From Spirochaetales bacterium (lineage in GTDB: Bacteria; Spirochaetota; Spirochaetia; Sphaerochaetales; Sphaerochaetaceae), in NCBI GenBank assembly GCA_003247345.1, contig QJZS01000004.1, forward strand, positions 1 through 47,692: DNA of 47,692 bases, given 5' to 3'. The position numbers and the translations under genes were made by a program. The notes under the pieces were generated by a model. That model was not told where the DNA came from. It searched no databases and worked only from the letters and a program-made list of their open reading frames with translations. Below are positions 1-47,692 of this stretch, piece after piece (the stretch's first letter is position 1; each line of letters starts with the position of its first letter).

Positions 1-29
1 ACTCTAGCAATAGACCTTGTACGTTTCAT
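1..29 (-). CDS. N-terminal fragment of a CDS leaving the window (MKRTRSIAR...)
   Basis: Reverse complement reads GGAGG-TTTTT-ATG AAA CGT ACA AGG TCT ATT GCT AGA; strong SD 5 nt before ATG; open to window edge. Confidence 0.4.
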
Positions 30-60
30 AAAAACCTCCATCCCACGAATACACCCTGCA

Positions 61-111
61 ACCTGTTTGTAAAACAGGTGACATAACCTCTATAAATTTC
101 GATATCGAAAT
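61..111. promoter_or_regulatory. Two inverted repeats upstream of the leftmost minus-strand gene: ACCTGTTT-gta-AAACAGGT (61-79) and 16-bp palindrome ATTTCGATATCGAAAT (96-111)
   Basis: Direct reading; position upstream of the start codon at 29 suggests operators. Confidence 0.45.
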
Positions 112-495
112 ATCGTAATTCACTCACATCAAGCAGGTACGTAACGTGTTGTAGGGATGGATAGGCTGTGCAAGTAGCTCGTACAACGTGTCGTTACCAA
201 ATAATCATATCTAATAGTCTCTTGAATTTTTCTGTTTGTCAATGTTTTGAAAGTGTCTAAAATAACACTTAGTACATATAAAAAATACATAAATCTACAT
301 AAATTGAGGAGAAAACAATGGATTTTAAGAACAAGATTGAAATTATATCAGAACTCTTGCACAAAGCTTGATTTTGAAATTTCAAGGTAGAGAAATACCT
401 AGTCATGAGAATTAAAGGAATTTAATGACTGAAACCTGTGTCACAACAAAGAAAATATATAAGATCAAATCTTTTGGGTTAACGAACAAAGAAAA

Positions 496-520
496 ACCAG
501 CCAGTATAACTCTGGCTGGT
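496..520 (-). terminator. Stem-loop ACCAGCCAG-tataact-CTGGCTGGT, intrinsic terminator on the minus strand
   Basis: 9-bp perfect arms; minus-strand 3' side continues TTTTTC. Confidence 0.5.
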
Positions 521-587
521 AACATAATAGAAAGCATTGGCTTTTATTTTAAACCTAATTAACTAATAAACTTATGGCAAACGTGTG

Positions 588-613
588 AAAAAAAACAGGC
601 CCTTAAAGACCTG
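588..613 (-). terminator. Intrinsic terminator of galactokinase gene
   Basis: Minus strand CAGGTC-TTTAAG-GGCCTG followed by T8, just downstream of the stop at 639. Confidence 0.65.
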
Positions 614-638
614 CTTGCCTGCAACCTATGACAGACAC

Positions 639-1913
639 TTATTCTGCTATACAGAACGTTTGTTTTTTCCTGATTGAGAGGGGAGTTACACTTCCTTTCC
701 CAAAGATGTTCTCCATTTCATTTTTATAAAAAGCAAAACGCTCGATTGGAATATACGCCTGAATAGTTCCTGCAAATCCACCACCATGTACTCTGGCTGT
801 TACCTCAGTACCCAAAATCATTTTTGTTACTGCAATTGCAAGGCTTAGCCCTTGTTCTTGTGTATAGTGGGAGGGGTAGAGGTTCTGTAGAAAGCAGAAA
901 GAACTTTCTCCACTTGCTTTCACAGCTTGTAGGTATTTGTTCATAATATTTTGTTCAAGGGCTTCCAGCATTTTTGATACTCGTTTGTTTTCTTCAAAGA
1001 AATGTATAGCTCGTAAGATAGCTCTATCATTTTTTAAAGATGAACGAAGGTTTTTGATCTCCTGTATGAACAGTTGTTGATCAACTTCTCTTAGATTCTT
1101 CTTACCGAAATAAGCAGCTACTTCTTTCATCTCTTTGGGAACTGCTGCGTATTCAGGCGTGAGATCGGCATGGTTGCCACCGGTATCGACAATCACCAAT
1201 TGATATCCCTGATCATTAAAGCTGTACTGAATTGGTTCAATCACAGGGTGTGCTTCATCTGCGAAATCGATGCCTATGATACCACCATACGCACAGGCCA
1301 CTTGATCCATCAACCCTGATGGTTTTCCAAAATATTCGTTCTCGCTGTATTTGCCGATAATTGCAAGGTCGACAGGGGAGAGTGCATCCTTATTAAACAG
1401 ATGATTAAAGATAGTTGCACAGAGTACTTCAATTGCTGCAGAAGAGGAAAGTCCTGAACCTTTGAGTACCCGGCTTGTGGTATTGGCCTGCCATCCCCCA
1501 ATCAGAAGACCTCTTTGTTTGAATGCTGAGGCAATCCCTCGGACTAAAGCTTCAGTAGTATTTTCTTCGTCCTTAACTTTTTCTAAATACTTTAGGTCAA
1601 CCACCACCTCAGGATAGCCTTCGCTGGTAAGTACAACGTTATTATCAGAACGTTTAGTTACAGCGGCTATGGTATCCAAATTGATGGTCGCAGCAATTAC
1701 TTTACCTTGGTTATGGTCTGTATGGTTACCTCCAAGTTCGGTTCTTCCTGCAGTGGAAAAAAGACTTGGCTCTGTTTGTCCAAAAAGTTCTTGATGGGTC
1801 TTGATTAAATTAAGATATCGCTTGTCCATATCAGCTTGGTCGCAAGAATTGCCATATAGTGATGTATATACCTCATGTAAAAGCCCGTTTTGGATAGCTT
1901 CGATTGTGGCCAT
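639..1913 (-). CDS. galK: Galactokinase (GHMP kinase family)
   Basis: ORF; GRTELGGNHTDHNQG (galactokinase signature), GSGLSSSAAIEV, ARVHGGGFAGT motifs. Confidence 0.9.
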   Translation of the reverse strand: MATIEAIQNGLLHEVYTSLYGNSCDQADMDKRYLNLIKTHQELFGQTEPSLFSTAGRTELGGNHTDHNQGKVIAATINLDTIAAVTKRSDNNVVLTSEGYPEVVVDLKYLEKVKDEENTTEALVRGIASAFKQRGLLIGGWQANTTSRVLKGSGLSSSAAIEVLCATIFNHLFNKDALSPVDLAIIGKYSENEYFGKPSGLMDQVACAYGGIIGIDFADEAHPVIEPIQYSFNDQGYQLVIVDTGGNHADLTPEYAAVPKEMKEVAAYFGKKNLREVDQQLFIQEIKNLRSSLKNDRAILRAIHFFEENKRVSKMLEALEQNIMNKYLQAVKASGESSFCFLQNLYPSHYTQEQGLSLAIAVTKMILGTEVTARVHGGGFAGTIQAYIPIERFAFYKNEMENIFGKGSVTPLSIRKKQTFCIAE

Positions 1914-1944
1914 AAAAGACCTCCTGTTGTCTTGTCATTCATAA

Positions 1945-1958
1945 TGTACACGTGTACA
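1945..1958. promoter_or_regulatory. Palindromic operator TGTACACGTGTACA between galK and the divergent LacI regulator
   Basis: 14-bp perfect palindrome in the shared divergent intergenic region. Confidence 0.6.
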
Positions 1959-2003
1959 CTAACCCTGTACCAATCACTTTGTCAATGAAAAAGAGAGGTT
2001 CCT

Positions 2004-2978
2004 ATGCGAATAACTCGCGACAGTGTAGCAAAAAAGGCAGGGGTCAGTAGTGCCACGGTTTCGCGAGTATATAATGAACCCGAAAGCGTATCGCCCCAAC
2101 TGAGAGAACAAGTATTCCACGCTGCAAATGAATTGGGATATCAACCGAATAGTGCAGCAGCAATGCTTAGAAGAAACGGGAATGGTACAATTGCATTTGT
2201 GCAGTTCAAAAAAAACGATAGGCCGTATTATTGGGGAGCCCTGGACAGTTTCGATTGGTTCTATGCGCGTGCACTACGAGGTGTCCAACAGGTTCTAGAA
2301 GAGACCTCTTGGCAATTACGATTCTATACGGCAAGTAGCAGAGTTGATATTTTGAAAATCGCCTCACGATGTGATGGCATATTGGCTTATGATGTTGATT
2401 CATATGAAGAAGAGAAGTGGTTGTCGAACTTGGAAATTCCTACAGTTCTAGCTCATCACCTTGCCAATGAAGCCACGGAAAATTGTGTGAGGACTGACAA
2501 TGTCCTAGGCGGGGAGTTGCAAGCACGCTACTTATTGGATCAAGGATGTTCTGATCCTTTATATATCACAGGCTATCTTGATAGCGTCGTGCCGCATGCC
2601 CAACGATTGGAAGGATTTAGCAAACATTATAAAAACACAAAGATCATCACTACAGAAATAGGCAATCCACGAATATTGGATGAGATTGCTCTACAAACGC
2701 AAACATTACTGAACGCTCATACGATAGATTCTATTGCAGCTGTAAATGATTTGACGCTTTTCCCTTTGCTCATGCGAATAAAGCAAAGCTTACCAGCAAT
2801 AGGATACGATGCTTCGCCCTTATTTCATATTTATCCGGATCCTGTTGCAAGTATAGATATTCGAAGTTATGAGCTTTACAGGCAAGCAGCGCTCAAATTA
2901 TTGAGACTTCTAAAAAGACAATACACCACCTGTACCACGGTACTACCCCAGGTGGTACTTCCTGCATCAAAGCATTAA
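2004..2978 (+). CDS. LacI family transcriptional regulator
   Basis: N-terminal HTH RDSVAKKAGVSSATVSRVYN; divergent from galK. Confidence 0.9.
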   Translation: MRITRDSVAKKAGVSSATVSRVYNEPESVSPQLREQVFHAANELGYQPNSAAAMLRRNGNGTIAFVQFKKNDRPYYWGALDSFDWFYARALRGVQQVLEETSWQLRFYTASSRVDILKIASRCDGILAYDVDSYEEEKWLSNLEIPTVLAHHLANEATENCVRTDNVLGGELQARYLLDQGCSDPLYITGYLDSVVPHAQRLEGFSKHYKNTKIITTEIGNPRILDEIALQTQTLLNAHTIDSIAAVNDLTLFPLLMRIKQSLPAIGYDASPLFHIYPDPVASIDIRSYELYRQAALKLLRLLKRQYTTCTTVLPQVVLPASKH

Positions 2979-3131
2979 GAACAGTTTTTTCCAAGATGAT
3001 TTGAGTACGACATCTTTGCTCTGCTCACGTTTAGCAGGGGCTGGTTGCATCTGCTTTACCGGCAAGAAGGAGCGAGGCATGGTAGGGTAGCTAGTAGCTT
3101 GTCGTTTTATACTATTCCTACGTTCTGTCAT
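2967..3131 (-). CDS. Small basic protein (54 aa) translationally coupled to the RecQ-like helicase
   Basis: ATG overlaps the recQ stop as ATGA; MTERRNSIKRQATSYPTMPRSFLPVKQMQPAPAKREQSKDVVLKSSWKKLFLML. Confidence 0.4.
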   Translation of the reverse strand: MTERRNSIKRQATSYPTMPRSFLPVKQMQPAPAKREQSKDVVLKSSWKKLFLML

Positions 3132-4594
3132 AATTTGAGACTCTTCCATGTAGAGCGAGAAGTCAAGAGCGAGAGTGTCCTTTTTGGGGCAACATATAAA
3201 CGACGTTTGGTGTGTTTTGCTATACAAATAATTCCTTCTTTTTGTAAACAAGAAAGAGCTTCACGTGCACTGTGTAAGCTCCAGTGAGTAAGTGTACCGC
3301 CATAGGAATGCCAATTATCTGGAGTAATCAGCATTTCGATCAAAGATGATGGAGTAAATGTAAGGGGATGAAACAGTACAGAAAAAATGAAAGCTTGCTC
3401 GGCCTCTCTTTGCATTTGTAAGGTTTGATCACAGATATCACACCCATTACAGAATTCCAATTCCTCCTGCATAGCTTGGAGTAAAGAACAGCGAAAACAT
3501 TTAGTCTGTGATTGAAAGATGGAAAGCAATAAGGAAGGGCTTTCATTTCCATCGAGTAACACCAGCGATTGTGCAGGTTTTCCGTCGCGACCAGCGCGAC
3601 CGCTTTCTTGAATAAAGGAGAGCACATCCTCACTTAAGGAATAATGAATTACGCTTCTGATTGACTTTATGTCTATACCCATTCCGAACGCTTTTGTTGC
3701 AAACATCACTGCATGTTCAGTAGCGGTAAACCACTGCTCTAGATATTTTCGTTCCTGCTTTCCCAAGCCTGCATGATAGTACCGTACCGGTATGTTAGGA
3801 CAATTGAAACAAAGTTGGCGTGCTTGGTTTTCTGATTCCTTGCGAGTTTTGCAGAAAACCAGAGCCGGAAGCATGTGTTTATTGTTTACTATATTGGCGA
3901 TGCTGTGGGATTTGCTGAGTGTGCGGATTACATGATAAGAGATATTGGGTCGGTCACTCTTGGCATGAATGGTTTGATCAGGGGTTCCATGGAAAATAAG
4001 ACGATTAAGGCCTGAAAGAACATGCTGATCTGCTGTAGCTGTGAAACAGAGAATGTGTCTGATCGGCAAATGCGCTAAGATAGTTCCGATATCTGCCAGG
4101 GCAGGGCGAAAACCTTCTCCCCAACTCACAATCGTATGTGCTTCATCCAGTACCAATAGGCTGATAGTCAGTCTAGAAAGTCCTGATAATACAGAGTGCA
4201 AGCGAAGACACTCAGCATTGGTCACCAGTACTCTTGCTTCTTTTGAATATAGTTTGTTGATGAGTTGTCTTCTGTGTCGTTCTTTTTGGCCGCCTTGTAT
4301 GCATACATACCCGATTCCAGCTTCCTCTAGCCGCCGGACTTGGTCATTCATCAAGGAAAGCAATGGGTAAACCAACACAGTAATTCCCTCTACCAAGAGG
4401 GAAGGAAGCATGAAACAGAGGCTTTTGCCTCCCCCTGTAGGCAGAATTACCAGTGTGGATATATGATCCCTATCTTCTGTATCTTCCTCGATTATTCGTT
4501 GAATTACCAACCGCTGAAACGGATAGAGTGAGTCAATGTGAAATCGTTGCTGAAGTATCTGAGTAATTCTTTTTTCTGTGGATGCTTGTTCCAT
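3128..4594 (-). CDS. recQ: RecQ family ATP-dependent DNA helicase
   Basis: LPTGGGKSLCF Walker A, VLDEAHTIVSWG DEAH box, QESGRAGRDG, Cys-rich CFRC..CNGCDIC zinc region. Confidence 0.88.
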   Translation of the reverse strand: MEQASTEKRITQILQQRFHIDSLYPFQRLVIQRIIEEDTEDRDHISTLVILPTGGGKSLCFMLPSLLVEGITVLVYPLLSLMNDQVRRLEEAGIGYVCIQGGQKERHRRQLINKLYSKEARVLVTNAECLRLHSVLSGLSRLTISLLVLDEAHTIVSWGEGFRPALADIGTILAHLPIRHILCFTATADQHVLSGLNRLIFHGTPDQTIHAKSDRPNISYHVIRTLSKSHSIANIVNNKHMLPALVFCKTRKESENQARQLCFNCPNIPVRYYHAGLGKQERKYLEQWFTATEHAVMFATKAFGMGIDIKSIRSVIHYSLSEDVLSFIQESGRAGRDGKPAQSLVLLDGNESPSLLLSIFQSQTKCFRCSLLQAMQEELEFCNGCDICDQTLQMQREAEQAFIFSVLFHPLTFTPSSLIEMLITPDNWHSYGGTLTHWSLHSAREALSCLQKEGIICIAKHTKRRLYVAPKRTLSLLTSRSTWKSLKL

Positions 4595-4665
4595 ACAGGA
4601 GGAAGGTGCTCAGTAGATGTATTTGCTTCAAAAGTTGTTCTGTAATATTAATGTAACAGATTTAA

Positions 4666-5754
4666 CTATTTCGTTGGATATATTATTAATGCTTTGTTTT
4701 GGGCTTTAATTGCTAATCGCATTACTTGAAGAGTATGAGCTTGAGTGATTGCTTTTTCTGTATTGTGTAAACAATCTAGAATGAGGTCTCCGAAAAATGG
4801 ATATCCTATAATACCTTGTGTTTCAATATGGTGCTCTCCAATGCCATCAACGAAATATACTTGATCTCCCGTTTCTGATTGAGCAATATCAAGATATTTA
4901 CGGATTTCAATTGTACCTTTTGTGCCTACTACAAAAACCCGACCATCTCCCCAAGCACCTAGGCCATCGGGGGTAAACCAATCTACGCGAAAATAACATA
5001 CTGCTCCATTATCGGCTAGAAGAGTACAATGCCCAAAATCAAAGAATTCCGGATGTTCAGGATTATTATAATTAGCTACGCTACTGTGTAGTATTTCTAC
5101 CTCTTCAGCGCCTGTGTATGTTAAGAATTGTTCTAATTGATGACTTCCGATGTCTATTAGTATTCCACCATTTTCTTTTGGATTGAAAAACCAATTAGGT
5201 CGGGATGCTTTATTTAACCGGTGGGGAGCAAGAATAGTCACAGAAAGGATACGACCTAATTTCCCTTGTTCTATTAATTGTTGTGTATATAACGCTCCTT
5301 CCACATGAATCCTTTCTCCAAAATAAATAAAATATCTTTTATGAGTAGACTTACAGACCATTTCTACCTGTGAGACTTCTTCTAAAGTAAGCATACCTGG
5401 CTTATCGGAAAAAAAGTGTTTACCGCTTTTAAGGGCTTTTATGCCTAAAATGCTCCGTTTGGATGGTATGATTGCTGACGCAATTAATTGGATGGAAGGA
5501 TCATCAAGGATGGATTCGATTGACGAGGCAATACCTGCTTGAGGATAACGTTGGAGGAATTCATCAAGCTTTCTTTTATCCTCATCATATACTGCAACTA
5601 TTGTAGCCCCCGCTTCCAACAGTCCGTTGGTCATTGCAAAAATATGGCCATGGTCTAAACCGATTACAGAAAACCTAAAATCATTTTCTTTAACGACTTT
5701 GTCCCTGTTTTTTAACGAGATAGGCGCGTATGTCATTCCATCCATTTTCTGCAC
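4666..5754 (-). CDS. Gfo/Idh/MocA family oxidoreductase
   Basis: Rossmann start FRFSVIGLDHGHI; FFSDKPGMLTLEE (DKP version of EKP motif). Confidence 0.85.
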   Translation of the reverse strand: MQKMDGMTYAPISLKNRDKVVKENDFRFSVIGLDHGHIFAMTNGLLEAGATIVAVYDEDKRKLDEFLQRYPQAGIASSIESILDDPSIQLIASAIIPSKRSILGIKALKSGKHFFSDKPGMLTLEEVSQVEMVCKSTHKRYFIYFGERIHVEGALYTQQLIEQGKLGRILSVTILAPHRLNKASRPNWFFNPKENGGILIDIGSHQLEQFLTYTGAEEVEILHSSVANYNNPEHPEFFDFGHCTLLADNGAVCYFRVDWFTPDGLGAWGDGRVFVVGTKGTIEIRKYLDIAQSETGDQVYFVDGIGEHHIETQGIIGYPFFGDLILDCLHNTEKAITQAHTLQVMRLAIKAQNKALIIYPTK

Positions 5755-5759
5755 AGTAA

Positions 5760-6912
5760 TTACTCCAATGAGAATCTTTGATTTGTGGCAGCTGATGCAT
5801 ATGAGGCATAAAGAACTTTCATTGTCTCAGATGCAATTTCAAAACCTGATTCGGGTTTCTCCCCAGTATCAACACAATGAAGGAAATTTTCCAATTCTCC
5901 AACGTACCCACGCATTTCTTCTTCACGAAGGAAGACATATTGCCAGCCGGCTTTCGTTTCAACTTTTTCTGTCATATACACATTTGAAAGCTTAGACGCA
6001 TCGGTATGATAACACATAAAGGCATCATTTGGGGCAATTTTGCCTTCATAACAACCATTAGAAGTATAAGCTTCTATCGAATTTCGGACTCCTCCCACAA
6101 TCATGTCGCCACTAGAAATAACAGCCTTCGTCCCATCAGAGAAAGTAACAATTGTCTCTGACCAGTCTTCAACATCCACAGGGTTGGAGAGTATTGAACC
6201 TCGTTCATCGGAGGGAAGCCTTAGCGTAACTTGTGAAGCATCACAGAGGACAGACGTAACAGATATATCTTCTTTTCTCCGTTTAGCTTCTGCTTGTTTG
6301 AGATAGAGCAGGGCACTTAAAGGATGACAACCTTGACGAATTAGGCATCCGCCTCCATTCATTGACCATAATGCAGCATGGGGAGCATGGCTTCCACTAT
6401 GAGCTTCTTCACCTTTCAATAATAGGAATTTTTCACCTGTAGTTTCAATGATTTCTTTAATTTTAATTACAGATGGAGCATAGATATAGTTTTCTGCATA
6501 AAAAAGCTGTTCTTTTCGACCTATGAGAAATTGTTTGAGATCATCAAGCTCTTCACAAACTTGTTTATACATTATGACTTTGTCATCATTTCCATTGCCA
6601 AAATATCCATTAAGCGGTTTTTCACAAATAACATGTTTACCATTATCCATAGCCTGTTTAATTAAACCTAAATGCGCTATTGGAGGAACAATAATGTCAA
6701 TGATGTCAACATTGGAGTCGGAGAGCATCTGTTCTACTGAGCCATATGCTTTTTCGAAACCAAATTTCTCTACAAAAGTTTTAGTTTGTTCTTCATCATC
6801 TGAACATGCAGCGTAGAGATTCGCATGGTACCCAGGAACGCGTGAATAAGCCTGAGCGTGAAGATGTGCAGCAAATCCGCAACCTATGAATCCTATATTG
6901 AATTTTTTCATG
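5760..6912 (-). CDS. Gfo/Idh/MocA family oxidoreductase
   Basis: Start chosen at MKKFNIGFIGCGFAAHLHAQAY (ATG at 6912), not the longer ORF start; GKHVICEKPLN motif. Confidence 0.88.
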
Positions 6913-8410
6913 AACGTGCCTTCTTTAACTTGGAGAAAACTCCTAATTGAGTAAATATCATGCCAATAATTATGATAAGGAAAAAAATACAAATTGGGCG
7001 TTGGAACATTGGTAAAAATGATCCATCAGATAATCTTAATCCTCTACGTAGATTCGAATCAGCCATTGGTCCAAGGATAACTCCTAATAGAAAAGGTGCC
7101 GCAGGAAAATCTGCAGATGAAAGAGCTAATCCGATTAACCCAAATACAAACATGACTTTTACATCGAAACGATTATAGTTGATTAAATACGATCCGATTA
7201 CGCAAAGTAAAAAGATTATCGGCATAAGCAGTTTCTTCTTGATGCCTAAGATCCGAACTGTGCCACGGGCAATAATCATAGCAAGCAACCACATAGCTAA
7301 CGAGGCAGCAATGATATATATACTTACACTATAAATAAAAGAAGGAGACTCTGTCATTAAAAGTGGACCCGGACGGTACCCATGCATTAAAAATGCAGCT
7401 AGTAATACGGCAGCTGGTGCTGACCCTGGGACCGCTAAACTTAAAACAGGGATGAGGGCTCCCCCTATACAAGCATTATTGCCAGCTTCCGCAGAAATAA
7501 CTCCAAGTTCATTACCTTCTCCAAAGCTTTCGGGATTTTTGCTTTGGCTTTTACTTGCCCAGTAGGAAAGCCATCCTCCAGTGTCTTCTCCAACTCCAGG
7601 AATGATTCCGACCATAACGCCAATCAAACTCGAACGTATTATAGCTAGCCAATTATGAAAAACTGATCTGAATCCTCGTTTTGGTTGGAATTTGGAGACT
7701 TTAATTGGTGATCCTTCATTTTCTTTTTTGAAAGCTCTTACGATTTCGGGGAATCCAAAAAGGCCTATCATCACAGGAATAAGTTGAATATTTGACATCA
7801 AATTGACATTCCCAAAACTGAACCGGGCAAAAGTATCAACAGTATCTAATCCAATCATAGCTACCAATAATCCAAGAATCCCACTGATCCATCCTTTGAG
7901 CGCATTTCCGGCTGAAGTAAGGGCTCCGCAAATCATAATACCGAAGATAGAAAGCAGGAAAAATTCCCAACTTGCAAATTTTAAAGCCATGCTCGTGAGG
8001 AATGGCGTTAAAGTGAGCACAAATATGACACTAAGTAAAGTTCCGAGCATACTTGCTGTGGTCGCAATAAAAATTGCATGACCACCATCACCTTTTTTAG
8101 CCATAGGAAATCCGTCCATAGCTGTTGCTGCCGAGGCTGGTGTCCCTGGGATATTAAGTAGTATTGCAGATTGGCACCCCCCGGAAATAGATCCTACATA
8201 AACACCTAATAAGGAAATAAGTGCAGTTTGCGTTGGGAAGTTGTATGTCAACCCTGTAAGTAATGCAATAGCCATAGTAGCGCTCAGTCCAGGTAACATT
8301 CCCATTATCAAACCAGATCCTACTGCAAGCGTGAGGACTAGGAGGTTTAATGGGGAGAGCACAGTGAAAACAGCTTCTGTTAAATATTGTAAAACCATAT
8401 AAATCTCCAT
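6908..8410 (-). CDS. Tripartite tricarboxylate transporter permease, large subunit (TctA family)
   Basis: Many TMs; GLIMGMLPGLSATMAIALLTGLTY, PGTPASAATAMDGFPMAKKG, GIIPGVGEDTGGWLSY. Confidence 0.92.
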   Translation of the reverse strand: MEIYMVLQYLTEAVFTVLSPLNLLVLTLAVGSGLIMGMLPGLSATMAIALLTGLTYNFPTQTALISLLGVYVGSISGGCQSAILLNIPGTPASAATAMDGFPMAKKGDGGHAIFIATTASMLGTLLSVIFVLTLTPFLTSMALKFASWEFFLLSIFGIMICGALTSAGNALKGWISGILGLLVAMIGLDTVDTFARFSFGNVNLMSNIQLIPVMIGLFGFPEIVRAFKKENEGSPIKVSKFQPKRGFRSVFHNWLAIIRSSLIGVMVGIIPGVGEDTGGWLSYWASKSQSKNPESFGEGNELGVISAEAGNNACIGGALIPVLSLAVPGSAPAAVLLAAFLMHGYRPGPLLMTESPSFIYSVSIYIIAASLAMWLLAMIIARGTVRILGIKKKLLMPIIFLLCVIGSYLINYNRFDVKVMFVFGLIGLALSSADFPAAPFLLGVILGPMADSNLRRGLRLSDGSFLPMFQRPICIFFLIIIIGMIFTQLGVFSKLKKARS

Positions 8411-8904
8411 TAAGGAAGGGAAACGTTAAAACCGGTTTGGAACAGTAATATGACCAATGCAATAGTTATAATCGCTACCAGAATTGTTTTTAGAAAAGAT
8501 GATGCTCTAAGAAAAAGCATCAACGATGCTAAATATACTGCTGAGGAGAGGTAATAGGGGATCAAGCCGATGAGTAAGAAGGCGTAGATTCCCATGATTA
8601 CCATTCCCCCTACCATCATCCGGATATCGGAATCAAAAACAGCTTCACGAGCCCAAGTAAGGAGTTGTTTTATACGAATTAAAAAATTTCCATTCTTAAG
8701 GCTCTTAGTCATAAGTACGAGACTAAGAATTAGTAATAGTGCTCCTAGAATAGTTGGTAGCAATCCCGGTGATATTGCAAAACTATCGATATTATAGGGA
8801 GCTTTCGAAGCTTTGATATAAATCCTGATACCTTCGATTGTGGTATATATACCTAAAGCTACCAAAACGAGTGAGATTGTAAAATCTTTCTGTTTGCTGT
8901 CCAT
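8410..8904 (-). CDS. Tripartite tricarboxylate transporter small subunit (TctB family)
   Basis: 4-TM 164-aa protein directly upstream of tctA with start/stop overlap. Confidence 0.85.
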   Translation of the reverse strand: MDSKQKDFTISLVLVALGIYTTIEGIRIYIKASKAPYNIDSFAISPGLLPTILGALLLILSLVLMTKSLKNGNFLIRIKQLLTWAREAVFDSDIRMMVGGMVIMGIYAFLLIGLIPYYLSSAVYLASLMLFLRASSFLKTILVAIITIALVILLFQTGFNVSLP

Positions 8905-8932
8905 GAAAAAAAATCCTAAAATTTGTAATTGT

Positions 8933-8968
8933 TATCATGTACCAAGGAATTGTCCTTGGTACATGATA
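8933..8968. repeat. 16-bp perfect hairpin TATCATGTACCAAGGA-attg-TCCTTGGTACATGATA between tctC and tctB
   Basis: Perfect inverted repeat with 4-nt loop, no U-tract adjacent; probable mRNA stabiliser or processing element. Confidence 0.75.
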
Positions 8969-8974
8969 CATACA

Positions 8975-9985
8975 TTAGCGAGTGATACCGAATTTTGCAG
9001 GATCGATGGTAACTGCACCAGCATCATACATGAGGTAACATGCTTTACTAGCAAATGAATCAAGGAATTTTTGAGATTCTGCTCTGTCTTTTGGAATAAC
9101 AGAGAAACTCTTGAGTGCTGCAAAATCAAGGAATGCCTGATCTTTTACTGCATAGTTAAATGCTGCATCTATCTTTTCAAGATTTGCTTCACTCATCCCT
9201 TTGGGAATAAGAATACCTGTAACTTCACCCATTGGTACAAATTTTTTAGCTTCGGGGTATGAATGAAGAATTGATTTCACTACTACTCCGGGTGCCAGTT
9301 CAATATCTGTGTCTGAAAGTGTTGCAAGGCACTTTACATCGCCACTGATAATCAAGTCTTTATACTCAGCTAGTAACTGTGGGCAGAAATCTACTTCTCC
9401 CGCAAGTGTTGCAGTGAGAGCTGGTGCTCCACCGGCATATGTGATGTGTTTATATGGAGCTCCTGCAATTGCCTTCATGACTTCAGCTCCAAAATGACCT
9501 CCAGAACCGATTCCTGCAGTACCAGCTGTAATTTTCCCAGGATTTTGTTGAATTGCATGAATTAAATCTTCAATTGTGTTATACGGAGAATTTTTTGGAA
9601 CAATAATAGCATTAGGAGCAAAAGTTGCAATCCAAATATCCCAATCCCGATAGGTTTTATCAGTATAGCCATTGATAGGCATCGTAGTAAATGCAAGCAT
9701 GCCATTTGCTAGCATGGTATAACCATCTACTTTTGCATTCTGTACATTCAATGACCCGGCGCTACCTCCAGCACCAGGGGTATTTACTACGTTGATAGTA
9801 GTTCCCAATTTTTCACCCATTGCATTTGCCAATGCTCTGGCTGTTAAGTCCGTTGTACCCCCGGCTCCATAAGGAACAGTCAAGTTGATAGTCTTGTTTG
9901 GGTACGTGTCTTCTGTTGCACCTTGTGCAAAACAGAAGCCAAGGGCGAGTAAAAGCACCACAAAAATTGCTAGTGTTTTCTTCAT
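8975..9985 (-). CDS. Tripartite tricarboxylate transporter substrate-binding protein (TctC/Bug family)
   Basis: Start chosen at MKKTLAIFVVLLLALGFCFAQG signal peptide with AGGAGG SD; NLTVPYGAGGTTDLTARALA. Confidence 0.9.
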   Translation of the reverse strand: MKKTLAIFVVLLLALGFCFAQGATEDTYPNKTINLTVPYGAGGTTDLTARALANAMGEKLGTTINVVNTPGAGGSAGSLNVQNAKVDGYTMLANGMLAFTTMPINGYTDKTYRDWDIWIATFAPNAIIVPKNSPYNTIEDLIHAIQQNPGKITAGTAGIGSGGHFGAEVMKAIAGAPYKHITYAGGAPALTATLAGEVDFCPQLLAEYKDLIISGDVKCLATLSDTDIELAPGVVVKSILHSYPEAKKFVPMGEVTGILIPKGMSEANLEKIDAAFNYAVKDQAFLDFAALKSFSVIPKDRAESQKFLDSFASKACYLMYDAGAVTIDPAKFGITR

Positions 9986-9998
9986 CTTTCTAATCCTC

Positions 9999-11021
9999 CT
10001 AAAAATTATCTCGTACAGATGTTCCTTCAACTAAAGAACAATCTTGTATGATGTGCTGAAATGGGATCTCTTCTCCTTTTTGAATTTGGTCTAAAAGTAG
10101 GTTAGCCGCTTTTTTACCAAGTTCGAGATCATTCATATCTAGATGTGTAAAACAATTATTTCCTGCCATTATCCATTCTGGGCTACCTATGATTAGAACT
10201 GACAAGTCCTTTGGAATTTGAATGTTTTGGTCGTGGAGATATTTAACGCCTCCCAATGCTTGCACATTGAAACCATAGAAAATTACTGATATATCCGGAT
10301 GTTCCGTCAATAATTTCTGAGTAAGACGGTATCCTTCATCTGCTGAAAAACCACCTTCAACTATGTGAAGATTTTCGATGGGTATTGAGTTCGAATCAAC
10401 AGCTTCCATAACAGCTCTTCTTCTAGCTTGTAAATCCTGGATATCACTATTCCATCCTATATATCCAATATGTGTATGCCCTTTGGAAATGAGATATTGA
10501 GTACCAATATATCCACAACCATAATTGTTAGTTGCGACCCAAAAATAGTCTTTTACTCCAGGAAGTGGGCGGTCTACTACGACCATGTTCATTCCGACTT
10601 TTCTTAAAAGTTTGGTATTTTCTGTACCGTTACGGGTTGGAGTAAGTATGATCCCATCAACACGCTGTTGAATTAATCTATTAAGAATTGCCTTCTCTCG
10701 TTCGGGATTATCCCAAGTGTTACAGATAATCAGGTCGTAACCATGCTTTACAAAAACCTCTTCACTGGCTACTACGATTCTAGTAAAGAACTGGTTTTCA
10801 AACTGAGGGACAAGAATACCTATAAGTTTTCTACTTTTCCCTTTAAGAGAAGATGCTCCAATGCTCTTTACATACTCAAGTTTTTCAGCAGCCTCTAGTA
10901 CTTTCCGTCTTGTTTCTTCGCTAATATATCGGTCTTGTTTATCGTTTAAAACATATGAGACTGTTGCAGCAGTAGTGCCGGCAAGTTTTGCTACATCCTT
11001 CAATGTTGTATACTGCTTCAA
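9999..11021 (-). CDS. LacI family transcriptional regulator
   Basis: TLKDVAKLAGTTAATVSYVLND HTH; first gene of the TTT operon. Confidence 0.92.
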   Translation of the reverse strand: MKQYTTLKDVAKLAGTTAATVSYVLNDKQDRYISEETRRKVLEAAEKLEYVKSIGASSLKGKSRKLIGILVPQFENQFFTRIVVASEEVFVKHGYDLIICNTWDNPEREKAILNRLIQQRVDGIILTPTRNGTENTKLLRKVGMNMVVVDRPLPGVKDYFWVATNNYGCGYIGTQYLISKGHTHIGYIGWNSDIQDLQARRRAVMEAVDSNSIPIENLHIVEGGFSADEGYRLTQKLLTEHPDISVIFYGFNVQALGGVKYLHDQNIQIPKDLSVLIIGSPEWIMAGNNCFTHLDMNDLELGKKAANLLLDQIQKGEEIPFQHIIQDCSLVEGTSVRDNF

Positions 11022-11039
11022 TGTTTTCTCCTTATCTAA

Positions 11040-11083
11040 GCAAACGTTTGCCTAAGATGGTAAAATGATATGCAAACGTTTGC
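11040..11083. promoter_or_regulatory. Two identical LacI/PurR-type operators GCAAACGTTTGC at 11040-11051 and 11072-11083
   Basis: Two exact 12-bp palindromes upstream of the LacI gene, 32 bp start to start. Confidence 0.8.
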
Positions 11084-11165
11084 TTATTCATATTCACACG
11101 ACTCTAAGTAGTTGTCAATCAAAATTTATCGATTTTTATCCAAGCGATTTTTATTGAATAAGATG

Positions 11166-12134
11166 TTATCTTTCCTCACTTCTATCGGTTGCAGGAGGAA
11201 GTGGGGGACTTATTGCATCTATTTGGGCAAGGATATCATCAGAGAGTTTGAGCTCAATTGCATTCAGGGTTTGCTGGAGATGGGAAGCATTGGCCGCTCC
11301 AATGATGGGAGCAGTTACCGCCTTATTGTGCATGACCCATGCCAATGCAAGTTGTGCTTCATTTAAATTGTATTGTTGGCACAGTTCACTGTACTGGTGT
11401 GCCAATACATCAAAGAATTCTCCGCCGTAGCGCTTCCTGTAGTCCTTGTTTTCTACAAGGCGTCCACTACCATGGTCTATACCATCCTTGTAACGTCCTG
11501 TGAGGAGGCCACCTCCAAGAGGACTGTACGTAATGACACCCAGGTTTTCCTTTTCAGCCATCGGCAACAATTCAACCTCAGCCATACGCTTGGCAATATT
11601 GTACATAGGTTGAATGACCGATACTGGAACAAGGTTCTTTAGTTTGCTTGTCCAGAGAAGTCTTTCCACTTGGTATGCTGCATAATTGCTCACCCCGATG
11701 CTCAAGACTTTGCCTTCCTGTACCAGCCGCTCAAGGGACCTCAATATATCTTCTTCGGCAACAGTTGGGTCATATCTATGAAGAAACAGTACATCCACAT
11801 AATCCGTATCCAGCCGTTTCAGACTATCATGAACTGCATGTCGGATATTTTTAGCATTACTGCCTTTTGCATTTACATCGTCTGACATAGCTCCATACAC
11901 TTTGGTGGTAACCACGACTTTTTCCCGTTCTTTGGCAATGAAGGAGCCAAGATATGTTTCAGCGACTCCCTTCTGATAGACATTGGCACAATCGAAAAAG
12001 TTAACCCCATGTTCTCGGCATAACTCGTACATCTTCTGTGATTCTTGCTTGTCTGCACGGGAACCGAAGGACATAGTTCCAAAGCAAACTTGGGAGACTT
12101 TGATACCAGTAGCCCCTAGCGATTTGTACAACAT
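11166..12134 (-). CDS. Aldo/keto reductase
   Basis: GATGIKVSQVCFGTMSFG, NFFDCANVYQKGVAETYLG, IGVSNYAAYQVERLL. Confidence 0.92.
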   Translation of the reverse strand: MLYKSLGATGIKVSQVCFGTMSFGSRADKQESQKMYELCREHGVNFFDCANVYQKGVAETYLGSFIAKEREKVVVTTKVYGAMSDDVNAKGSNAKNIRHAVHDSLKRLDTDYVDVLFLHRYDPTVAEEDILRSLERLVQEGKVLSIGVSNYAAYQVERLLWTSKLKNLVPVSVIQPMYNIAKRMAEVELLPMAEKENLGVITYSPLGGGLLTGRYKDGIDHGSGRLVENKDYRKRYGGEFFDVLAHQYSELCQQYNLNEAQLALAWVMHNKAVTAPIIGAANASHLQQTLNAIELKLSDDILAQIDAISPPLPPATDRSEER

Positions 12135-12136
12135 AT

Positions 12137-13069
12137 CTACCTCCTGAGGAAATCTGAGTCGATGAGTTTATCTGTAAGAGAGACAGACAACTTCTCCATT
12201 TTAATTGTCTCGCGTTTGAACAACGTCTGGCGCTTAATCATCGTTTCCAACGCATCCGATGGTTCAATTTCGTCTATCCAACTATCGGGAAAGCTGTCAG
12301 GTCCGTTCAAAGCTCCATACAAAGAACCGAATATTGCACAGGCAAGTCGGGAATTCCCTCCCAGTTTTGCCAAGGTGCTCATACTATCCTCAAGTGTGTC
12401 ATCGGCTAACAAGGTATGAAATACGTGCACCAACGTTTGTTCGGTTGTCGTATTCATTGGTTGGACTTTTTTGGCAGTAGCTTGTTTCAGAATTTTCTGG
12501 ATAGGTTCTTCATTCGTGAACCCTGCTTTCCCGATACTCAAAACATGAAGCAATTTCCTTATGTCCAGGACTTGTTCATTCAGTATCTGATGAAGCGCAT
12601 AGGTGACAAGATAGGTACTGTCGATGGCAGAATCATCACTAAAAAACAAAGAGGTTGCTTTGGTAACGCTATCCTTCAATTGCTTTTGTTTCAGTTCAAC
12701 CCCCGCAATTGCAAGAATAGGGGCAAAACAGAGTGGATAAAGGATAGGTGCTATATTTGCTTTATCTAGAGCATCTTCGATTTCTTCGTTGCCGCTCTCC
12801 TCTGCATATCGCTTTAATGAAGAACGAACATGGTCGAGGTCAAGGCTTTCCGTTGAAATCATGCTCATTGCCATTAATACAGCAGCATCACTTACTTCGG
12901 ATGAAAAACCGCACGTATCATTGAGATGTTCCATTGTATAAACTTCAGTAATAGGACCCTCAATCTCAGCGAGGATACTTTCTCTGTCCAATCCTTGTGT
13001 CTGGCTACCGAATCCGTCGCCGACAAACCAACCTAGCAATGCCCCATAGGCTCTTTGTATTGTATTCAT
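12137..13069 (-). CDS. ADP-ribosylglycohydrolase family protein
   Basis: MNTIQRAYGALLGWFVGDGFGSQTQG start; DDSAIDSTYLV region; start placed at 13069 because the longer ORF would span a terminator. Confidence 0.75.
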   Translation of the reverse strand: MNTIQRAYGALLGWFVGDGFGSQTQGLDRESILAEIEGPITEVYTMEHLNDTCGFSSEVSDAAVLMAMSMISTESLDLDHVRSSLKRYAEESGNEEIEDALDKANIAPILYPLCFAPILAIAGVELKQKQLKDSVTKATSLFFSDDSAIDSTYLVTYALHQILNEQVLDIRKLLHVLSIGKAGFTNEEPIQKILKQATAKKVQPMNTTTEQTLVHVFHTLLADDTLEDSMSTLAKLGGNSRLACAIFGSLYGALNGPDSFPDSWIDEIEPSDALETMIKRQTLFKRETIKMEKLSVSLTDKLIDSDFLRR

Positions 13070-13098
13070 AGATGTTTGTAGAATAGCCGAAGGATATG

Positions 13099-13124
13099 AA
13101 AAAGACGAGGCCCGAAGGCCTCGT
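13099..13124 (-). terminator. Intrinsic terminator ACGAGGCC-TTCG-GGCCTCGT + T-tract (minus strand)
   Basis: 8-bp stem, UUCG loop, follows the stop of the aldo/keto reductase at 13137. Confidence 0.8.
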
Positions 13125-13136
13125 TGAATCAGGAAT

Positions 13137-14267
13137 TTATTTCCTTGCTGCATCGAATTCCGATTGTACCCGCTTGAGGTCCATTGGAATTTCGATATGT
13201 TGTGGACAGTGAACCATACAAGCCCCGCATTCTGTGCACGACGAGGGACGTGCCGGTTGTTGACTTTCCATTTCCCACATTTTCTTGACTACATCGTAGT
13301 TCTGGAACATGCGCATTTTATTCCATAAGGAGAAGTTTCCTGGAATATCAACCCCAAATGGACAAGGCATGCAATATTTACAACCCGTGCATTCATTGCC
13401 AATGCGCTTGTGCATAGTGTCAGCAATCTGAGCCAGTGTTTCATTCTCTTTTGCTGAGAGTGGTTTGTACGCTGCAAATGTCTTCAGATTTTCAGCTACT
13501 TGCTCTTCCGTAGACATTCCACTGAGGATAACCTTCACGTTTTGGTGATCCGCTACCCAGCGGAGCGCATAGGATGCTGCGCTGCCTTTGCTTTCAAGAT
13601 TGTCAATTTGTAGCTGCATATCGGGTGAGAGGTTAGCCAAGGATCCGCCTTTGATCGGTTCCATGATAATCATGGGAATCCCAAGTTTCTCACAGAGTTC
13701 ATATCCCTTGTCCCCGGCTTGCTCTTCAGTATCAAGATAATTGTATTGAATTTGGAGGAAGTCCCATTTTCTGAATTTTGTAATATATTCAAAATCCTCA
13801 TAAATGGAATGGAATGAAAAACCAAGAAATTTGATTCTCCCTTTTTTTTGTTCTTCTTCAAGGTAGGAGACAACGCCAAGGTTAACCATCTTATCAAACG
13901 CTTTCTTGTCTATGGCATGGATGAGGTAAAAATCAAAATATGTTTTTTGCAAACGATCCAGTTGCTCCTGGAAAATGCGCTTGGCATCATCTAGGGAATT
14001 GATGAGCCACTGTGGTAGCTTCGTCGCCAGGTAATAGGTGCTTCTCTCAAGAGTGGAAAGATATTCCCCAAGAAAGGGTTCACTTTCCCCATTATGATAG
14101 GAATAGGCGGTATCAAAGTAATTCACGCCAGCTTCATATGCTTCATTAAGCATAGCTACAGATCGTTTCCTATCTATTTTTCCATCGTTGGCTACCGGAA
14201 AGCGCATTGCTCCAAAGCCAAGCAAAGAAGTATGAACCCCAAGGTTTTCAAAATACCGTGTTTCCAT
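13137..14267 (-). CDS. Aldo/keto reductase with C-terminal 4Fe-4S ferredoxin domain
   Basis: AKR barrel plus CTGCKYCMPCPFGVDI and CTECGACMVHCPQHIEIP. Confidence 0.9.
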   Translation of the reverse strand: METRYFENLGVHTSLLGFGAMRFPVANDGKIDRKRSVAMLNEAYEAGVNYFDTAYSYHNGESEPFLGEYLSTLERSTYYLATKLPQWLINSLDDAKRIFQEQLDRLQKTYFDFYLIHAIDKKAFDKMVNLGVVSYLEEEQKKGRIKFLGFSFHSIYEDFEYITKFRKWDFLQIQYNYLDTEEQAGDKGYELCEKLGIPMIIMEPIKGGSLANLSPDMQLQIDNLESKGSAASYALRWVADHQNVKVILSGMSTEEQVAENLKTFAAYKPLSAKENETLAQIADTMHKRIGNECTGCKYCMPCPFGVDIPGNFSLWNKMRMFQNYDVVKKMWEMESQQPARPSSCTECGACMVHCPQHIEIPMDLKRVQSEFDAARK

Positions 14268-14395
14268 TTACATGCTCCTTGGAAACAAGCGTATCATAAA
14301 ATCACTTTTCTGTGTGTTTTCGTAGAATAATTTCTTAATTCATCCTTGTTTTCAGGCACTTCCCCGTTTAAAATTGCTACGGTTTAGGGGAGAAC

Positions 14396-15592
14396 ATGCA
14401 AAAAAGCCTGTATAAGAAAAATATATTTCTCAGTTATGGATTCACTATCTTTATGAATCTATCGTTTACCCATGGGCTTTGGATGATGTATCTCGCAAGC
14501 CTCGGATATTCGTTGGTACAGTTGGGACTGCTGGAATCCATTTTTCATGTCACGAGTTTTATTATGGAGGTCCCCACCGGATCTGTTGCAGATATCTGGG
14601 GAAGAAAAACCAGTAGGCTTGCCGGAAGACTGTTCTTTGCCCTAAGCCTTGTGTTTATATTTCTAGCTTCCTCCTTCGGAATGTTGGTATTTGGTTTTAT
14701 TTGCAGTGCTCTTGGCTATAACTTGGAATCAGGTGCAGGGGAAGCTTTGCTTTATGACTCTTTGTTGCTTGATAAGAGTGAAGGCAGTTATCTGAAAATC
14801 AAGGGACGGGATGAGCTTTTATACCAAGTCTGTTCGGTCATTTCTTTCTTAGCTGGAGGATATCTAGCTAATGTTGCATACCTGTATGCATTCTCCCTGA
14901 CTCTTATTTCGAATGTCTTTGCTTTTGTGGTAGCCCTCTTTTTTACAGAACCCAAGATAGAACGGGATGGAAAGACCACTGAAGCGAACCTCATCCAACA
15001 GATTTTCGGTTCATTGAGAGATCAGGTGGTCAACAGCATGAAGGTATTCAAAGAGAAATCACGGATTGGATTCTTGATTATCTTCAGTGAATCTCTGTTT
15101 GCCATCATGATCAGCTTGTTTTTCTATCTTCAAACATTTTGGGCTGACCAACATCTTTTACCCTCGGAAATTGGGATGGTCTATGCAGCCCATGCCATTG
15201 TAGCTGCAGTTTTTTCTTTGAATGCCCAAGCACTAGAGAGGAGGCTGAATGAAAAGGGATTGCTTATCGTCTGTCCGCTTTTAATTGCTTGCTGCCTTTG
15301 GGGCATTGCCCTGACTCCGTATTCAAGAGCGTTTTATATAGCACTTGGGTGCGTTGAAGGATTACTTGCTCCAATCATCAGTACATACTTGAACAAACTC
15401 ATCCCCTCGAAAGTACGCGCAACCATCCTCAGCTTCCAGAGTATGGCTTACAGTATGTTCATGATTATGATTTTTCCCTTAATTGGTTGGATAGGGCAGC
15501 AGTTTTCGCTCAAGCGATCTTTCACCCTCATGGCAATTGTTTCTTCTCTTTTGGTAATCGCCTATATTAGGATACTTCTCAAGCGTATTTAA
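14396..15592 (+). CDS. MFS transporter
   Basis: About 12 TMs; EVPTGSVADIWGRKTSRLAGR MFS loop 2-3 motif. Confidence 0.82.
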   Translation: MQKSLYKKNIFLSYGFTIFMNLSFTHGLWMMYLASLGYSLVQLGLLESIFHVTSFIMEVPTGSVADIWGRKTSRLAGRLFFALSLVFIFLASSFGMLVFGFICSALGYNLESGAGEALLYDSLLLDKSEGSYLKIKGRDELLYQVCSVISFLAGGYLANVAYLYAFSLTLISNVFAFVVALFFTEPKIERDGKTTEANLIQQIFGSLRDQVVNSMKVFKEKSRIGFLIIFSESLFAIMISLFFYLQTFWADQHLLPSEIGMVYAAHAIVAAVFSLNAQALERRLNEKGLLIVCPLLIACCLWGIALTPYSRAFYIALGCVEGLLAPIISTYLNKLIPSKVRATILSFQSMAYSMFMIMIFPLIGWIGQQFSLKRSFTLMAIVSSLLVIAYIRILLKRI

Positions 15593-15629
15593 TCTTGGCA
15601 GGGATGGCCCTCTCTGTTACTATGAACTC

Positions 15630-16295
15630 ATGAAATTCAGTGAACGCATAATTAACAGTTGTCTACGGACATACTTTCGGTTGTTTTTCCGAGTTGATAG
15701 AAGTGAGTTGAATAGAGTTCCTATGGATGGACCTCTGTTGATGATGGTCAATCATACCTCGAACCTTGAAGGTCCTATGTTGTATGCGTTCCTACAGCCC
15801 CGTAGACTCCACGCTATAGCCAAACAAGAATTGTGGAATAGCAAATTCATGGCCTATCTCATGGAAACTTGGAAAAGTATTCCTGTTGATCGTGACAACA
15901 TGGGACGAGCTACCATGGATGCCTGTTTTAAGGTACTTGATCAAAAGGATATTTTGGCAATTGCCCCGGAAGGAACAAGAAGCAAAGACGGAAAGCTTCA
16001 GCAAGGAAAGGGCGGCATTGCATTTATTGCCCATAAGAAAGATGCTCCGATGGTTCCTGTTGCGGTCATGGGATTCGAAAAATCAAACAAGAAATTTCTC
16101 CGACGCAGAAAGATTGTCATCAAGGTGGGACCTTGTTTTGAAATCATTCAGAAGGGTGGTCGTATCGATGCCGATACACGTCAAAGCTTAGCTGATGAGA
16201 TTATGCTTCGCCTAGCAATGATGATGCCAGAGGAGAAGCGTGGATATTACCAAGGTCACCCAATTGAATTCAGTCTCACTAAGTCAATCGACTAA
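15630..16295 (+). CDS. 1-acyl-sn-glycerol-3-phosphate acyltransferase (PlsC family)
   Basis: NHTSNLEGP (variant of HX4D) and APEGTRSKDG motif. Confidence 0.85.
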   Translation: MKFSERIINSCLRTYFRLFFRVDRSELNRVPMDGPLLMMVNHTSNLEGPMLYAFLQPRRLHAIAKQELWNSKFMAYLMETWKSIPVDRDNMGRATMDACFKVLDQKDILAIAPEGTRSKDGKLQQGKGGIAFIAHKKDAPMVPVAVMGFEKSNKKFLRRRKIVIKVGPCFEIIQKGGRIDADTRQSLADEIMLRLAMMMPEEKRGYYQGHPIEFSLTKSID

Positions 16296-17525
16296 GTAGT
16301 CTTCCAGGTCCTGCCCGCACTGGGTAAGGGCCTGCTGGACATCCTCTCTGATTTTATGTTGTTTACTTTTTCTTCCCACCCCGTCGAACGTACTTTCTGT
16401 ATAGGAAAGTGCAGTTCCTATCTGCAAATAGGCGTGCTTGTGTGAGGGACTATGCCGTGAATCAATGTTCCCTCCTTCAATTCGGTTCATAAGATCCAGC
16501 AGATTCAAGACTGTTTCGTAGGACCTTCCCAGTACATCCCTTCCTTGAAGATACGATGGATCAAGATATTGCAAGATATCAACGACCTGGCTGATTCGTA
16601 GATAGTTTTTCGCTTTCTCTCTCTTGTATTCATAAATATTTTTCTGAATCTCAGATGAAAAATCTGTTTTCTTCAATACATAGAGAATGTCATTTCCGGC
16701 AAAGCGAAGGCGATACAGCCTGTCTAATATTGTTCCCTTTCCCTTGTCCAAGCCAGCTTCTATTTCACCGATATCCAGAAGCTTCTCACAGAGCTCGTCA
16801 CGCTTGTCTGGGAAATAAGGAGTATCAACAAGTGTTACATTCCAAATTGAAGCTATTATCTCAAGGGTTTGCTCCAAGGCAGATCTTAGTTTCTCTTGCA
16901 GTGTAGTTCCTTTAGCTTGCCTTTCTACTTTCTGTCCCCATTGATCAATGAGAGAATCGACCCACTTGTCATCCGCCTTTGGATATCTATACCCAATACC
17001 AATGGGGATTATCGTAACCTTCTGCTGGTTTTCCAAAGCCCAAGTGGTTATGGTACCGACTCCGACTTGCAGGGGAAAGCAATGATAAGAGTGATACGTG
17101 ACTTGCCCCTCAGGGGCTAAAGCCAATGGGAACCTAGCTGTTTGTGCCTCTTTCCGTAAGAAATGCATTCCTTCTTTATTAGTTCCTCTGTTCTGTACAG
17201 CAATGAATCCTAATCTTGGAAAGATAAACTGTGTAATCTTCCCTGCCCAGTACAATACATCCCTACCATAGAGAAACCGGACATGTGCTTTCCTGACGGT
17301 GCTGTAAAGTAAGGGTGCATCTTCCTTTGCTGTATGCCGAAAAGCGAGGAGCAGTGTATGTCCCTGCTTTTTGCTTTCAGTCAACGCATCGTTAAGAATA
17401 CTCTCATTTTGGATGTGGACTTTTTTAATTCCCAAAGCCAGATGTAGATAGGGAAGTGCAACCAACCTACTGAAAATATAGACACCACGATTGAACCGTG
17501 GTTTCGGGAAGGGGCTCTTGTTCAC
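16284..17525 (-). CDS. PlsC-like acyltransferase domain with long uncharacterised C-terminal region
   Basis: FRHTAKEDAPLLY (HX4D) and APEGQVTYHS; about 200 aa C-terminal extension. Confidence 0.6.
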   Translation of the reverse strand: MNKSPFPKPRFNRGVYIFSRLVALPYLHLALGIKKVHIQNESILNDALTESKKQGHTLLLAFRHTAKEDAPLLYSTVRKAHVRFLYGRDVLYWAGKITQFIFPRLGFIAVQNRGTNKEGMHFLRKEAQTARFPLALAPEGQVTYHSYHCFPLQVGVGTITTWALENQQKVTIIPIGIGYRYPKADDKWVDSLIDQWGQKVERQAKGTTLQEKLRSALEQTLEIIASIWNVTLVDTPYFPDKRDELCEKLLDIGEIEAGLDKGKGTILDRLYRLRFAGNDILYVLKKTDFSSEIQKNIYEYKREKAKNYLRISQVVDILQYLDPSYLQGRDVLGRSYETVLNLLDLMNRIEGGNIDSRHSPSHKHAYLQIGTALSYTESTFDGVGRKSKQHKIREDVQQALTQCGQDLEDYLVD

Positions 17526-18895
17526 CGTTGTCCCCGCTTTGCCAGCAAAGCTTCATAATATGCTTGATCGATAGGATAGAATCTTAGGATCAGAATTCCA
17601 GCTATATACCAAATTAGTGGGAACGGACCACAAAGCAGTACAATTCCATTGGTTGCAGATTGTGTAATCCGATCGCTGTGATACCCAAACAACGCCAACA
17701 CCCAACCATTCAGCGCTAATGCAAAGGCTTGTCCTATCTTACTTGAAAATGTCCAGAGACTGGAAAATACTCCTTCTCTTCTCCCTTTGTTGTGCTCGAT
17801 GGCATCATATTCAACAATATCAGGAAGTATGGCGTGGGGCATGACGTAATGCGTGGATAGCCCGATACCGGCCAATCCCATAATGACCACTCCAAAAATG
17901 GGACCCAAATATCTTCCCAACAAACTGAAAAGCAATACACCGACGCTCATGATTCCCATTCCAATCATGTAGCATTTCCTTTTCCCGATTTTATGGGCAA
18001 TCTTCACCCAAATCGGGATGCAGATGAGACTGAAGGACAACAGTGCAACCAAGGCTAGTTGGAACAAACCTGCATTGCCATAGATGTAGGTAAAATAATA
18101 GAGAAGTGAGCCCTGTACCATAGAGGTTCCGGTGATGAAAAATGCCCAAGGCAATAAAGCAGACAGAAATATCTTATCTTTCAGTACTTCCCAGAAGGTT
18201 GAGAGAAAACCTTCTGAAGGTTCAGCTTTGGTATGATCAGGTTCTCTGATTGCCAAAACCGTTGCCATCGTGGAGAAAAACATGACAGCTCCCATGAACA
18301 GGCCCATCATGGACCACCCTCTGGGAATGCCGCCAAAGGTTTGAACCAAAGGCATTACCAATGCTGCGCCCACGAACGTTCCTATTACTGCAAATCCCAT
18401 TCTATATCCTGTCAGAATGGTTCGTTCGTGATAGTTTTCTGTCAATTCTGGCAGCAAGGCAGCGTAGGGGATATTCACCAGCGTATAGGCAGTGTTAAGA
18501 AGGCAATAGACGAACGTAACGTATACGAATAATTTTGTTTGACTTGAGAGTTGGACAGGGGTGAATATCAGGGCCATACAAATAAATGAAATGATTGAAC
18601 CTACAATCATATAGGGTCTTCTGCGTCCTAAACGGGTATGCGTATGATCTGATACATAACCCGTAATAGGATCCGTAACTGCATCCCAAATTTTACCGAT
18701 CATCAGTGCTGTTCCTGCCAGGGCAGGTGAGAGGTGGATGATATCGGTGAAATAAAAAAGAAGATAAAAACCCATGATCGTAAAGAATAAATTGCCACCT
18801 AGGTCTCCGATCCCAAAGCCTAGTTTGGTCCTCCGTGTAAGCGTTTCGATAGTATGTTCCCCCTTTCGTAACCTAAAACTGCGAAGTATGTTCAC
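17522..18895 (-). CDS. Glycoside-pentoside-hexuronide:cation symporter (MelB-like MFS)
   Basis: FGIGDLGGNLFFTIMGFYLLFYFTDIIHLSPALAGTALMIGKIWDAVTDPITGYVSD. Confidence 0.9.
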   Translation of the reverse strand: MNILRSFRLRKGEHTIETLTRRTKLGFGIGDLGGNLFFTIMGFYLLFYFTDIIHLSPALAGTALMIGKIWDAVTDPITGYVSDHTHTRLGRRRPYMIVGSIISFICMALIFTPVQLSSQTKLFVYVTFVYCLLNTAYTLVNIPYAALLPELTENYHERTILTGYRMGFAVIGTFVGAALVMPLVQTFGGIPRGWSMMGLFMGAVMFFSTMATVLAIREPDHTKAEPSEGFLSTFWEVLKDKIFLSALLPWAFFITGTSMVQGSLLYYFTYIYGNAGLFQLALVALLSFSLICIPIWVKIAHKIGKRKCYMIGMGIMSVGVLLFSLLGRYLGPIFGVVIMGLAGIGLSTHYVMPHAILPDIVEYDAIEHNKGRREGVFSSLWTFSSKIGQAFALALNGWVLALFGYHSDRITQSATNGIVLLCGPFPLIWYIAGILILRFYPIDQAYYEALLAKRGQR

Positions 18896-19109
18896 AAGAG
18901 AAGCTCCAACGATTCTCTATCAATATCAGATATGTGTTTTACAAAGAGCAAAATATCTCACCAGCCCCTGAGAAAATGGATATATACTGTTTCCAATTTA
19001 AAGTTCTTTATACGAGTGTAGCATGGTTTTACCAAAAGTGAAGTCAGAGCACACATAATGCACACAAATGAATTCAATACTGCTGTCAATACATAAGAGG
19101 AGAACGGGA

Positions 19110-20645
19110 ATGAAATCTATAAAGACAAAATCACAGTTGTTGAGAACTATCATTCAGACGGTATTTTTTGTTTGGGTTGTATTAGTTGCTTTAGTCAGTA
19201 CTGCAGTGGAGAGCGGTTGGAACTTACCATTTCCCATTGAAAGTGCTTCTCTCCATGCAATTTGTCCCTTTGGCGGAGTGGTAACCTTGTGGAACCTCAT
19301 AACCGAAGGCACCTTGATCAAGAAGATTCATGAATCTGCAGTGGTGCTTGCCGGCCTTGGCGTTGCTGTTACCGTTCTCTTCGGTCCGGTGCTTTGCGGT
19401 TGGATTTGTCCTTTTGGAACGTTCCAGGAATGGCTGGGTCGTATCGGGAAGAAGATTTTCAAAAAGAGATTCAATAGATTCGTTCCTAAAAAGGTTGATA
19501 AAATTGCCCGTTACCTCCGTTATGTTGTACTGGTATGGGTCGTGGTGATGACTGCTCTTTCTGCATCCTTGATATTCCAGACGTATGATCCTTACTATGC
19601 ACTGTTCTCGTTTTGGCGGGAAGAAGTTTCCATTATCGGATTGGTTATCTTAGGTATAATCATCGTACTTTCCTTGTTCATAGAACGTCCGTTCTGTAAG
19701 TACGCTTGTCCATATGGAGCACTGCTTGGCATTTTCAACAAGTTCAGAATCTTTAAAATCAGAAGAGTCGCATCTACTTGTATCTCCTGTTCCAAGTGTA
19801 CTAATGCTTGTCCTATGAATATTGAAGTAGAAGCGACGGAAGTAGTCAAATCAGCACAGTGTATTTCTTGTATGAAGTGTACCAGTGAAGCAGCTTGTCC
19901 TGTTGCTGATACCGTTGTTGCAAAGATTTCCCCGAAGAAGAAAAGTTTGGCTGTAAAGAAAATCGCCATTATTACGCTTTCTGTCTTTATCGGTGGCATT
20001 ATATTGTCCATGATCTTAGGGTTCTGGCAAACATCTAGCTCTAAAACACCGGTTCTTGTAAAGGAAGGTGAGTTTGCAGGAATGCCTGACCCCGGTGATA
20101 TTCGTGGTAGTTACACATCCCTTGATATAGCGAGTGCATTCTCTATTCCTGCTAGTGATGTGGTGCAAGCGTTCGGACTGGCAAATACAGGTGAAAGAGT
20201 AAGCACTTTAGAGGAGATCTGGGGTGAAGTACTTCCTGCAGATACTGAGATAGGTACCGACTCTGTCAGATTGTTCGTTTCAATCTACACTGGTATCCCG
20301 TATGAGCCTGAAGAGGGAACTCGATTACCTGATACTGCGATTACGGTGTTGGAAAAGGCGGGAAAATCCAGTGATCCAAGATTTGCCTTGGTGAAAGAAC
20401 AAGCTATCAAGGTCGAAGGATTGGAACCAGCCGCAGCTCCAACTGTAGCAGTTACTGAGCCCAGTACCTCTCTTGTGAGTCTTACTGGAAAGACTACGGT
20501 AAAAGAAGCGTTGGATGGCGGGGTGAGTCTTGAAGCAATAGAAGCTATTTTAGGCCCGATCACTGACCAGAGTCAGACGCTTAAAAGTATTGCTGAAGCC
20601 AAAGGCATGGAGTTCAGCGAGGTGAAGACTGCACTCAGTGAATAA
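19110..20645 (+). CDS. NapH/NosR-like membrane polyferredoxin with C-terminal helical repeat-type domains
   Basis: CGWICPFGTFQEWLG, CKYACPYGALLG, CISCSKCTNACP, CISCMKCTSEAACP; start at SD-preceded ATG 19110. Confidence 0.8.
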   Translation: MKSIKTKSQLLRTIIQTVFFVWVVLVALVSTAVESGWNLPFPIESASLHAICPFGGVVTLWNLITEGTLIKKIHESAVVLAGLGVAVTVLFGPVLCGWICPFGTFQEWLGRIGKKIFKKRFNRFVPKKVDKIARYLRYVVLVWVVVMTALSASLIFQTYDPYYALFSFWREEVSIIGLVILGIIIVLSLFIERPFCKYACPYGALLGIFNKFRIFKIRRVASTCISCSKCTNACPMNIEVEATEVVKSAQCISCMKCTSEAACPVADTVVAKISPKKKSLAVKKIAIITLSVFIGGIILSMILGFWQTSSSKTPVLVKEGEFAGMPDPGDIRGSYTSLDIASAFSIPASDVVQAFGLANTGERVSTLEEIWGEVLPADTEIGTDSVRLFVSIYTGIPYEPEEGTRLPDTAITVLEKAGKSSDPRFALVKEQAIKVEGLEPAAAPTVAVTEPSTSLVSLTGKTTVKEALDGGVSLEAIEAILGPITDQSQTLKSIAEAKGMEFSEVKTALSE

Positions 20646-20749
20646 GGATTGATAGGTAATTCGGTTCAAATATCGACCTGACTTGTCCATAGTTGCTTGA
20701 TTCCTTTCTCCTTTCGGCTATACTTAAACCGATAACTTTAAGGAGAGAT

Positions 20750-22810
20750 ATGCAAAACCCGGGAAAAGGTTTAAGAGGAACACAAGATACTGGAAGGTCA
20801 GGTCGAGTTGTTTTACGTGTTTTCTTGCTTAGTTTGGTTTTGACGATTCTTCTCGCCTTGTTTTTTCGGCATTTTACCTACAAGTTAGAACAAACCCTGC
20901 TCATGGAAACCCAGCAGCAATTACAAGGTCTCACTGATCAGAGTGCTATTTTGATTGCACAAAAAAGCAAAGCCGATCAGCAAATCCTTGAGGATATGGC
21001 AAATTCGATAAGCTCTCTTTCCAAAGAAGATGCTGTAAACGTACTATTTTCCGATGGTTTTGGATGGAGTGAAGGAGAAATAGACACCCCAGTCCAGAGA
21101 AACGGAAATACCCTACGGTATAACAAAAATATAGAACTCAGCGATGGAAGTCGTTTGTCCATTTCTTATCAAGTTCCGATCCAGAGTTATCATGAACTTC
21201 TCTTTTCTTTATATAGTGCTACGACAGCAACTGGCTACTGGGTGAGTGAAGACGGTACGGTACTGTACCAGACTGACCAAAAAATCAGTACGCTTCCCAC
21301 AGAATCTGATACCAAGGGAAGTACTTTGAAGTTCTCTTCTGAGCACATTCATAATGTAGGATATTTCATGTTGGTTGCCTCATCATCGTTGAGCGATACG
21401 ACAACGATGATGATTCTGCGCTCTTCAACTTCAATGGCAGTGTTTGTCATTGTTATTTTCCTACTGTTTTTGTGTTACCTTCTTTATAAAGATCACTGGT
21501 ATGCTACAAATCTCTGGCATCTGGCATATATCGATGAATTGACCAAGTTGCCGAACAAAAATCTGTTCATAAAAGAAGCTACGAGCAAAGTATCGCATCA
21601 AAGAAACAACTATGCAGTATTGGTCATGGACATCGGGAAATTTAAATTGATAAACGACCATTTTGGGTATGCCCTTGGTGATTCCTTGTTGTTGCATTGC
21701 GCAAAAATACTTCCGCGTTATGTACCTCAGGATGGTCTTTGTGCCAGACTTACCGGTGATAAGTTTGTCATGTTGGTAAGCTATCGTGAAATTTCTGCAT
21801 TGCAGCGTAGAATCGATATCATCTTGGAAGAACTTCAACGTTTTTCATTTCCCAAGGCATCACAGTTTCAATTGGATATCCTCATCGGTGTTGCTCTTTT
21901 GGAAAATTCTGAATCGAGTATCAGTACGGCAATCGATCGTGCACTTTTTGCGCTTTCCGCTCAGAAAGGTAAACAAAACACAGGCTATTATTTTTATGAA
22001 AATGCGCAAAGGGATCAGTTACTGGAGGAAAGTGAACTTGATAAGGTATTCTTCACAGCCTTGCATGAAGAACAGTTCTTCATCATGCTGCAGCCCAAAT
22101 ACTCCTTGTCGGGTCATCGCCTGCTTGGTGCAGAAGCTTTGGTCAGGTGGCGACACCCGACCAAAGGATTACTGAGTCCTGCACAGTTCATTCCTCTGTT
22201 GGAGAAGCAGGGGCTCTTGGTGAATCTAGACATGTTTGTGGTGAAATTGGTTTGCGAATTATTTGTTCGTTGGAAAGCGGAGAGAAAAGTACTGCTTCCT
22301 GTCTCCGTAAATCAGTCACGGTCCTATTTATTCAATAGTGATTATGAGGAAACCTTACTACATTTGGTCGATCAATATCATGTAGAACATCGTTTGTTGG
22401 AATTCGAAATGACCGAGACATTGTTCCTCAACGACATGATACATTTTTCACGAGTTCTTGCTTCATTGAGGAAACAAGGGTTTTTGGTTTCAATTGATGA
22501 TTTTGGTTCTGGCTATTCATCGCTTTCGATGTTAAAAGACGTACACATCGATGTCATTAAAATAGACCAATCATTCTTTTCTGATTTAGATGTTACTTCC
22601 CAAGGCAAGATTGTCGTACAGCATATCATTGCTCTGGCAAAAGAACTTGGTATCACCACGATCGCCGAAGGGGTCGAGTCTGAAGCCCAGGCGACAATGC
22701 TAACCCAGATAGGATGCGATGCCATCCAAGGGTACTTTTTCAGTGAGCCCTTGAGTATAGAAGCATATGAAGAACTTTTGGACAAAGAGAAAGTTGAGGT
22801 TTTTCTTTAA
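20750..22810 (+). CDS. GGDEF/EAL domain cyclic-di-GMP phosphodiesterase with extracytoplasmic sensor region
   Basis: EALVRWRHP, SIDDFGSGYSSL, TIAEGVES; degenerate GGDEF (RLTGDKF); start at SD-preceded ATG 20750. Confidence 0.88.
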   Translation: MQNPGKGLRGTQDTGRSGRVVLRVFLLSLVLTILLALFFRHFTYKLEQTLLMETQQQLQGLTDQSAILIAQKSKADQQILEDMANSISSLSKEDAVNVLFSDGFGWSEGEIDTPVQRNGNTLRYNKNIELSDGSRLSISYQVPIQSYHELLFSLYSATTATGYWVSEDGTVLYQTDQKISTLPTESDTKGSTLKFSSEHIHNVGYFMLVASSSLSDTTTMMILRSSTSMAVFVIVIFLLFLCYLLYKDHWYATNLWHLAYIDELTKLPNKNLFIKEATSKVSHQRNNYAVLVMDIGKFKLINDHFGYALGDSLLLHCAKILPRYVPQDGLCARLTGDKFVMLVSYREISALQRRIDIILEELQRFSFPKASQFQLDILIGVALLENSESSISTAIDRALFALSAQKGKQNTGYYFYENAQRDQLLEESELDKVFFTALHEEQFFIMLQPKYSLSGHRLLGAEALVRWRHPTKGLLSPAQFIPLLEKQGLLVNLDMFVVKLVCELFVRWKAERKVLLPVSVNQSRSYLFNSDYEETLLHLVDQYHVEHRLLEFEMTETLFLNDMIHFSRVLASLRKQGFLVSIDDFGSGYSSLSMLKDVHIDVIKIDQSFFSDLDVTSQGKIVVQHIIALAKELGITTIAEGVESEAQATMLTQIGCDAIQGYFFSEPLSIEAYEELLDKEKVEVFL

Positions 22811-23568
22811 AGAATAAACAGATACAGTACTCCTTGAAAAACCAAATGGGTGAGACCGTGGGTTATCATTGCGTATTGCAGCCCCATCTTGATATAAACC
22901 CAGCCAAACAGGTAACCGAGCACTCCATTGAGGATTAAACTTCTTAATACCAAAATACCTGACAAAGAGCCAAAGGCTACTCTGGTAGCTGGCAAGTGTC
23001 CCAATGCAAAGAATACAGCAGCAATGAAATTGGCTATGAAATAATAGAATGCGGGAATAGGTTGTTCGGTTTTGGTTCGTTTGAATACAAGATCCATGAT
23101 GACTACTATCAGGGAAAGAAAGAAAAATCTCAGCATGATTTCTTCCAATACACCACCATAGAGCATAGAGAATAATAGGGCAGGCAGATTGAAAGCCTCC
23201 GGGACATATGCGGCTTTCACTTGAGGAATCAGTGGGGCAAATACGTAATAGTCACTAAGCATGATTGCTCCGCTGAAAACACTGAGTAATAAGGCTTTGA
23301 TCATATCATAGCGGTTGAAGCTGAAAGGTTTGAGCAATCCCGCTTTGGTTGCGAGTTGGTATCCAAGATATGCTAGGATGAGCGTATAAATTCCTGCAAC
23401 CTGTATCAAGGAAGTTACGATTAAAACTGCCAATGAGATTGTACTGCCCATAGCTTGGGCAGCATGGTAATTCGTGACAGCAAGATATACGGAACAAACT
23501 ATGCCAACCGGCAGTATCGATAAAGCAAAACGAAGTGCATTTTTTTCAATCTTCATAAGCATCTCCAT
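22807..23568 (-). CDS. CPBP family intramembrane metalloprotease-like protein
   Basis: GGVLEEIMLRFFFL (EExxxR), FALGHL, ITHGLTHLVFQ. Confidence 0.75.
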   Translation of the reverse strand: MEMLMKIEKNALRFALSILPVGIVCSVYLAVTNYHAAQAMGSTISLAVLIVTSLIQVAGIYTLILAYLGYQLATKAGLLKPFSFNRYDMIKALLLSVFSGAIMLSDYYVFAPLIPQVKAAYVPEAFNLPALLFSMLYGGVLEEIMLRFFFLSLIVVIMDLVFKRTKTEQPIPAFYYFIANFIAAVFFALGHLPATRVAFGSLSGILVLRSLILNGVLGYLFGWVYIKMGLQYAMITHGLTHLVFQGVLYLFIL

Positions 23569-23608
23569 CTATACTCTAGCTCGCACTGCCTGAGTTGGCA
23601 AGATTGGG

Positions 23609-24490
23609 CTAGAGGAAGATATACGCTTCTATTTCTGAATCATAACTGAGTGAGGTAACCCCATGCTGGGTGGTTCCGATGAACTTGTCTTGAATATCCA
23701 ATTGTTTGACGGTCACAGTTCCTCCATCCTCAAAGGTAATCAAACCGCTGTGTACGGCAGCTGTTCCTATTGAGCTGTCATAGCTGTATGTTCCAGTTCC
23801 CCAAATTACATTTGGTGTTCCTCCTGGGGGCAACATGACGGTAAATTGGTCTCCAACTTGAAGATCAAGGAAGTCAACGGTGGTATTCCACGAAATCATG
23901 TTTGCATTCAGAGCTGATGGGAACAAAAGCTTGCCCGTTTTGTCGGTAAACATGTAACTGAAAGGCCAACTTCCATAGGGATTGGAAGTTACCCCTGCTT
24001 GGGTAGAACCTGTATAATAGGTTTGTCCATCAAGTATTTTGAAATACACCTTTCCGCCAGTTGCAAAGTCAATCAACTTGCTGTGGACCGCAGCTGAACC
24101 TATACTACTGTCGTTGGTGTAAATGTAGGTTCCCCAAACAGTATTGGGTGTTCCCCCAGGGGGTAAGGTTAGTGTGAAAACTTTTCCTACTTTTCCCTCA
24201 TACATAGTGGCATTTACAGCCCAAGGATCTACCCCTGCAAATTGGCGCTCTTCAGCTATTTCTGCTTCAGCCTCTATCGGTTCTGCAGGCTTTACAGCTA
24301 CAGGTTGTACAGGCGCGGCTACTGGTGTTGGAACTACAAGGTTAACTGGTGGAGTCACTGGTGCTGGAGCCGCAGGTTTTACAACTGGAGTCACCGGCAT
24401 TATTCCCTCTTCATGTGTGACGCAACCAAACAGTAAAAATGATAAGAGCAATACACTAATACCTAGCCCCAGAATTTTTCTCATAGACAA
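23609..24490 (-). CDS. Lipoprotein with two tandem LCCL domains
   Basis: Lipobox LLFGC; two copies of VWGTxxYxxDSSIGxAAVHSxLI...GGxVxxK..GxTQxGVTS. Confidence 0.8.
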   Translation of the reverse strand: MSMRKILGLGISVLLLSFLLFGCVTHEEGIMPVTPVVKPAAPAPVTPPVNLVVPTPVAAPVQPVAVKPAEPIEAEAEIAEERQFAGVDPWAVNATMYEGKVGKVFTLTLPPGGTPNTVWGTYIYTNDSSIGSAAVHSKLIDFATGGKVYFKILDGQTYYTGSTQAGVTSNPYGSWPFSYMFTDKTGKLLFPSALNANMISWNTTVDFLDLQVGDQFTVMLPPGGTPNVIWGTGTYSYDSSIGTAAVHSGLITFEDGGTVTVKQLDIQDKFIGTTQHGVTSLSYDSEIEAYIFL

Positions 24491-24741
24491 CCTCCTTCTT
24501 ATTGATGGCCAAATGAGAAATAGTTGTAGGTAAAATTATGAACATCTGCCTTGAGCATATTCCATCTTTTTCAAATCCGTAAGGTTGGGAGTACTGGGTT
24601 TTATACAGATTTTAATGCGTTTGATTTCTAAAGGGAAAACACAGTGTTCAACAGTAAAGATATACCTGTATTGAGAAGGGGTAAGGAAGGTAGGGAAATG
24701 TTGCATGTTTTGAACGGTTTTAGACTAAACCCGCCCACATC

Positions 24742-24769
24742 CAGTACTACGCAGTGCGTAGTATGGATG
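24742..24769. repeat. Bulged hairpin CATCCA(g)TACTACGC-agt-GCGTAGTATGGATG
   Basis: 14 bp pairing with a single-nt bulge; intergenic. Confidence 0.55.
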
Positions 24770-24805
24770 GAAATTCCTAAGATATTTAGAAGTAATCCAG
24801 GAGAC

Positions 24806-24833
24806 AACAAACGCTGGGTAATCGGCGTTTGTT
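24806..24833 (-). terminator. Hairpin AACAAACGC-N10-GCGTTTGTT at the stop of the NDK-like gene
   Basis: 9-bp perfect arms overlapping the stop codon; weak U-tract. Confidence 0.45.
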
Positions 24834-26016
24834 AGAGAGTTTTAAGGTACTCGTTGATCATAGTAACACTATCATTCTTCTCAGCTTCAAGGACGCCCAT
24901 TTCACGATAAGCATTCTCTGGAGCATCGGAAGCATGTGCAGCATTTACTCTGATATTCGAGCCGAATTCACGTCTGATGGTTCCTGCAACGGCCTTGTTT
25001 GGATCAGTGGCACCAAGAATGGTTCTAATCTTCTGAATGGCATCAACGCCTTCATAGATCAATACCATTGATTTTACCAAGCCTGGCTTGTTGAGGTTTT
25101 CTGCCTTGCAATCGCTTGGCTTAAGACCGGCCATGAACTCTACAATACGTTCGAATTGTTCTTCAGAGTACATATCCCCGAAGCTATCGGAGAGAATTGA
25201 CTGGAGCTGCTCAGGAAGTTTGACATTAAATTCACCTTCCAAAAGCTCACGAGCCTGCATTCCGTAAATTGGAGCCAACTTTGCTTTCAATCCATCTTTG
25301 GTAGGTCCATAGAATTGGAGTGCTTGTGCAACTGACATTTTCAGTACTTTGATGCCTACGATACGTAAGCCGCTTCTACTGAACATATCAATAATCATGC
25401 CGGGACGGCTGGATGCATATCTCCAGTTGTCTGGTTTGATGATGACAAGTGATTGCTGGGTGTTCTTGTAGTACTCAGCGGGTCTGTTCTTGATCAGATT
25501 GTTCTGTCCTTCCAACCAAGGGGCGAACAAGGCAAGTGTCTTGTCAGCTTCTTTCTGGCTCTGGGCTGTGATTACAGCAGGTTCAAAGTAAAGGACTTTT
25601 TCTTGATTTTCGTCGGTATAGATCAAGTCAGCATAGGTGTCACGAATGGACATGCCGATGACTTGCTCAACGATACGAGTTTCCTTCTGAAAGAATCCAA
25701 CGACTTGTGCAAGTTCCTCACAGGGATTGTTCCCTTTGAATAACAACAACAAAGATCGATGTTTTACTCCAGAAGTAGGGCCTAAGTTCTGCTCAATATA
25801 CGACGAAAGCATCTCCGAGGTGTTGAATCCCTCATCCTTTTCCCTGGTTTTGATAATCGTTGCATAAGACTCAGTGATTGTCTGATCAAGGGCAATCATC
25901 TGTGCTCCAACGAGCTCAAGGGAGATGCGGGAGAGAAGTCTGGATAGAACCCCTCCTGTTCTGCTTTTTGCTACGGTATATGGGGTGACCAGAACATACG
26001 ATAAGGACTGTTCCAT
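24832..26016 (-). CDS. Tandem nucleoside-diphosphate-kinase-like protein
   Basis: C-terminal half SLVIIKPDNWRYASSRPGMIIDMFSRSGLRIVGIKVLKM ... ATDPNKAVAGTIRREFGSNIRVNAAHASDAPENAYREM; N-terminal half SYVLVTPYTVAKSRTGGVLSRLLSRISLELVGAQMIAL. Confidence 0.75.
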   Translation of the reverse strand: MEQSLSYVLVTPYTVAKSRTGGVLSRLLSRISLELVGAQMIALDQTITESYATIIKTREKDEGFNTSEMLSSYIEQNLGPTSGVKHRSLLLLFKGNNPCEELAQVVGFFQKETRIVEQVIGMSIRDTYADLIYTDENQEKVLYFEPAVITAQSQKEADKTLALFAPWLEGQNNLIKNRPAEYYKNTQQSLVIIKPDNWRYASSRPGMIIDMFSRSGLRIVGIKVLKMSVAQALQFYGPTKDGLKAKLAPIYGMQARELLEGEFNVKLPEQLQSILSDSFGDMYSEEQFERIVEFMAGLKPSDCKAENLNKPGLVKSMVLIYEGVDAIQKIRTILGATDPNKAVAGTIRREFGSNIRVNAAHASDAPENAYREMGVLEAEKNDSVTMINEYLKTL

Positions 26017-26092
26017 GAAGCAGCCTCCTTATTAAAGTGTCTGTATATCGTATCCTACTAGTCCTTTGTATATTTTGTCTACGACCTGCTCA

Positions 26093-26644
26093 CTAAATTA
26101 TTTCGATTTGGCAAGAACGCATGGTAGAAAGTGCAGATTCATGGTTTTCTACCGTGGTTCCTGCACAGCAACTACTGTCGACTGTTATGGGCATTTCCGG
26201 GTTCATAGCCTTGATCAGCAGTGCATTTGAAACCACACAAATATCAGTACATACCCCGACAAGTTCCACACTATCGATGAATTCATCCTTTCCGATATAA
26301 TTGGCAAGGTCTACAGAACCGAAAGTAGGTTTTTCAAAAACCTGAGCATCTGATAACGGCTCTTGTAATTCGTCAACGAGCTGATGGCCTTCTTCTCCCT
26401 CGATACAATGGACTACCGGCAGATGCTTTCCCTCACTGGTGGAAAGATAGTTCTGCTGGTGTGTGTCCAAGGTATATGCTATAGGCCCCTTATGCTCTTT
26501 GATTTTCTTGACAATAGAGCTGACAACCGCTTGGGCTTCTTTCGTCCCGAGAGCGCCGGTAACAAAATCTTTCTGCATGTCGATTACGACAAGCAGCTTG
26601 CTAGAACGAGGTTTTGAATAATCCGTGTACGTTGCAGTAGGCAT
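26093..26644 (-). CDS. Isochorismatase/nicotinamidase family cysteine hydrolase
   Basis: LLVVIDMQKDFVTGALG, VELVGVCTDICVVSNALLIK. Confidence 0.88.
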   Translation of the reverse strand: MPTATYTDYSKPRSSKLLVVIDMQKDFVTGALGTKEAQAVVSSIVKKIKEHKGPIAYTLDTHQQNYLSTSEGKHLPVVHCIEGEEGHQLVDELQEPLSDAQVFEKPTFGSVDLANYIGKDEFIDSVELVGVCTDICVVSNALLIKAMNPEMPITVDSSCCAGTTVENHESALSTMRSCQIEII

Positions 26645-26978
26645 AAACATCTCCATGATCAGTATCGGTAAAGACTGCAGTTGCAGGACTTCCTTTCTTG
26701 ATGTCTTGTCTGCGAGTCTCTTGTTTTGTCACTAAATATATGGCACTAATTCTGTGTTCGTCACTTTGTGGGTGTGGTTTATTACCAACCTTAACATACA
26801 ACAAACCGTTGCTGTGTGTCAGTACACAGGTATGATAGTCATCAGTTAGTTTCTCTGATTGTGGTTCCAAAGGCAACATCTCTGTTTCACAACAGTAGAG
26901 GCTGTGGCCTCCATCATGAACGAGGTCTACAAGTGAAAAGCAAATGGGACAGCGGTAAAAGTGATTCTTTTTAGGCAT
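26601..26978 (-). CDS. Desulfoferrodoxin-like superoxide reductase
   Basis: Desulforedoxin Cys4 FYRCPICFSLVDLVHDGGHSLYCCE and SOR ligands YHTC, KPHPQSDEHRI, YAYCNVHGLFK. Confidence 0.85.
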   Translation of the reverse strand: MPKKNHFYRCPICFSLVDLVHDGGHSLYCCETEMLPLEPQSEKLTDDYHTCVLTHSNGLLYVKVGNKPHPQSDEHRISAIYLVTKQETRRQDIKKGSPATAVFTDTDHGDVYAYCNVHGLFKTSF

Positions 26979-27351
26979 GTATCCTCCTCCCTTCTAAAGT
27001 ACAAAGGTTCTGCGAAAGTGAAAAGGGGTAGGGGAAAAAATAAGGAATTGTGGACTTTTATGAATATCCAAATACTTTTTTAATATTTATATAGTAGATT
27101 CATGTCAAAAGTATCGCTTGATGTGTATTGGCAAGATTTTTCCAAAGCTTGGAATTGATTGATAATATTCATTATGGTTAGTGAAAACAGTTTATAATTA
27201 GTATTGTAATATTACGATATCTTTTCTATGTTGCCGATTTTTATGGACAGTACAAAGGTATAATTTCGTTCAGTCCAGTTTTTTCTCTTGTGAGTTGGCC
27301 GTAGTAGGGATATATATATGATAACAGAATGTATAGAGTAAAGGTTGAAGG

Positions 27352-28182
27352 ATGAATTTGAATCAAACCGAATCGAAGAATACCATTGATTTCTCAGAAA
27401 AATCTGAAAAGAAAGATTTGAAGGAAATTATCACGCTAGATAAAGTTAACATCTACTATGGAAATTTTCATGCAGTCAAGGACGTGGATCTTTCCATTTA
27501 TGAAAAGCAAGTTACTGCTTTCATAGGTCCTTCTGGATGTGGAAAAAGTACTGTACTGAGAAGCATTGATCGTATGAACGATATGGTGAAAGGTGCGAGC
27601 GTGCAAGGAAGCGTACGTTTCAATGGAATAGACTTGTATGCGAAAGAAGTTGATCCTGTGAATGTCAGACGCCGCATTGGGATGGTCTTTCAGAAACCGA
27701 ATCCTTTTCCAAAATCAATATATGAGAATATTGCATGGGGTGCTCGATTAAACGGGTACAATGGGGATTTTGATGAACTGGTGGAAAACAGTTTGCGACA
27801 AGCCGCTTTATGGGATGAGGTTAAGGATAAGCTAAAGCAGAATGCATTCCGTTTGAGTGGAGGCCAGCAACAAAGACTGTGTATTGCAAGAACCCTAGCT
27901 GTACAACCTGAAGTCATCCTCATGGATGAACCAGCTTCGGCTTTGGACCCCATTGCCTCAAGCAGAATTGAAGATTTGATTTTGGAGTTGAAGCACAATT
28001 ACACAATCGTAATCGTAACCCATAATATGGGCCAGGCTTCAAGAGTATCAGATTATACAGCATTCTTTATGGTTGAGGATGATAGGACCGGGTATTTGGA
28101 AGAATATGCCCCCACCGAGCAATTGTTCCTTAACCCACAACATAAAAAAACAGAAGCATATATTTCAGGAAAATTCGGTTGA
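27352..28182 (+). CDS. pstB: Phosphate ABC transporter ATP-binding protein
   Basis: [56 protein letters not shown]. Confidence 0.95.
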
Positions 28183-28196
28183 TCGAGGAGAAAGAT

Positions 28197-28877
28197 ATGG
28201 ATCAGAATATAAGTAAATTAGACGAAAAGATGCAATTCTACCAGGAAATGCTTATCCAAATGGTTAATCGGGTAGAGGAAGCTATTTATCAGGCCCAATT
28301 CGCATTTCGTAATCATGATGTGGAACTGGCACAAAAAGTTATTGCAAATGACTGGTTTATAGATCGTCTCCAAGAAATGATCGAGAACGACGGAGTCCGT
28401 CTGTTAGTCAGTGAGGCTCCTTATGGGCATTATATGCGTCATATCATTGCTGGCATTAAGATTGTTGGTAGCTTGGAGCGGATGGGAGATCATGCAGCTC
28501 ACATGGCAAAGATGGCAAGCAGCAAGGATGACAAAATATTTATACCCTTTGTGGAACGTATCAGTGAAATGGCATTGCTTGGCGCAACCATGACACGAAA
28601 AGCCGTAGAAGCCTTCATCGATGTCAAAGCTGAGAAGGCAAGGGAAGTTGCCGCTCTCGATGATGAGATGGATGCAAAACGGGATGCTCTCAACAAAGAC
28701 CTGTTTGAGCTCCGACCAAAATCAGAGCCAGAAATGGAAAGAGTCTTGAATCTCTTTTACCTTACCAAGGAGATGGAACGATTCGGTGATCATGTTACCA
28801 CGATCTGTCGTTGGATCATTTACATGGATAAGGGAGAAAGACCCAAGTTGAATGGGCCGAGACAGAAGCAGGACTAA
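28197..28877 (+). CDS. phoU: Phosphate signalling complex protein PhoU
   Basis: PhoU-type helical repeats with MERFGDH and LERMGDHA; start at SD-preceded ATG 28197. Confidence 0.92.
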   Translation: MDQNISKLDEKMQFYQEMLIQMVNRVEEAIYQAQFAFRNHDVELAQKVIANDWFIDRLQEMIENDGVRLLVSEAPYGHYMRHIIAGIKIVGSLERMGDHAAHMAKMASSKDDKIFIPFVERISEMALLGATMTRKAVEAFIDVKAEKAREVAALDDEMDAKRDALNKDLFELRPKSEPEMERVLNLFYLTKEMERFGDHVTTICRWIIYMDKGERPKLNGPRQKQD

Positions 28878-30730
28878 GAACTATAGAGTTGTTCGCTTCG
28901 TTTATGCAGGTCAGTCAGCATGCCTCCCATTCGGGGAAGAGTGATGGTAAAGCAACTTCCGATTCCAGGCGTGCTGTCGATGGCAATGATTCCGCCATGT
29001 ACGTTGACTATGTGTTTTACGATTGACAATCCGAGGCCGGTGCCACCTTGGCTCCGGCTTCTTGCTGTATCAACGCGATAGAAGCGTTCAAAAATTCTAC
29101 CCTGAACATCTTTCGGGATTCCAATACCTTGGTCTTTGACCTTAAGTTCCACCTCATTTTCTGTTACTTTACAGGATAGGATTACTTCTTTTCCAGCCTC
29201 TGAATAATTCAAGGCATTGATTACAAGATTGGTAAGAGCTTGTGTGATTAAATGTTCATTTACGAAGAGCATGAAGTTCTCAGGATTATCTGAATTAATG
29301 GTCAATTTGCTTCCTTTGTCCTCAAATCGATACAAACATCCCTCTTCCGTCTCTGAAATGATTTGATCAATGGTAGTCCAATTCATGGTAGCCTTTGACT
29401 CTTCTTGTTCAAGGCTACTGAGCAACAACAAATCTTCAACCAATTGCTTCATCCGGTTTGCCTGGCGGTTAATGATTTGTGCAAAATGTGCAAGTTCCTT
29501 CTCATCATGAGTCTCGCTGATTGCCTCTGAAAATCCTGCTATGGAAGTGATAGGCGTTTTCAATTCATGGCTGACATTCGCTACGAAATCTTTGCGGATC
29601 TGTTCAAGTCGTTTGAGCTCGGTCATGTCATTGATTGAAATAACCACGGCATTGATTGCATGATCAACGCCGAGAACAGGGCCACTTAGGATTTTCAATT
29701 CTCTTGCTTGTCCACGTCCGGCAATTTTTGCCGTTTGACCAAATAGATGGCCGAATTGTTGGACACTGACCTCATGGTTCTGTCCATCCTGCAAGGTTGT
29801 ATTGCAAAGGGCTCTGATCTCATTGGAATTGATAACCTGAGAGAGGTTCTTTCCGATGATATTTTCCCCTTGGGCGAATAACAGCTCAGCCTGTCGGTTT
29901 ATCACCCGTATAGTCAGGCCCTTATCCAACATGAGAATTCCTTCGGTAAGACTGTTCAGGATGGCCTCAACCTGGTTGCGGCTGAATTCTACCTCATCCA
30001 TTTTTAATCTGATCTGCTTTGCCATCTCTTCCATGGTATTCCCAAGCTCAGCTAATTCACTCGGGCTTTCCAAATGCAACCGTGCACCAAATTCGGCTTT
30101 TGCATAGCGCTTTGCCAAGCCTTTTAATTGGTCCAGCGGTCTGGTAATCGTGGTGACTAAAAGAAATGTAATGAACGCAAACAAGATGAGAAGAACGGCA
30201 AGACCTCTAAAGAACAACCCTTGGTATATGTCCTGGTATTCGCCCAATTGATTCAAGGTTTTTGAGACCCTAAGGATTAAAATATCAGGATGGTTTTCTA
30301 TATGTCTCGCCCAATAGATCACAGGAAGGTTTTGGGTGGTACTCTTTCGTTCACTGGATGCCTCCCCACTGGTATTGGTAAGAGCCGCTTGCACCTCTTC
30401 CCGATATAAGTGATTGGTCATCGTTGCCGGATCATAATCGGAATCGAAAAGTACTTTGCCGGTTTTATCAATAACAGTAATTCGGGTTTCTGTTGATTGT
30501 GCGTAGGATTCAAAGTTGTGTGTAATCCAAGGTTCAGCGTCAGAGGGATCGATAAGTGTGGAGAGGTAATGAGATTTTGCAGCCAATTCTGAATAGGTGC
30601 TCTCATGAAGAGTAGTGGAGAAAGCCTTATTGGCAATCCATAGGCTGCCTAATAGAGAGAAGACAAGGACCAGAAGTGTCGTGAATGCCAAACGGGTACG
30701 GATACTTTTGTATTGCATGCTTTTCCTCAA
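28874..30730 (-). CDS. phoR: Sensor histidine kinase (PhoR-like, HAMP-PAS-HisKA-HATPase)
   Basis: FVANVSHELKTPITSIAGF, RVDTARSRSQGGTGLGLSIVKHIV; adjacent to phoU. Confidence 0.85.
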   Translation of the reverse strand: MRKSMQYKSIRTRLAFTTLLVLVFSLLGSLWIANKAFSTTLHESTYSELAAKSHYLSTLIDPSDAEPWITHNFESYAQSTETRITVIDKTGKVLFDSDYDPATMTNHLYREEVQAALTNTSGEASSERKSTTQNLPVIYWARHIENHPDILILRVSKTLNQLGEYQDIYQGLFFRGLAVLLILFAFITFLLVTTITRPLDQLKGLAKRYAKAEFGARLHLESPSELAELGNTMEEMAKQIRLKMDEVEFSRNQVEAILNSLTEGILMLDKGLTIRVINRQAELLFAQGENIIGKNLSQVINSNEIRALCNTTLQDGQNHEVSVQQFGHLFGQTAKIAGRGQARELKILSGPVLGVDHAINAVVISINDMTELKRLEQIRKDFVANVSHELKTPITSIAGFSEAISETHDEKELAHFAQIINRQANRMKQLVEDLLLLSSLEQEESKATMNWTTIDQIISETEEGCLYRFEDKGSKLTINSDNPENFMLFVNEHLITQALTNLVINALNYSEAGKEVILSCKVTENEVELKVKDQGIGIPKDVQGRIFERFYRVDTARSRSQGGTGLGLSIVKHIVNVHGGIIAIDSTPGIGSCFTITLPRMGGMLTDLHKRSEQLYSS

Positions 30731-30871
30731 ACTAACTTTATCAAGGTTGTAAGGGAGAAAATAGGGACAACCTTACAATTTCATTCTTTTTTCATAACTT
30801 TTTACTCGGGTTTCAACTTTTATCTTTCTATGGTAGGGTTTTCTTGTCAATATATTATTTTGGAGCATTTC

Positions 30872-31945
30872 ATGAATCTCGCAGTTCAAGAGAAAGAGCC
30901 CGCAAGGCTGTACGACACACCTCTTCTGCATCAGTCTTATTTCTGGTCTCAGGTAAAGCAAAATCAAGGCTTTAATATCAAGGCGTTCGATATCAAGACA
31001 CGACTTTCCGATCTTAATGGGAAACCAAGCTCGTCCTATCTTTTGGACGACGTCATGGTGCAACTCATTCCGATCAATCGGAAGAACAGCATCGCATATA
31101 TCCCGTACGGACCTACTTTATTGCCCAATGAAGACCGTATGGGATCCTTCCTTGAGGATCTTTCCATGCATCTGAGAGAAGTTCTTCCCCCTGAATGCAT
31201 TCTGCTGCGTTACGACCTTCCCTGGCAGTCAATCTGGGATGAGGAGGATGTCCCAAGATCATTGCAGAATGTCAGGCTCAACTGGGGGACAAGTAAGAAA
31301 CTTCTCAGAAAGGCTGTGTCTAATCAATTACCAAGTCACACCATGTTTATCGACCTCAGACAAGATGAAGATGAAATTCTCTATCGTATGCATCATAAGA
31401 CTCGTTACAATATTCGTCTCGCCTTGCGTAAGGGGGTAGAGGTAAAGCAAGTGGGGCCTGGGTATCTGCAAGCATTTTATGATTTATATCAACAAACATG
31501 CGAACGTAATCACATCACCTTGCATGATCGTTCATTTTTTGATGCCTTGTACCAAGCTGAGGATAGTGATGCCGGTATTGTACTTTTGATGGCATTTCTC
31601 GAGGATCAACCACTTAGCGCCATGTTCCTCAGTCGCTCCGCCAATCAGGCAACGTACCTCTATGGGGCTTCCTCTTCATCTAGACGAAACAGCATGAGCA
31701 CCTATGCCTTGCAATGGGCAGCAATCAAACTGGCCAAAAGCTGGGGATGCACTGATTATGACATGTTCGGGGTATCCTCATCCGGCGATACAAGCCACCC
31801 CATGCATGGCCTCTATACGTTCAAAAAAGGTTTTGGAGGATGGGCATACGAGCGTATGGGCTGTTGGGATTTCGCTTTTAATGAAGAACTTGCCAATGAA
31901 CTATTTGCTTATGAGATGGTAGATAGCGGGTATCATCTTCGCTGA
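30872..31945 (+). CDS. FemAB/lipid II peptidyltransferase-like GNAT family protein
   Basis: RYNIRLALRKGVEV, DMFGVSSSGDTSHPMHGLYTFKKGFGG motifs of the FemAB family. Confidence 0.8.
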   Translation: MNLAVQEKEPARLYDTPLLHQSYFWSQVKQNQGFNIKAFDIKTRLSDLNGKPSSSYLLDDVMVQLIPINRKNSIAYIPYGPTLLPNEDRMGSFLEDLSMHLREVLPPECILLRYDLPWQSIWDEEDVPRSLQNVRLNWGTSKKLLRKAVSNQLPSHTMFIDLRQDEDEILYRMHHKTRYNIRLALRKGVEVKQVGPGYLQAFYDLYQQTCERNHITLHDRSFFDALYQAEDSDAGIVLLMAFLEDQPLSAMFLSRSANQATYLYGASSSSRRNSMSTYALQWAAIKLAKSWGCTDYDMFGVSSSGDTSHPMHGLYTFKKGFGGWAYERMGCWDFAFNEELANELFAYEMVDSGYHLR

Positions 31946-32904
31946 AAGAGAACGGTTACCACCCCTCCGCATATCATTCCTAAGGATCCAGCTTTCTCAT
32001 TGCTCAAATCATAAGTCTTGGTGAAAGCAGACTGACTAGGATTAAGCAGCATCGATTTTGCCTCTTCAATGGTTCTGGCTTCAACTTCACCTCCACCGAC
32101 GGTGCCTAAAAACGTAAAGTCCTTGAATACAGCTAACTGGAATCCTACTTCACAGGGAGCTGAACCATGCTTCTCTATGACTCTGGCAACGATATGTTGC
32201 TCTCCTGTACTTTGGCGCAAGAGCAATTCCTCACTGAGCCTGACAGCTTGTTCGGTTTTTCGATATACGCTGATTACCTCTCCTAAGATTGCCAAAGCAA
32301 TCTCTGCTGCGGTAACAGCCCCTATATCCAAGCCGATTGGTGCATGGACAGTAGCCAGTTGTGATTCAGAGAATCCTTCTTCCCTCAATTGTTCGAAGGT
32401 AGTTGCAACCTTTCTTTTACTTCCTATCATCCCAATATAGGAATGGGGGAGACCAAGGGTTTTTTCCAGACAGACTTTATCAAAAGCATGACCTCTGGTT
32501 GCAATAATGAAATAAGGCCGAATCCACGCTTGAGGTGTATCAAGTACTTCCTCAAAAGGAGCACAGATACACTGGGCCTGGGGAAATCGCTGTGGATTGC
32601 AATATTCACTGCGGTCATCGATTATGGTTACTTTCAAAGCGAGATCCATTGCAAGATGATACAGGTCGAGTGCGATATGTCCGCCTCCGAACAAGACCAA
32701 GTGTACCTCTGATGCAAGATTTTCCACCAAAAGATCGGAGGAAGCCCAATCATGCTCGTGTTGGGCATACGTGGCAACCACTTTGGAGTCTTGCAATAAT
32801 GCCTCATCTCCAATATAAGGACCGTTAGTTACGGTTTTTCGTTGTACCGATTGTATTTTCAAAGCGTTCAATAAGTTCTTGTAATATGTTTTGGTATCCA
32901 TCAT
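31933..32904 (-). CDS. XdhC family protein, Rossmann domain first and XdhC_CoxI-like domain second
   Basis: VLFGGGHIALDLYHLA, TRGHAFD, YIGMIGSKRKVATTFEQLREEG, APIGLDIGAVTAAEIALAILGEV, then ARVIEKHGSAPCEVG...LGTVGGGEVEA. Confidence 0.85.
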   Translation of the reverse strand: MMDTKTYYKNLLNALKIQSVQRKTVTNGPYIGDEALLQDSKVVATYAQHEHDWASSDLLVENLASEVHLVLFGGGHIALDLYHLAMDLALKVTIIDDRSEYCNPQRFPQAQCICAPFEEVLDTPQAWIRPYFIIATRGHAFDKVCLEKTLGLPHSYIGMIGSKRKVATTFEQLREEGFSESQLATVHAPIGLDIGAVTAAEIALAILGEVISVYRKTEQAVRLSEELLLRQSTGEQHIVARVIEKHGSAPCEVGFQLAVFKDFTFLGTVGGGEVEARTIEEAKSMLLNPSQSAFTKTYDLSNEKAGSLGMICGGVVTVLFQRR

Positions 32905-34031
32905 TCCTCCAGTATCAGTTTTAAAGCCTCAATGGTAGTTTCTATTTCTTCTTTGGTTGTAGTATAACCCATACTAAATCGTATCGTTCCATTTGGAAAT
33001 GTGTGCATGCTTTTATGTGCCAACGGGGCACAATGCAGTCCTACTCGCGTCTCAATTCCGAATCTTGATTCCAATAGATAGCTGATTTGAGATAACTCTT
33101 TGCCAGGGATATCGATGCTTATAACAGCAGTTCGTTCAGCCATGGTTTTTGGCCCGATTACTTTGATTCGTGAATCTGATAATAAATAAGTAAGTAATTG
33201 TCCTGCACATGTATAGGCATCAGTTCCTTGGTAAGGTAAGAAATCCAATGCAGCTGACAATCCGGCTATACCTACTAGATTTTGTGTACCCGCCTCAAGG
33301 CGGTCAGGAAATGTTGGTGGCATCTGAAGAGAAGAACTATAGCTTCCAGTTCCTCCTCCTAAAATAGGTTGTATACTTTTCGATACAGCCGAGCTCAACA
33401 CCAATCCACCGGTACCTTGAGGCCCTAGAAGTCCTTTATGCCCAGTGAATGCAATTGCATCTATCACGCCTTCTTCCAATTTTGATGGTACATGTGGGGC
33501 GCTTTGTGCACTATCGATATACGTTAGCAAGCCATATCTATGAGCAAGAGTACCAGCTTCCCTTATGGGTTGAATAGTGCCTGTTACATTGCTTGCACCA
33601 GTGAGGATCAATGCTTTTGTATGGTTGTTAATGAAATTTGGAATTGTGTCGAATAAAATTTTACCATCAGGGTCAGACGGCACTATTGTGTAGGGAATCT
33701 TATGGACTTCCAATGCTCGTACTACTGCATTATGCTCCATTGAGCTGATAAGCACATGGTCCTTTTCGGTTAATGTCCCTGCGATCAGTTGGTTCAGTGC
33801 ATGTGTGACATTTAATGCAAATGTCACATTTCGTGAATTGCTTGCACCAAAAAACAATGCAAGTTTGCTTCTGCATCCACCAACCATATCTTCCGTTTGG
33901 TATGCACTCTCGTAACTTCCCCTTCCAGAATTTGAGCCAATTTCAACCAGGTATTGTTGCATTGCAGCGGCAACCTGCGGGGCTTTTGGAAATGCTGTTG
34001 CTCCGTTATCTAAATAAATCCTTTTACCCAT
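32901..34031 (-). CDS. Cysteine desulfurase family protein (EF2568-like, selenium hydroxylase associated)
   Basis: IYLDNGATAFPKAPQVAAAM, DSAQSAPHVP, FTGHKGLLGPQGTGGL; start at MGKRIYLDNG. Confidence 0.88.
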   Translation of the reverse strand: MGKRIYLDNGATAFPKAPQVAAAMQQYLVEIGSNSGRGSYESAYQTEDMVGGCRSKLALFFGASNSRNVTFALNVTHALNQLIAGTLTEKDHVLISSMEHNAVVRALEVHKIPYTIVPSDPDGKILFDTIPNFINNHTKALILTGASNVTGTIQPIREAGTLAHRYGLLTYIDSAQSAPHVPSKLEEGVIDAIAFTGHKGLLGPQGTGGLVLSSAVSKSIQPILGGGTGSYSSSLQMPPTFPDRLEAGTQNLVGIAGLSAALDFLPYQGTDAYTCAGQLLTYLLSDSRIKVIGPKTMAERTAVISIDIPGKELSQISYLLESRFGIETRVGLHCAPLAHKSMHTFPNGTIRFSMGYTTTKEEIETTIEALKLILEE

Positions 34032-34123
34032 AGTTTGATGGTACAGGATAAATTGAGAAAAATCCATTGCAGAAACAAAAATATAATGGTTTACTAATTA
34101 ATGTACGTCTTAAAGGAGGGGAG

Positions 34124-35176
34124 ATGAAAAATACTGAACGCACAACAGTCATGACCGCTGGGGCACTACTTGGGGTGTTCTCCGTACTATTGGTGTATTT
34201 CGGAAATCCTGCAAATATGGGTTTCTGTATTGCCTGCTTCATCAGGGATTTTACGGGTAGCTTGCAATTCCAAACAAAAGCAGGGGTGCAATATGCCAGA
34301 CCTGAGATTTTGGGCTTAATTCTTGGTTCTTTTCTTATAAGTTCAATAAAGAAAGAATTTAGTCCGCGTGGTGGATCTTCAACAATGCTTAGATTTTTTA
34401 TCTCAGTGTTTGTGATGATCGGGGCATTAGTATTCCTTGGATGTCCAGCCCGTATGTGGCTTAGAATCGCTGGAGGCGATTTGAATGCAGTCGTGGGACT
34501 GGTTGGGTACATCCTTGGAATAGGAGTCGGTGCAATCTTTCTAAATAAGGGATTCAGCCTGGGGCGAGCGTACCTTCAGAAAAAGACTGAGGGATCTATT
34601 GGAATCGTTGTGACTATCGCTCTTGTGTTGGTAGTTTTGTTTGTTCCTTCACTTTTAATCAATTCTAGTAAGGCTTATGCCCCTGCCGTATTGAGCTTAG
34701 TACTCGCTCTTATCCTAGGTGGAGTAGCCCAACGAAGCAGGTTGTGTACTGTAGGGTCCTTCAGAGATTTCTTCCTTTTTAGAGATACGACTTTGTTGAC
34801 CGGGTCTCTTATGATTCTGCTCACTGCATTTATTGGAAATATTATTACCGGTAATTTCCATTTGGGGTTTGCAAATCAACCAATTGCTCATACTGAAGCA
34901 CTTTGGAATATTCTGGGCCTTTTTGTAGTGGGGTTTGGTTCGGTGCTCATTGGGGGATGCCCATTGCGGCAACTTATTTTAGCCGGCGAGGGAAATACGG
35001 ATAGCATGGTTTGTATCCTAGGATTGGCAACAGGTGCTGCGCTTGCCCACAACTTTGGTTTGGCTTCATCATCTGCTGGAACAACTTCAGCAGGGAGAAT
35101 AGCTGTTCTTTTAGGGATTGCATTCTTGTTCGTTATCGCTGGTACTGTGCGTAAGGAGGTAGTACATGCAAATTGA
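34124..35176 (+). CDS. yedE: YedE family putative selenium transporter
   Basis: GNPANMGFCIACFIRDFTGSLQ, FLGCPARMWLRIAGGD, QRSRLCTVGSFRDFFLFRD, IGGCPLRQLILAGEGNTDS; next to yedF/selD. Confidence 0.88.
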   Translation: MKNTERTTVMTAGALLGVFSVLLVYFGNPANMGFCIACFIRDFTGSLQFQTKAGVQYARPEILGLILGSFLISSIKKEFSPRGGSSTMLRFFISVFVMIGALVFLGCPARMWLRIAGGDLNAVVGLVGYILGIGVGAIFLNKGFSLGRAYLQKKTEGSIGIVVTIALVLVVLFVPSLLINSSKAYAPAVLSLVLALILGGVAQRSRLCTVGSFRDFFLFRDTTLLTGSLMILLTAFIGNIITGNFHLGFANQPIAHTEALWNILGLFVVGFGSVLIGGCPLRQLILAGEGNTDSMVCILGLATGAALAHNFGLASSSAGTTSAGRIAVLLGIAFLFVIAGTVRKEVVHAN

Positions 35177-35372
35177 CACGAGGGGTTTATCTTGTCCACA
35201 ACCAGTAATTGAGACAAAAAAAGTTCTTGATACAAAAGTAGAACAAGCAACCGTGCTTGTTGATACCATTGCAGCAAAAGAGAATGTTTCTCGGTATGCA
35301 AAAGCTGCGAAATACAGTGTTGAAGTGAACGAAACTTCAGATGGATGGAGCTTGGAGCTGCATAAACTATGA
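35166..35372 (+). CDS. yedF: TusA/SirA domain protein (YedF-like, TusA domain only)
   Basis: MQIDTRGLSCPQPVIETKKVL CPxP motif; overlaps yedE stop. Confidence 0.85.
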   Translation: MQIDTRGLSCPQPVIETKKVLDTKVEQATVLVDTIAAKENVSRYAKAAKYSVEVNETSDGWSLELHKL

Positions 35373-35620
35373 ACGAATATTTGGTGACCTTCTTTGATCA
35401 TCATGGAGCGGTGCAATTCAGAAAGTTCGCTCGTTCCATTGCCGTACGATGTGTTTTGTCTCCAGTACCTAGAAAACTCTCTACTTCCTGTGGGACATGT
35501 GCACGTTATACGGCAATTCATTGGGACATTGGTTTCAAGAAAGATGAATTAGAAGCAGTCTATCAAAATGATAATGAAAAATTCACGATTTGCTATACCA
35601 ATGGAGGTATGCATGAATAA
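35369..35620 (+). CDS. DUF3343 (putative Se/S carrier-like) protein
   Basis: YLVTFFDHHGAVQFRKFA...PVPRKLSTSCGTCARY; ATGA overlap with yedF. Confidence 0.75.
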   Translation: MNEYLVTFFDHHGAVQFRKFARSIAVRCVLSPVPRKLSTSCGTCARYTAIHWDIGFKKDELEAVYQNDNEKFTICYTNGGMHE

Positions 35621-36635
35621 GACACTAACCAGTCTGGTCAAATCCAGCGGGTGTGCGGCCAAGTTGCCTGCAAAAGAATTGGAGGCGGTATTAGCATCAC
35701 TTCCAAAAGCTGATGATCCTCTTTTGGTTGGAGGATACGAAAGCAATGATGATGCCTTAGCCTATAGATTGGGTGATGGAAGATTACTCCTGCAAACGGT
35801 AGATTTTTTCCCTCCCATGTTTGATGATCCTTATGTATTTGGGCAAGTAGCTGCAGCAAATGCACTCAGTGATGTTTATGCTATGGGGGGAAAACCTGCA
35901 ATTTGCATGAACATTGTCTGTTTTCCTTCCTGTCTTCCCATTGGGGACCTGCAAAAGATTCTTCAGGGTGGACAAAGTAAGGTAGCCGAATGCGGAGCTG
36001 TGATAGCGGGAGGTCATACGATCAGTGACCCGACACCCAAATACGGTTTAAGTGTAACAGGCTTTGTTGATGAAGATAAACTGTGGAAAAATGATTCAGC
36101 ACAAGCCGGTGATTTGCTCGTCCTCACAAAAAGCATTGGTGTGGGTATTCTCATGACAGCCCTTAAGGCAAAGGCTGCCGATGAGAAATACACGAACGTA
36201 GCATTAAAACAAATGACAACGCTGAACAAATATGCCCAGGAGGCCGTATTACCATACGAGGTGCACAGTGCCACTGATATTACCGGTTTTTCCCTTTTAG
36301 GGCATAGTTCGGAAATGGCCTTGGCCAGTGGGGTGCAGATTATACTTGATGCAGAGGCAATTCCTGTATTGGATGGAACCGCTGAGTATGCGATTCAAGG
36401 TTACAATCCCGGCGGTCTCTATCATAATAGAGATTACATCCATGAACGGGTAACGCTTGCATCAGAGCTTGCTCAACAGATGGATGATATTCTTTATTGT
36501 CCCGAGACGAGCGGAGGCCTGCTGTTAAGTATGGAAGCCACTGCAGCAAAAGCGTTCAGCAAAGCGAGTGGCTATCCAATCATAGGAAGGGTAGAAGCCC
36601 CTATTGAAGACAGAACTTTGATAACGGTGAATTAG
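35613..36635 (+). CDS. selD: Selenide, water dikinase (Cys form)
   Basis: LTSLVKSSGCAAKLPAKEL, DDALAYRLGDGRLLLQTVDFFPPMFDDPYVFGQVAAANALSDVYAMGGKP. Confidence 0.95.
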   Translation: MNKTLTSLVKSSGCAAKLPAKELEAVLASLPKADDPLLVGGYESNDDALAYRLGDGRLLLQTVDFFPPMFDDPYVFGQVAAANALSDVYAMGGKPAICMNIVCFPSCLPIGDLQKILQGGQSKVAECGAVIAGGHTISDPTPKYGLSVTGFVDEDKLWKNDSAQAGDLLVLTKSIGVGILMTALKAKAADEKYTNVALKQMTTLNKYAQEAVLPYEVHSATDITGFSLLGHSSEMALASGVQIILDAEAIPVLDGTAEYAIQGYNPGGLYHNRDYIHERVTLASELAQQMDDILYCPETSGGLLLSMEATAAKAFSKASGYPIIGRVEAPIEDRTLITVN

Positions 36636-38434
36636 GCTTTGCTGAGAAAGCCATCTAAGGCTTCCAATACAGAACCGGCAATTGCCATGGCCTTATCACT
36701 GACTGTTGTATGATCCGCGCGTTCGCCGCGCGGATCAATGTCAGCAATCTTGAATCGCTGGGGGACTTCTAGTCCGTTATTCAACAAACCTCTGAGCTTG
36801 CCATCGATGGTTGCCAGTACTTCAGTTTCTCCCACATGTCCAATCACTTGGCCTCGTCTGACGATATCTCCGATATGTGAATCGGAATGAAAGATGCCAG
36901 AAGACGGGCTATGGATAACTCTTTCTTTCCCGAATCCATCGATGATACCTGGAATACCTGTATTCTCGATTGCGGAACCTTCAGTTATTATTCTTCCAAG
37001 GCTATGTCCTCGTTTGGTTTCGATTACCACATCACAATCTTCTTTGGCAACAAACCCAGGCCCCAAGGCAATTACCAATGGGGCATCGGTAATTTTAGTT
37101 CCAAGATTACGTTTTGCTATGATTGCATCGATCACACACATCGGTTTTGCACTGATGATTGTATTTCCCTCTGGATCAGCGAGGATGGGGATAATACCTT
37201 CTTCAAGTAATGAGTATGCTTGCTTCAGATCAATGCATTTCTGAACTTTGAGGCCTTCTATGCTGATATTGTTATCATACATTGCCTGGGCAACGCTTAC
37301 TGTTGTTCTGATAACCGTCGGCTTCTCTATTTCCAACACAATTACTTGATAGCCTGCGCGATGAAGCCGAAGAATCGTACCTGTGGCAAGATCTCCACCA
37401 CCTCTGACAATCACTAACTTACTGGCTTGGTGTTTCAGGCTCTGTCCACCCTTGTGGTTAAATACTTTCATTACCTCAGCGATTACAGATACTGCAATCT
37501 CCTCAGGTGTTTCCGTACCAAGATCCAACCCGATGGGGCAGTGAACCCGTTCCAAATCTCTTTGGCCAAAGTTCATTGCTGACAATAGTTTCTTGGCTTT
37601 ATGTCGGGAACCAAGAACACCAAGGTAAGCAATGTCTCGTGCCAGCAGCAGTCGTGCAGCCTCTTCTCCAAAGGAGTGTGATGCAATGATGCAGGCAGTG
37701 TATTGGGTGGTGGAAACTCTGGAAAGGGCTTCTTTCAAAGTTGGGGCAACTTCGCGTTTCCTTGCATAGGTAAAAAGGTCTTCGGTTGCAAACTCTTCTC
37801 TAGTTTCAACAATCATGGTGGGAATACCCACAAAATGAGCAAGGTCAGCGATTGCTTGGTTTACATGGCCCCCTCCTATTAGGAGAAGATTGTGATAATT
37901 CACAGGTAGGCTGAAATGGCATGACCAGTCATTGGTGATCACCAATTTCCCATCCTTGGTATGCAATATTTCTTGTGCAGCACTAAGAAAAGTAGGATGA
38001 ACATCTCCGATGGTTGCACCGCCTTCACAGAGTCCGAGTAAAGCAACAGTAGGGCGTAATTGAAGGCCAAATACATTGTCTAGTTCATATACTTCCCATC
38101 TTCTGAAGGAAATAAAGGCCGTCCGCTCTTCTTGTGTTGTGCAACGAAGCAGAAATAAATATACGACACCGACGCTTTGTCCTGCTTCTTGTTGGACTGT
38201 AAACTGGACATATTTATATTTTTCCTTGTTTTCTAGCAAACTGATTGCTTGGGAAGAAACGTATGCTTCAAGCTCGCCCCCACCGATAGTTCCGGTAATT
38301 CCTGCTGAAGTATCGACAACCATGGAACCATGGTTTCGGCTGGTAGAACCTTCTGTCTTCAATATTGTCGCATACACAAATTCTTGCTTCTGCTCACTTA
38401 AATAGGCAGCTCTTTCTAGTACGGTGTGTTTCAT
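36632..38434 (-). CDS. yqeB: XdhC-YqeB fusion protein, selenium-dependent molybdenum hydroxylase maturation
   Basis: N-terminal XdhC domains (GTIGGGELEA, LLIGGGHVNQ, CPIGLDLGTETPEEIAVSV) joined in one ORF to the YqeB/EF2563 domain (LVIVRGGGDLATGTILRLHRAGYQVIVLEIEKPTVIRTTVSVAQAMYD). Confidence 0.88.
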   Translation of the reverse strand: MKHTVLERAAYLSEQKQEFVYATILKTEGSTSRNHGSMVVDTSAGITGTIGGGELEAYVSSQAISLLENKEKYKYVQFTVQQEAGQSVGVVYLFLLRCTTQEERTAFISFRRWEVYELDNVFGLQLRPTVALLGLCEGGATIGDVHPTFLSAAQEILHTKDGKLVITNDWSCHFSLPVNYHNLLLIGGGHVNQAIADLAHFVGIPTMIVETREEFATEDLFTYARKREVAPTLKEALSRVSTTQYTACIIASHSFGEEAARLLLARDIAYLGVLGSRHKAKKLLSAMNFGQRDLERVHCPIGLDLGTETPEEIAVSVIAEVMKVFNHKGGQSLKHQASKLVIVRGGGDLATGTILRLHRAGYQVIVLEIEKPTVIRTTVSVAQAMYDNNISIEGLKVQKCIDLKQAYSLLEEGIIPILADPEGNTIISAKPMCVIDAIIAKRNLGTKITDAPLVIALGPGFVAKEDCDVVIETKRGHSLGRIITEGSAIENTGIPGIIDGFGKERVIHSPSSGIFHSDSHIGDIVRRGQVIGHVGETEVLATIDGKLRGLLNNGLEVPQRFKIADIDPRGERADHTTVSDKAMAIAGSVLEALDGFLSKA

Positions 38435-38446
38435 ATAGTTCCCTTT

Positions 38447-39151
38447 TTATATCAGCAGATCTTTTTCCAATGAACCAAAAATAAGAGGGAGCTGTGTGCT
38501 TAATACCCTCATACGTTCAATGTGATTCTCCAAAACGGAATCTGCTTGGTTTCCCAGAATTACTTTTTCCCCAGCCATACGCTTTTGGATTCCTTGGGGA
38601 TGGGCAAGTAACATCTGAAATGTCTTCTCATCAATGGGGGTCGTATCGGTTTCGTCCCAACCAAAACAGTGCTGACCTATAGGCTTCCCCAAAACAGCAA
38701 GTGAAAAAATTGCCAGCGTGGCAGTTGTACATTCGGGAATCACTGGATCTCGATCAGTATGCAATTTCAAACCTTTTGATCTAGCCCCGTCAGCCTCCAA
38801 TAGCATGACATCATACTTGTCAGAAAGCATTGAAAAGTCTTGGAGTCGAGGGGCTTCCATTTTAACGTTTCCCTTTACTGCATAAAATACTCTCTGGCCG
38901 GCGTTGCAGTTATAAGAAAAAATCGAATGGTCATAAAAATATTGGTCGCATTGATAATCTCTTTGCGTAGGATACTGTAATTTTGTGGTTGTGGAAACCA
39001 ATACTCGTTTACCCAGGTGCGCGTAGGCTTCCGCAAGTTTAATCAAGGCTGTAGTTTTTCCACCACTGCCTGTGATACAAATGCATTTCTCATTACCTGA
39101 GAATTGTTGAAGGAGGGCTTTGATCAAGGAGCTCATAATGCACTGTACCAT
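38447..39151 (-). CDS. yqeC: Selenium cofactor biosynthesis protein YqeC-like
   Basis: CICITGSGGKTTALIKLAEAYAHLGKRVLVSTTTKLQYP; LLEADGARSKGLKLH. Confidence 0.88.
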   Translation of the reverse strand: MVQCIMSSLIKALLQQFSGNEKCICITGSGGKTTALIKLAEAYAHLGKRVLVSTTTKLQYPTQRDYQCDQYFYDHSIFSYNCNAGQRVFYAVKGNVKMEAPRLQDFSMLSDKYDVMLLEADGARSKGLKLHTDRDPVIPECTTATLAIFSLAVLGKPIGQHCFGWDETDTTPIDEKTFQMLLAHPQGIQKRMAGEKVILGNQADSVLENHIERMRVLSTQLPLIFGSLEKDLLI

Positions 39152-39227
39152 TGGGGAATAAGTGATGCAATATCTTAGGATTTCTTTGTTAACTAGGAAT
39201 CTGTGATGGTTCTGCTACACTGTATGA

Positions 39228-39845
39228 ATGAAGCAACAGAATGGATTTGTAGGAGTGGATATCATAGGAAATCGTTATGTTTTATGCAGTCTTGATGGGC
39301 AGTTGAAACATCCTCGATACGCCCGTGGTCGCACAGATACGCCTAAAGGCCAAAGAAAGTTTTTCTCTTGCATTGGAGAAGAAGCAAAGGTGATCATTTG
39401 TGAAGGGGAGCTTGCAAGTCTTGCATTGATGATATTGGGAAAAGACCGAGTATGTATCCAAGAAGAAAAATCCTCGTATTCGCTATGGCATGCAGCAGGT
39501 CTTGAAAGAGGAGAGGCTACAGCCTATTTTGCTGCCAAGAATATATCGTCAATTATTGGCCCAGTTGATTTGAATGAAGTGCAGAAATTAAAAATATTGG
39601 AGCTGCAAGGCAAAGTTATGGAGAAAATACAGACTATCGGGGATGAGAGTCAAATAATCATAGATCATATTCTCACGGACTCTGCAACGCCAAAGGATAT
39701 TGATTCTGCTTTTAAAAATGAGTACGACAGTGATTTTATCGAAAATGGATTACTCGAAGAACAACAACCAGAAATTCCTTCAATTTTGGATGGAGATACA
39801 AGTTTTCTTGGAGAAGTGTATGAAACACTGAAGGATATCAAATGA
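39228..39845 (+). CDS. Uncharacterised protein with weak resemblance to the N-terminal DEDD (RNase H-like) domain of IS110-type transposases
   Basis: FVGVDIIGNRYVLCSLDG...KVIICEGELASLALMIL; no catalytic C-terminal domain. Confidence 0.45.
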   Translation: MKQQNGFVGVDIIGNRYVLCSLDGQLKHPRYARGRTDTPKGQRKFFSCIGEEAKVIICEGELASLALMILGKDRVCIQEEKSSYSLWHAAGLERGEATAYFAAKNISSIIGPVDLNEVQKLKILELQGKVMEKIQTIGDESQIIIDHILTDSATPKDIDSAFKNEYDSDFIENGLLEEQQPEIPSILDGDTSFLGEVYETLKDIK

Positions 39846-40526
39846 TCATTGATCCTTGTATGTGTATCCAATGCCCCAAATGGTCTTGATTCTACTTCCA
39901 TATTGTCCCAATTTCTTTCTCAATGTTGCAATCTGTACGTCTATGGAACGGTCGGTAACGGGATAGTCATCCCCTTTGACTTTGGTGATCAACTGGTTTC
40001 TGGTAAATACCTGTTCTTTGTTGGAAACCAGTAAGTAGAGGAGGGCGAATTCAGTAGCAGTCAGCTCAATCTCTTGTCCATCAAGCATGCATTGATGTTT
40101 TTGCTGATCCATGGTCAAACCATCATTCTGCACTATGGTATGGTGATCGGCTTCTTGGGTTCTTCTCATTACAGCCTTGATCTTGCTTGCAAGTACCTTT
40201 GCACTGAAAGGTTTGCTGACATAGTCATCCGCTCCTAGTTCCAGTGCAGTGATAATGTCGCTCTCTTCACCTCTTGCAGAAACAACGATGACTGGTACCG
40301 AGTTGTTCATTCCATAACGAATGGTTTTGATTGTAGTAAGTCCATCCATGACAGGCATCATGATATCGAGAACTATCAGATCGACATGTTGTGATTGCAA
40401 ATGCTCAAGAGCTTGCTTTCCATGTTCTGCTTCCAAGACGGTATATCCCGCTGTACTTAACGTATAACGTTCCAATTCCCTGATATCAGTATCATCTTCT
40501 ACGACCAAAATTGTTTCCATAACCAT
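39846..40526 (-). CDS. OmpR/PhoB family response regulator
   Basis: TILVVEDDTDIRELERYTL, LDIMMPVMDG, DDYVSKPF, C-terminal winged helix RSIDVQIATLRKKLG. Confidence 0.93.
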   Translation of the reverse strand: MVMETILVVEDDTDIRELERYTLSTAGYTVLEAEHGKQALEHLQSQHVDLIVLDIMMPVMDGLTTIKTIRYGMNNSVPVIVVSARGEESDIITALELGADDYVSKPFSAKVLASKIKAVMRRTQEADHHTIVQNDGLTMDQQKHQCMLDGQEIELTATEFALLYLLVSNKEQVFTRNQLITKVKGDDYPVTDRSIDVQIATLRKKLGQYGSRIKTIWGIGYTYKDQ

Positions 40527-40584
40527 ACACTAGTAGAGAAACATAGGAGAAAGCAAGAAGCACATGCTTTATTCACTGATTTTT

Positions 40585-40612
40585 AATAAATAAAGGCGCC
40601 CGAAGGCGCCTT
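40585..40612 (-). terminator. Intrinsic terminator AAGGCGCC-TTCG-GGCGCCTT + T-rich tract
   Basis: 8-bp stem with UUCG loop directly downstream of ackA stop. Confidence 0.85.
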
Positions 40613-40637
40613 GAAATGCAAAGGGTTACCCCTTGGG

Positions 40638-41972
40638 TTATTTGTTTGCAAGAATATTTGCAAGTTCAGGGTTCTTTTCAATGTTTTTCACAAGATCCCT
40701 TGCACGGCTCTTATTAACGTAGCTTTTGTCTTCGAAGGTGTAATGGAAGTTGGTGTGTACATCATAAGTTCCATTCATCAAAGCAAATGCGTCTTCAGTC
40801 ATTACCAATTCTTCGTCAGTAGGGATAACCAGGATCTTTACCTTAGAATCATCGGTGTTGATTTCGAATTCACCGTTACGGCTGGCACAAATATCATTTT
40901 TGTGTGCATCAAGCTTTGCACCGATGATTTCCAAACCATCGCAAGCGCCCAAGCGGACGTGACGAGCCATTTCACCAACACCAGCTGTGAATACAATGGC
41001 ATCCAGCTTGTCACCAAGCAGTGTTGCATATCCACCGATGTACTTTGCAATTCTGCGGCATTCCATCTTGATAGCAAGTGCTGCTTTCTTATCGCCTTCC
41101 TGGCTTGCTTTGAGAACGTCACGACGATCGCTCTTTCCGCAAAGACCAACAAGACCACTCTGCTTGTTAAGGGCAGTGTCCATCTCTTTTGCACTCATTC
41201 CAGTGTTTTCCATCATGTAAGGAATGATTGCTGGATCAAGATCGCCACTTCTGGTTCCCATCACCAACCCTTCAAGCGGGGTGAGTCCCATTGAGGTATC
41301 AACACATACGCCATTCTTTACAGCACAGATTGAGGCACCGTTACCGATATGGCAAATGATGACATTGGTGTCTTCATTCTTCTTTCCAAGCAATACAGCA
41401 GCACGCTTTGCACAGTACAGGTGGCTGGTTCCATGGAAACCATAACGACGTACGTTGTACTTTGTGTACCAGTCGTAAGGGACAGCATACATAAATGCTT
41501 CTTCAGGCATGGTCTGGTGCCAAGCGGTATCAAGAACGATAGCTTGGGGTACATCGGGCATTGCCTTTCTGGCTGCTTCGATACCCATGATGTTTGCAGG
41601 CATATGCAACGGACCAAGGTGAATGACTTCTTTCAGTTTCTCTACAACTTCATCGGTTACCAATTCGGATTTTTTGAAAATCTCTCCACCGTGCAGAACG
41701 CGGTGTCCAACGGCTCCGATTTCCTTGAGGTCCTTAATAACCCCATATTCAGAATCAAGCAACATCTTGATGATTAATTCGATTGCTTCTTTGTGGGTCG
41801 GAGAAGAGAATTTTGCATTATATTCTGCTTTTCCATTGGCTTTGTGTTCAATGGTGGAATACTCTAATCCGATGCGTTCTACGACTCCAACGGCGAGAAT
41901 GTCTTTGTTGGTCCAATCGTAAACTTGGTACTTGGCAGACGAACTGCCGCAGTTCAAGGTCAAAATTACCAT
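40638..41972 (-). CDS. ackA: Acetate kinase
   Basis: [53 protein letters not shown]. Confidence 0.96.
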
Positions 41973-42095
41973 GAATGACTCCTGTTTATCTATTGCTTAT
42001 GCTTATTGAATGTGAATGACACCAAAGTATTAAACCATTATTGGGAAGAATAATCAACATGAAGCATAAAACTAACGAGTAGTTCTTTTCCTGCT

Positions 42096-43106
42096 ATGAA
42101 GGTAGTCAGTTTGTTCTTATTGTTATTTCTTCCATTCTCAGCATATGCAACACAAGAACTCGCAATAACATTTTTGCCGCAGAAAGCGAAGATTTCTATT
42201 GAACATAGTACCCGACAACCAAATACAAGTATTTGCAATGTTATCACCTTTAGCCCAGCTGCAATTTCAATACGACCTTCGATTGATCTTTCAATTGGTC
42301 CTGTTGGTCTTTTTCTTGGCAATAGTACATTTCTTGGTCAGGATTGGTGGTCTAGTACTGTTTCCTATGGAGATGTCTCCTTGTCATACCTACAGGGTAG
42401 TCACAGAAAGACAGCATTTCTTTTTTTGTACCGGAATTGGAAATTACTTTTTAGTAAGAATGAGAGGCACAGGCAATCTGTTTTTCATTTGGAGCGGGGA
42501 GACGAAGTTCAACTTAGCAAGGAAGTTTTTGCTTCACACATCAAACTTAATTTTTCTGCTATCTATGGATCAGGTCAAAGATTTCACCTTAGTCAGGCAT
42601 TACAGTTGGATTTTGGGGAATTGACCTTACGATTACGTAATTTTGGAACAACCTGGATGCAAGAACGAATGCTGAAAGTATCGGCTAAAAGTGATTTGAT
42701 TCGTCTATCTTTGGAAATACAATCCTCTTTGGGGTATAAAGCCGTGTGGGGAGGAAGTTCCCAAATGTATCGCAATAGCAATACCGTTTCTTGCAAAGTG
42801 ATTCTGAAGAATATTGTTATTGATTTTGAGACAAAAACCAGTTTTGAATCAGATGCTGCAGGAGAAAAAACCACAAAGCAAACGTATCTGCTCCAGATTG
42901 GAGCTTGTACGTTTCGTTGGGATATACGGGATGGCTTCCGGGTGGGGTTCACATTGAAACAGGCTTCACTTTTCTTTGGGTGGAACTACTTCTTGTGTTC
43001 TTTTCGATTCTCTGATGCACCGCTTCAGATTGATTTACAGTTTACAAGACAATCTAAGTTGGTATGCACCTGCAGGTATAACTTTACCAGCGACCGATAT
43101 ATTTGA
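42096..43106 (+). CDS. Uncharacterised secreted, beta-rich (outer-membrane-like) protein
   Basis: Signal peptide MKVVSLFLLLFLPFSAYA; alternating aromatic/polar strands; 3' end overlaps murB convergently. Confidence 0.6.
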   Translation: MKVVSLFLLLFLPFSAYATQELAITFLPQKAKISIEHSTRQPNTSICNVITFSPAAISIRPSIDLSIGPVGLFLGNSTFLGQDWWSSTVSYGDVSLSYLQGSHRKTAFLFLYRNWKLLFSKNERHRQSVFHLERGDEVQLSKEVFASHIKLNFSAIYGSGQRFHLSQALQLDFGELTLRLRNFGTTWMQERMLKVSAKSDLIRLSLEIQSSLGYKAVWGGSSQMYRNSNTVSCKVILKNIVIDFETKTSFESDAAGEKTTKQTYLLQIGACTFRWDIRDGFRVGFTLKQASLFFGWNYFLCSFRFSDAPLQIDLQFTRQSKLVCTCRYNFTSDRYI

Positions 43107-44001
43107 TTTCTTCTTCCAAGGTAATTTGAGTTTTATCTTGTACCGTTTGTTTGATTAGGTCGATCAATGCTTTTACATCCGAACTTGTTGCCTTGCCTTC
43201 TGTGTTGACGATGATATTAGCATGAGACGGATTAATGCTAGCCCCTCCCACCGAAGCAGATTTTAAATCACAGGATTCAATCAAGGCCGCCGCTTTATTG
43301 TTGGGTGGATTTTTAAAGATGGAGCCTAGGCTGGGGTAGTCATACAACCCTTTTTGCTTTCGGATTTGTTTCACCTCATCCTTGCGGGTTCTTACTTCAC
43401 TTGTTTGGGTAGTTGGGCGAAGGCGGAATCCTGCTTCGTAGATGATGATGTCCTTGCGTCCCGTAAAAGGGGACCGGCGATAGGAAAAGTCATCCAAATG
43501 GGTCTGCATCCTATGGAGTTTGCCGTCAAAGGTCATGTAGTCAACATAATAGAGTAAGTCTGAGATTTGCACATCATAGGCTCCGCTGTTTCCATACACA
43601 GCACCCCCTACGGTACCAGGGATACCTCCAAGCAACTCTAATCCGCCAAGGCCATCATCTATTGCCTGAGAAATTGCCTTATCCAAGGGACATCCTCCCC
43701 TGACGCAATACATCTCACCTTGTACATGACGCCTTGCAAGGTGCGTGGTAATGATGGTCAGACCAGCAATACCTTGGTCACTGATCAGGGTATTGGTCCC
43801 ACCACCTAAGATGGTGATTTCCAAATTTTGCTCTTGGGCAAACGTAAGCAACATTCGAAGTTCCTCAAAATCCGTAGGATAGGCAGCATATTGTGCGTTT
43901 CCGCCACAATGAATACTAGTGTGGTCCTTGAGATTTAGATTCTCTAAGAGCAAATGTTCAAGGTTGATTTTTTCAATACTATTGCGTACATTGGTATGCA
44001 T
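43084..44001 (-). CDS. murB: UDP-N-acetylmuramate dehydrogenase
   Basis: TILGGGTNTLISDQGI, GLELLGGIPGTVGGAVYGNSGAYD, GSIFKNP, HANIIVNTEGKATSSDV. Confidence 0.94.
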   Translation of the reverse strand: MHTNVRNSIEKINLEHLLLENLNLKDHTSIHCGGNAQYAAYPTDFEELRMLLTFAQEQNLEITILGGGTNTLISDQGIAGLTIITTHLARRHVQGEMYCVRGGCPLDKAISQAIDDGLGGLELLGGIPGTVGGAVYGNSGAYDVQISDLLYYVDYMTFDGKLHRMQTHLDDFSYRRSPFTGRKDIIIYEAGFRLRPTTQTSEVRTRKDEVKQIRKQKGLYDYPSLGSIFKNPPNNKAAALIESCDLKSASVGGASINPSHANIIVNTEGKATSSDVKALIDLIKQTVQDKTQITLEEEIKYIGRW

Positions 44002-44052
44002 GGAGACATCTTACCCCCTTTTTTTGGGGTGGGCAACCTAAAGGAGCTCTGA

Positions 44053-45468
44053 ATGCCTGTCTTTCTTTACAATACCATGAGTCGTAGTTTGGAAACCTTT
44101 CAGCCAATGCAAGGAAATGAAGTAGGTTTGTATTCTTGCGGGCCTACTGTATATAACTATGCCCATATCGGAAATCTGAGAACATTTTTGTTTGAAGATC
44201 TGCTAAAACGTACCCTTCAGGTCTCTGGTTTTACCGTAAACCATGTCATGAATATAACTGATGTAGGTCACCTTACCGGTGACGGAGATGAAGGTGAGGA
44301 TAAGATTGAGAAAATGGCAAACCAGACACATAAGACGGTCTGGGAAATTGCCCAATTTTATACTGATGCATTTTTTAATGATTATGATGCCTTGAATTTG
44401 ATTCGTCCAAAAGTAGTATGTAAAGCCACTGATCATATCCAGCAGATGATTGATCTTATCAAACGTCTGGAGGATGGGGGTCATACCTATGTGAGTGGTG
44501 GAAACGTATATTTCAGCATTGACTCTATCCCTGATTACGGAAAGCTTGCTAGATTGGATCTATCCTCCTTACAGACTGCCGTTCGGGAAGATGTGCAAGC
44601 TGATGACAACAAGAAGAATTCCAAGGATTTTGTTCTGTGGTTTACCAAAAGCAAGCATGGCGAACAAGCCATGATGTGGGATTCTCCCTGGGGAAGGGGT
44701 TTTCCCGGTTGGCATATTGAATGTTCTGCAATGAGTATGTACTACCTTGGTGAAAGTTTTGACATTCACTGTGGAGGCATCGATGCCATTCCTGTTCATC
44801 ACACGAATGAGATAGCCCAAAGCGAGGCTGCAACAGGTAAAGAGTGGGTCAAATATTGGATGCACGGTGAATTCTTGCTTGATGAGACTGGCAAGATGAG
44901 CAAAAGCAAGGGAGAGTTCTTGACCCTTTCCTTACTGAAAAGCAAAGGCTTCGATCCTATGGATTATCGCTATTTCTGCCTTGGGGGGCATTACCGCAGC
45001 CAATTGAAGTTTAGTTTTGAAGCTCTCGAAACGGCTAAAACAGCCCGTTCCAATGTCTATGACCGAATTCGTAGAATGTTGGCAGCTGGTGCAAAAAACA
45101 CTTCACTTGATGGTGAGAAAGCCTTGGAATACAAAAATGCTTTCCTTGAACATATTCAGCATGATTTGAATAGCCCTCGCGCATTAGCCGACCTTTGGGG
45201 TGTGCTTAAGGATGATACTCTTTCGATTGATGAGAAATATTCATTAGCTATGTTTTTCGACCAAGTGTTTGGACTGGGTCTACAAACCATAGAGAAACCT
45301 GAGGAGGAGAGTTTTCCTGAGGAAGCCTTGGCCTTGCTCCAAAAGAGAGTGGAAGCCAAGAAGGAAAAAAATTGGGCACTCGCCGATTCTTTGCGTTCTG
45401 AGCTGGATGCAATGGGTTTCATGGTCAAAGACTCTCCTGCTGGAAGTTCTTTGGAAAAAAAGATGTAA
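44053..45468 (+). CDS. cysS: Cysteinyl-tRNA synthetase
   Basis: CGPTVYNYAHIGNLRTFLFEDLL, FPGWHIECSAMS, GKMSKSKGEF. Confidence 0.97.
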   Translation: MPVFLYNTMSRSLETFQPMQGNEVGLYSCGPTVYNYAHIGNLRTFLFEDLLKRTLQVSGFTVNHVMNITDVGHLTGDGDEGEDKIEKMANQTHKTVWEIAQFYTDAFFNDYDALNLIRPKVVCKATDHIQQMIDLIKRLEDGGHTYVSGGNVYFSIDSIPDYGKLARLDLSSLQTAVREDVQADDNKKNSKDFVLWFTKSKHGEQAMMWDSPWGRGFPGWHIECSAMSMYYLGESFDIHCGGIDAIPVHHTNEIAQSEAATGKEWVKYWMHGEFLLDETGKMSKSKGEFLTLSLLKSKGFDPMDYRYFCLGGHYRSQLKFSFEALETAKTARSNVYDRIRRMLAAGAKNTSLDGEKALEYKNAFLEHIQHDLNSPRALADLWGVLKDDTLSIDEKYSLAMFFDQVFGLGLQTIEKPEEESFPEEALALLQKRVEAKKEKNWALADSLRSELDAMGFMVKDSPAGSSLEKKM

Positions 45469-45495
45469 CTTGGTTACTGGTGAGTTGTTAACGTT

Positions 45496-46014
45496 ATGGA
45501 AATACAGAGCAACGATGAGCGAGCTTTTAGACAGGTCTATGAGCAAGTATTCCCGGTATTGATGCGTGTAGTATATCACGTAACCAATAATCAGGATCTT
45601 GCAGAGGAAATTTGTCAGGAAGCTTTCATCAGGTTCTTTGACAAGGCAATGGAGTTTCCCTCCCTTGATGATGCCAAGTATTGGCTGATCAGGGTGTCGA
45701 AAAATCTAGCCATCAACCAAGTGAAGCGGAAATCCCGTGAGATGAATATGGTGGATAAATTGAAAAAATATCCCACCAACGGGGCAAACCATACTGATGG
45801 TTCGAGTGTGTTGATGGAGAAGGAGACCAAGAAACTGGTACAGGATGCGATTGATCAGCTTCCTGAAAAGTTTCGCCTTGTCATTGTGATGAAAGAATAT
45901 ACTGACATGGATTACAAACAGATTGCCCAAGTGTTGCATATTTCTGAAAGTAACGTAAAGGTTCGAGTATATCGAGCAAGAAAAATGCTCGAGTCGATTC
46001 TCAGCCAGGAGTGA
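45496..46014 (+). CDS. ECF-type RNA polymerase sigma-70 factor
   Basis: NNQDLAEEICQEAFIRFF region 2; YKQIAQVLHISESNVKVRVYRARKML region 4. Confidence 0.92.
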   Translation: MEIQSNDERAFRQVYEQVFPVLMRVVYHVTNNQDLAEEICQEAFIRFFDKAMEFPSLDDAKYWLIRVSKNLAINQVKRKSREMNMVDKLKKYPTNGANHTDGSSVLMEKETKKLVQDAIDQLPEKFRLVIVMKEYTDMDYKQIAQVLHISESNVKVRVYRARKMLESILSQE

Positions 46015-46019
46015 TGTAG

Positions 46020-46556
46020 ATGTGTGTCGATGACGAATTGTTGAATACCTATCTCGATGGTGAGTTGCAGGAGCCCTGGAGAACCCAAGTCCAGGAGCAC
46101 TTGAGCTATTGTAATGCATGTCGCCAACGTCTTGAGCAACTTCGATCCCTTCATGAGAAAATAGCTGATGCTGTTTTGCCTGATGCTGAGATCAAGGCTC
46201 GTCAGGACCGTGTATTACAATATTTTGAGAAAACACGTTTTGATTCTTCATCAAAGAAATTCCATATTTTTCGTAAACGAGTCCAAGTCAGGCTTGTACC
46301 TGCCTTGATAACCAGTGCGGCGGCATTTGTTGTAATATTTATTGGCGCTTTTGTGTTTTTTGGGAACAATTCCCAGCAGGGACAGGAAATCCTCCCTGGG
46401 GTGGCTTCCCCTATAGATAGTGCTCATATCAGGCAAGTTACTGAAATTCAACAGCCTTCTCTTGATGACTTCTCGTTGGACCAGATAATCCAACATCTTG
46501 ACGCAATGGGGTATGCGGTCAAGTTGGAGTTGAAGGCGGTTACTCCTCTTCAGTAG
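46020..46556 (+). CDS. Anti-sigma factor (zf-HC2 type, single TM)
   Basis: LLNTYLDGEL...HLSYCNACRQRL zinc motif; one TM; directly follows the sigma factor. Confidence 0.8.
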   Translation: MCVDDELLNTYLDGELQEPWRTQVQEHLSYCNACRQRLEQLRSLHEKIADAVLPDAEIKARQDRVLQYFEKTRFDSSSKKFHIFRKRVQVRLVPALITSAAAFVVIFIGAFVFFGNNSQQGQEILPGVASPIDSAHIRQVTEIQQPSLDDFSLDQIIQHLDAMGYAVKLELKAVTPLQ

Positions 46557-46579
46557 CATTCTTGTTTGGTTCTCATGTC

Positions 46580-46618
46580 GAAGGCTCTACATTGACTTGT
46601 AGAGCCTTCTCTATTTTG
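46580..46618 (+). terminator. Intrinsic terminator GAAGGCTCTAC-N8-GTAGAGCCTTC + U-rich tract
   Basis: 11-bp perfect stem followed by TCTATTTTGC. Confidence 0.75.
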
Positions 46619-46660
46619 CTACTATTCAAAGACTCTTTTTTTACCTGTAGGAGGCCTATT

Positions 46661-47692
46661 GTGAAGGCTATTGAATTACCGAAAGCCTATGATCCCAAAC
46701 AGTTTGAGGATCGAATCTACCAACAGTGGTTGGATGCTGGGAAATTTAAACCCGTCGACGGTGAGAAATCACCATTTACTGTCGTAATGCCTCCTCCAAA
46801 TGTCACTGGAATCCTCCATATGGGCCATGCTTTGAACAATTCATTGCAAGATATATTGACTCGTTACTACCGAATGAAGGGGCGACCGACACTATGGGTG
46901 CCGGGAACTGACCATGCAGGCATAGCAACCCAGAATATTGTCGAGCGTCAGTTGGCCAAAGAAGGCCTCAGACGCCAAGATCTCGGAAGAGACAAATTCC
47001 TTGAAAGAACCTGGCAAGTGAAGGACAAGCATCATAGCATCATCAAACAGCAGCTGGAAAAAATCGGTTGTAGCTGTGACTGGGAACATGAACGATTCAC
47101 CATGGATGAAGGCCTCAGTAGGGCAGTCCGTGAAAGTTTCGTTACTCTCTATGAGCGTGGTCTGATTTATAAAGGTGAATATCTGGTTAACTACTGTCCC
47201 CATTGTGGTACAGCCCTTGCTGATGACGAAGTAGAGTATCAGGAGTTAGGTGGCTTCCTCTATGATGTTCAGTACCCTTACAGTGATGGCAGCGGTTATA
47301 TTACCGTGGCAACCACGAGGCCGGAAACAATGTTCGGAGATGTGGCTGTAGCTGTTAATCCTGAAGACGAACGCTACAAAGGCATTGTCGGCAAATTGCT
47401 GGACCTGCCTTTGACTAACAAAAAGATTCCTATCATTGCCGATGGTTTTGTTGATATGACCTTCGGAACTGGTATGGTTAAGATTACCCCTGCGCATGAC
47501 CCGAATGACTGGCAATGTGGTATGCGCCATAACCTTGAGAAAGTGAATGTTCTGAATCCTGATGGGACTTTGAATGATAACTGTCCCGAGAAATACAGGA
47601 ACCTTAATGTTGTCGAGGCCAGAGCATTGGTCGTAGCCGATTTGAAAGAACTCGGATACCTTGTGAAGCAAAAAGAACATAACCATGACGTA
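46661..47692 (+). CDS. valS: Valyl-tRNA synthetase, N-terminal part (runs off window)
   Basis: GTG start after GGAGG; KAIELPKAYDPKQFEDRIYQQWLDAGKF, MPPPNVTGILHMGHALNNSLQD, WVPGTDHAGIATQ. Confidence 0.96.
   Translation, partial: MKAIELPKAYDPKQFEDRIYQQWLDAGKFKPVDGEKSPFTVVMPPPNVTGILHMGHALNNSLQDILTRYYRMKGRPTLWVPGTDHAGIATQNIVERQLAKEGLRRQDLGRDKFLERTWQVKDKHHSIIKQQLEKIGCSCDWEHERFTMDEGLSRAVRESFVTLYERGLIYKGEYLVNYCPHCGTALADDEVEYQELGGFLYDVQYPYSDGSGYITVATTRPETMFGDVAVAVNPEDERYKGIVGKLLDLPLTNKKIPIIADGFVDMTFGTGMVKITPAHDPNDWQCGMRHNLEKVNVLNPDGTLNDNCPEKYRNLNVVEARALVVADLKELGYLVKQKEHNHDV

Follow-up and report, generated by a model that had tools for sequence, protein, structure and literature searches.

A probable selenium-cofactor maturation island in Sphaerochaeta and its separable selenium-supply cassette

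The island at positions 31933-39151 of the window, the whole 47,692-nucleotide stretch of Sphaerochaeta DNA analysed here, very probably accounts for maturation, one half of a selenium-dependent molybdenum hydroxylase (SDMH) system, and comprises a supply module and a loading module. The locus belongs to the known third selenium trait, which combines SelD, YqeB and YqeC with a selenium-dependent Mo hydroxylase. The genes for the desulfurase, YedE, TusA, the DUF3343 protein and SelD behave as a separable cassette. This bears on a question that has stood since 2008, namely, how labile selenium is delivered to Mo hydroxylases and whether YqeB and YqeC are dedicated to selenium only. The genus Sphaerochaeta provides a natural knock-out series for this question, with close species that carry or lack the cassette but have their loaders in common and differ very little in the enzyme.

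Gene content and layout of the island

Profile searches reveal eight tightly packed genes with family matches well beyond chance, which agrees with the inventory of a preliminary description of this DNA: XdhC, a TIGR01977 desulfurase, YedE, a one-domain TusA protein, a DUF3343 protein, the Cys form of SelD, XdhC-YqeB, and YqeC. Where that description saw two oppositely oriented blocks, the genes form three transcription blocks, comprising yqeC to yqeB on the minus strand, yedE to selD on the plus strand, and the desulfurase gene to xdhC on the minus strand. The start/stop overlaps that it reported are present: desulfurase/xdhC overlap in an ATGA at 32901-32904, and further overlaps lie at 35166-35176 (yedE/tusA), 35369-35372 (tusA/DUF3343), and 35613-35620 (DUF3343/selD, taking 35613 as the likely selD start); the stop codons of selD and yqeB overlap tail to tail at 36632-36635. 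The desulfurase and yedE blocks diverge from an intergenic region that spans 34032..34123 if the desulfurase starts at 34031. Promoter and terminator scans of this region gave signals no better than those of shuffled sequences, and no Rfam elements were found in the window.

The supply genes begin with an EF2568-type PLP-dependent cysteine desulfurase and probable selenocysteine lyase (32901..34067, minus strand; start at 34067 or 34031), which matches PF00266 and reaches 377.1 bits with TIGR01977 (cut-off, 377). YedE, a putative selenium transporter (34124..35176, plus strand), scores 442 bits with TIGR04112 (cut-off, 200); its start is most likely the ATG at 34124 behind the ribosome-binding site AAAGGAGGGGAG, which lies in the intergenic region, and not the TTG at 34067 of the open reading frame list. 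The following single-domain TusA/SirA-like carrier (35166..35372, plus strand) matches PF01206 with 61 bits (cut-off, 29). The preliminary description named YedF among the known markers of the trait, but this protein of 68 amino acids lacks the C-terminal DsrE-like domain and covers only positions 1-60 of the 194 positions of TIGR03527, with 62 bits against a cut-off of 110; it is not a full YedF. Next to it, a DUF3343 selenium/sulfur carrier-like protein with a CxxC motif is encoded at 35369..35620 on the plus strand (PF11823, 40 bits; cut-off, 25). SelD, the selenophosphate synthetase (35613..36635, plus strand), likely starts at 35613 rather than at the listed ATG at 35568. It scores 365 bits with TIGR00476 (cut-off, 125), matches PDB 3u0o among other structures, and is the Cys form, with the motif SSGCAAKL.

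The loading genes comprise an XdhC-YqeB fusion and YqeC, both on the minus strand. The fusion (36632..38434) contains the CoxI and Rossmann domains in the canonical order (PF02625/PF13478), followed by YqeB at residues 341-593 (TIGR03309, 344 bits; cut-off, 220). YqeC (38447..39151) matches PF19842 and, with 132 bits, TIGR03172 (cut-off, 73). Both YqeB and YqeC of the SelD/YqeB/YqeC trait are thus present.

An addition to the preliminary description is the circular permutation of the stand-alone XdhC (31933..32904, minus strand), a feature shared with some Clostridia. The middle region and the Rossmann domain XdhC_C come first (PF13478 at residues 69-210, 135 bits; cut-off, 30) and XdhC_CoxI comes last (PF02625 at residues 233-288), both above the gathering score, which identifies the protein as an XdhC with reversed domain order. 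NF045664 and the PDB structures 2we7 and 3on5 align to it in swapped order; NF045664 (XdhC_rel_AOR) reaches 255 bits in two out-of-order stretches, below the whole-protein threshold of 350. The AlphaFold2 model is confident (pLDDT of 90), with 2we8 and 3on5 as the top Foldseek matches. The arrangement is not peculiar to the source genome, as many genera of the family and Clostridia (loci L150-L153) have a permuted XdhC; a literature search for such a protein gave no match.

Selenium use and molybdenum hydroxylases beyond the locus

The stretch from 31933 to 39151 contains no selA, selB, or hydroxylase gene, as already described. The source genome, a MAG with a completeness of 91.6%, is split into 232 contigs. 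Genome-wide searches proposed by the preliminary description gave no match for selA, only elongation-factor-type matches under the cut-off for selB, and only RF01852 matches under the gathering score for selC; mnmH had no match in the genome either. ARAGORN assigned the eight tRNA-Sec candidates examined with it to ordinary tRNAs for Ser, Leu, Gly, and Tyr. SelD is thus an orphan in the assembled genome. With a completeness of 91.6%, these absences are not absolute, yet the same pattern is found family-wide. In the 121 genomes of the order surveyed, selD occurs in 105 and yqeB in 112, compared to 6 with selA and none with mnmH. No selA is found in 100 of the 105 SelD-bearing relatives, and the gene occurs in a few genomes placed in the genus (G044, G096, and G099). 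Cofactor-only selenium use, usually regarded as rare, looks like the default in this whole spirochaete family, as the family pattern suggests.

The target enzyme was expected to lie away from the locus, and a candidate is indeed encoded on contig C46, in an operon of the order ygfK-ssnA-ygeY-8-oxoguanine-deaminase-ygfM-Mo/FeS; ygfK and ssnA are two of the genes that the preliminary description had proposed to search for. The operon scores 1,246 bits with TIGR03313 (cut-off, 1,102), which identifies an SDMH-associated Mo hydroxylase, 1,187 bits with TIGR03315 (cut-off, 835), and 542 bits with TIGR03314 (cut-off, 455). Further Mo hydroxylases are encoded on contigs C206, C58, and C102, which rules out a genome devoid of such enzymes. 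The Mo subunit is found in 23 of 23 genomes of the genus examined. A MocA-like cytidylyltransferase on contig C159 reaches 132 bits with TIGR03310, under the curated cut-off of 186. This score and the division of the MAG into 232 contigs are weighed against the assignment of the island to hydroxylase maturation, as is the point that TIGR03313 hydroxylases are not known to contain selenium.

The chemistry of each step, the selenium on the enzyme, and the substrate are what we infer in the following route. YedE would mediate the entry or exit of selenium, and the desulfurase would release selenium (or sulfur) as a perselenide or persulfide, for which TusA and the DUF3343 protein may serve as carriers; SelD would then form selenophosphate. 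The loading module, consisting of the permuted XdhC, XdhC-YqeB, and YqeC, would bind the molybdenum cofactor, which the MocA-like protein may cytidylylate, set the terminal selenium ligand on molybdenum, and insert the completed cofactor into the hydroxylase that the ygfK-ssnA-ygeY-ygfM-type purine operon encodes. According to work cited in PMC2276186, XdhC binds and inserts the molybdenum cofactor. In Clostridioides difficile, mutants in selD and in yqeB are impaired in the same way with xanthine and uric acid, which supports the proposed route; a yqeC deletion shows no clear phenotype, which counts against it (PMC11448449). In Enterococcus faecalis, whose gene set resembles this one, 75Se labelled a protein with labile selenium (PMC2432076). 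The preliminary description proposed that SelD serves a cofactor only; the genome searches support this role, as no other selenophosphate users were found in the source genome, and SelD presumably feeds only this putatively selenium-bearing enzyme. Neither of the results named there as contrary, selenocysteine machinery in the genome or a lack of any Mo hydroxylase, came up.

Relatives without SelD and their interpretation

SelD and YedE are both missing from five closely related Sphaerochaeta genomes, in which yqeB, yqeC, the permuted xdhC, and the complete hydroxylase operon are retained. The retained genes are under purifying selection (dN/dS, 0.02-0.13), with pairwise values among the SelD-less genomes of 0.04-0.08 for xdhC-yqeB and 0.02-0.04 for the Mo subunit and no stop codons in either. 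The Mo subunits of SelD-bearing G092 and SelD-less G040 differ by a dN of 0.005, and species with and without SelD cannot be told apart by any alignment column of XdhC-YqeB, YqeC, or the Mo subunit. A precise empty site for the whole cassette was mapped in G039, G044, and G093, where 59-69 bp replace ∼4.15 kb between flanks that are 84-93% identical over several kilobases on each side; the genes for the cassette desulfurase, TusA, and the DUF3343 protein are gone there too. G039 and G044 have a common scar and that of G093 differs, which fits one loss or several. SelD-bearing G092 is nested among SelD-less species with a support of 0.01 for the ordering node, so that the tree is compatible with different numbers of losses or with a regain by G092. 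In most of the genus, the loading genes occupy a fixed spot between FemAB and AckA, whereas the supply genes are variable. S. halotolerans (G041, locus L137) is among the species with the cassette.

With the loaders and the hydroxylase operon retained in these five genomes, the loading module may not be restricted to selenium. Two explanations arise: the loaders can handle sulfur too, or selenium is delivered by some path that does not involve SelD. The first possibility is tentative. The supply genes might form a portable cassette independent of the loaders and the hydroxylase, which would stay functional without it, and YqeB and YqeC might be chalcogen loaders for both Mo=Se and Mo=S enzymes, making "YqeB plus YqeC" an unreliable signature of selenium use. 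Together with XdhC they would then insert selenium where SelD is present and otherwise sulfur from a housekeeping desulfurase, with the cassette as an optional upgrade; this version is equally tentative. The retained and constrained genes, the lack of discriminating residues, and the precise empty sites all favor such general loaders. The shared phenotype of the yqeB and selD mutants of C. difficile (PMC11448449) and the confinement of TIGR03309 to selD-bearing genomes reported by Haft and Self argue against them, and the loss may be too recent for visible decay, with a dS of only ∼0.2-0.4 (G040/G044 and G093/G040).

The second possibility, that SelD-less species still selenate the hydroxylase from free selenide or from a perselenide on a general desulfurase, appears improbable. 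The unchanged loader and enzyme sequences would suit it, and the selenophosphate origin of the labile cofactor is stated to be unknown (PMC11448449). However, YedE is gone in all five SelD-less genomes and further cassette genes at the three empty sites, which points to a loss of selenium handling altogether.

An assembly or detection gap is less likely still. One of the genomes (G028) is a draft, and G044 carries selC-selA-selB without selD, an odd combination for a genome with a true absence of selD. Three other genomes without a SelD match (G031, G063, and G108) have yedE at a contig edge and for this reason are not counted as losses. Nevertheless, G039 is a single contig, YedE is missing as well, and the replacement between conserved flanks is clean in three genomes. 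That SelD also serves selenocysteine or selenouridine is the least likely alternative, suggested by the incompleteness of the MAG and the few selA-bearing genomes of the genus, as it requires selA, selB, and selC, or mnmH, to lie entirely within the missing part, and nearly all SelD-bearing relatives lack selA too.

Comparison with known systems

The nearest known system is the EF2563-EF2582 region of E. faecalis, described for the third selenium-utilisation trait (Haft and Self 2008; Zhang et al. 2008). Both have an orphan SelD next to YqeB, YqeC, a SirA/TusA-like protein, an EF2568-type desulfurase, and XdhC, with the purine genes ygfK, ssnA, and ygeY and without SelA, SelB, or YbbB. In contrast to E. 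faecalis, Sphaerochaeta encodes the hydroxylase and MocA on other contigs, has a TusA-only protein instead of the two-domain YedF, contains the YqeB-XdhC fusion and the permuted stand-alone XdhC, and includes YedE and DUF3343 within the island. In C. difficile, the markers yqeB, yqeC, and selD are also present, and genetic evidence connects the use of xanthine and uric acid with selD and yqeB (PMC11448449), but the genes are scattered and the organism also makes selenoproteins. XdhC-YqeB fusions near selD and yqeC, as found here, are known from Haloarcula marismortui pNG700 and other cases (PMC2276186, PMC2432076), although pNG700 is an archaeal plasmid with only a distant SirA-like protein. 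Flexilinea flocculi (locus L165) has XdhC, YqeB, YqeC, DUF3343, desulfurase, TusA, YedE, and SelD all adjacent, but its XdhC is canonical and separate from YqeB, yqeC is present in two copies, and the gene order differs.

Gene content of the island and the permuted XdhC

The island is a further example of the SelD/YqeB/YqeC trait known from the work of Haft and Self (PMC2276186) and of Zhang et al. (PMC2432076). ORF and profile searches recover all eight genes expected at 31933-39151, in three transcription blocks rather than the two oppositely oriented ones of the preliminary description: xdhC (31933-32904) and a TIGR01977 desulfurase gene (32901-34067) on the reverse strand; yedE (34124-35176), tusA (35166-35372), the DUF3343 gene (35369-35620), and selD (about 35613-36635) on the forward strand; and xdhC-yqeB (36632-38434) and yqeC (38447-39151) on the reverse strand. 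The repeated start/stop overlaps are seen inside the blocks, and the stop codons of selD and yqeB overlap each other between blocks. SelD is indeed the Cys form, its active position (SGCAAK) holding Cys instead of Sec. The TusA protein, of 68 aa, was rejected as YedF: it scores below the cut-off, and its match ends at position 60 of a model with 194 positions (1-60). A 205-aa protein (39228-39845) without a Pfam or NCBIfam match lies between yqeC and ackA, a position kept across Sphaerochaeta at 30-49% identity.

The CoxI domain usually comes first, as it does in the XdhC part of XdhC-YqeB; in the stand-alone XdhC it (residues 233-288) follows the Rossmann domain (69-210). Both domains match PDB entries 2we7 and 3on5 in swapped order. 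With 11 sequences as input, AF2 gave a confident model (pLDDT 90) that aligns best with the same XdhC structures, over 220-246 alignment columns; the TM score of about 0.5 is consistent with a permutation, which a sequential aligner cannot fully match. The permuted order occurs in many genera of the family, with the usual order in several others, and also in Clostridia, where yqeB adjoins in three of four loci (L150, L152, and L153). A literature search for this order returned nothing.

Selenium use in the genome and the family

The window corresponds to contig C146 in a MAG of 2.64 Mb (232 contigs, 91.6% complete), placed in Sphaerochaeta through the named records with the closest XdhC neighbourhoods, S. 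halotolerans among them. In this MAG, selA and mnmH have no match, selB only elongation-factor-type matches, all below the cut-off, and selC only tRNA-Sec matches under the gathering score, the eight examined being ordinary tRNAs. The enzyme that the preliminary description did not see is on contig C46, where an FeS/Mo fusion subunit (1246 bits to TIGR03313, against a cut-off of 1102) lies together with ygfK (TIGR03315), ssnA (TIGR03314), ygeY (TIGR03526), an 8-oxoguanine-deaminase-type hydrolase, and a ygfM-like FAD subunit scoring below its cut-off. C206 holds another hydroxylase pair, of the XdhA/XdhB type; partial hydroxylases are located on C58 and C102, and a MocA-like protein, below its cut-off, on C159. 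A Mo hydroxylase alongside no detectable selA, selB, or selC is what the preliminary description predicted; neither form of counterevidence that it named, Sec genes in the genome or a lack of any Mo hydroxylase, was encountered.

The order is represented by 121 genomes (a single family listed with 22 genera, named members Sphaerochaetaceae), in which profiles over the cut-off give SelD in 105, YqeB in 112, SelA in 6, and MnmH in none. As 100 of the 105 SelD-bearing genomes lack SelA and all 105 lack MnmH, selenium use for the cofactor alone seems to be the norm in the family. Sphaerochaeta may already be listed in an earlier published survey. The two-contig genome G044 carries a selC-selA-selB operon (L082:9351-12583, on C1), yet selD is undetected; the operon is missing from the matching site in G039 and G093. 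Unless an assembly gap hides selD, the operon lacks a source of selenophosphate.

Two further proteins of the window were noted for their domains: a 394-aa protein (24832-26016) with a nucleoside-diphosphate-kinase domain in two stretches, the best at residues 316-375 near the C-terminal end, an unusual layout, and a 293-aa protein (23609-24490) with two stretches of the LCCL domain, better known from eukaryotes.

Separation of the putative supply cassette from putative loaders and the hydroxylase

The order FemAB, permuted XdhC, (variable stretch), XdhC-YqeB, YqeC, (39228-type gene), AckA is kept in most of the genus. The supply cassette of desulfurase, YedE, TusA, DUF3343, and SelD is, by comparison, inserted wholly or partly within this order, located elsewhere, or absent. 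S. halotolerans (G041) and G092 hold all five cassette genes together at a second site. There, about 4.15 kb is replaced by 59-69 bp in G039, G044, and G093, and for several kilobases their flanking DNA shares 84-93% identity with that of G092. Neither SelD nor YedE was found genome-wide in these three genomes or in G040, G089, and G028; the last, a draft without an empty-site test, is the weakest SelD-less case. A related cassette (DNA 66-73% identical), with flanks that do not match, is present in G112 and G099, and the second copy of G112 groups with G041/G092 in gene trees, in disagreement with the species tree, which together suggest that the cassette moves. G112 has two selD genes, one in two pieces and alone inside the island (L076:7165-8290), the other in a full S. 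halotolerans-type cassette elsewhere (L086:7123-10929). In G037 (L080:3190-14580), YedE-TusA-DUF3343-SelD occurs twice at a distance of about 8.8 kb, with a second YedE reduced to its C-terminal half.

All six SelD-less genomes retain YqeB (over the cut-off), YqeC, and the complete ygfK-ssnA-ygeY-deaminase-ygfM-Mo operon in unchanged order, and all except G028 the permuted XdhC. Pairwise dN/dS among them, with dS reaching 1.3, is 0.04-0.08 for xdhC-yqeB, 0.07-0.13 for yqeC and permuted xdhC, and 0.02-0.04 for the Mo subunit; xdhC-yqeB, permuted xdhC, and the Mo subunit contain no stops in the pairs compared. Alignments of XdhC-YqeB, YqeC, and the Mo subunit contain no column that divides SelD-less from SelD-bearing species. 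SelD-bearing G092 is nested among SelD-less genomes in a tree with a poorly supported branching order there. The supply cassette behaves as separable from loaders and hydroxylase. In the single-contig assembly of G039 (L063:4633-10016), a frameshift interrupts each of three genes that are intact in close relatives, namely ackA, the 39228-type gene, and xdhC-yqeB; sequencing indels are the probable cause.

Haft and Self found TIGR03309 confined to selD-bearing genomes (PMC2276186), and a 2016 survey took YqeB plus YqeC as the signature, explaining partial sets by incomplete genome sequences or, perhaps, by functions independent of Se (PMC5029168). Sphaerochaeta genomes that lack SelD yet keep YqeB, YqeC, and the hydroxylase operon, including one assembled as a single contig, are at odds with that signature; they, and not the island itself, are the part deserving pursuit.

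Predicted roles of the maturation proteins

The five-gene cassette would deliver activated selenium, which XdhC, XdhC-YqeB, and YqeC would place on the Mo cofactor before passing it to the hydroxylase. XdhC proteins bind Moco and assist its insertion (Neumann et al. 2006, as cited in PMC2276186). In C. difficile, selD and yqeB mutants are impaired in very similar ways when grown on xanthine and uric acid, in contrast to yqeC mutants, which show no such defect (PMC11448449). A model of the YqeB domain (pLDDT 93) includes a barrel-sandwich domain resembling biotin carrier proteins (67 columns, rmsd of 1.3-1.4 Å to BCCP chains), in agreement with the similarity to AccB described in C. difficile. 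By our reading of an alignment of 17 sequences, the modified-lysine hairpin is absent, which makes a biotin-like swinging arm in YqeB unlikely.
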